Assembly: GCA_015055725.1 (NCBI GenBank)
Contig: SVHO01000014.1
Span: 1-34,172, forward strand
DNA: 34,172 nucleotides
Direction: 5' to 3'
Source of the DNA: Clostridiales bacterium
GTDB lineage: Bacteria > Bacillota > Clostridia > Christensenellales > Borkfalkiaceae
Part shown: positions 1 through 34,172 of the stretch, in pieces
Layout: each line of letters opens with the position of its first letter
Position numbering within the stretch: position 1 is the stretch's first letter
Made by a program: the position numbers and the translations under genes
Notes under the pieces: model-generated
Told to the model about the DNA's origin: nothing
Databases searched by the model: none
What the model saw: the letters and a program-made list of their open reading frames with translations, nothing else

Positions 1-1342
1 TATTAGCAATATCCATAAGAACCTGCGTTCTCTCGCGCGCTTGTGCGTTTTCATAAGCGGGGTCGTGAACGTCTAAAGCGTGCCCGATATCTTTTAAGTG
101 GCGCGTCACTGACTTTGTTATATCAATTTTTTTAAGTGTGACACCATACGCCTTAGCAAGTTTTATTGAATTTTCAAGCGTTCTTGAACTCGTGCCAAAA
201 CACGGCATAGTTATTGCTAAAACGTCTTTAACAGGACGATTAAGCATTTTAATTGCTTTAACGGATACAATCAATGCAAGCGTTGAATCAAGTCCACCAG
301 AAAGCCCTAAAACAACTCTGTTTGCATTTGTGTGCGAAAGACGTTTTGCAAGTCCGTTTGCTTGAATGGTTAATAAAAGTTCTTCTTCCCCGTAGTTAAT
401 AAATGGTGTTTTCTTATACGCTCTATCACTGACGAAACTTTGTGTATCTAAGCAAAAATCGACCGTCACGTATTCTTTTTGATAAACGCTAAAATCTTGT
501 TTAAACGCTTTATTTCTAATATAATCTATATTTTCAACGTCAACGTCGGCATAAATCAAACCATTTTCAAAGGGCGCGTTTTGGCTTAAAATTTCACCGT
601 TTTCACAAATCACGTTATGCCCTGAATAAACGCAATCGGTTGTTGATTCGCCCTTTCCTGCATTGCAGTACAGGTAAGCACACGCGCTTTTTTTAGAATG
701 CTCTTTAATAGAATTTACAATTCTTTTCCCTTCTAAAGAAAATTCGGCAACCGCGCTGTTGTTTATAATTATTTTTGCTCCGCTAACAGCATGAAAGGTT
801 GAAGGGGGAATAACCCCGAATAAATCTTCACCAATTTCAACCGCTAACTTTAACTCACAGTCTTTCTCGTTTGAAAAAATAACGTTCTTTCCAAAACAAA
901 CTAAACCGTTTTCAGTTTTAGCGTGATTAAATTTTAAGTAATCAACTTTGTCGTTTGCTACCGCAAAATATTTATTTTCGCTATCATTTAAATAACTTTT
1001 TGGTACTACGCCAAGAATTACCCCGTTTGAAATTGCCACCGAGCAATTATAAGTGAGTGCACCGTTTTTTATAGGCGCACCAACGAAAACGACCATGTTT
1101 TTGCCCTTAGAATATTCTGCAATATCTTCAAGCGCGTTTTTAACTGCACTAATAAGCGTGTTCTGATAAAATAAGTCGCCTGCAGTACACCCCGTTAAAC
1201 AAAGTTCAGGGAAAGCGAGTATATGAACACCCTTTTCTTCACCTAAATCAATACCACTTTTGATTTGTGACAAGTTAAAATCAACGTCTCCAACTTTTAT
1301 TTCAGGTGTGTAAGTTGCACTTCTAACGTATCCTAAACTCAT
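1..1342 (-). CDS. nadE: Glutamine-dependent-type NAD(+) synthetase, C-terminus cut by window edge; glutaminase Cys replaced by Gly
   Basis: Translated from the ATG at 1342, preceded by an AGGAG site. About 447 residues are visible and the frame stays open to the window edge; full-length NadE of this type is roughly 640 residues. Residues 1-260 form a nitrilase-like glutaminase domain: Glu46 (FPELCLTG) and Lys115 (VPKSYL) match two members of the Glu-Lys-Cys triad. The synthetase domain follows, with the ATP pyrophosphatase loop LGLSGGLDST (codons near 282-316) and ARERTQVLMD just before the cut. The family makes NAD from deamido-NAD with ATP, using ammonia released from glutamine. Oddly, the position of the Cys nucleophile (usually EICEDLW) reads EIGEDLF, with Gly171 at 830-832, so glutamine hydrolysis is doubtful and direct ammonia use is possible. 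The gene is probably monocistronic from its own promoter. Family assignment is firm; the functional consequence is inference. Confidence 0.95.
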   Translation of the reverse strand, partial: MSLGYVRSATYTPEIKVGDVDFNLSQIKSGIDLGEEKGVHILAFPELCLTGCTAGDLFYQNTLISAVKNALEDIAEYSKGKNMVVFVGAPIKNGALTYNCSVAISNGVILGVVPKSYLNDSENKYFAVANDKVDYLKFNHAKTENGLVCFGKNVIFSNEKDCELKLAVEIGEDLFGVIPPSTFHAVSGAKIIINNSAVAEFSLEGKRIVNSIKEHSKKSACAYLYCNAGKGESTTDCVYSGHNVICENGEILSQNAPFENGLIYADVDVENIDYIRNKAFKQDFSVYQKEYVTVDFCLDTQSFVSDRAYKKTPFINYGEEELLLTIQANGLAKRLSHTNANRVVLGLSGGLDSTLALIVSVKAIKMLNRPVKDVLAITMPCFGTSSRTLENSIKLAKAYGVTLKKIDITKSVTRHLKDIGHALDVHDPAYENAQARERTQVLMDIAN

Positions 1343-1386
1343 AAAAACTCCTTTTTTTTAATAAAAATGCTAATTTTTATAATTTT

Positions 1387-1415
1387 ATTTTACTACTATT
1401 TTTAAGATTTTGCAA
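1387..1415 (-). promoter_or_regulatory. Candidate sigma-A promoter of nadE
   Basis: On the minus strand TTGCAA (1410-1415) and TAAAAT (1387-1392) are separated by exactly 17 bp, about 45 bp before the nadE start. The -10 box matches consensus at 5 of 6 bases and the -35 at 4 of 6. The surrounding DNA is very AT-rich, so a chance match is possible. Confidence 0.4.
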
Positions 1416-1424
1416 TAATTTAAC

Positions 1425-1473
1425 AAAATAAAAACAGGCAAAATTGCACTTTTTGCAAATTTGCCCGTTTTTT
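1425..1473 (-). terminator. Rho-independent terminator after galE
   Basis: An inverted repeat pairs 1433-1449 with 1453-1469 (core GGGCAAA / TTTGCC). On the minus strand it is followed by a T-rich run that includes TTTTTATTTT. It lies 30-70 bp beyond the galE stop codon and closes the galT-esterase-galE operon before the nadE promoter. Confidence 0.75.
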
Positions 1474-1502
1474 CACTTTTCAAAGTTTAATTTTATTTAA
1501 AA

Positions 1503-2516
1503 CTATTCGCCGTAGCCGTCGGGATTTTTGTTTTGCCAATTCATAGCGTCACGGCACATATCTTCAAGCGTTTTTTCTGCTTTAAAACCTAAAATTTCTT
1601 GCGCTTTAGTTGGGTCTGCATAACACTCGTCAATATCCCCAGGTCTTCTCGGCATAATTTTATAAGGAATGGGTTTACCCGTCGTCTTTTCAAACGCCTT
1701 AACCATATCTAGCACGCTATATCCTTGACCCGTGCCCAAGTTAACGATAATAAGCCCCGGATTTTCAACAAGTTTATTTACTGCAAGAACGTGCCCTTTA
1801 GCAAGGTCTACAACGTGAATAAAGTCACGAACACCAGTTCCGTCGTGCGTGTTGTAATCGTTTCCAAACACACCTAAATATTCACGCTTGCCAACGGCAA
1901 CTTGCGTGATATAAGGGCAAAGGTTATTCGGTATACCTTTAGGGTCTTCACCAATCATACCCGATTCGTGTGCGCCGACGGGGTTAAAGTATCTTAAAAT
2001 TGCAATGTTAAACGAATTGTCAGACGCGTAAAGGTCTTTTAATATATATTCTATAAAAAGTTTGGTGCTACCATACGGATTTGAAGTTGAAAGCGGAAAA
2101 TCTTCTTTAATAGGAACGCTCTTTGGTTTTCCGTATACTGTTGCGGATGATGAAAACACTAAATTTTTAACGCCGTGGTCACGCATAGCAAACGCCAAAA
2201 CGAGCAATCCTTCAATATTGTTTTCATAATATTCAAGCGGTTTTGCACAAGATTCGCCCACCGCTTTAAGCCCTGCAAAATTTATAACTGCGTCAATTTT
2301 GTTTTCGGTAAAAATTTTATCAAGTATTTTCCTGTCTCTAATATCCCCTTCGTAAAACTTGATTTTTTTGCCCGTTATAATTTCAACCCTTTTAACAGCT
2401 TCGTATTTGCTGTTCATAAAATTATCGATACAAACTACGCTGTGCCCTGCATTTAAAAGTTCAACCGACGTGTGTGAACCAATGTAGCCTGCTCCCCCAG
2501 TCACTAAAACGTTCAT
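1503..2516 (-). CDS. galE: UDP-glucose 4-epimerase
   Basis: A 337-residue protein of the extended short-chain dehydrogenase family, the usual GalE length. The NAD-binding loop GGAGYIGS is at residues 7-14. The catalytic set is Ser124 in SSSATVYG and Tyr148-X3-Lys152 in YGSTK. It interconverts UDP-glucose and UDP-galactose in the cytoplasm, the last step of the Leloir pathway. It starts four bases inside the end of the upstream esterase gene (ATGA overlap), with AAGGAG eight bases before the ATG, so the two genes are probably translationally coupled. It is third in a galT-esterase-galE operon and is followed by a hairpin terminator. No missing key residues were seen. Confidence 0.96.
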   Translation of the reverse strand: MNVLVTGGAGYIGSHTSVELLNAGHSVVCIDNFMNSKYEAVKRVEIITGKKIKFYEGDIRDRKILDKIFTENKIDAVINFAGLKAVGESCAKPLEYYENNIEGLLVLAFAMRDHGVKNLVFSSSATVYGKPKSVPIKEDFPLSTSNPYGSTKLFIEYILKDLYASDNSFNIAILRYFNPVGAHESGMIGEDPKGIPNNLCPYITQVAVGKREYLGVFGNDYNTHDGTGVRDFIHVVDLAKGHVLAVNKLVENPGLIIVNLGTGQGYSVLDMVKAFEKTTGKPIPYKIMPRRPGDIDECYADPTKAQEILGFKAEKTLEDMCRDAMNWQNKNPDGYGE

Positions 2517-3355
2517 AATTTATTCTCCTTTATAATTTCAACGAATTTTTCATAATATCTTTGCGCTAAAACGTTGCACGCTTGTCTGCAAAAATGCGCT
2601 TTATCGCTACTTCCTTTAACCACCTGTGAATTTGATTTAAGGTCGTCCGTATTATAAACGTGCGCCGTGTGTCTAAACTTTTTATAAACTGTTTTATAAG
2701 CATCTACAACGGCGTTTACGCTATCTTGATTTTGTTCCAAAATCCAACCTTTGCAAAAAGACGCACTTATAAACGGAACTTCGCCATATTTATTTTTAAA
2801 ATTAAATATTAAAGTTTCAAGTTTATTTGCATAATAATCGTGTTTTTCATTGTAATCTAAATGCGCGTTTTCATAAATATCGTGTTCACCTTGGTGCCAC
2901 AAAACTGCAACCACACGATTTTTATCGTTCATAGAAAGTGCGGTGTCAACTAAATCAAACGCTCTTTTTTCAAGTTTATCGCCTGAGCCCCAATGTTTAA
3001 GCGCAAAACCCGTTCCGCCAATAGCCGTTTGAACAAGCAAAACCTTTCTATCTTTTTCAAGAAAATCGTCAGCGTATTTTTTAGCAAAATATAGACAAAA
3101 CGCTGAATTTTTTACACCTTTATTATCCCTTTCGTCAGCAAGCGTTAAAAAGCACTCGCCAGAAGATTCAATTTCAATTCTGTCACCGTAAGGCGTGCTT
3201 TCAACGTGCGAAGTAAAAGTGTCGGAAAGCATCATTATGCGCTGGTCAATCGCCCACGGCGTATCCGTTTGCCCTAAGCCGTTGCCCGAAGCGTTTGACT
3301 GCCCTGCAACGATTATTATATCAAAGGCATCATTGCTTAATTTATTTACTTTCAT
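2513..3355 (-). CDS. Cytoplasmic SGNH-type carbohydrate esterase (sialate O-acetylesterase-like)
   Basis: A 280-residue protein with the block pattern of the SASA / carbohydrate esterase 6 family. The nucleophile block is GQSN (Ser20 at residues 18-21). Then come WHQGEHD (residues 153-159) and a C-terminal Asp251-X2-His254 (SSDKAHF) suited to complete the Ser-His-Asp triad. The family removes acetyl groups from sugars such as sialic acid or xylan oligomers. There is no signal peptide or membrane segment, so it should act on imported or phosphorylated sugars inside the cell. It lies between galT and galE with a 4-base gap and a 4-base overlap, which suggests a role in releasing acetyl groups from galactose-containing substrates (inference). 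No clear ribosome site precedes the ATG, so re-initiation after galT is likely. The true substrate cannot be read from sequence. Confidence 0.8.
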   Translation of the reverse strand: MKVNKLSNDAFDIIIVAGQSNASGNGLGQTDTPWAIDQRIMMLSDTFTSHVESTPYGDRIEIESSGECFLTLADERDNKGVKNSAFCLYFAKKYADDFLEKDRKVLLVQTAIGGTGFALKHWGSGDKLEKRAFDLVDTALSMNDKNRVVAVLWHQGEHDIYENAHLDYNEKHDYYANKLETLIFNFKNKYGEVPFISASFCKGWILEQNQDSVNAVVDAYKTVYKKFRHTAHVYNTDDLKSNSQVVKGSSDKAHFCRQACNVLAQRYYEKFVEIIKENKL

Positions 3356-3359
3356 AATT

Positions 3360-4895
3360 TTAATATATCCCGTTTGAGTTTAAGAATTTAACAAAACCCG
3401 TTTGCCCTTTTTCATCATTTTTAAACACCGCAGTATTAAACAATATATTTTTGCAAACTTGATTAACTCTATCAATAACGCGCTTTTCTGCTTGCTCTTT
3501 ATCTTTTGATAAGCCTTCTTTAACAAACTCACTAATCATATTTCTATGCGCGTATAGATAGTTATCTGGGTTAGCAATATCTTTTTCGTTATAAGGCGTT
3601 TGACCACAAAGAATATCCGCTATCATTGAAAGTTGTTTTTTCAATCTTCCCGGTAAAATAAACAAGCCCATCGCTTCAATTAAGCCGATTCCTTCTTTTT
3701 TAATATTGTGATATTCGGGGTGTGCGTGGAATATCCCGTCTGGGAATTGTTCACTCGTCCTATTGTTTCTAAGTATCATATCAATGATATATTTATCGCC
3801 CACCTTTCTACAAACAGGAGAAAGTGAATTGTGGCGAACTTCACCCGTATGAGATAAAATTTCACAATCAACGTCAGAATAGTTTTGCCAACTGTTTATA
3901 ATATCGGTTGCAAAAGATTTTATATCTTGTTTTTGGCTAGATTCAAGCCTAATAACGCTGTTATACCAATCAACTATCCCAACTTTAACGTTCGGATATT
4001 TTTGTGACTTAAACTCTTTAAGAAGGGGTGCTTTGTGCATAGGCATCAAATGCTCTCCACCTTGAAAATGCTCGTGATTTAAAATTGACCCACCAATAAT
4101 TGGTAAAGATGCGTTTGAACCAATCATATAATTAGGGAAAAAGTCCACGAAGTCTGTTATTTTATCTATCGTGCTAGAATTTATGTTCATTGGCACGTGA
4201 TTGTTTGAAATAGCAATCATATGCTCGTTATAATATGCGTATGGCGAATATTGAACGAACCAATCTTCCCCACCAAGTGAAAGTGAAATTGTTCTAATAT
4301 TTTCACGCGCAGGGTGATTTAAGTGCCCTTCAAACCCTTCGTTTTCCTTACACAAAAAGCAAGCGGGATAGTTTGCTTTTTTGGGCGCGGTTAAAAGTTT
4401 TGCAATTTCCTTGTTGTCCTTTTCGGGTTTGCTTAAATTTATAGTTATTTCAAGATATTTATCCCCGTCTGGATAAGTCCATTTTAAGTTTTTGCTAATA
4501 GCAGTCTTTTGCACGTAATTACTTTTAACCGAAAGATTATAAAAATATTCACACGCTTTTTCAATCCCTTGCTCGTTTTTAATTTGCATAAACGTTTGAT
4601 TTACCTTTGAAGGCAACGGGCAAAGAATACCAAATATATACGTGCTATATAAATTTTCTAATCCTTTTTGAATAAAACCGTTTTGAACGGCATATTCTTC
4701 AACTTCAGAAACCAAAATATCAGGCACGTCAAGTTGGTCAATAAAACTTAAATCACCAACTTCAGTTGCAGGTTCACTCAACTTAAATTCACGCAACAAA
4801 ATGTTCCTAAAATAAATTTCGTCACGCGCGTCAAGGTGCAAAAACGCCTTTGCATATTTTAACAATTTTTCAATAAGAATTTTTCCGTCAACCAT
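3360..4895 (-). CDS. galT: UTP-hexose-1-phosphate uridylyltransferase, class II GalT
   Basis: 511 residues from the ATG at 4895, chosen because AGGAGTGG sits just before it. An in-frame TTG at 4913 would add six residues but has no ribosome site. The sequence matches the long Gram-positive GalT family (about 490-510 residues), distinct from the short E. coli type. Its signature GGSILNHEHFQGG has the catalytic His-X-His-X-Gln near residues 274-278. It moves UMP between UDP-glucose and galactose 1-phosphate. It is the first gene of the galT-esterase-galE operon, with a perfect TATAAT -10 box on the minus strand at 4921-4926 giving a leader of roughly 20 nt. No galactokinase gene is present in the window, so galactose 1-phosphate must come from a distant galK or from a phosphorylase route. 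Confidence 0.93.
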   Translation of the reverse strand: MVDGKILIEKLLKYAKAFLHLDARDEIYFRNILLREFKLSEPATEVGDLSFIDQLDVPDILVSEVEEYAVQNGFIQKGLENLYSTYIFGILCPLPSKVNQTFMQIKNEQGIEKACEYFYNLSVKSNYVQKTAISKNLKWTYPDGDKYLEITINLSKPEKDNKEIAKLLTAPKKANYPACFLCKENEGFEGHLNHPARENIRTISLSLGGEDWFVQYSPYAYYNEHMIAISNNHVPMNINSSTIDKITDFVDFFPNYMIGSNASLPIIGGSILNHEHFQGGEHLMPMHKAPLLKEFKSQKYPNVKVGIVDWYNSVIRLESSQKQDIKSFATDIINSWQNYSDVDCEILSHTGEVRHNSLSPVCRKVGDKYIIDMILRNNRTSEQFPDGIFHAHPEYHNIKKEGIGLIEAMGLFILPGRLKKQLSMIADILCGQTPYNEKDIANPDNYLYAHRNMISEFVKEGLSKDKEQAEKRVIDRVNQVCKNILFNTAVFKNDEKGQTGFVKFLNSNGIY

Positions 4896-4920
4896 ATTCC
4901 ACTCCTTATTCAATACGTAA

Positions 4921-4926
4921 ATTATA
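4921..4926 (-). promoter_or_regulatory. Candidate -10 box for the gal operon
   Basis: A perfect TATAAT on the minus strand lies 26 bp before the galT ATG. No convincing -35 box is found at 16-18 bp, so the promoter may need an activator or may be a chance match in AT-rich DNA. Confidence 0.35.
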
Positions 4927-4985
4927 CACTATTTATAATCAAAAGCCTTTATAAAAGGGCAACGTTTTTTTGCACTAAAAAACTT

Positions 4986-6107
4986 TTATCTTGCTTTGTT
5001 TGCATAATAGTGATAGTATTTGCACTCTCTGTTTGAATTGTAAAGCTTTCTATCTCTATCGCACTTTTTACCAAACTTGTTTTCAAACCCTTTATCGCTC
5101 GTTATAACAAAGCACGACCACCTATCTAGTTCTTTAACCACTTTCCCAAGCATTTTATAGCACTCTTTTGCCTGCTCTTTATCATATACGCGCTCGCCAT
5201 ACGGCGGATTAGTCACTATCGTTCCGAAAGACAGAGGGCAAGTAAAGTTTGCAACGTCTTTAACGTCAAAATTTATATAATCGTATACTCCTGCCCTTTG
5301 AGCATGGCGTTTGGCAAGTTTAATTGCCTTGGGGTCAATATCCGAAGCGAAAATTTCAATTTTTCTATCCAACTGCTCGCCGTCTTTTGCCTGTTCGTAT
5401 GCCGTTTGATATAACTTTTGGTCAAAGTTCTTCCAATCGTTAAAAGCAAACCTTCTATTTATTCCACCTGCAATATTAAGCGCGATTCTTGCCGTTTCTA
5501 TCGCCAACGTTCCCGACCCGCAAAACGGGTCTGCAAACGGGTGCTCTCTATAATAATCGCTATATAAAACGAGTGCCGAAGCAAGCGTTTCTTTAATGGG
5601 TGCAATTCCAACCATATCGCGATATCCACGTTTATGTAGCCCAGCGCCACTCGTGTTTATTAGCACGGAAACAACGTCCTTAAAAAGCCAAAACTCCACT
5701 TGATAAAGCGCGCCGTTTTCAATAAGCCTATTAGTTTTATAAACTGAACAAAGCCTATCAGATATAGCTTTTTTTACAATTCCTTGACAAGCGGAAACTG
5801 CAAACAACTTGCTCTTAACGCACTTTCCATTAACCCAAATTTGCGCGTCTTTTGGCAAAAAATCTTCCCATCTAACCGCCTTGACACCTTCGTAAAGCAC
5901 GTCAAAATTATCTGCGGGAAATTCAGCCACTTTAACGTAAACCCTATCTGCCGTGCGCAAAGAGATATTTAGCCTTGCAACGTCGTATGCGGTTGCGTTT
6001 AAGGTAAGCGTGCCGTTTAATGCAGGCGCGTCTTCATACCCTAAGCGTTTAAGTTCACTTTTTAACGCCTTTTCTACGCCTGACGCACAAGTTAAAGTTA
6101 TATTCAT
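4986..6107 (-). CDS. THUMP-domain class I rRNA (guanine-N2) methyltransferase, RlmL/YpsC type
   Basis: 373 residues from the ATG at 6107. The frame extends upstream to a TTG at 6173 without any ribosome site, and family members begin near the LTCASGVEKALKSEL segment, so the ATG is preferred. The order is an N-terminal ferredoxin-like/THUMP RNA-binding region (residues 1-150), the SAM loop FADPFCGSGTLAIE (residues 191-204), and the catalytic NPPYGER motif (from residue 300) typical of exocyclic amine methylation. The relatives modify a guanine of 23S rRNA (the E. coli RlmL position is G2445). It is monocistronic and divergent from the Rnf operon. No gap or missing motif was found. The exact target nucleotide is inferred only. 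Confidence 0.9.
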   Translation of the reverse strand: MNITLTCASGVEKALKSELKRLGYEDAPALNGTLTLNATAYDVARLNISLRTADRVYVKVAEFPADNFDVLYEGVKAVRWEDFLPKDAQIWVNGKCVKSKLFAVSACQGIVKKAISDRLCSVYKTNRLIENGALYQVEFWLFKDVVSVLINTSGAGLHKRGYRDMVGIAPIKETLASALVLYSDYYREHPFADPFCGSGTLAIETARIALNIAGGINRRFAFNDWKNFDQKLYQTAYEQAKDGEQLDRKIEIFASDIDPKAIKLAKRHAQRAGVYDYINFDVKDVANFTCPLSFGTIVTNPPYGERVYDKEQAKECYKMLGKVVKELDRWSCFVITSDKGFENKFGKKCDRDRKLYNSNRECKYYHYYANKAR

Positions 6108-6255
6108 TTTATCGGGAAAAAATTTATAATCGTTCACGATATTTATTTTAAACAATATTGCCAAATTTTGCAAGCAAAATTGAAAAACAATTTATAATAA
6201 TTAAACTTATTTGCACTTTAATAAAAGTTTAATTTATACTTATATCAGTTATAAC

Positions 6256-6277
6256 ATATATAATAATCATTATATAT
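6256..6277. promoter_or_regulatory. AT-rich perfect inverted repeat upstream of the Rnf operon promoter
   Basis: A 9-4-9 dyad (ATATATAAT / ATTATATAT around AATC) ends 18 bp before the -35 box of the Rnf operon promoter. A second dyad pairs 6199-6208 with 6225-6234 (AATTAAACTT / AAGTTTAATT). Both lie in the divergent region between the methyltransferase and the Rnf operon and could be regulator sites or UP-like elements. Base composition alone makes such dyads fairly likely by chance. Confidence 0.3.
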
Positions 6278-6295
6278 AGAAACTTTAAGTGATAG

Positions 6296-6324
6296 TTGAC
6301 AAAGTTCGGCAAATTTAGTAAAAT
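6296..6324 (+). promoter_or_regulatory. Sigma-A promoter of the NusG_II-Gx-rnf operon
   Basis: A perfect -35 box TTGACA (6296-6301), a 17-bp spacer and TAAAAT (6319-6324). Transcription would start near 6331, about 40 nt before the first gene. Confidence 0.8.
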
Positions 6325-6370
6325 AAAAGCGTATGGCTATCGTTAATTTGCATTACGGGGTTAAGTGAAA

Positions 6371-6874
6371 ATGAACGAAAACAAAAACACACAAAAGCCG
6401 ATAAACAAATTATCGCTAAAACCTTTTTATTTGCGTGATTTGGCGGTATATATTTGCACGGCAATCATCGTTTTATTGCTTTTTGTTTTTTTCGTTTTCC
6501 CCAAAAACAACCAACCTGCAAAACAAGGCTTTATAGTTAGTGTAAACGGAAAAACCGCCGTCACGGTTAATTTTAATTTAACAACCCCGATAAGCGTTGC
6601 AAACGACTTTAATCAATTAGTTAAGGTTGAAAACGTTGATAATGGATTTATGGTCACAATTTACACTTCTACTAGTAAAGACGGATTTAACGAAATTTAT
6701 TTTAACACGGTTGAAAAAACTGCAAAGGTGACCGAAAGCAACTGTTCTCCTAGAAAAGATTGCGTTCACACCCCTTCTATAAATACGGTTAGCGGAACTA
6801 TCATCTGCGCTCCGCGCACACTTAAAATATCCCCCGTTGGATTTAACGGTGACGGAACAATCGTGGTGGGGTGA
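6371..6874 (+). CDS. NusG domain II-containing membrane-anchored protein
   Basis: 167 residues from the ATG at 6371; an in-frame GTG at 6365 is an alternative, and neither has a strong ribosome site. A short cytoplasmic N-terminus is followed by one membrane helix (about residues 25-45, rich in Ile/Val/Leu/Phe) and an extracytoplasmic domain. The C-terminal part has the NusG domain II-like pattern: two Cys in a CSPRKDCVHTP segment, then GTIICAPRTLKI. In clostridia such proteins are commonly found beside a Gx transporter and Rnf or ApbE genes; their exact role is unknown. It is the first gene of the Rnf operon. The next gene begins just after its stop codon, so the two are likely coupled. Confidence 0.8.
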   Translation: MNENKNTQKPINKLSLKPFYLRDLAVYICTAIIVLLLFVFFVFPKNNQPAKQGFIVSVNGKTAVTVNFNLTTPISVANDFNQLVKVENVDNGFMVTIYTSTSKDGFNEIYFNTVEKTAKVTESNCSPRKDCVHTPSINTVSGTIICAPRTLKISPVGFNGDGTIVVG

Positions 6875-6876
6875 GC

Positions 6877-7383
6877 ATGAAAAAATCAACTGTTTACAAA
6901 ATTTGTTTAACTGGATTGTTTTCCGCCCTTGCAACCATTGCTTTCGTGATTGAAAGTCTTTTTCCACCACTCTTTATGCCGGGTGCACGAATAGGCGTTT
7001 CAAACGTATTTATTCTGCTTGCGACGGCAACTCTTGGTTGTGCAAGTGGATTTACAACTCTAACCGTAAAAATATTGCTTGGCAGTCTTTTTTCGGGCAA
7101 TATTTCTTCAATAATGTATTCACTCACCGCAGGGCTTATATCATTATCTATCGAGTGCATTTTGATGTTTAAGGTTAAGCGCGTTAGTTTGATAGCAATA
7201 AGCGTTGCAGGTGCGGTGATTAACACAACCGTCCAAAACGCAGTTTTTTGCATAATATCAAACACGCCTGAATTTTTCGTTTATTTACCGTATTTGGCAG
7301 TTATAGGCGTGATTTCAGGTTTAACGGTTGGTTTTGCCGTTTATCTAATTATTAAAAAACTCCCAAAAAAACTTTTGGGATAA
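6877..7383 (+). CDS. Gx transporter family protein (heptaprenyl diphosphate synthase component I-like)
   Basis: 168 residues from the ATG at 6877, placed two bases after GGTGA; a GTG at 6871 is in frame but overlaps the previous stop. It is almost entirely hydrophobic, with about five to six predicted membrane helices and small-residue-rich helices (LTGLFSALATIAFVIES). This matches the family called heptaprenyl diphosphate synthase component I or Gx transporter, which resembles the substrate-binding (S) subunits of ECF transporters. The substrate is unproven. In clostridia it often pairs with the NusG_II protein and Rnf genes, as here. A flavin or quinone-precursor uptake role linked to Rnf is plausible but is inference. 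The older prenyl synthase name is not supported by this sequence. Confidence 0.8.
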   Translation: MKKSTVYKICLTGLFSALATIAFVIESLFPPLFMPGARIGVSNVFILLATATLGCASGFTTLTVKILLGSLFSGNISSIMYSLTAGLISLSIECILMFKVKRVSLIAISVAGAVINTTVQNAVFCIISNTPEFFVYLPYLAVIGVISGLTVGFAVYLIIKKLPKKLLG

Positions 7384-7413
7384 AAAACATAAAAAACGAA
7401 CAGGAGTTCAAAA

Positions 7414-8715
7414 TTGATTAAAAAAGGAAAAAATTATCCTTACGGTATACACGTTAAGGACATGAAGGAACTTTGCGCGGACAGTGCTATTGAAAAAATG
7501 CCTGCCCCTAAAAAAGTTTACATCAGTATGTTGCAACATATCGGTGCGCCTGCTATCCCCATAGTTAAAGTTGGTGATAAAGTTAAAAAACGCCAACTTA
7601 TTGGCGAAGCGAGTGGCGTGATTTCTGCAAACGTTTTTTCTTCTGTTTGCGGAACTGTTGTTGCCATTGAAGACATCGTAACCGCAAGCGGATTAAAAAT
7701 GAAACACGTGGTTGTTGAAAACGACGGCACGGATGAAGAAGTTTTATTTGACAATATTGCCGATTTCGAACCAAAAACCATTATTGAAAGAATTCGCCTT
7801 GCCGGTATTGTTGGTCTTGGTGGCGCAGGTTTTCCCACCGCAGTTAAGTTATCCCCCTCAACCCAACTTGACACTTTGATTATTAACGGTGCTGAGTGTG
7901 AGCCTTACTTAAACTGTGACTATCGCTTAATGATTGAAAATACCGACGATATTTATAGAGGCGTTAAATACGCTGCACGCGCGCTTAACATTAAAAGAAT
8001 TATTATCGGTATCGAAGCAAATAAGCCTAAGGCTATCGAGGCTTTTGCAAACTATCCTGATATAGAAGTTTGCGTTCTTAAAAAACAATACCCTATGGGC
8101 AGTGAAAAACACTTGATTTACTGCACGACGGGTAGAAAAGTTCCTTGTGGAAAAATGCCGTTTGACGTTGGATGTTGCGTTCAAAACATTAAAACGGTTA
8201 TTGCAATAAAACACGCAATCGAAGATAACAAGGCTCTATCTTCAACCGTGCTAACTATTAGTGGCGGTGGAATTAAAACCCCAAAAAATTTGCGCATTCA
8301 AATCGGCACACCGCTTGACGATATAATTGAATATTGCGGTGGCGTTTCAGACGATACTGTGAAAATCGTTGCAGGCGGACCTATGATGGGCAAAATCATG
8401 ATAGGCACTAATTCATATACTAGAAAAACAAATTCGGGTTATTTGTTCTTGACCGAAAAAGAAACTTCACTTGACAAACCGTCTAACTGCATTAACTGTG
8501 CAATGTGCGCTAAAAATTGTCCTATGAGACTTATGCCAATGTATATCGAAGCGTTTGCGCTAAACGGCGAATTTGACAAGGCTGAAAAATACGGCGCTAT
8601 GAACTGTATTGAATGCGGTTCTTGCGCATATAACTGCCCTGCCAAGCGTTCACTCGTTCAAAGCATATCAATGGCTAAAAATAAAATTAAGGAGATGAAA
8701 AAAAATGGCAAATAA
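7414..8715 (+). CDS. rnfC: Rnf electron transport complex subunit C
   Basis: 433 residues from a TTG start; CAGGAG lies seven bases before the TTG and the next codons read IKKGKNYPYGIHV, as in clostridial RnfC. The N-terminus resembles a lipoyl/biotin-like fold (GDKVKKRQLIG), followed by the FMN/NADH region with GGAGFPT at residues 136-142. Two ferredoxin-type [4Fe-4S] motifs are present: Cys359-362-365-369 and Cys398-401-404-408. RnfC is the peripheral subunit that exchanges electrons with NAD(H) on the cytoplasmic face. It is the first of six contiguous Rnf genes and its end overlaps rnfD by 11 bases. Length and motifs are complete. Confidence 0.97.
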   Translation: MIKKGKNYPYGIHVKDMKELCADSAIEKMPAPKKVYISMLQHIGAPAIPIVKVGDKVKKRQLIGEASGVISANVFSSVCGTVVAIEDIVTASGLKMKHVVVENDGTDEEVLFDNIADFEPKTIIERIRLAGIVGLGGAGFPTAVKLSPSTQLDTLIINGAECEPYLNCDYRLMIENTDDIYRGVKYAARALNIKRIIIGIEANKPKAIEAFANYPDIEVCVLKKQYPMGSEKHLIYCTTGRKVPCGKMPFDVGCCVQNIKTVIAIKHAIEDNKALSSTVLTISGGGIKTPKNLRIQIGTPLDDIIEYCGGVSDDTVKIVAGGPMMGKIMIGTNSYTRKTNSGYLFLTEKETSLDKPSNCINCAMCAKNCPMRLMPMYIEAFALNGEFDKAEKYGAMNCIECGSCAYNCPAKRSLVQSISMAKNKIKEMKKNGK

Positions 8716-9709
8716 TAACCTTTTAACTTTCTCTTCTTCTCCACACGTAAAATCACCAAAAACGACGCGCCAAATTATGATTCACGTTTGCATAGCGCTT
8801 TTGCCTGCACTTATAATGGGCGTTATCTATTTTGGTCTTAACGCGTTGCTCTTAACGGTTGTTTCCGTGCTTTCAGCAGTTTTATCAGAAGGCGTATATT
8901 TGCTTGCAACTGGTAAATCCGTGCGTGAAATTATAAATCAATTTGACTTCACTTCGTGCGTGACGGGTTTATTAATCGCACTTTCTATCGGCGTTCAATG
9001 CCCCGTTTATATCCCTGCACTAGCAAGCGTTTTTGCAATAATCGTAGTTAAAATGATTTTTGGCGGAACGGGTAAAAATCTCGTTAATCCCGCCGTGACT
9101 GGTAGGGTGTTTGCATTTATGTCTTTCACTTCAATTATGGCAAGTGGTTGGATTGCTCCTTCAATTAACGCGCTTTTCAGCGGTGGTTCATACGACCCCG
9201 TATCTGGCGCAACAGTTTTGACGCAAATGCTTTCATCAAACGCTCTCCCCTCCCTTTCTAATTGGGATTTACTTCTTGGAACGGGCGTTGCAGGTTGCAT
9301 TGGTGAAACTTGCAAAGTTGCACTTATCGTCGGCGGAATTTATCTTGCCGTTATGGGCATTATAAATATTCTTTACCCTGCAATATACATAGCAACGGCT
9401 GGTCTATTCGCGGTTGTGTTAAACAACTTCCAATTTACGTATTTCTTGCCATCAATTTTATCGGGCGGTCTTATGCTCGGTGCAATCTTTATGGCAACCG
9501 ATTACACCACCACCCCAAACACCACTTTGGGCAACGTTATTTACTTTATCGTTTTAGGGCTCGTCACCACGGGTCTTAGAATAGCAACTGGCATTGAAGT
9601 TGTTTCATTTGCAATTCTTCTAATGAATTTATTCGTTCCATTAATTGATAAATTCGTTATAAACACACCTTTCGGCTTTGTTAAACCTAAAAACAGGGGG
9701 TGCAAATAA
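8705..9709 (+). CDS. rnfD: Rnf electron transport complex subunit D
   Basis: 334 residues, an integral membrane protein with about eight to ten helices. It carries the covalent flavin motif SGAT with Thr170 (codon 9212-9214) as the expected FMN phosphoester attachment site, known for RnfD/NqrB. The N-terminus SPHVKSPKTTRQIM is characteristic. It sits in the membrane and passes electrons in the ion-pumping complex. The ATG overlaps the end of rnfC by 11 bases and is preceded by GGAG at a slightly long 10-base spacing. Flavinylation needs an ApbE flavin transferase, which is not encoded in this window. It overlaps rnfG by one base (TAATG). Confidence 0.97.
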   Translation: MANNNLLTFSSSPHVKSPKTTRQIMIHVCIALLPALIMGVIYFGLNALLLTVVSVLSAVLSEGVYLLATGKSVREIINQFDFTSCVTGLLIALSIGVQCPVYIPALASVFAIIVVKMIFGGTGKNLVNPAVTGRVFAFMSFTSIMASGWIAPSINALFSGGSYDPVSGATVLTQMLSSNALPSLSNWDLLLGTGVAGCIGETCKVALIVGGIYLAVMGIINILYPAIYIATAGLFAVVLNNFQFTYFLPSILSGGLMLGAIFMATDYTTTPNTTLGNVIYFIVLGLVTTGLRIATGIEVVSFAILLMNLFVPLIDKFVINTPFGFVKPKNRGCK

Positions 9710-10353
9710 TGGCTAAATTATTTAAGAACGTTTGGTTTAAGTGCATCACTTGCCTTTTAATTATCCTTGTTTTTTCTGGTTCAAGCATAGCAATTTTAAG
9801 CGACCTTTTATACGTTTCCCCCGAAGAGCGCACACAAAGGGGTATAATGAAAGTTTACGGCAAACTCGTTGATTATGAAACTATTTTTGACGTAGACGAC
9901 GCAAATTATAACGACGACACGCTTAGTGAAGAAGATAAAGGCAAAATCATTTACGACTTCGGGCGCATAAACAAAATCTATGCGGTTGGCGAAAATGAAC
10001 TTTTGTTCCAATGCGTAGGCTACAAAGGGTTTAAGAACGGAACGGTCACCGTTTGGGTTAGAACCGTGATTAGCGAACAAGCGCCATCCCCCGTTTACTC
10101 GATCGTTCAAGTTAAACTTGAAGCAAACGTTAGCCAGTCATTAATCAACAACTTAGGTGGTGGTTATTATTCAAACTTTAAGCTTGTCGACGTGACTGAG
10201 GCGTATAAAAACGGCGAATTCTTTACAGCAGATAAAGGCCAATCAAACGCAACCAACTATAACCCGGTTTCCGGCGCAACTTATTCGGCAAACGCTGGCA
10301 ACAACGCGGTAAACTGCGTGTTATTCTACTTTGGAAAAGGGGGTATTAAGTAA
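9709..10353 (+). CDS. rnfG: Rnf electron transport complex subunit G
   Basis: 214 residues from the ATG at 9709, eight bases after AGGGGG; an in-frame GTG at 9700 is less likely. One N-terminal membrane anchor (residues 10-33) is followed by an extracytoplasmic FMN-binding domain. The flavinylation motif SGATYS holds Thr191 (10279-10281), the expected covalent FMN site. The subunit is a periplasm-facing electron carrier of Rnf. Start and stop codons overlap with both neighbours (TAATG at each junction), which suggests coupled translation and fixed stoichiometry. The protein is somewhat rich in acidic residues between 60 and 85 (DVDDANYNDDTLSEEDKG), a family-variable loop. Confidence 0.95.
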   Translation: MAKLFKNVWFKCITCLLIILVFSGSSIAILSDLLYVSPEERTQRGIMKVYGKLVDYETIFDVDDANYNDDTLSEEDKGKIIYDFGRINKIYAVGENELLFQCVGYKGFKNGTVTVWVRTVISEQAPSPVYSIVQVKLEANVSQSLINNLGGGYYSNFKLVDVTEAYKNGEFFTADKGQSNATNYNPVSGATYSANAGNNAVNCVLFYFGKGGIK

Positions 10354-11003
10354 TGAAAACGAGTTTTAAAAAGATTGCAACGGACGGCGTTATAACTAAT
10401 AACCCCACGCTTAAATTAGTTTTAGGCACTTGCCCCACTTTAGCACTCACAACGTTGGCTATGAACGGCATTTATATGGGCCTTGCCGTCACCTTCGTTT
10501 TGATTTGTTCAAACGTTATAATTTCACTTTTAAGAAAACTTATCCCAAATCAAGTTAGAATTCCTGCCTTCGTTTTGATTATAGCAACTTTCGTGACTAT
10601 CGTTAGATTAGTGCTTGATAAACTATTGCCCGACCTTTACGAAGCCTTAGGGCTTTACCTTCCACTTATCGTTGTTAACTGCATAATTTTAGCGCGTGCG
10701 GAAAGTTTTGCAAGCAAAAACGGCGTTATTTATTCTGCGTGTGACGGCTTGTTTATGGGAATAGGTTTCACATTAGCATTAACTCTTATGGGCGCGTTTA
10801 GAGAATTGCTCGGTAGCGGTGCGATTTTTGGCACTAAACTTTGGGATTTCTCAATCGGATTTTTTGCATCAAGCGCGGGAGCATTCTTCACTTACGGATT
10901 GTTTATCGCTCTTTTCGCTTTCTTCTCATCACTTATTTCAAAGCACAACAAAAAGAAAGCAAACGCTAAAAGCGTTAACTCTTGCATAAAGGAGGCTGAA
11001 TAA
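10353..11003 (+). CDS. rnfE: Rnf electron transport complex subunit E
   Basis: 216 residues, with about six membrane helices and the typical start FKKIATDGVITNNPTLKLVLGTCPTLA. The paired RnfA/RnfE subunits form inverted-topology membrane proteins that carry a membrane-embedded iron-sulfur centre; the conserved Cys in LGTCPT (near residue 28) and in the VVNCIIL segment fit that role. The G-E-A order separates it from the homologous RnfA that follows. The ATG overlaps the rnfG stop codon by one base. The C-terminus is a Lys-rich cytoplasmic tail (KHNKKKANAK). No anomaly was seen. Confidence 0.96.
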   Translation: MKTSFKKIATDGVITNNPTLKLVLGTCPTLALTTLAMNGIYMGLAVTFVLICSNVIISLLRKLIPNQVRIPAFVLIIATFVTIVRLVLDKLLPDLYEALGLYLPLIVVNCIILARAESFASKNGVIYSACDGLFMGIGFTLALTLMGAFRELLGSGAIFGTKLWDFSIGFFASSAGAFFTYGLFIALFAFFSSLISKHNKKKANAKSVNSCIKEAE

Positions 11004-11005
11004 TT

Positions 11006-11614
11006 ATGGCTGAATTTATTATGATAATCGTTTCGGCAATGTTTATAAACAACTTTGTCGTTGTTCAATTCTTGGGTATTTGCCCTTTCCTTGGCGTTTC
11101 AAAAGATTTCAAAAGCGCACTTGGTATGGGGCTTGCAGTCACTTTCGTTATGACTATAACTTGCCTTATAACTTACCCGATATACACTCTTATTCTGGTG
11201 CCGTTAGAAATTGAATTTATGGAAATTATCGTTTTCATTTTCGTTATTGCTTCAATCGTTCAAATGATTGAAATGGCACTAAAAAAATTCTCCCCCACTC
11301 TCTATAATGCCATGGGTATTTATTTGCCACTTATCACCACCAACTGCGCTGTGTTAGGTGTTGCAGAACTTGTTATTGACACCAAGCAAATTGCAGGTTT
11401 AATAGGTATTGCAGAAGGCGCTATGAATATGGGTTTTGCAGTTTTATACGGTTTGTTTGCTGGTTTAGGCTTTACCCTTGCAATAGTTCTTATGAGTGGT
11501 TTAAGAGAAAAAGTTGCGCGCTTACCTATCGCGAAATCGCTTAAAGGTTTCCCAATCGCTATGATTAGCGCGTGCTTTATTGCAATGGCGTTTTATGTGT
11601 TCGCGCTTATTTAG
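11006..11614 (+). CDS. rnfA: Rnf electron transport complex subunit A
   Basis: 202 residues with about six membrane helices. The start matches RnfA closely: FINNFVVVQFLGICPFLGVSK, with a Cys in GICPF and a second in the TTNCAVLG segment, which would ligate the membrane-embedded cluster shared with RnfE. It begins two bases after the rnfE stop, with GGAGG ten bases upstream. It functions in the membrane as part of the ion-translocating core. Length and hydrophobic profile are those of the family, and nothing is missing. Confidence 0.96.
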   Translation: MAEFIMIIVSAMFINNFVVVQFLGICPFLGVSKDFKSALGMGLAVTFVMTITCLITYPIYTLILVPLEIEFMEIIVFIFVIASIVQMIEMALKKFSPTLYNAMGIYLPLITTNCAVLGVAELVIDTKQIAGLIGIAEGAMNMGFAVLYGLFAGLGFTLAIVLMSGLREKVARLPIAKSLKGFPIAMISACFIAMAFYVFALI

Positions 11615-11623
11615 GAGGATAAA

Positions 11624-12439
11624 ATGTTAGAATTATTATTAAGACCTATAAATGCGCAAACATTACTTTTAACGATTGCCATCGTTGCCGTCGTTTCAGT
11701 TATCTTTGCAGTTCTTATCGTTTTGGTTTCTAAACTTTGCGCGGTAAAAGAAGATGAAAAAGCAAAAGCCGTTTCAGAACACCTTGCAGGCGCAAATTGT
11801 GGTGGATGCGGTTTTGCTGGATGTGCAGACTTTGCAAAAGCACTTTCTGAAGGGAAAGCCTCAATCAACGATTGTGGCGTAACTGCAAACGAAGAAAAAG
11901 AAGAAATCGCTAAAATTTTAGGTATCCCTTTCTCTGCAACAGAACAAACCTTTGCAGTTGTAAAGTGCGCAGGTGGAAACAACAGTAAAGACAAATTCAA
12001 TTACGTTGGAAATTACGGTTGTGACGCCGAAATAACCTATATGAACGGCAGAAAACTTTGCCCCGAAGGTTGTTTGGGGGGCGGTTCGTGTGCAAGCGTG
12101 TGCGTTGGTGACGGCGTTAAAATTATAAACGGCGTTGCCGTTATTGATAAAAACTTATGTGAATCTTGTGGCGCGTGTATCAAAAAATGCCCGAAAAACC
12201 TTATAGAACTCATACCAAAAACGGCAAAAGTTTACGTTGCTTGCTCAACCAAATGCCGTGGCAAAGACGTTATGACCGCCTGCTCGGTTGGTTGCATCGG
12301 TTGTGGATTATGCGCTAAAAACTGTCCACAAGGCGCAATCACAATGGTGGATAATTTACCTGTGATTGATTATTCAAAATGCAACGGCTGTTTAACTTGC
12401 GTCTCTAAATGTCCAAGAAAAACCATAAAAGAAATTTAA
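11624..12439 (+). CDS. rnfB: Rnf electron transport complex subunit B (ferredoxin-like)
   Basis: 271 residues. An N-terminal membrane helix (about residues 12-36) is followed by the RnfB Cys domain Cys59-X2-Cys62-X4-Cys67-X16-Cys84. A Cys-rich linker (CPEGCLGGGSCASVC) and three ferredoxin-type four-Cys motifs come next (CESCGACIKKC, CIGCGLCAKNC, CNGCLTCVSKC). RnfB is the entry point for electrons from reduced ferredoxin. A strong AGGAGG site precedes the ATG. It is the last gene of the operon, followed by a hairpin terminator. The acetogen and clostridial Rnf order C-D-G-E-A-B is preserved exactly. Confidence 0.97.
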   Translation: MLELLLRPINAQTLLLTIAIVAVVSVIFAVLIVLVSKLCAVKEDEKAKAVSEHLAGANCGGCGFAGCADFAKALSEGKASINDCGVTANEEKEEIAKILGIPFSATEQTFAVVKCAGGNNSKDKFNYVGNYGCDAEITYMNGRKLCPEGCLGGGSCASVCVGDGVKIINGVAVIDKNLCESCGACIKKCPKNLIELIPKTAKVYVACSTKCRGKDVMTACSVGCIGCGLCAKNCPQGAITMVDNLPVIDYSKCNGCLTCVSKCPRKTIKEI

Positions 12440-12458
12440 GTATTCTTTAATCATTATT

Positions 12459-12496
12459 AAAAAGCACGGATAAAACGCGTATTTCGTGCTTTTTTT
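12459..12496 (+). terminator. Rho-independent terminator of the Rnf operon
   Basis: AAAAGCACG pairs with CGTGCTTTT across a short AT-rich loop and is followed by a run of seven T, about 20 bases beyond the rnfB stop codon. Confidence 0.85.
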
Positions 12497-12514
12497 ACAA
12501 ATTTTGCAGTATAC

Positions 12515-12543
12515 TTGACAAAGCACATATAATAAATTATAAT
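12515..12543 (+). promoter_or_regulatory. Exact-consensus sigma-A promoter
   Basis: TTGACA (12515-12520), a 17-bp spacer and TATAAT (12538-12543), a perfect match to consensus. Transcription would start near 12550, about 26 nt before the ATG of the unknown membrane protein gene. Confidence 0.9.
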
Positions 12544-12575
12544 TAAATCATCAATTTATTTCAAGGAGAAAAATA

Positions 12576-13145
12576 ATGAGCCTTTTCAAAAAAGAACCAA
12601 TCGTTTACACTGGAACCGTTGGAGAAATCGTTAGAATTCCGTGCAGACACAACTCAAGCAACCTTATTTTTACGGGTACAGACAAAGAAATTAAAATTTT
12701 AGAAGCCTTGATGGGACCAAAACACGAACGCAACAGAACCAATATGTGGAATATGGATTATTTTGGTTTCACCAACATGAAAGACGCTTCGTCAGTTAGT
12801 TATACAACAGGTTATACCGCAACTCATACATACGGCAACAATTATTCCATCAAAGAAAACAAGCACTCAGAAAGTGATTATATTTCAATGAAAGTTGTTG
12901 TTGGTGCAACTCCAGAAGTTGCTCAAGACAAAAAATCAAACGTTAACAAATGGATTAACGCTGTTTCAAAGCCAACAAGGTCTTTAGGTTGGTGGATTGT
13001 CGGTATTTTAACCACCCCAATTATCGTTGGTTTATTTATGCTTGCAGATGGTGTTTATAGAATAGGACTTTCACACGTTAAAAAAGCATGCTTAAGGAAA
13101 GCAAAAAAATCATACAAGAAACTTGGGAAAGTTGTTATTTTCTAA
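12576..13145 (+). CDS. Membrane-associated protein of unknown function
   Basis: 189 residues that I do not recognise. The ATG has AAGGAG at good spacing. Residues 1-110 are soluble, polar and rich in Thr, Ser, Asn and Tyr (including a YTTGYTATHTYGNNYS stretch), with no signal peptide. One long hydrophobic segment at residues 138-160 (starting GWWIVGILTTPIIVG) is followed by a strongly basic tail (KKACLRKAKKSYKKLGK), so the C-terminus is probably cytoplasmic near the membrane. No catalytic motif or metal ligand set is seen. The gene stands alone between a perfect promoter and two terminators, implying a monocistronic, well-expressed message. A role in envelope or membrane function is only a guess. 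Confidence 0.8.
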   Translation: MSLFKKEPIVYTGTVGEIVRIPCRHNSSNLIFTGTDKEIKILEALMGPKHERNRTNMWNMDYFGFTNMKDASSVSYTTGYTATHTYGNNYSIKENKHSESDYISMKVVVGATPEVAQDKKSNVNKWINAVSKPTRSLGWWIVGILTTPIIVGLFMLADGVYRIGLSHVKKACLRKAKKSYKKLGKVVIF

Positions 13146-13162
13146 TATTTTTTAAAAATTTA

Positions 13163-13198
13163 GCCCCGTGCAAAATAATTGCACGGGGCGTTTTTATT
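13163..13198 (+). terminator. Strong terminator between convergent genes
   Basis: An 11-bp GC-rich stem GCCCCGTGCAA / TTGCACGGGGC (13163-13173 with 13179-13189), loop of five, then GTTTTTATTT. It closes the unknown membrane protein gene and lies 4 bp from the end of the convergent phosphodiesterase gene, which it may also serve. Confidence 0.9.
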
Positions 13199-13202
13199 TG
13201 TA

Positions 13203-13739
13203 TTAAATTTTTTCTTCTTTTATAAGTTCGCCGTTTAAATCTTTCAAAATTACAACACCATCATTAAGAAGTATATAACTCTTTGGCGTGTTGTTTTTTG
13301 GAAGAGAAACTGAGCCGGTGTTTGCAATCAGTTTTTCGCCATATTTTTTTATAAAGCCCGTGTGAAAGTGCCCGTAAATAATCGCGTCAAAATCAGTTGC
13401 AGGCATATTATTTTCATTAAAAACGTGTCCGTGCGTTAAAAAAACCGTTTTGTTTGCGCTAACTAAAACCACGTCTTCAACAAAAGAAAACTCTGAAATC
13501 ATAGTGTCCACTTGGCTATCACAATTTCCTTTAACAACTATAAGGTTTTGCTTTATGCCGTTAAGTAATTGCGCCACCTTCATAGTTTGATAACCATCAG
13601 GCAAAGGGTTTCTTGGACCGTGATTATAAACGTCACCTAAAAGTATAAGTTTATCCGCTTTTTCTTCGTTAAAACGTTGTATTAATTTTTCACAGTCTGT
13701 GCTTGAACCGTGCAAGTCAGACGCAATTAAAAACTTCAT
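13203..13739 (-). CDS. YfcE/MJ0936-type metallophosphodiesterase
   Basis: 178 residues, a compact calcineurin-like phosphoesterase. The metal and phosphate ligands are all visible: Asp8 and His10 (SDLHG), Asp36 (GDVYNHG), Asn72 (GNCD), His103/His105 (THGH) and His124/His126 (GHFH). YfcE relatives hydrolyse phosphodiesters with Mn; the natural substrate is unknown. It is the last gene of the minus-strand block, and its ATG overlaps the end of tcdA by four bases. GGGTGA six bases upstream serves as ribosome site. No unusual feature apart from lacking a partner gene that would reveal its substrate. Confidence 0.9.
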   Translation of the reverse strand: MKFLIASDLHGSSTDCEKLIQRFNEEKADKLILLGDVYNHGPRNPLPDGYQTMKVAQLLNGIKQNLIVVKGNCDSQVDTMISEFSFVEDVVLVSANKTVFLTHGHVFNENNMPATDFDAIIYGHFHTGFIKKYGEKLIANTGSVSLPKNNTPKSYILLNDGVVILKDLNGELIKEEKI

Positions 13740-14452
13740 TTTATTTCACCCGTTTGGTTTATTAAATCAAAAACGACTTCTCTTGCAAGTATTAACCCTG
13801 CCGTTGCCGGCACGAAAATCATACTTGGCGGAACAGATTTTCCGTTTTCTCCGCAAACCGTGTTGTTTTTTATAGTTTGTTCTTCAGAATAAACGACTTT
13901 AACGTTAGATATGTTTCTATCCTTTAATTCACGGCGCATAACGCGTGCAAGCGGGCAACCTTTAGTCTTTTCAATGTTTGCAACTTTAAGCATAGTAGGG
14001 TCTGTTTTGCCACCCGTTCCCATACAAGAGATAACTTTAACACCCGCTTTTTTTGCGCGCTCTATAATTTCAAGTTTGGCACTTACCGTGTCAACTGCAT
14101 CAACCACGTAATCGTAAGCGGATAAATCGAACTCATCAGCATTTTCAGGCAAGTAAAAGACGTTAAAGGTTTGAACTTGTGCGTTAGGGTTTATTTGTTT
14201 AACCCTTTCTTTTATCACGTCAACCTTAGCCCTACCGATATTTTCAACCGTTGCTATAATTTGCCTATTTAAATTGCTTTTTGCAACCGTGTCACTATCA
14301 AAAACAGCAATTTTACCAACACCGCTTCGCGCTAGGGCTTCAACGGTATAACCGCCAACACCCCCAACGCCAAACACCGCAACCGACGACTTAGCAAGTT
14401 TATCAAACGCTTTATCGCCTATAAGCATTTTTACCCTTGAAAAAGTTTCCAT
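13736..14452 (-). CDS. tcdA: tRNA threonylcarbamoyladenosine dehydratase (TcdA/CsdL, ThiF-like)
   Basis: 238 residues of the E1-like ThiF/HesA superfamily. The nucleotide loop GVGGVGG is at residues 28-34, followed by DSDTVAKSNLNRQ (the Asp/Arg adenylation residues) and DAVDTVSAK. The segment MGTGGKTDPTMLKVANI with the following GCPLARVMRREL is characteristic of TcdA, which uses ATP to cyclise t6A to ct6A at position 37 of ANN-decoding tRNAs. The ATG overlaps the asnA stop codon (TAATG), with no clear ribosome site, so translation probably follows asnA. No cysteine desulfurase partner gene is adjacent here. Other ThiF-like functions are less likely given the motif match and length. Confidence 0.92.
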   Translation of the reverse strand: METFSRVKMLIGDKAFDKLAKSSVAVFGVGGVGGYTVEALARSGVGKIAVFDSDTVAKSNLNRQIIATVENIGRAKVDVIKERVKQINPNAQVQTFNVFYLPENADEFDLSAYDYVVDAVDTVSAKLEIIERAKKAGVKVISCMGTGGKTDPTMLKVANIEKTKGCPLARVMRRELKDRNISNVKVVYSEEQTIKNNTVCGENGKSVPPSMIFVPATAGLILAREVVFDLINQTGEIK

Positions 14453-15435
14453 TATAAAAGGTGAATTCCTTTTTTAGAGTTTTCGTCTATACACTCGTCA
14501 GACCAAACTGAAGATTGAACTTCGCCTATATGCGCTTTGTTTAAAAAGTACATGCAAAGCCTTGATTGACCGATACCACCACCTATGGTTAGGGGTAGCG
14601 TTCCATCAATAATCCCTTTACAATATGGGTTTGAAAGTTTATCTAGTTCGCCCTTCTTTTTAAGTTGTTTTTTAAGGCTATTACCATCAACTCTAATCCC
14701 CATTGAAGAAATTTCTAGCGCAATACCTAAAACGTCATACCACAAAAGGATATCGCCGTTAAGTTTCCAGTCGTCGTAATCAGCCGCCCTGCCGTCGTGT
14801 GGCTTGCCGTCTTTTAACGGCCAACCTATGCGATAAATAAACACCGCGCCGTATTTTTTAGCAACTGCGCTTTCTCTTTCCTTTCTATTTAACTCGGGAT
14901 AATCTCTTTCGAGTTCAGAAGTTGAAACGAAAGTGATTTCATCTGGCAAATCGTGTTTAATTTGCGGATACTTTTTATTAACCGCAAGGGACAATTTTTT
15001 AAGTGCTTTATAAATGCTTTTAACCGTCTTTTTTAAGTATGAAAGTTTGCGGTCTTTTTCAGTTATAATCTTTTCCCAGTCCCATTGGTCTACATAAACG
15101 GAGTGAATACAGTCAAGGTCTTCATCACGGCGAATAGCGTTCATATCCGTGTAAAGCCCCGTTTCGGCTTCAAAACCGTATTTAGCGAGCGCCATTCTTT
15201 TCCATTTAGCAAGCGATTGAACGATTTCAACTTCTTTCTTCAAAGTCAAAACGTCAAATCTAACGGCGCGTTCATATCCGTTTAAGTTGTCGTTAAGCCC
15301 TGTTTCAGGTTGCACGAATAATGGTGCGGAAACACGCGTAAGTTTAAGCGCTTTTGCAAGGTCTTTTTCAAAAGTATCTTTGATAAATTTAATTGCAATT
15401 TCCGTTTCCAGCAAGTTAAGTGCCGACTTATACAT
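14452..15435 (-). CDS. asnA: Aspartate--ammonia ligase (asparagine synthetase A)
   Basis: 327 residues, the usual AsnA length. The class II aminoacyl-tRNA synthetase-like core is recognisable: [19 protein letters not shown] near the start, the aspartate-site segment [11 protein letters not shown], and the C-terminal [14 protein letters not shown] motif that binds ATP. It makes asparagine from aspartate, ammonia and ATP in the cytoplasm. It starts just after the glyA stop codon, with GGAG 12 bases upstream inside glyA, and overlaps tcdA by one base. Use of ammonia as nitrogen donor fits an ammonia-rich, gut-like habitat and the altered NadE at the window start (inference). Confidence 0.95.
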
Positions 15436-15436
15436 T

Positions 15437-16687
15437 TTATTTTATAACTCCCTCGTAAAGCGGATATTTTTCAATAAGTTTTTTAACTTCAGCGCGAACG
15501 TAATCAAACGCTTGTTCCTTTTTGTTAATGATTTCAGTTATAAGCTTAGCAACCAATTCGCAATCTTCTTCCTTAAATCCACGGCTGGTGACACTTGGAG
15601 TACCAATACGAACGCCACTTGTCACAAACGGTTTTTGTTTGTCGAAAGGTATTGCATTTTTGTTAAGAGTGATGTTAACTTCGTCTAAAAGACGTTCTAA
15701 TTCCTTACCCGTGATATCTTTATCAGAAAGGTCTAAAAGCATAAGGTGGTTGTCCGTTCCGCCTGAAACGAGGTTTACACCGAGTTCTAAGAACTTTTCG
15801 CTCATAGCCTTAGCGTTCTTTAAGATTTGTTCTTGATAAGCCTTAAATTCGGGTTTTAACGCTTCGCCAAAAGCAACTGCTTTACCTGCGATAACGTGCA
15901 TTAAAGGACCGCCTTGAGTTCCTGGGAAAACAGCCTTATCAATGATTTTTGCATATTGTTCTTTACACAAAATCATACCGCCACGTGGACCGCGCAAAGT
16001 TTTATGCGTAGTAGTGGTGACGAAATCTGCATAAGGAACGGGGCTTGGATGAAGACCTGTTGCAACTAAACCTGCGATATGTGCAATATCAACCATCATA
16101 TAGCAACCGGCTTTATCACAAATTTCCCTAATTCTCTTGAAATCAAAAACTCTTGGATATGCGCTTGCACCGCACACCAAAATTTTAGGTTTAACTTCTA
16201 AAACTTGTTGTTCTAAATCGTCGTAATCAATAGTTCCCGTTTGTTCTTTAACGCCGTATCCAACTGCATTAAAATATTTACCAGAAACGGTCACGGGGCT
16301 ACCGTGAGTTAAGTGTCCACCGTGAGCGAGGCTCATACCCATAATAGTGTCGCCAGGTTGCAAAACTGCAAAATAAACAGCAAAGTTTGCGTTTGCACCG
16401 CTGTGGGGTTGAACGTTTGCGTGCTCTGCACCGAAAAGCTTTTTAGCGCGTTCAATAGCAAGCGTTTCAACTATATCAACGTATTGGCAACCGCCGTAAT
16501 ATCTATGTTCGGGGTATCCTTCAGCATACTTGTTAGTAAGCATACTGCCAACTGCAATCATAACGTTTTCAGAAACAAAGTTTTCACTTGCGATAAGTTC
16601 GATATTGTTTCTTTGTCTTGAAAGTTCTTTTTCGAGCCCCTCGTAAACTTCAGGGTCGGCAAGTTTAATAGAAGTTAAGTCAATCAT
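15437..16687 (-). CDS. glyA: Serine hydroxymethyltransferase
   Basis: 416 residues, full length. The PLP lysine is Lys229 in [24 protein letters not shown] and [10 protein letters not shown] are further family signatures. It interconverts serine and glycine while charging tetrahydrofolate with a one-carbon unit, feeding purine and thymidylate synthesis and, here, the folate-dependent TrmFO encoded upstream. AAGGAG lies eight bases before the ATG. It is separated from trxA by 34 bases without a terminator, so it most likely belongs to the same transcript. Confidence 0.97.
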
Positions 16688-16721
16688 TTTATTTTCTCCT
16701 TTGGATAAATCCTTGGTTTTT

Positions 16722-17045
16722 TTACAAATATTTAATAATCATTTGGGAAAGTTGGGCTTTAGTTGAAAGTCCAACCGTCTTTTCTTTAAATTCACCCTTT
16801 TTAAAAACTGCAAGGGTTGGAATTGAAAGCACGCCGAATTCTTTTGCAATATCGCCGTTTTGGTCAACGTCAACTTTTATTACGTTAACCTTTTCACCAA
16901 CCTCCGTTTTAAATTCGTGCAAAATGGGGGCTTGAAGTTTACAAGGTCCACACCAAGTTGCGTAAAAATCAACGAGCGTTGGAACGCTAGAAGATATAAT
17001 ATTTTCAAACTCTTCTTTGTTTAAAATTTCTATAACGTTTTCCAT
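16722..17045 (-). CDS. trxA: Thioredoxin
   Basis: 107 residues from the ATG at 17045, which has AAAGGAG at good spacing and overlaps the stop of the upstream gene (TGATG). An in-frame extension to 17081 would add 12 residues without benefit. The redox motif is Trp31-Cys32-Gly-Pro-Cys35, with the cis-proline Pro76 in SIPTLAV; length is standard. It reduces protein disulfides in the cytoplasm. Its position next to an RseC-like membrane redox protein suggests joint expression, but no thioredoxin reductase gene is in the window. Confidence 0.96.
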
Positions 17046-17455
17046 CAATTTTTCTCCTTTATCTCCACGATAACCGAGCAATACTTTAACGAATTTTTAA
17101 GTTTTTTGTCGATAACCGCCAAAATAGTATACCACAAAACAATAAAAATTACACTTAAAATAAGCATCCAAATTTCATTTTTAATAAAAACGTAAGTAAT
17201 AACGGCAGAAAGTGCTATCAATAATAGAGGAACTAAAAAAACGAGCACCGCGCCGAAAAGTTTTGCGTCTTTTTGATTTTCAATTATAACGGTGTCACCA
17301 ACTTTCGCGTTCAAAGGGTTTTTTGCGTTAAACTCTATACTTGACGCTCCTTTTGGGAATAAGCACATACCACACTTACTGCACTCGTCACGCTTATCCA
17401 CTTTAACGGTTGCATTTTCTCCGTTAATTTGCGTTATTATCCCGCTCTCTCTCAT
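17045..17455 (-). CDS. RseC/MucC-like membrane protein (SoxR-reducing system component)
   Basis: 136 residues. The N-terminal cytoplasmic part has Cys25-X2-Cys28-X2-Cys31 (DECSKCGMC). Two membrane helices follow at about residues 67-87 and 93-113, and a basic C-terminal tail. This is the layout of RseC/MucC proteins, which in other bacteria act with Rnf-type (Rsx) complexes to keep SoxR reduced. Here the gene is not in the Rnf operon but directly upstream of trxA and three bases after hisS. A redox role is reasonable; a SoxR link is unproven, and no soxR is seen. The fourth Cys of the E. coli motif is not evident in this segment. Confidence 0.8.
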   Translation of the reverse strand: MRESGIITQINGENATVKVDKRDECSKCGMCLFPKGASSIEFNAKNPLNAKVGDTVIIENQKDAKLFGAVLVFLVPLLLIALSAVITYVFIKNEIWMLILSVIFIVLWYTILAVIDKKLKNSLKYCSVIVEIKEKN

Positions 17456-17458
17456 ACT

Positions 17459-18712
17459 TTAAGCCTTTTTAATAAAGTCACAAAAATCGGTGAATTTAAC
17501 GGTGTTTTCACTTCCGTCAATCATCTTTTTAACTTTAACTTCGCCCAAAGATAATTCGTTTGAACCGATAACTGCAACGAATTCCGCACCGATTTTATCG
17601 GCATATTTAAATTGCGATTTAATTCCCCTGCCCATATGGTCAAAGTCGGCGGAAATTCCGTTTGCCCTTAATTCGTTAACGAGTTCAAACGCCTTTTCGC
17701 TTTCTTTTTCGCCCATAGGCGCAAAATACACTTTAACTTTATTGGTGTTTTCAATTTGAACGCCCGTGTTTTCTAAAAGCAACAAAATTCTTTCGATTCC
17801 AACTGCAAAACCGATACCCGGCGTATCCGTTCCACCAAGTTGAGCAATAAGCCCGTCGTACCTACCGCCACCGCAAACCGTGCCTTGCGCACCTATATTT
17901 TCAGAGACGAATTCAAACACCGTTCTCGTGTAATAATCAAGCCCCCTAACGATATTTGGGTTAATTTTATATTCAACGCCTGCTATATCTAAATAAGTTT
18001 TAACTTTATCTAAGTGATTAGAGCAGTCGTCACAAATATAATCTATAATTTTAGGCGCACCGTCGGTTATTTTTTTACACTCGTCGTTCTTGCAGTCTAA
18101 AATTCTAAGCGGATTTTTTTCAAGCCTATCACGGCAAAGTGGACAAAGATTATCGTAATTATCTAAAAGATATTTTTTAAGAGCGTCTTCATAGTTTTTA
18201 CGGCAAACTTTGCACCCTATGCTATTTATATAAAGCGTCACACCCTTAATGCCAACTTTATCCAAAAAAGTTTTAGCTAAAAGGATAGTTTCAGCGTCTA
18301 TATCAGCAGAGTGCGAACCTAAAAACTCAACGCCGAATTGATGGAATTCACGGAGCCTTCCTGCCTGTGGGCGTTCATAGCGAAAGCATGGGGTTAAATA
18401 AAAGAATTTTGCAGGAAGCGCGCTATTGCTTAAACCGTTTTCAACGAACGCCCTTGCTATGCCTGCCGTTCCTTCGGGTTTAAGCGTTATGCTTCTGCCA
18501 CCTTTATCGAGAAATGTATACATCTCTTTATTTACGATATCAGTCGTTTCACCAACACCGCGTAAAAACACTTCGGTGTGTTCAAAGGTTGGCGTTCTTA
18601 TTTCAGACGCGCCGAAAAGTTTAGCCGTTTCTCTTGCTTTTTGTTCAACGAATTGCCATTTAAAACTATCTTGTGGCAAAATATCTTTTGTGCCTTTTGG
18701 TACGTTAATCAT
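17459..18712 (-). CDS. hisS: Histidine--tRNA ligase
   Basis: 417 residues, a class IIa synthetase of standard length. Motif 2 appears in RYERPQAGRLREFHQFGVEFLG, the histidine-specific loop in VRGLDYYTRTVFEF, and motif 3 in TPGIGFAVGIERILLLL. The C-terminal anticodon-binding domain (about residues 325-417) is complete. Cysteines in CKVCRKN, CPLCRDRL and CDDCSNH form a zinc-like insertion in the middle of the protein, common in Firmicutes HisRS. It begins 11 bases after hslU with AAAGGA upstream. There is no T-box leader, as expected for a gene inside an operon. Confidence 0.96.
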   Translation of the reverse strand: MINVPKGTKDILPQDSFKWQFVEQKARETAKLFGASEIRTPTFEHTEVFLRGVGETTDIVNKEMYTFLDKGGRSITLKPEGTAGIARAFVENGLSNSALPAKFFYLTPCFRYERPQAGRLREFHQFGVEFLGSHSADIDAETILLAKTFLDKVGIKGVTLYINSIGCKVCRKNYEDALKKYLLDNYDNLCPLCRDRLEKNPLRILDCKNDECKKITDGAPKIIDYICDDCSNHLDKVKTYLDIAGVEYKINPNIVRGLDYYTRTVFEFVSENIGAQGTVCGGGRYDGLIAQLGGTDTPGIGFAVGIERILLLLENTGVQIENTNKVKVYFAPMGEKESEKAFELVNELRANGISADFDHMGRGIKSQFKYADKIGAEFVAVIGSNELSLGEVKVKKMIDGSENTVKFTDFCDFIKKA

Positions 18713-18723
18713 TTTTTATGTCC

Positions 18724-20031
18724 TTAAAGAATATATTTTTTCAAATCTTTTGCTTTCGTGTCTCCGCCAAGTTTACTTATAACGTAAGCGCGGTCTATAA
18801 CCACTTCTTTTTGAGTTTCACCAGAAGCCTCAAACGAAATTTCTTCAATCAAGTTTTCCATTACCGTATGAAGTCTTCTTGCGCCGATATCTTCACGCGT
18901 GGTGTTCATATCTTCAGCAATACTAGCAATCTCGCTAATTGCGTCATCAGTAAATTTCAAATCAACCCCGTCAACTTTTAAGAGCGTTGCATATTGCAAC
19001 GTTAGCGCGTTTCTCGGTGTGGTTAAAATGTCTATAAAATCTTGTTTCGTAAGACTATTTAGTTCAACTAAAATAGGAAACCTACCTTGAAGTTCAGGTA
19101 TTAAATCCGAAACTTTTGAAACGTGGAAAGCACCCGCTGCAATAAATAAAATGTAATCGGTTTTAATCGAACCGTATTTAGTCATAACGGTTGAGCCTTC
19201 AACTATAGGCAAAATATCCCTTTGAACGCCTTCACGCGAAACGTCTTGCCCGCCACTCTTGTTGCCTTTGCCGGCAATCTTATCAATTTCATCAATAAAT
19301 ATAATGCCTTCGTTTTCAGCACGGCGAATTGCTTCTTCATTAACTGAATCGTTATCGATTAACTTATCCGCTTCTTCTTGAAGCAAAATTTTTCTCGCTT
19401 CTTTAACGGATAATTTTCTCTTTTTTCTCTTTTTAGGCATTATATCGCCGAAAATACTTCCGATTGAAATTTCCGCGCCACCCGGAACGAGTTCCATTGG
19501 CTTAGGATTATCTGCGATATCAACTTCGATAACTTCGTTATCGTAATAACCTTTCTTCAATCCTTCGGCAATATTCTTTTCAAAAATATCTTGTGGTGTT
19601 TCGCCCTTATCAAGCCTTCTAACTTCGGCAATAATTTTAACGAGTTTTGCATCAACCACACTACCTGCCTTTTCAGTCACTTTATTAAAGCGTTCTTCTT
19701 TAACAAGTCTAACTGCACATTCAACCAAGTCGCGAATCATTGACTCAACGTCTCTACCAACGTATCCAACTTCGGTATATTTGGTTGCTTCAACTTTAAC
19801 GAAAGGTGCGCCCACAAGTTTTGCAAGCCTTCTTGCGATTTCGGTTTTACCAACACCCGTCGGCCCTTTCATAATGATATTCTTTGGCGTTATCTCTTCC
19901 ATTTCGGTTGGAGTAAGCCTGCTTCTTCTATACCTATTGCGAAGTGCGATTGCAACTGCTTTTTTCGCACCTTTTTGCCCTATAATATACTTATCGAGTT
20001 CCGTGACTATTTGTTTTGGACTTAAATTCAT
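18724..20031 (-). CDS. hslU: HslU, ATPase subunit of the HslUV protease
   Basis: 435 residues. An AAA+ protein with Walker A GPTGVGKT at residues 56-63, Walker [12 protein letters not shown] near 247-257, and the HslU start [17 protein letters not shown]. The C-terminus ends KDLKKYIL, the docking tail for HslV. It unfolds substrates and feeds them to HslV. It follows hslV by 13 bases with AAGGGGTG as ribosome site. The classical Firmicutes order continues to codY; here hisS follows instead, and neither xerC nor codY is present. Confidence 0.97.
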
Positions 20032-20044
20032 AGTTTAGCACCCC

Positions 20045-20578
20045 TTATAAAGTTTCACAAGTAATATTATCGTTAGTGAACACACAAATTTCACTTGCTA
20101 TTTTAAGCGCTTTTTTAGCGATTTCTTGCGCGGAATAATCGGTTTCTTGTCTAAGTGCGCGTGCGGCAGCCAAAGCGTAATTTCCACCGCTACCTATTGC
20201 ACAAACACCGCCGTCCGGTTCAATAACTTCACCCGTGCCAGAGATAATAAGTAAAGTGTCTTTATCGGCGGTAATCATCATTGCTTCTAACTTTCTCGCC
20301 TTATCACTTCTCCAAAGTTCAGCAAGTTCAACAGCGCTTCTCATAAGATTGCCCGAATATTTATTTAGCATTTCTTCAAAGCGTTCTGTTAGAGAAAAGG
20401 CGTCTGAAACAGAGCCTGCAAACCCTAAAATAACCTTTCCGTTGTATATTCTTCTAACTTTAACTGCGTTGTTTTTAAATATTACCGATTCACTCATAGT
20501 CACTTGACCGTCACCGGCAATAGCAGTTTGCCCGTCTTTTTTAACGGCGCAAATAGTTGTACCCCTAAATTCAATCAT
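20045..20578 (-). CDS. hslV: HslV, peptidase subunit of the HslUV protease
   Basis: 177 residues from the ATG at 20578, with AGGAG seven to eight bases upstream; the TTG six bases earlier is rejected. The proteasome-type motif [21 protein letters not shown] shows the catalytic Thr7, which becomes the N-terminus after removal of a six-residue leader (MIEFRG). A short leader of this kind is known in Bacillus HslV/CodW, whereas E. coli HslV loses only Met. [14 protein letters not shown] is the sodium-binding C-terminal region. The start lies eight bases inside trmFO, which implies coupled translation. Confidence 0.96.
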
Positions 20579-21881
20579 TTTCAATCTCCTTTATAAAATC
20601 TTTGACTGCAAGCAAACTTCTCTCTGCCAGTTCACGCTTTTTTAGTGCCTTATCTTTCACCACCTTGTTTAAGGGTGGAAGTATGCCAAAGTTTGAGTTC
20701 ATAGGCTGAAAGTCTTTATTTTCAGTCGTGATATATTTGCTTAACGCGCCGAGAACCGTGGTGTCGGGAATAAGCACGTTCTTTTTACCTTTAATTTTTC
20801 TTTCTAAATAAATTGCGGTCATAAGTCCGCTACCCGCACTTTCAACGTATCCTTCAACGCCCGTAATTTGCCCTGCAAAAAAGATTTTTTCGCTATCTTT
20901 AAGCGAATAATCTTTTCTCAAAACTTTGGGTGAATTTATGAACGTGTTGCGGTGCATAACACCGTATCTAAAAAATTCTGCTTTTTTTAGCGCGGGGATA
21001 ATTGAAAACACCCTTTTTTGCTCACCCCACGTCAAGTTGGTTTGGAAGCCAACCATATTATACATAGTTCCGTCGGCGTCTTCTTTTCTAAGTTGCAAGC
21101 AAGCATAAGCCCATCTACCCGTCTTTGGGTCGGTTAGTCCAACGGGTTTTAACGGACCGAAACGCAAAGTGTCACGCCCACGCCTTGCCATAATTTCAAC
21201 GGGCATGCACCCTTCAAACACGGCTGTGTTTTCAAAATCGTGAAGTTTTGCAGTTTCCGCACTAATTAGCGCGTCCATAAACTGCTCGTATTCTTCCTTA
21301 TTCATAGGACAGTTGATATGGTCGCCGTTGCCTTTATCGTATCTATCGCCAAAAAAAGCGTTTTCCATATCAATGCTTTCAAAGTCAATAATAGGTGCAG
21401 ATGCGTCGTAAAAATGCAAATCGCCACAAGCATATTGCTTAATCTTTTCAGATAACTTTTGCGTTGTTAAAGGGCCTGTTGCAATAACCGTATATTCATT
21501 AAGGTTAACGTCTTCAACGTCTTCACAAATAAACTCAACGTTTTCTTGTTCGCGAAGTTTTTGCGTCACGTAATCAGCAAACTTTTCTCTATCAACGGCA
21601 AGCGCGTTGCCCGCAGGAACGGAAGTTTTATCCCCCGCTTCAATGATTAACGAACCTAAAAGGCGCATTTCTTCTTTTAAAAGACCACAAGCGTTGCCGT
21701 AAACGTCATTACTCTTTAAAGAATTTGAACAGACGAGTTCTGCAAATTTTTCGCTTTGATGCGCGGGTGTAAAACTTTTAGGTTTGATATCATAAAGTTT
21801 TACTTTTATTCCTTTTTTGGCTAGGTAGTATGCCGTTTCTGCCCCAGCAAGCCCACCGCCTATAACTTTAACAGTACACAT
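20571..21881 (-). CDS. trmFO: Folate-dependent tRNA (uracil-54-C5)-methyltransferase TrmFO
   Basis: 436 residues, the usual length. The FAD-binding loop [10 protein letters not shown] is at residues 7-15. The conserved cysteines are Cys49 in [10 protein letters not shown] and another near residue 224 in [14 protein letters not shown]; family work links these to catalysis. It methylates U54 of tRNA with methylenetetrahydrofolate, supplied by GlyA of the same block. The ATG overlaps the topA stop codon by one base. The topA-trmFO-hslV-hslU order matches Bacillus except for the missing xerC. Confidence 0.97.
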
Positions 21882-24034
21882 TATTTCGTATAATCACATT
21901 TTTTTGAAGAGCATTTAACTTTGCCTTCAACTTCAATTAAAAAGCCGTCACACTTAGGGCATTTTTCACCCGTTGGCATATCCCAACTCATAAACTTGCA
22001 AGTGGGATAACCAGAACAACCGTAAAAAACTTTACCGCCACGGCTAGTCATCTTTTTAGTTGGTCTACCACAATCGGGACACTTACCAACGCTTTCAGTT
22101 AAACTAATTGTGTTTTTACAATGCGGATAATTTGAACACGCCAAGAACTTTCCAAACTTACCTTCTCTTTCAACCATTATTCCACCGCACTTAGAGCAAA
22201 TTTTATCGGTTGGAATTGCAACTTTTTCGTTAACCGCCTTTATGTTTTGACAGGTTGGGTAATTAGAACAAGCGTAATAATTGCCGTATTTACCGCTGTT
22301 TATAATCATTGGCGCACCGCATTTTTCGCAAATAACTTCGGTTATTTTTGCGTTTTTAACCTGTTTGTCAAACGGCGCGTAAAAATCAGCGATAAGTTTT
22401 TTCCAATCTCTTCCGCCCTCTCCGATATCGTCAAGCGCAGTTTCCATTCTTGCGGTAAATGTTATATCCATTATATTTGCAAAATATTTAACCAAGAAAT
22501 CAATTAGTTCATAACTTATAGGATTTGGCACTAAATATTTTTTCTCTTTAGAAACGTATTCACGCTTTTTATCCGAAAGTTTTGCCATTATGGTTGCATA
22601 AGTTGAAGGTCTACCTATCCCTTTATCTTCCATACTCTTAATAAGCGTTGCTTCGGTATAGCGAACGGGTGGCTTTGTAAACTTTTGTTCTTTGGTTAAA
22701 CCCTTAAACTCTAAACTCTCTCCGTCAGATAAAGCGGGCAATAAAGCGTTTCCACTTTCCTCGTCTTCTTCTTTCTTGGTATCGTCGTAAACGACGGTAT
22801 AACCCTTAAATATAAGCGTTTTTCCACTCGTCTTTAAGGTGTAATCACTTGCGCTAACGTCGACCGAAACGCTGTCGTATTTAGCTTCTGCCATTTGCGA
22901 CGCGATAAAGCGGTCGTAAATAAGTTTATATAACTTAAATTGATTTTTATCTAAAATATCTTTAACGCTTTCAGGCGTACGGCGAACGTCAATCGGGCGG
23001 ATTGCTTCGTGCGCGTCTTGCGCGTCTTTCTTTGAACGATACACGTTGGGTTTTGATGGCAAATATTCTTCGCCGTAATTTTCACGTATATATGATAACG
23101 CACTATTTTGTGCTTGCGCCGAAATTCTAACAGAGTCCGTTCTCATATAAGTGATAAGCGCAAGGTGTCCACGTGGTGTTTCAACACCTTCGTAAAGGCG
23201 TTGAGCCACTTGCATAACCTGTGGCGCAGATAAATTAAGCCTAATAGAGCCGTCTTGTTGCAAGGTGCTCGTTATATAAGGTGCGGGCGCGTGCGATTTC
23301 ATAACCGCGCGTTTAACCCCTTTTACCGTAAAGTTTGAATTTTTAAGTTGGTTTTCAACTGCATTTGCTTCTTCCGCACTTGCAGGTTTATATTTTTTGC
23401 CCTTCTTTTCAACGAGCAAAACTTTAAACGCGCTTTTATCTTGCGGTTTAACGCTTGCTTTTAAGTTCCAATATTCTTGCGGTTTAAACGCCTGAATTTC
23501 ACGTTCACGGTCAACGACCATTTTAAGCGCGACGGACTGAACCCTTCCTGCCGATAAGTTTTCGTTTAGTCTTGAACTTGCCGTTGGCGATATGCTATAA
23601 CCAACTATTCTATCAAGCACACGGCGTGCTTGTTGCGCGTCGACTAAATTCTTATCGATTTTTCTTGGGTTTGCAAGCGCGTTCTTAACTGCGTTTTCAG
23701 AAATTTCGTTAAACTCTATTCTATTTTCTTGGTTTTGGTCAAGCCCTAAAACTTCTGCCAAGTGCCAAGAAATCGCTTCCCCTTCTCTATCCGGGTCGGT
23801 TGCAAGATAAACTTTATCTGCTTTTTTTGCTAAACTTTCTAATCTTTTAATATCTTGTTTTTTTTCTGGGGCAATAACGTAATGCGGTTCAAAGTTGTTA
23901 GCAATGCTAACGCCCATATAATTTACGGGCAAGTCTCTAACGTGCCCTTTTGACGCATCAACCTTAAAATCGCCCTTTAGGAATTTTTCAATTGTTTTTG
24001 CTTTGTGTGGTGATTCAACAATGATGAGTTGCAT
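21881..24034 (-). CDS. topA: DNA topoisomerase I
   Basis: 717 residues, a type IA topoisomerase. The Toprim residues are Glu7 (VESPHKAKTIE) and Asp80-X-Asp82-X-Glu84 (DPDREGEA). The active tyrosine is Tyr296 in ITYMRTDSVRIS. Four C-terminal Cys4 zinc ribbons follow (starting CEKCGAPM, CSKCGGIM, CPDCGRPT and CPKCDGFL). It relaxes negative supercoils by single-strand passage. GGAGG precedes the ATG, which lies directly after the dprA stop codon. All motifs of the family are intact, and the zinc ribbon region is as in Firmicutes TopA. Confidence 0.98.
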   Translation of the reverse strand: MQLIIVESPHKAKTIEKFLKGDFKVDASKGHVRDLPVNYMGVSIANNFEPHYVIAPEKKQDIKRLESLAKKADKVYLATDPDREGEAISWHLAEVLGLDQNQENRIEFNEISENAVKNALANPRKIDKNLVDAQQARRVLDRIVGYSISPTASSRLNENLSAGRVQSVALKMVVDREREIQAFKPQEYWNLKASVKPQDKSAFKVLLVEKKGKKYKPASAEEANAVENQLKNSNFTVKGVKRAVMKSHAPAPYITSTLQQDGSIRLNLSAPQVMQVAQRLYEGVETPRGHLALITYMRTDSVRISAQAQNSALSYIRENYGEEYLPSKPNVYRSKKDAQDAHEAIRPIDVRRTPESVKDILDKNQFKLYKLIYDRFIASQMAEAKYDSVSVDVSASDYTLKTSGKTLIFKGYTVVYDDTKKEEDEESGNALLPALSDGESLEFKGLTKEQKFTKPPVRYTEATLIKSMEDKGIGRPSTYATIMAKLSDKKREYVSKEKKYLVPNPISYELIDFLVKYFANIMDITFTARMETALDDIGEGGRDWKKLIADFYAPFDKQVKNAKITEVICEKCGAPMIINSGKYGNYYACSNYPTCQNIKAVNEKVAIPTDKICSKCGGIMVEREGKFGKFLACSNYPHCKNTISLTESVGKCPDCGRPTKKMTSRGGKVFYGCSGYPTCKFMSWDMPTGEKCPKCDGFLIEVEGKVKCSSKKCDYTK

Positions 24035-25129
24035 TTATTCCTCCAAATCGTTGCGGATAAGTCCGAAAACGTTTCCGCTTTTTGAAATTATACCCTTAAT
24101 CTCAAGTATAGACAAGATAGGGGTTATTTCAAACACTTGCTTATTAAGCAAAGTGCAAATTTTTTCTACGTGAAGTTGCCCGTCTTTTAAAGCCCTTATA
24201 ATTTCACGTTCACTATCAGTTAATTGAACTTGTTTTTTTGGCGCGCTTTTGCCGTAAAAATCAATAATGTCTTTCGGCGTATCGGTGAGCATTGCGCCAC
24301 GTTTTATAAGGTCGTTGCAACCAGCCCCTGATAAAACGCCAACCCCGTAAGGCACGGCAAACAAATCTTTGCCGTATTCTTCAGCGTATTCAGCAGTATA
24401 AAGCGTTCCACTCTTTATCGCACCGCTAACTATAAGAACACCTTTTGATAACCCTGCGATAATTCTGTTTCTAACGGGAAAATGAAAGGGTTTTGGAATA
24501 GTCTCTGGTGGGTATTCACTCAAAACTAAACCGTTTTTTGCCACCTTATCAATAAGTTCACAATGTGCTTTTGGATATACGTGGTTTAAGCCACCCGCTA
24601 TAACCGAAATTGCTTTCGCTTTAACCGAAAGCGCGGTGGATAAAACTTTTGCGTCAACTCCTTCTGCTATCCCCGTGACAGGCACAAAGCCAACTTCAAC
24701 GAGTTCTTTAACGTATCTTTCGCATAGCGATAACGCAGACGGCAAACTTTTTCTACTTCCAACGATTGCAAATAGTTCACTATTTAATAAACTTATATCC
24801 CCTTTGTAATATAAGACTAAGGGCGGGCAATCGGTTTTTAGCAAACTTTTAGGATAATCTTTTGAAAACACCGTGGTCACGCTAACTCCGTTTTTAGTTA
24901 AATTATCAAAAAGGTAATCAACGTAAACGTCTTTTGCGGACTCTAAAATGGTGTTATATTCGTTTTCTCCAAGGTTAGTTAAAAGATAGTCTTTTGCATT
25001 TTTTATAAGTTCACTAACCGTGTAATCACGTTCAACTAAATCACATAAATTTCGTTTGTGTTTATATTCAAGACCTAAAAAACTATCTAGATAAACTAAA
25101 CAAATTTCTCTTTGGCTATAATTTTTCAT
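24035..25129 (-). CDS. dprA: DNA-processing protein DprA
   Basis: 364 residues. The Rossmann-like core shows AIVGSRKSLPSAL, VTGIAEGVDAKVLSTAL, IAGGLNHVYPKAH and FPVRNRIIAGLSKGVLIVSGAIKSGTLYTAEYA, the full set of DprA signature segments. An N-terminal helix-hairpin region (residues 1-90) and a C-terminal winged-helix domain (about 305-364) complete the three-domain layout. DprA loads RecA onto incoming single-stranded DNA during transformation. It follows yifB (a ComM relative) by one base and precedes topA, so the locus groups DNA-uptake and topology functions. No other competence genes are in this window. Confidence 0.95.
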   Translation of the reverse strand: MKNYSQREICLVYLDSFLGLEYKHKRNLCDLVERDYTVSELIKNAKDYLLTNLGENEYNTILESAKDVYVDYLFDNLTKNGVSVTTVFSKDYPKSLLKTDCPPLVLYYKGDISLLNSELFAIVGSRKSLPSALSLCERYVKELVEVGFVPVTGIAEGVDAKVLSTALSVKAKAISVIAGGLNHVYPKAHCELIDKVAKNGLVLSEYPPETIPKPFHFPVRNRIIAGLSKGVLIVSGAIKSGTLYTAEYAEEYGKDLFAVPYGVGVLSGAGCNDLIKRGAMLTDTPKDIIDFYGKSAPKKQVQLTDSEREIIRALKDGQLHVEKICTLLNKQVFEITPILSILEIKGIISKSGNVFGLIRNDLEE

Positions 25130-25130
25130 T

Positions 25131-26642
25131 TTAAGAATGCCTATAACTTACCGCTTCTAATATATGCTCGGGCCTAATTTCATCATACAAATCCATATCG
25201 GCAATAGTGCGAGCCACTTTAATTATTCTACTGCGAGCGCGAGGAGATAAGTGTAAAGTTTCGTAAGCATTTTTAAGAATATCTTCACATGCTTTGGTGA
25301 GTTTGCAATACTTTTTAAGTTGTTGTTCACCCATATCGCTATTAGTTAAAATTCCGTCATTTTCAAAACGCTTTTTTTGAATTAAACGCGTTCTATTAAC
25401 TCTTTCCCTAACGACTGATGAACTTTCACTTTGTTCGTCTTTAGTTAGTTCAGTATATTTAACGCTATCAACTTCAACTTGAATATCTATTCTATCAAGC
25501 AACGGCCCTGAAATGCGCGCTTTATATTTTGATATTTGCGCTGGGGTGCAAGTGCATATTTTATCTTCACTTCCGTAATTACCACAAGGGCAAGGGTTCA
25601 TGCTACCGCAAAGCATAAAGTTTGCAGGATAATCAGCGTTCCCCGTTGCTCTTGAAACGGTTATTTTTCCATCTTCAAGTGGTTGGCGCAAACTCTCCAA
25701 CGCTGAACGAGTATACTCTGGCATTTCATCAAGGAAAAGAACGCCGTTATGAGCAAGACTTATTTCCCCCGGACGCAAATGCGTTCCGCCACCAGTTAAA
25801 GCAATATGTGTTGTAGTGTGGTGTGGACTTCTAAACGGACGGGTGAAAACTATCCCCTCATCATCTTTAAGCATACCTGCAACCGAGTGAATTTTAGTTG
25901 TTTCAAGTGCTTCAGAAAAGGTCATATCAGGCATAATGGTGGGAATACATTTTGCAAGCATAGTTTTTCCCGTTCCAGGTGCGCCGACGAAAAGAAGATT
26001 GTGCCCACCAGAAACCGCAACTTCCAAAGCGCGTTTTGCTACCTTTTGCCCTTTAACCAAACTTAAATCACTGCCGTACACCGCCTTTTGCCTTTCAACC
26101 ACAAACTCGTGTTGTGTAAGCGGTTCAATAGGTTTTAATCCTGAAAAGTGGTCTATAACCGCGCTAAGACTTTCACAAGCGTAAACGGTTGTGCCATGCA
26201 CGTAAGATGCTTCAAGCGCGTTATCTTTGGGAAGAACGAATTTGTTATAACCCATTTCAACGGCTGAAATAAGAATAGGTAAAACGCCGTTAATTCTTCT
26301 TAAACTTCCGTCAAGCGAAAGTTCCCCTAAAAAAACAACGCCGTCCGTATCGCTAATGAGTTGACCACTTGCCTTGATAACACCGATAGCAAGCGCAAGG
26401 TCAAGCGCAGTGCCTTCTTTTTTAACGTCCGCAGGGGCTAAGTTGGCGGTTATTCTTCGCGTAGGAACTGCCCTTCCACTATTTTTAATGGCAGTGCGCA
26501 CACGTTCTTTGGATTCTTTAACCGCGGTATCTGCAAGTCCAACCACGTCAAACGCAGGTAAACCGTTATTTACGTCTACTTCAACGCTAATGGGCACTCC
26601 CTTTAATCCCGATAAAGTGAAACTTGAAACTTTTGCTAACAT
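25131..26642 (-). CDS. YifB/ComM family Mg-chelatase-like AAA+ ATPase
   Basis: 503 residues. An N-terminal Lon-protease-like fold (residues 1-170, without a full Ser-Lys dyad visible to me) is followed by an AAA+ module with Walker A GAPGTGKT (residues 220-227) and Walker B VLFLDE (301-306), then the Mg-chelatase C-terminal lid. Four Cys in CGSMNPCPCGNYG and the following KICTC segment are typical. ComM in Vibrio and Haemophilus is a hexameric helicase that promotes branch migration in transformation; a role with DprA is consistent here. It is probably transcribed from its own promoter after the rplS terminator. A GGGAAAG ribosome site precedes the ATG. Confidence 0.92.
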   Translation of the reverse strand: MLAKVSSFTLSGLKGVPISVEVDVNNGLPAFDVVGLADTAVKESKERVRTAIKNSGRAVPTRRITANLAPADVKKEGTALDLALAIGVIKASGQLISDTDGVVFLGELSLDGSLRRINGVLPILISAVEMGYNKFVLPKDNALEASYVHGTTVYACESLSAVIDHFSGLKPIEPLTQHEFVVERQKAVYGSDLSLVKGQKVAKRALEVAVSGGHNLLFVGAPGTGKTMLAKCIPTIMPDMTFSEALETTKIHSVAGMLKDDEGIVFTRPFRSPHHTTTHIALTGGGTHLRPGEISLAHNGVLFLDEMPEYTRSALESLRQPLEDGKITVSRATGNADYPANFMLCGSMNPCPCGNYGSEDKICTCTPAQISKYKARISGPLLDRIDIQVEVDSVKYTELTKDEQSESSSVVRERVNRTRLIQKKRFENDGILTNSDMGEQQLKKYCKLTKACEDILKNAYETLHLSPRARSRIIKVARTIADMDLYDEIRPEHILEAVSYRHS

Positions 26643-26714
26643 CTTTCCCCTAAATAGTAAAATTTTACATTTAAAACCATCTCTATATATAATGTTAAGG
26701 ACGATTATTAATTT

Positions 26715-26743
26715 ATTATATATTATTTTAATTAAAAAGTAAA
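26715..26743 (-). promoter_or_regulatory. Candidate promoter of the yifB-dprA-topA block
   Basis: On the minus strand TTTACT (26738-26743) and TATAAT (26715-26720) are 17 bp apart, about 73 bp before the yifB ATG and directly after the rplS terminator. The -10 is perfect and the -35 matches 4 of 6. The AT-rich context weakens the case. Confidence 0.45.
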
Positions 26744-26751
26744 CGAATTAT

Positions 26752-26792
26752 TATTAAAAAAAAGAACTTACCTAAATTTAGGTAAGTTCTTT
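26752..26792 (-). terminator. Perfect 32-bp palindrome, terminator of rplS
   Basis: 26761-26776 is fully complementary to 26777-26792 (AAGAACTTACC arm), starting 6 bp beyond the rplS stop codon. On the minus strand it runs into a T-rich tail (TTTTTAATAA). It separates rplS from the yifB block. Confidence 0.85.
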
Positions 26793-26797
26793 TAAGA

Positions 26798-27145
26798 CTA
26801 TCTTTTGATTTCTTTAACTCTTGCCGCTTTACCGGTACGAGCGCGTAAGTAATAAAGTTTCGCACGGCGAACTTTACCACGCCTAACAACCTGAATATCC
26901 GCAACTTTTGGTGAGTGGATTGGGAAGGTTTTTTCAACGCCTACGCCGAAAGACAAACGCCTAACGGTAAAGGTTTCTGAAATGCCACCGTGTTTTCTTG
27001 CGATAACGGTGCCTTCAAATGCTTGTAATCTTTCCCTGTCACCTTCAATAACTTTAACCATAACCTTAACGGTATCGCCAACGTTAAAATCCGGAATATT
27101 GGATTTGATGTTTTCTTGATTGATAGCGTCAATAATGCTGTTCAT
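26798..27145 (-). CDS. rplS: Large ribosomal subunit protein bL19
   Basis: 115 residues, the standard length. Family signatures include [57 protein letters not shown] and the basic C-terminus [15 protein letters not shown]. It sits at the 30S-50S interface. In Bacillus rplS directly follows trmD; here it is displaced downstream of ylqF-rnhB-yraN and has its own promoter, leader and terminator, so it is a single-gene unit. GGAGGT is nine bases before the ATG. Confidence 0.97.
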
Positions 27146-27208
27146 TTGCTTTTACCTCCGATTTATTAAACGTTCATTGTCATATCTAATGCAAGAGGAA
27201 CGCCCAAA
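27146..27208 (-). promoter_or_regulatory. Candidate structured leader of rplS
   Basis: The 60-nt leader contains a hairpin GACGC-TTTGG-GCGTT and a second short stem CATT / AATG. The GCGTTC segment can also pair with GAACGT further down, giving two mutually exclusive folds. Leaders that let L19 regulate its own synthesis are known in low-GC Gram-positives; I cannot confirm that this matches that family. Confidence 0.4.
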
Positions 27209-27214
27209 GCGTCT

Positions 27215-27220
27215 ATTATA
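27215..27220 (-). promoter_or_regulatory. Candidate -10 box of rplS
   Basis: A perfect TATAAT on the minus strand, 70 bp before the rplS ATG and 32 bp beyond the yraN stop. No good -35 box is seen at normal spacing. Confidence 0.4.
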
Positions 27221-27252
27221 ATAACATATTTTTTCATATAAAGCAAGCGTTT

Positions 27253-27618
27253 TTACATACAAAATGCGTCAATTATATGATTTATTTGCCCGTTTTCAAT
27301 TTCAATCACGTCGAACCGACAAGGGCAGTCGGTTTTCTTTTCCCTTTGCAAGAATTCGGACGCAACTTTATAATATTTTTCTCTTTTTTTTGCGGTCACC
27401 GCTTCTGACGGCAAGCCGAAATCTTCGTTAGTGCGCGTTTTCACCTCAATAAAAACAACGTTTTCGCCGTCAAGCGCAATAACGTCTATTTCACCGCAAT
27501 AAGTTTTATAGTTGGTTTTTACGATTTTAAAACCTTTCTTTTTTAAAAATTCAACGGCTTTTAATTCGCCGGCTCTACCCAGAAGTTTTTTATAAAAGTT
27601 TTTCTGTGCAATTTGCAA
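27253..27618 (-). CDS. YraN/UPF0102 family endonuclease-like protein
   Basis: 121 residues from a TTG start that has AAGGAG eight bases upstream; no ATG or GTG occurs before the conserved GRAGELKAVEFL segment. The PD-(D/E)XK-like core is seen as Glu43-X-Asp45 (CGEIDVIA) and Glu58-X-Lys60 (FIEVKTR), followed by the conserved SEAVTAKKREK helix. The function is unknown; a Holliday-junction-resolvase-like nuclease role has been proposed from structure. The first 58 bases overlap the end of rnhB in another frame, an unusually long overlap. The rnhB-yraN neighbourhood is common in Firmicutes (ylqG/ylqH region). Confidence 0.88.
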   Translation of the reverse strand: MQIAQKNFYKKLLGRAGELKAVEFLKKKGFKIVKTNYKTYCGEIDVIALDGENVVFIEVKTRTNEDFGLPSEAVTAKKREKYYKVASEFLQREKKTDCPCRFDVIEIENGQINHIIDAFCM

Positions 27619-28169
27619 GGTCCTATCTCCTTGATTTTTTCAATATGAATTTTTGTGCCGTATCCCTTATGTCTTTCAAAAGAATACTCGGGATAATCTT
27701 TAGCAAGTTCTTTCATAAGGTTATCTCTGTACACCTTTGCAACGATAGACGCACACCCTATGCTATAACTCTTGCTATCCCCTTTGATTAAATATTCGGC
27801 GTTTATGGGAAGTGCAGTGTCAACACCGTCAACGAGCGTTATATCAGGTTTTATTTTAAGCCCTTCAACAGCCATAACCATACATTTTTTAACTGCGTTA
27901 AGTATATTTATTTGGTCAATTTCTTGTGGTGAAATCTCTGCAATACTATAACAAACGGCGCGCTGTTTTATGAGTTCGGCAAGTTGCTCCCTCTTTTTTT
28001 CGGTGAGTTTTTTGCTATCGTCAACACCGTCGATAAAATCGCACTCAGGCATAATAACCGCACAACACACGACTGGGCCTGCAAGCGGACCTCTGCCCAC
28101 TTCATCAACCCCTGCAACGTATTTTGCGCCGTTATTTAAATGTTTTCTTTCGTAAACGAATTTATCCAT
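27561..28169 (-). CDS. rnhB: Ribonuclease HII
   Basis: 202 residues. The signature is GVDEVGRGPLAGPVV with Asp22 and Glu23, the third acid is Asp114 in TLVDGVD, and SKSYSIGCASIVAKVYRD is the conserved RNase HII segment. It cuts RNA in DNA-RNA hybrids and at single ribonucleotides in DNA. It begins one base after the ylqF stop codon without its own ribosome site, so translation depends on ylqF. The C-terminus (ending FIKNFWVEPAN) is encoded in the stretch that also carries the start of yraN. Confidence 0.96.
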   Translation of the reverse strand: MDKFVYERKHLNNGAKYVAGVDEVGRGPLAGPVVCCAVIMPECDFIDGVDDSKKLTEKKREQLAELIKQRAVCYSIAEISPQEIDQINILNAVKKCMVMAVEGLKIKPDITLVDGVDTALPINAEYLIKGDSKSYSIGCASIVAKVYRDNLMKELAKDYPEYSFERHKGYGTKIHIEKIKEIGPCKLHRKTFIKNFWVEPAN

Positions 28170-28170
28170 A

Positions 28171-29004
28171 TCAGTCTAAAATTATTTTACCTATTCTTCC
28201 CTTTCTAAAATCGTCTATAACGGCAGTTGAACACCTATCGTAATCATACTCGCCACCACGCCTTAAAAAGCCACGTCGCACGCAAATTGCATTAAACAGT
28301 TGGATAGGTTCAACGTCAAGATTTTCTATGCCGTATTTTTCTTTGAGAAGATTGGGATATTTATCTTTTAATTCACTTAAAAGTTCAAACGCTAAATCGT
28401 TAAAATCGATATTCGCGTCGTTCATACTGCCAATATACGCAAGATGCTTTGCAAGCGTTTGATTTTCAAACGCAGGGGGCATAGTCCCTGGCGTATCTAA
28501 AAGTTCAAGTTCACGAAGCCTAACCCATTGTTTGCCTTTGGTCACACCCGCTTTATCGCCCGTTGTAGCCTTTTTCCCACCACAAAGTGCGTTGATAATC
28601 GTTGACTTTCCCGTGTTGGGAATGCCCGCAACCATAATCCTAATCGGCTTAAAAACACCTTTTTCTTTATTGCGGTCAAGTTTTTCTTTTAAAAGCGCAA
28701 ATATGCGTGAATAAAGCAAGTCCACGGCTCTTTTATCCATAGCGCTAACGGCAACCGTTTCTTTACCTTCGGCTTGAAATTCGCTAACCGTTCTCTTAAC
28801 GTCTGCCACGTCAACCAAGTCGGTTTTATTGAGCACGAAAAGAACTTTTTTGTTAGCAAAAAGTTTGTTTAATTTATTATTTAACGAAGCACGTGGCGCG
28901 CGCGCATCTAAAACGACCATAACGCCGTCAACGGCTTTAAGGTTTTCTTCCATCATGCGCATTGCAGCCGTCATATGCCCCGGGAACCATTGTAAATGTT
29001 GCAT
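28171..29004 (-). CDS. rbgA: Ribosome biogenesis GTPase RbgA (YlqF)
   Basis: 277 residues, a circularly permuted GTPase. G4 comes first (NKTD, residues 59-62), then G1 GIPNTGKST (127-135) and G3 DTPG (170-173). The N-terminus QWFPGHMTAAMRMMEE is diagnostic of RbgA. It promotes a late step of 50S assembly in Bacillus, including bL36/uL16 incorporation. The start has AAGGAG five bases upstream within the end of trmD. The C-terminal ANTAR-like RNA-binding region is present to the usual length. Confidence 0.96.
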   Translation of the reverse strand: MQHLQWFPGHMTAAMRMMEENLKAVDGVMVVLDARAPRASLNNKLNKLFANKKVLFVLNKTDLVDVADVKRTVSEFQAEGKETVAVSAMDKRAVDLLYSRIFALLKEKLDRNKEKGVFKPIRIMVAGIPNTGKSTIINALCGGKKATTGDKAGVTKGKQWVRLRELELLDTPGTMPPAFENQTLAKHLAYIGSMNDANIDFNDLAFELLSELKDKYPNLLKEKYGIENLDVEPIQLFNAICVRRGFLRRGGEYDYDRCSTAVIDDFRKGRIGKIILD

Positions 29005-29006
29005 AT

Positions 29007-29678
29007 TTACTCCTTTTCCACAAGGTCTGGGCGATTTTTAAGCGTGATTTCCCTGCTCATTTTTTCGCGCCACTCGTCAATTTTCGCGTGATTTCCACTC
29101 GTTAAAACTTCAGGAACTTTAAGTCCCATAAATTCTTGTGGGCGGGTATAGTGTGGATATTCAAGCGTTCCGTTAGAAAAACTTTCTTGCGCAAGCGACT
29201 CTTGGTTAATAACCCCGTCAACGTATCTTGCAACAGCGTCAACCACTGCCATGGCAGGAATTTCACCACCCGTTAAAACGAAGTCTCCAATAGACAATTC
29301 TTCGTCTATAAACAAGTCTATAACGCGTTGGTCAACCCCTTCGTAATGTCCGCAAAGCAATAGAATATGCTCACATTTACTGTATTCTAAAACTACTTTT
29401 TGATTGAATACTCTGCCTTTTGGCGAAAGATATATACGTTTTGCATTATGCTCGGGGTCAACTGCTTCAATAGCGCTTGCGATAGGTTGGGGCATCATAA
29501 CCATGCCTGCGCCACCACCGAAAGGCGTGTCGTCACACTTGCGGTGCTTATCCAACGTGTAATCACGAATATCAACGACGTTTATTTCAAGTTTTCTACT
29601 TTCAACCGCCCTTCCGATAATGCTCGTTTTTAGGGGGGCGAACATTTCGGGAAATAAAGTTAAAATATCAATCTTCAT
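29007..29678 (-). CDS. trmD: tRNA (guanosine(37)-N1)-methyltransferase
   Basis: 223 residues, at the short end of the usual range. The SPOUT-type trefoil knot is visible in LLCGHYEGVDQRVIDLFIDEELSIGDFVLTGGEIPAM, and the start KIDILTLFPEMF is typical. It methylates G37 next to the anticodon, preventing +1 frameshifts. GGGAGG lies nine bases upstream of the ATG, and the gene overlaps rimM by 11 bases. The short C-terminal domain (about residues 170-223) ends KNRPDLVEKE. Confidence 0.97.
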   Translation of the reverse strand: MKIDILTLFPEMFAPLKTSIIGRAVESRKLEINVVDIRDYTLDKHRKCDDTPFGGGAGMVMMPQPIASAIEAVDPEHNAKRIYLSPKGRVFNQKVVLEYSKCEHILLLCGHYEGVDQRVIDLFIDEELSIGDFVLTGGEIPAMAVVDAVARYVDGVINQESLAQESFSNGTLEYPHYTRPQEFMGLKVPEVLTSGNHAKIDEWREKMSREITLKNRPDLVEKE

Positions 29679-30177
29679 AACACGAAACCTCCCCTAAACG
29701 CTTTTTATCAACGGTAATAATTTTAGCGTTAACGTCAACCTTTTTAACCGTGTCAAGCAAGAACGGGAAACGCATAATTCGCCCGTCTTCACAACGAACG
29801 GTGAAAATATCCGTGCGCGCAGAAAACACGTCGATAACTTCACCCACACAATCGCAGTTTTCCGTGACGATTTTGCAACCGATAATATCAACGATAAAAT
29901 ATCTGCCCTCTTCAAGTGGCAAAGCGTTTTCTCTCGTCACACATAAAAATTTCCCACGTAGCATTTCAGCTTGATTTCTATCGTTTATTCCAGAAAACGC
30001 CAAAAAAACCACGTTCCCACCTATGGTAGAGGATAAAACGCGATATTTTGCGCCGTCAATAAGCACTTCTTTAAGATTTTTAAAGCGATTTATATCGTCT
30101 GTTAAAGGCTGAACCTTAACTTCACCGCGTATGCCTTGCGGTTTGACGATTAACCCGATTTTTAACGTTTCTTGCAT
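29668..30177 (-). CDS. rimM: Ribosome maturation factor RimM
   Basis: 169 residues. The N-terminal domain begins KIGLIVKPQGIRGEVKVQPLTDDINRF, the RimM signature, and the C-terminal PRC-barrel includes YFIVDIIGCKIVTENCDCVGEVIDV and IMRFPFLLDTVKKVDV. It assists 16S rRNA processing and 30S head assembly. No clear ribosome site precedes the ATG, and a terminator-like hairpin lies 14-38 bp upstream, so expression of rimM and trmD may be set by read-through. It overlaps trmD by 11 bases. Confidence 0.95.
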   Translation of the reverse strand: MQETLKIGLIVKPQGIRGEVKVQPLTDDINRFKNLKEVLIDGAKYRVLSSTIGGNVVFLAFSGINDRNQAEMLRGKFLCVTRENALPLEEGRYFIVDIIGCKIVTENCDCVGEVIDVFSARTDIFTVRCEDGRIMRFPFLLDTVKKVDVNAKIITVDKKRLGEVSCYED

Positions 30178-30190
30178 TTTTTCAACTTAG

Positions 30191-30215
30191 AAAAACGGGG
30201 AATTAAATTTCCCCG
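30191..30215 (-). terminator. Terminator-like hairpin overlapping the khpA stop codon
   Basis: On the minus strand CGGGGAA pairs with TTCCCCG (30196-30202 with 30209-30215) and is followed by TTTTTC. The upstream arm contains the last sense codons of khpA and the stop codon lies in the loop. It sits inside the operon before rimM, so it may act as an attenuator. Confidence 0.6.
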
Positions 30216-30445
30216 CGTTCCTTAATCTCAATGTTATATTTTTTGTTTTCTTTTTGCGAACCTGCGCGCACTAAAGTGCGGAGCGCCTTAGCTATTTTGC
30301 CTTGGCGACCGATAACTTTACCCATGTCGCTATCCGCAAGGATAACCGTCACTGAAACGTTCTTTCCATCTTCAACGATATCGTATTCGATTTGGTCGGG
30401 ATTTTCAGCAAAACGGCTAACAACGTATTTGATAAGTTCTATCAT
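30203..30445 (-). CDS. khpA: KH-domain RNA-binding protein KhpA (YlqC)
   Basis: 80 residues, a single KH domain with the GXXG loop GRQG at residues 46-49 (DMGKVIGRQGKIAKALRTLV). KhpA pairs with KhpB to bind RNA and affects cell division and mRNA in streptococci and clostridia. It lies between rpsP and rimM, the position of Bacillus ylqC. GGAG is six bases before the ATG. Its stop codon is inside a terminator-like hairpin, which places the stop of translation and of transcription almost together. Confidence 0.95.
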   Translation of the reverse strand: MIELIKYVVSRFAENPDQIEYDIVEDGKNVSVTVILADSDMGKVIGRQGKIAKALRTLVRAGSQKENKKYNIEIKERGEI

Positions 30446-30465
30446 ATCCGCTCCTTAAATCCTAA

Positions 30466-30762
30466 TTATTTGCTGGATTTACGAACCTTAGTTTTAGCGG
30501 GCGAAAGTTTGGTGGGCTTTGGTAAAACACCTTGGTTAACAAGGATATTTTTAACGGTATCGGTGGGTTGAACACCTTTAGCAAGCCAAGCTTTTGCCTT
30601 GTCTGCATCGATAACGATTTCTGCAGGGTTTGCGGTGGGGTTATAGTGACCAACTTTGTCAATATACGCTCCATCACGTGCGTTTCTCGAATCGGTGATA
30701 ACGATACGATAGAAAGGTGATTTTTTGTCGCCCATTCTGGTTAATCTCATTTTTACTGCCAT
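30466..30762 (-). CDS. rpsP: Small ribosomal subunit protein bS16
   Basis: 98 residues. The start AVKMRLTRMGDKKSPFYRIVITDSRNARDG is diagnostic of S16. The C-terminus is Lys-rich (SPAKTKVRKSSK) as in other clostridia. AAAGGAG precedes the ATG at good spacing. The upstream 60 bp are AT-rich and then meet a tandem repeat array that separates this gene from ffh, a gap of 463 bp in an otherwise tight block. No convincing promoter could be assigned in the unique part, so the array may supply one. Confidence 0.97.
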   Translation of the reverse strand: MAVKMRLTRMGDKKSPFYRIVITDSRNARDGAYIDKVGHYNPTANPAEIVIDADKAKAWLAKGVQPTDTVKNILVNQGVLPKPTKLSPAKTKVRKSSK

Positions 30763-30823
30763 TGTTCTTTTCTCCTTTAATGGTATATATAAATTTTATT
30801 TTTTTCTTATTTAGTTTTGCTTC

Positions 30824-31219
30824 AAACGACGCATAACGCCGTTTATTTACTTTAATTTTAATTGTGTAGAAACAAGTTAGGCTAGGCTCGCGACGCGCTT
30901 TGGGTGAGATAAACCTTTTTGGTTATCGAAGTCAAAGCGCAAAGCAGAAACGACGCATAACACAGTTTATTTACTTTAATTTTAATTGTGTAGAAACAAG
31001 TTAGGCTAGGCTCGCGACGCGCTTTGGGTGAGATAAACCTTTTTTGGTTATCGAAGTCAAAGCGCAAAGCAGAAACGACGCATAACGCTGTTTATTTACT
31101 TTAATTTTAATTGTGTAGAAACAAGTTAGGCTAGGCTCGCGACGCGCTTTGGGTGAGATAAACCTTTTTGGTTATCGAAGTCAAAGCGCAAAGCAGAAAC
31201 GACGCATAACGCCGTTTAT
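30824..31219. repeat. Three-copy 124-bp tandem repeat array with a fourth partial copy
   Basis: Full units run 30827-30950, 30951-31075 and 31076-31199 (124, 125 and 124 bp), and a 20-bp start of a fourth unit ends the array. The units are almost identical: they differ at a few bases near the unit start (ATAACGCCG, ATAACACAG, ATAACGCTG) and in one extra T in copy 2. The unit lengths are not multiples of three and no conserved frame is seen, so the array is not coding. A 23-bp boundary segment (first 30824-30846, last 31197-31219) is identical at both ends and itself forms an imperfect dyad (AAACGACG / CGCCGTTT). The array fills most of the gap between ffh and rpsP. Confidence 0.95.
30895..30940. 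other. Conserved hairpin within repeat unit 1 (also at 31019-31065 and 31144-31189)
   Basis: GCGCTTTG pairs with CAAAGCGC (8 bp). A symmetric internal loop GGTGA / GAAGT follows, which would allow tandem G-A pairs. An inner stem GATAAACC / GGTTATC with one bulged base closes a T5 loop. All three units keep it, and the only change is loop length in copy 2. There is no T tract outside the stem, so it is not a terminator. It may be a structured RNA or a DNA hairpin. Confidence 0.7.
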
Positions 31220-31225
31220 ACGCAA

Positions 31226-32539
31226 TTAAAAACGGAACATCTTATTATTCTTCATTTGCTTCATCATAAGTTTGGTTTGTTCAAATTGTTTTAGCAAACG
31301 ATTTACGTCTTGAACGGTTGTACCACTGCCCTTTGCAATTCTCGTTTTTCTTGAAGAGTTTATAACAGAGGGGTTTTCACGTTCATACATGGTCATTGAC
31401 TGAATTATCGCTTTGTTGATGATGATTTTCTTTTCGTCAATATCTTCTTCACGGATTTTGAACTTTCCACCCATGCCTGGTAGCATTGCCAAAACGTCTT
31501 TTAATCCGCCCATTTTATTCATAGTTTCAAACTGAGAAAGATAATCGTCTAAGGTAAAAGAGTTTTCCCTAAACTTCTTCTCCATTTTTTTGGCTTGCTC
31601 TTCGGTGACCGCTTCTTGCGCCTTTTCGATTAAAGACAAAACGTCACCCATACCGAGAATACGGTTTGCCATACGGTCGGGGTAAAACTGCTCTAAGTCG
31701 CCAAGTTTTTCGCCAACCGAACAAAACTTAATGGGTTTTCCCGTGACGGCTTTCATAGAAAGGGTTGCACCACCACGCGTGTCGCCGTCAAGTTTAGTTA
31801 GAACTAAACCCGTCACTTCTAAACGCTTATTAAAGGTGTCTGCAACTTCAACTGCAACTTGCCCCGTCATAGAGTCAACGACTAAAAGAATTTCGTTAGG
31901 GTTAACTTGCGCTTTGATGTCCTCAAGTTCTTTCATCAACTGTTCGTCAATTTGCAAGCGACCTGCAGTATCTATAATAACCGTGTCAAACGCATAAGAT
32001 TTTGCGTAAGCAACGCCTTCTTTGGCTATTTTAACGGGATTGCCTTGCCCCTTTTCAAAAACGGTGCACCCTGCCTTTTCGCCAACCACTTTGAGTTGGT
32101 TTATGGCTGCGGGACGATAAACGTCACACGCAACGAGAAGTGGCTTTCTGCCTTGTTTTTTAAGCATTAAAGCAAGTTTTCCAACGAGCGTGGTTTTACC
32201 TGCACCTTGAAGCCCTGCCATCATAATAACCGTGGGCGGATTAGATGCAAAATTCAACTTGCTAGCCGATGAACCCATAAGTTCAATAAGCTCTTCGTTA
32301 ACGATTTTTATGACTTGTTGGGTAGGATTAAGATTTTTAATAATCTCTTGCCCAACCGCGCGTTCCGAAACTTTTGCAACGAACTCTTTAACGACTGAAA
32401 TATTAACGTCTGCTTCTAAAAGCGCGATACGCACTTCACGCATAGCCGTTTTGATTTCAAGTTCGGTAAGTCTACCATGCTTGGTCAGTTTGCTGAATAT
32501 ATGATTAAGTTTTTCGGAAAGACCGGAAAATAACGCCAT
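31226..32539 (-). CDS. ffh: Signal recognition particle protein Ffh
   Basis: 437 residues. The N domain (residues 1-95) is followed by the GTPase G domain with GLQGAGKTT (109-117), DVYRPAA, DTAGRL and TKLDGD. A Met-rich M domain ends MMKQMKNNKMFRF and binds signal peptides and the SRP RNA. It works with FtsY, encoded at the window edge, to deliver membrane proteins. The ATG overlaps the ylxM stop codon (TAATG). The C-terminus is followed after seven bases by the end of the repeat array, and no ordinary terminator is seen. Confidence 0.98.
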   Translation of the reverse strand: MALFSGLSEKLNHIFSKLTKHGRLTELEIKTAMREVRIALLEADVNISVVKEFVAKVSERAVGQEIIKNLNPTQQVIKIVNEELIELMGSSASKLNFASNPPTVIMMAGLQGAGKTTLVGKLALMLKKQGRKPLLVACDVYRPAAINQLKVVGEKAGCTVFEKGQGNPVKIAKEGVAYAKSYAFDTVIIDTAGRLQIDEQLMKELEDIKAQVNPNEILLVVDSMTGQVAVEVADTFNKRLEVTGLVLTKLDGDTRGGATLSMKAVTGKPIKFCSVGEKLGDLEQFYPDRMANRILGMGDVLSLIEKAQEAVTEEQAKKMEKKFRENSFTLDDYLSQFETMNKMGGLKDVLAMLPGMGGKFKIREEDIDEKKIIINKAIIQSMTMYERENPSVINSSRKTRIAKGSGTTVQDVNRLLKQFEQTKLMMKQMKNNKMFRF

Positions 32540-32844
32540 TATTCACCTATTATTTGCAAGATACTTTCGGAAGATTTTTTATCCTTTTCATTAAGGCTAA
32601 TTGCCAAAGCCTTTAACTTATCGTTTTTTTCTTTAACGCGCAAAAGATTTTCATATTCATCTAACTTTTCTTTGACGACTTTTATAACCGCGTAAACGCT
32701 TTGGCGAGTGTTTCCGTTCGGCTCTGCAATTTCTGCAAGCGACAAATCAAAACAATAATGCGAAGAAAACAGTTCGCGCTGGCGCTTGGTTAAAAGCCCT
32801 TGATAAAGTTCAAAAAGTTCAACGTATCTTAAATCTTTTTCCAT
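32539..32844 (-). CDS. YlxM/UPF0122 family helix-turn-helix protein of the SRP locus
   Basis: 101 residues. The N-terminal half resembles a sigma-70 region 4 helix-turn-helix (LLTKRQRELFSSHYCFDLSLAEIAEPNGNTRQSVYAVIK), and the rest is a charged helix. YlxM binds SRP components and stimulates SRP activity in streptococci. It overlaps ffh by one base. There is no Shine-Dalgarno sequence: the ATG follows a T tract and AAC directly after a leader hairpin. The predicted start agrees with family length, so initiation must be unusual or leader-dependent. Confidence 0.92.
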   Translation of the reverse strand: MEKDLRYVELFELYQGLLTKRQRELFSSHYCFDLSLAEIAEPNGNTRQSVYAVIKVVKEKLDEYENLLRVKEKNDKLKALAISLNEKDKKSSESILQIIGE

Positions 32845-32847
32845 GTT

Positions 32848-32886
32848 AAAAAACCAAAGGTGTAAAACAAATTTGCTTTACACCTT
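32848..32886 (-). terminator. Leader hairpin with T tract before ylxM
   Basis: On the minus strand AAGGTGTAAA (32877-32886) pairs perfectly with TTTACACCTT (32857-32866), loop of ten, followed by TGGTTTTTT ending four bases before the ylxM ATG. The predicted transcription start lies within the first arm, so the mRNA would begin with this stem. It has the form of an intrinsic terminator or 5' stabiliser. Confidence 0.65.
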
Positions 32887-32889
32887 GAT

Positions 32890-32918
32890 ATTATACATAT
32901 AAACTTTACCCTTGTCAA
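32890..32918 (-). promoter_or_regulatory. Exact-consensus promoter of ylxM-ffh
   Basis: TTGACA (32913-32918), a 17-bp spacer and TATAAT (32890-32895) on the minus strand, a perfect match to consensus. Confidence 0.9.
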
Positions 32919-32927
32919 GCATATGCA

Positions 32928-32957
32928 ACAAAAAAAACGGCTTTTTTATCAGCCGTT
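32928..32957 (-). terminator. Terminator of the lipoprotein gene
   Basis: AACGGCT pairs with AGCCGTT (32936-32942 with 32951-32957); on the minus strand it runs into a T tract of eight. It lies 15 bp beyond the lipoprotein stop codon and just before the ylxM promoter. Confidence 0.85.
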
Positions 32958-32971
32958 TTCTTTTTAATTAT

Positions 32972-33397
32972 TTATGCTTTTTTGAATTTTGCTATAACGC
33001 CAGGACCCATTTCAGAAGAAATATATTCTCCGTCAACGGTAAACACTGTTTCGTAAGAATAAGTTTCACCTTCGTATTCAGAAACCGTGACAACCGTAAT
33101 AACGTCACCTTCTTGACTCCAAGTCATGCCCTCACTTGTTTTTTCACCGGCCATTTCGGTTTCAACTTTGCCGTTATCAAAAAGTTTGATAATCATATAG
33201 CTTTCGGTAAGGGTAATTGCTACAGGTGAATCCATGAAACCAGCAGGCATTTCGTCACCAACGTTATAGGTCGTTCCTTGTGCAGTTATAGAATAAATCT
33301 TATAAGTGTCTGCCTTGGGTTCATCTTTACAAGCTACCATACCAACACAGCAAAGGCAGAGCAAACTTGCAAGTAAAATTGTTAAAAGTTTTTTCAT
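32972..33397 (-). CDS. Small putative lipoprotein of unknown function
   Basis: 141 residues. The N-terminus has two Lys, a hydrophobic stretch and a lipobox-like VGMVAC with Cys23 as expected lipidation site; Met at -3 is a weaker variant of the consensus. The mature part is acidic and Thr/Glu-rich with alternating beta-like segments (TYKIYSITAQGTTYNVGD, GDVITVVTVSEYEGETYS), resembling small extracellular domains seen in gut Firmicutes lipoproteins; I recognise no named family. AAAGGAG precedes the ATG. It has a perfect promoter flanked by two identical dyads and lies divergent from an XRE regulator, so it is probably that regulator's target. It is closed by its own terminator. Confidence 0.85.
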   Translation of the reverse strand: MKKLLTILLASLLCLCCVGMVACKDEPKADTYKIYSITAQGTTYNVGDEMPAGFMDSPVAITLTESYMIIKLFDNGKVETEMAGEKTSEGMTWSQEGDVITVVTVSEYEGETYSYETVFTVDGEYISSEMGPGVIAKFKKA

Positions 33398-33412
33398 GTT
33401 CTTTCTCCTTTT

Positions 33413-33427
33413 AGTCTTTAAAAGACT
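33413..33427. promoter_or_regulatory. Candidate operator O2 in the lipoprotein leader
   Basis: AGTCTT-TAA-AAGACT, extended by one flanking T/A pair. It lies downstream of the expected start of transcription (near 33435), 47 bp centre to centre from an identical dyad. Confidence 0.6.
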
Positions 33428-33441
33428 ATTTTTATATTTAC

Positions 33442-33470
33442 ATTATAGATAAAAATAATAGTCTTGTCAA
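33442..33470 (-). promoter_or_regulatory. Exact-consensus promoter of the lipoprotein gene
   Basis: TTGACA (33465-33470), a 17-bp spacer and TATAAT (33442-33447) on the minus strand. The -35 box lies entirely inside a dyad, so a bound repressor would block it. Confidence 0.9.
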
Positions 33471-33474
33471 GACT
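33460..33474. promoter_or_regulatory. Candidate operator O1 over the -35 box
   Basis: AGTCTT-GTC-AAGACT, the same half-sites and spacing as O2. It covers the lipoprotein -35 box and ends about 40 bp before the XRE start codon. Confidence 0.65.
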
Positions 33475-33487
33475 TTTATTAAATTTG

Positions 33488-33496
33488 TGCTACAAT
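33488..33496 (+). promoter_or_regulatory. Candidate extended -10 promoter of the XRE gene
   Basis: TGC-TACAAT, an extended -10 with no good -35 box. Transcription would begin near 33503, about 12 nt before the ATG. Confidence 0.4.
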
Positions 33497-33514
33497 CAAT
33501 ACTATAATTTTATT

Positions 33515-33724
33515 ATGAAATGTTTATTTAAGGATAGAATAAAAGAACTGCGCATTGAAAACAAACTTAATCAAAGCCAACTTGCAGAAAAATGCAAAGT
33601 TAAGCAATCTTGCGTTAGCAAATGGGAACGTGGCGAAACTTTACCCGACGCACAAACTATAATTTTATTAAGCGAAATTTTCAACGAAAGCAGTGATTAT
33701 ATTTTAGGAATAAAAGATTTTTAA
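33515..33724 (+). CDS. Small XRE-family helix-turn-helix regulator
   Basis: 69 residues from the ATG at 33515; an in-frame TTG at 33464 lies inside the candidate operator and is rejected. Almost the whole protein is one Cro/CI-type helix-turn-helix domain (FKDRIKELRIENKLNQSQLAEKCKVKQSCVSKWERGETLPDAQT), ending SSDYILGI as in many SinR-like and phage-type regulators. No sensor or protease domain is attached. It lacks a ribosome site and would have a very short leader. It is divergent from the lipoprotein gene, with twin dyads nearby that fit a dimeric regulator. It is the only plus-strand gene in the last 20 kb. Confidence 0.9.
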   Translation: MKCLFKDRIKELRIENKLNQSQLAEKCKVKQSCVSKWERGETLPDAQTIILLSEIFNESSDYILGIKDF

Positions 33725-33737
33725 AAATTTAAAAAGA

Positions 33738-33766
33738 TAAAGGCGAGTTTCTACTCGCCTTTTTTC
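33738..33766. terminator. Shared terminator of the XRE gene and ftsY
   Basis: AGGCGAG (33741-33747) pairs with CTCGCCT (33754-33760) and is followed by TTTTTT on the plus strand; the minus strand also has a T-rich tail. It lies between the two convergent stop codons. Confidence 0.85.
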
Positions 33767-33772
33767 GCTTAA

Positions 33773-34172
33773 TTAAAACAAACTTTCAACAAATTCTTTT
33801 GCGTCAAAATCTTCAATATCGTCAATTTTTTCGCCTGTTCCAACGTAGCAAACGGGAACTTCTAATTCATAAGAAAGTGATATTATAAACCCACCTTTTG
33901 CAGTTCCGTCAAGTTTTGTGAGTATTATACCGTCAATGCCAACTGCTTGGTTAAAAACTTCCACTTGGTTATAGGCGTTCTGCCCCGTCGTTGCGTCAAG
34001 CGCTATGAGTTTATAATAGTTTGCATCGGGGTATTCACGCTTAACCACCCTATCCATCTTTTTAAGTTCTTCCATAAGGTTTGCCTTAACGTGAAGTCTA
34101 CCGGCAGTATCAACTATTAAAACGTCGGTCTTTTTTGCTTTTGCCGACTCAATAGCATCAAACACGACTGCT
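33773..34172 (-). CDS. ftsY: SRP receptor FtsY, C-terminal part only
   Basis: About 133 C-terminal residues of the G domain; the frame is open at the window edge (reading AVVFDAIESAKAKKTD), so the N-terminal and N/A domains lie outside. DTAGRLH (G3) and TKLDGTAKGG (G4/closing loop) with GTGEKIDDIEDFDAKEFVESLF are the FtsY signature; Ffh has a different ending. FtsY docks SRP-ribosome complexes at the membrane. In Bacillus ftsY is close to ylxM-ffh; here about 0.9 kb containing the XRE and lipoprotein genes lies between. Confidence 0.96.
   Translation of the reverse strand, partial: AVVFDAIESAKAKKTDVLIVDTAGRLHVKANLMEELKKMDRVVKREYPDANYYKLIALDATTGQNAYNQVEVFNQAVGIDGIILTKLDGTAKGGFIISLSYELEVPVCYVGTGEKIDDIEDFDAKEFVESLF

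Follow-up and report, generated by a model that had tools for sequence, protein, structure and literature searches.

A tandem array between ffh and rpsP belongs to a family of dispersed palindromic elements that carry an inverted copy of a gene end

The window (the whole stretch of DNA analysed, 34,172 nt) contains one tandem array, at 30824-31219, which is the sole row that TRF returned for it (period 124, 3.2 copies, 97% matches), the middle unit being one base longer than the period. The array is flanked by ffh and rpsP, both on the minus strand and both named by NCBIfam, in agreement with the original prediction of a near-identical, non-coding tandem repeat of a 124-bp unit between these two genes. 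The longest open reading frame overlapping it (30763-31225) encodes 61 aa, and a coding repeat was rejected as no sizeable ORF runs across the array. An array of promoters or intrinsic terminators was likewise rejected, there being no promoter-like site in the array region and a single terminator-like site, at 30716-30732, which is outside the array. The features are listed here with scores from R1, a covariance model built from 29 chosen units (most of the 34 extracted), units 1 and 2 of the window among them.

30466..30762, minus strand: rpsP, the gene downstream of the array (TIGR00002, 110 bits, cut-off 45.3)
30824..30854, minus strand: trailing partial copy, consisting of the inner 5' arm and the next dyad only
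30855..30983, minus strand: unit 3, a tandem copy with the 3' arm as in unit 1 and a non-matching 5' arm (R1, 119.1 bits)
30979..31108, minus strand: unit 2, a tandem copy with the 3' arm as in unit 1 and a non-matching 5' arm (R1, 116.1 bits)
31104..31232, minus strand: unit 1, the sole complete element of the array, a long imperfect hairpin with matching outer arms (R1, 145.8 bits, model positions 1-129 of 129)
31104..31122, minus strand: 3' outer arm of unit 1, GTTTCTACACAATTAAAAT, which repeats the end of ffh as its inverted complement and bears the fixed T.C mismatch
31125..31131, minus strand: 3' side of the P1b box of unit 1, GCCTAAC, partner of 31204-31210, with a T.C mismatch (covarying helix, letters checked)
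31144..31189, minus strand: P3 hairpin (46 nt), with a stem, an ACTTC/TCACC internal loop, an upper stem with one bulge and a five-base loop
31204..31210, minus strand: 5' side of the P1b box of unit 1, GTTATGC (covarying helix 2, letters checked)
31214..31232, minus strand: 5' outer arm of unit 1, TTTTTAATTGCGTATAAAC, which holds the ffh stop codon at 31226-31228 (arm scan, letters)
31226..32539, minus strand: ffh, the gene upstream of the array, whose 3' end is the source of the 5' arm (TIGR00959, 614.7 bits, cut-off 473.2)

In the minus-strand reading, every unit starts with an arm whose last letters are TATAAAC or AAATAAAC and continues through the dyad and the 46-nt hairpin to GCCTAAC and GTTTCTA. 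The hairpin is present in every copy as originally described, and in the plus-strand reading consists of a GCGCTTTG/CAAAGCGC stem, an internal loop, an inner stem and a T5 or T6 loop. The 23-bp dyad, said to be identical at every unit boundary and at both ends, proved less uniform: the first and last agree over 23 bp, one internal dyad departs from these at 2 positions and the other at 1, and the dyad is the 5' part of each unit, with no independent end repeat. Three units are indeed present, but they are not three equal copies, as on the minus strand only the one adjoining ffh is complete, with an outer stem in which the end of ffh, including its stop codon, pairs with a stretch beyond the 46-nt hairpin. 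An arm scan that used no core sequence also recovered this unit (16 paired positions of 18 in the arms, which lie 91 nt apart), and its fold z scores are -4.95 as RNA and -2.65 as DNA on the minus strand, and -6.19 and -4.54 on the plus strand. The 3' arm of unit 1 recurs in units 2 and 3, where the 5' arm is unmatched, as expected of in-place tandem duplicates, which fits the recent amplification originally suggested for the array. A trailing 5' fragment after a unit or array was also observed at two other loci, with an internal end point close to that of the window's array in L038 and further on in L024.

Searches of the same genome and its relatives, which the original prediction had proposed, revealed dispersed copies in both. 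The source genome (1.48 Mb, 56 contigs) holds further copies on contigs C49 and C3, and a DNA search matched 27 of 61 genomes, with 26 of the matched genomes in the set of 37 from the same genus. The R1 model matched 29 of 44 genomes at the level of the genus, with up to 42 matches in one genome, and 55 of 297 genomes in 24 of 125 genera at the level of the order, where the matches were more diverged. Across the phylum (E up to 1e-6), seven genomes besides the source were matched among 398, all seven weakly (45-51 bits, with rough E-values), and by eye these matches have the same arm and box type with GC-rich tips. GC-rich weak relatives from other families of the phylum (L301-L307 and L309, for example TTCGCATGGCTGCGTTGC...CGCCTTGCCCTGCTCGCT) suggest by their sequence that the family may reach beyond the order. 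A pattern scan for the core of subfamily 1 over 84,980 named species, with one genome per species, returned 45 stretches; every one comes under the title of a Clostridia, Clostridiales or Firmicutes metagenome bin, and 25 bear sheep-colon or goat-cecum names. A second subfamily, with a tip of the GTACG...GTACGC type, was observed at L175, L177 and L185 and on contigs C4 and C15 of genome G003, where it has arms and boxes in common with the window's type and is found at the same gene ends.

The original prediction had also named a match to a known repeat family as an outcome that would count against it, and none emerged from the searches made of Rfam, phages and plasmids. Rfam gave no match above its gathering score at any element in the nine loci or stretches examined; in the window it gave only sub-threshold matches, to porB RNA at 30805-30864 (24.4 bits against 35.1, E 0.3) and to SprC within ffh (24.9 bits against 100). 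Its sole match above gathering was a T-box leader (RF00230, 93.4 bits against 93) beside an element copy on the minus strand of L024, at 1719-1961. No match to the element was found in phages or plasmids, and pattern scans of viral sequences returned 0 matches and then 3 stretches resembling chance matches. The literature searched, which had few subscription papers within it and preprints outside it, yielded no description of such an element.

On the gene strand, a complete copy is a single imperfect hairpin of about 126 nt, built of an outer stem of 18 bp, a box of 7 bp, an internal loop and a tip that varies. The 18 pairs of the outer stem include a fixed T.C mismatch; the box, P1b, often has a second T.C mismatch and is followed by a large internal loop with conserved letters; and the tip stem, P3, has an ACTTC/TCACC-type loop in subfamily 1 and GTAC-type stems in subfamily 2. 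In complete elements 86-96 nt separate the 18-nt arms, of which only the innermost part, TATNNNC/GNNNCTA, is common to the copies, the rest of the outer arm being site-specific. Covariance analysis, another proposed check, showed the stems to covary as Watson-Crick pairs: among the 29 chosen units 30 of 39 pairs changed on both sides, with 184 doubly changed cells against a shuffle mean of 60.6, and pairing in the alignment fell from 89.1% to 28-48% when it was slid by 1-3 columns. A kissing-loop form with two small hairpins, also tried, was paired at 90.1% with a covariation of 0.388 (nested form: 89.1% and 0.413) and was rejected; since it uses mostly the pairs of the nested form, the simpler single nested hairpin was kept. 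Scoring of the outer stem in 100 copies whose arms could be placed by script, drawn from 121 distinct full-length copies, gave 82-97% Watson-Crick pairs at 12 of positions 0-15, the exceptions being positions 3, 7, 9 and 10 (7, 50, 72 and 79%). Pairing ends abruptly after 17 positions, with 61% at position 16 and 17% at position 17, and the fixed T.C mismatch is kept in 88 of the 100 copies.

The outer 5' arm is the end of the host gene itself, and the 3' arm is the inverted complement of that arm. In 59 of the 62 copies scored for it, the stop codon begins 4-21 nt before the inner arm base, that is, inside or touching the arm; scoring required an upstream ORF of at least 85 codons with its stop no more than 60 nt away, and the other 38 of the 100 copies include downstream array units, copies behind terminators and copies near contig ends. 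The upstream gene is co-oriented with the element in 73 of 79 cases. A scan of two whole contigs by arms and spacing gave 23 elements, of which 15 have a detected co-oriented stop no more than 24 nt away and 8 do not. Hosts include Era, MnmE, DnaA and GroEL, named by NCBIfam, and, at KTISGKIQRNKL, an acyl-CoA synthetase-like protein (447 bits to MbcS, below cut-off). At queA, whose product was also named by NCBIfam, the arm consists of the last codons and the stop, and the 3' arm tracks the codons of each species. Between L157 and L164, with cores that look alike by eye, the 3' arm mirrors a change of codon from tta to ata. Across five same-gene pairs with cores at least 75% alike, 11 of 17 arm differences were compensated and 6 were one-sided; compensated differences would also arise from continuing selection on pairing.

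Single sites add detail to this association. At site D, behind a gene of the triose-phosphate isomerase family, the host protein ends ERQGK in the two loci with the element (L005 and L250) and ERNK or ETHK in three empty relatives, and acquisition of the element seems to be linked to an altered C-terminus. The era gene ends TTATAA within the arm where the element is present (L004 and L237) and ends otherwise in five empty loci (L267, L252, L246, L240 and L255), so the element may supply the stop codon. At six loci (L006, L007, L257 and L274-L276) the copies follow the T-run of a terminator-like hairpin instead of a stop codon, and the preference may thus be for the ends of transcribed units generally.

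Such placement would also be seen if the hairpin were an RNA element of the 3' UTR, co-transcribed with the upstream gene and lying over the stop codon, which senses the terminating ribosome or protects or cleaves the mRNA, as REPs near stops do in E. coli. An RNA role is the main rival of a DNA-element reading, and we consider it rather unlikely. Besides the sense orientation behind genes and the stop codon in or touching the outer stem, it draws on the copies behind leader terminators (sites E and F), on the conservation of the internal loops, and on the report that REPs no more than 15 nt from a stop codon stall ribosomes (PMC12306157). As there is no obvious DNA-level mark of a stop codon, gene-end targeting itself points to RNA or to selection.

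The pairing statistics argue against that role. Within P1b and P3, G.T pairs are as rare as A.C pairs (23 and 26 of 2275, in an alignment fitted to the model), whereas tRNA stems at the loci in hand have 7-10% G.T (9 of 125 and 17 of 174 pairs), a small control of 6 and 8 tRNAs, possibly overlapping, in which the zero A.C count is probably built in by a finder that seems to take standard pairs only. The outer stem taken alone does not show this parity, as A.C exceeds G.T there (82 to 26, mostly at a few positions), i.e., as wobble on the antisense strand. It is also the antisense strand, not the transcript, that folds better: it is the more stable strand as DNA in 98 of 100, 21 of 21 and 8 of 8 copies (127 of 129), and as RNA in 96 of 100, 18 of 21 and 7 of 8 copies (121 of 129), in keeping with the fixed T.C mismatches, which read A.G on that strand.

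Orientation along contigs bears on the same question. On the 16 contigs with at least two loci at least 1 kb apart, among the matches listed (150 places), 46 of 47 loci lie on the majority strand of their contig; the simulated P of this outcome, were elements simply to follow genes, is 0.0003, 0.007 or 0.048 for 79, 85 or 90% co-directional genes, the 79% having been measured on one contig (G003:C15). The lone exception stands behind DnaA, past the GC-skew sign change of its contig. In the scan by arms and spacing, matches without the family core were discarded by eye (1 of 16 on G003:C15 and 2 of 10 on G003:C4). This left G003:C15 with 15 elements, every one on the minus strand, and G003:C4 with 8, six minus and two plus, on opposite sides of the skew switch. 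All 23 elements on the two contigs run one way relative to GC skew though 21% of the ORFs on the larger contig run opposite, which counts against an RNA that merely follows its gene. If skew marks replication, the better-folding strand is the leading-strand template and the gene strand the lagging-strand template. Gene-sense and replication orientation are largely confounded, with 211 of 266 ORFs on one strand of G003:C15. The repeated small RNA of the original prediction is weakened, short of exclusion, by the scarce G.T pairs and by this uniform orientation.

Occupancy of orthologous gene ends changes quickly between species, a further point against an RNA role. Among 25 readable members of the genus, the end of ffh carries an element in 5, from at least two subfamilies, and is followed in the other 20 by a plain, element-free gap of 17-100 bp to rpsP (30 loci were taken from 41 genomes with a match, and 5 were unreadable), which shows that this operon usually lacks the array. 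The end of queA is filled at 5 of 16 readable loci, with 14 of 30 loci unreadable. The queA locus of the source genome itself (L160, contig C21) has a decayed 5' part, TATAAACTTCGTTATGCTTCC..., at the stop codon, which points to an earlier occupation. Eight more gene ends or leader terminators were judged by eye: 17 of 44 loci in relatives are filled directly, often with a different core, one more is filled slightly further on, and the remainder are empty; at sites E and F the elements stand behind the terminators of leaders. The host genes ffh, queA, era, mnmE, dnaA and groEL are among those present with and without the element in sister species. Empty sites are too diverged for junctions to be placed to the base, and hence for a direct target duplication to be read. 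The pattern is one of repeated gain and loss at preferred sites, or of an exchange of cores there. Similar outer arms round very different cores (sites A and D) could, from their sequence, reflect core exchange at an old site and not new insertion.

We propose, with moderate confidence, that the array belongs to a family of short, dispersed DNA elements of about 126 bp, non-autonomous and active as a folded single strand, which have been acquired repeatedly at gene 3' ends, in gene sense and along the direction of replication. Of the three options originally offered (a repeated small RNA, an array of protein-binding sites or a non-autonomous mobile element), the last is the best supported, by the dispersed copies and by gene ends refilled by different subfamilies. 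A scheme for such an element might run as follows. (i) With GC skew and dnaA taken as marking the direction of replication, the antisense (bottom) strand would be the working form, folding when the DNA is single-stranded. (ii) A trans-acting recombinase or transposase would recognise the two mismatch-bearing boxes, as IntI does attC. (iii) The inverted copy would arise on joining to the gene end, for example if that end served for fold-back synthesis. (iv) Ordinary tandem duplication would then have enlarged the ffh array, and purifying selection would leave copies at stop codons and terminators. The preference for stop codons could possibly also be linked to transcription or mRNA ends.

No acting enzyme emerged from searches for reverse transcriptases, Y1 transposases and tyrosine recombinases in 44 genomes, nor an autonomous version from a search of one contig for a long form. 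A retroelement was rejected, as reverse transcriptase (PF00078) occurs in 5 of the 44 genomes and is absent from G000, G003, G022, G036 and G010, of which G022 and G010 are incomplete drafts. A relative of IS200/IS605 was rejected with PF01797 in 5 of the 44, present in copy-rich G003 and absent from G000, G022, G036 and G010. A tyrosine recombinase partner was also rejected: such enzymes occur in 32 of the 44 genomes, zero-copy ones included, and none was found in G010 and G020, which are copy-rich but incomplete. A long autonomous version was sought on G003:C15 at spacings up to 3.5 kb and rejected, with 202 matches above 130 nt against 202 in the reversed sequence; the same scan gave 20 matches against 3 at 70-110 nt.

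Replication might also have made the arms with no dedicated enzyme, by template switching (quasipalindrome formation and correction) that keeps copying one arm from the other. This we hold to be improbable. It would account for the Watson-Crick arms, for the mirrored codon changes (queA of L157 and L164, and the 11 compensated differences against 6 one-sided) and for an orientation linked to replication, but by itself it explains neither the dispersal nor the fixed arm length, and the correction it invokes should erase a T.C mismatch that survives in 88 of 100 copies. A classical MITE moved by a DDE transposase, with the outer arms as ordinary terminal inverted repeats, would be short, non-coding and dispersed, with AT-rich ends and inverted terminal sequences, as these elements are; we regard it as very improbable, given outer arms that vary by site and match the host gene, and given the orientation bias. 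That the array is an assembly artefact of a metagenome bin is scarcely credible even for a 56-contig draft, since the element occurs in separate assemblies of many species, sometimes in tandem.

For the DNA-element reading we prefer, the closest comparison is with integrons. An attC site stands behind each cassette gene in sense orientation, and its R boxes follow a full heptamer consensus that extends beyond GTT/AAC. Our best reading is that the elements may work like attC sites while falling outside attC membership. The likeness lies in an imperfect hairpin that has a pair of short boxes, unpaired stretches and a tip that varies, in a structure conserved more than its sequence, in a position behind a gene in sense orientation and in a bottom strand that is the folding strand (here in 98 of 100, 21 of 21 and 8 of 8 copies with DNA parameters). 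The published R-box consensus is GTT/AAC, and the attC bottom strand has been placed on the leading-strand template in chromosomal integrons (PMC2727003, PMC11023631), which would be its place here too if skew marks replication. Unlike in attC, there is no invariant AAC/GTT, as the inner positions of the outer stem vary and covary (AAAC/GTTT, ATGC/GCAT, TTGC/GCAA); the outer stem extends into the gene end; and the elements stand behind fixed housekeeping genes and not in cassette arrays, with CALIN clusters included in the comparison. A true attC site was rejected on these boxes and on the lack of mobile cassettes. The tyrosine recombinases that were typed, one each from G000, G003 and G022 (many genomes hold more), score 63-65 bits to the integron-integrase model TIGR02249, with a cut-off of 265, and have XerS as their best type (186-188 bits, cut-off 267), so that none reaches the integron-integrase cut-off.

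REP and BIME elements, whose end motif is GTAG/CGTC, are also dispersed palindromic elements between genes, some of them near stop codons. They differ from the present family, which has elements of about 126 nt with several boxes and host-derived arms and has the Y1 (RAYT) transposase family PF01797 in only 5 of 44 genomes, copy-rich G003 included. REPs span 20-40 bp (PMC3733652), and only 446 of 4,072 predicted REPs in E. coli lie no more than 15 nt from a stop codon (PMC12306157). RUP, ERIC, RPE and YPAL are closer in size, at about 100-170 bp, and are dispersed and non-autonomous, several of them forming hairpins. Element-encoded terminal repeats and direct target duplications are described for most of them, and for YPAL targets in or adjoining dyad symmetry (PMC2229807); here, by contrast, the outer arms repeat the gene end in inverted form.

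The family, a kind of dispersed palindromic element with an inverted copy of a gene end, is a larger finding than the array itself. Tentatively, as a possibility to which we give less weight than to the DNA-element reading, the elements might be an undescribed class of single-strand-hairpin DNA elements, possibly phylum-wide, that are appended to gene 3' ends by a reaction writing an inverted copy of about 17 nt of the gene end. If our reading is right, a DNA element that turns over fast sits at many gene ends in gut Clostridia and follows a target rule made up of stop codon, sense orientation and replication direction; it is then also a warning that a conserved hairpin after a stop codon is not necessarily a regulator acting as RNA. 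We know of no described transposon that leaves an inverted copy of its target. The family would then provide a concrete system for how recombination sites get attached to genes, and a reaction of this kind, if true, would be a candidate natural route by which an attC-like site could come to stand behind an ordinary gene, the unexplained first step in the making of integron cassettes.
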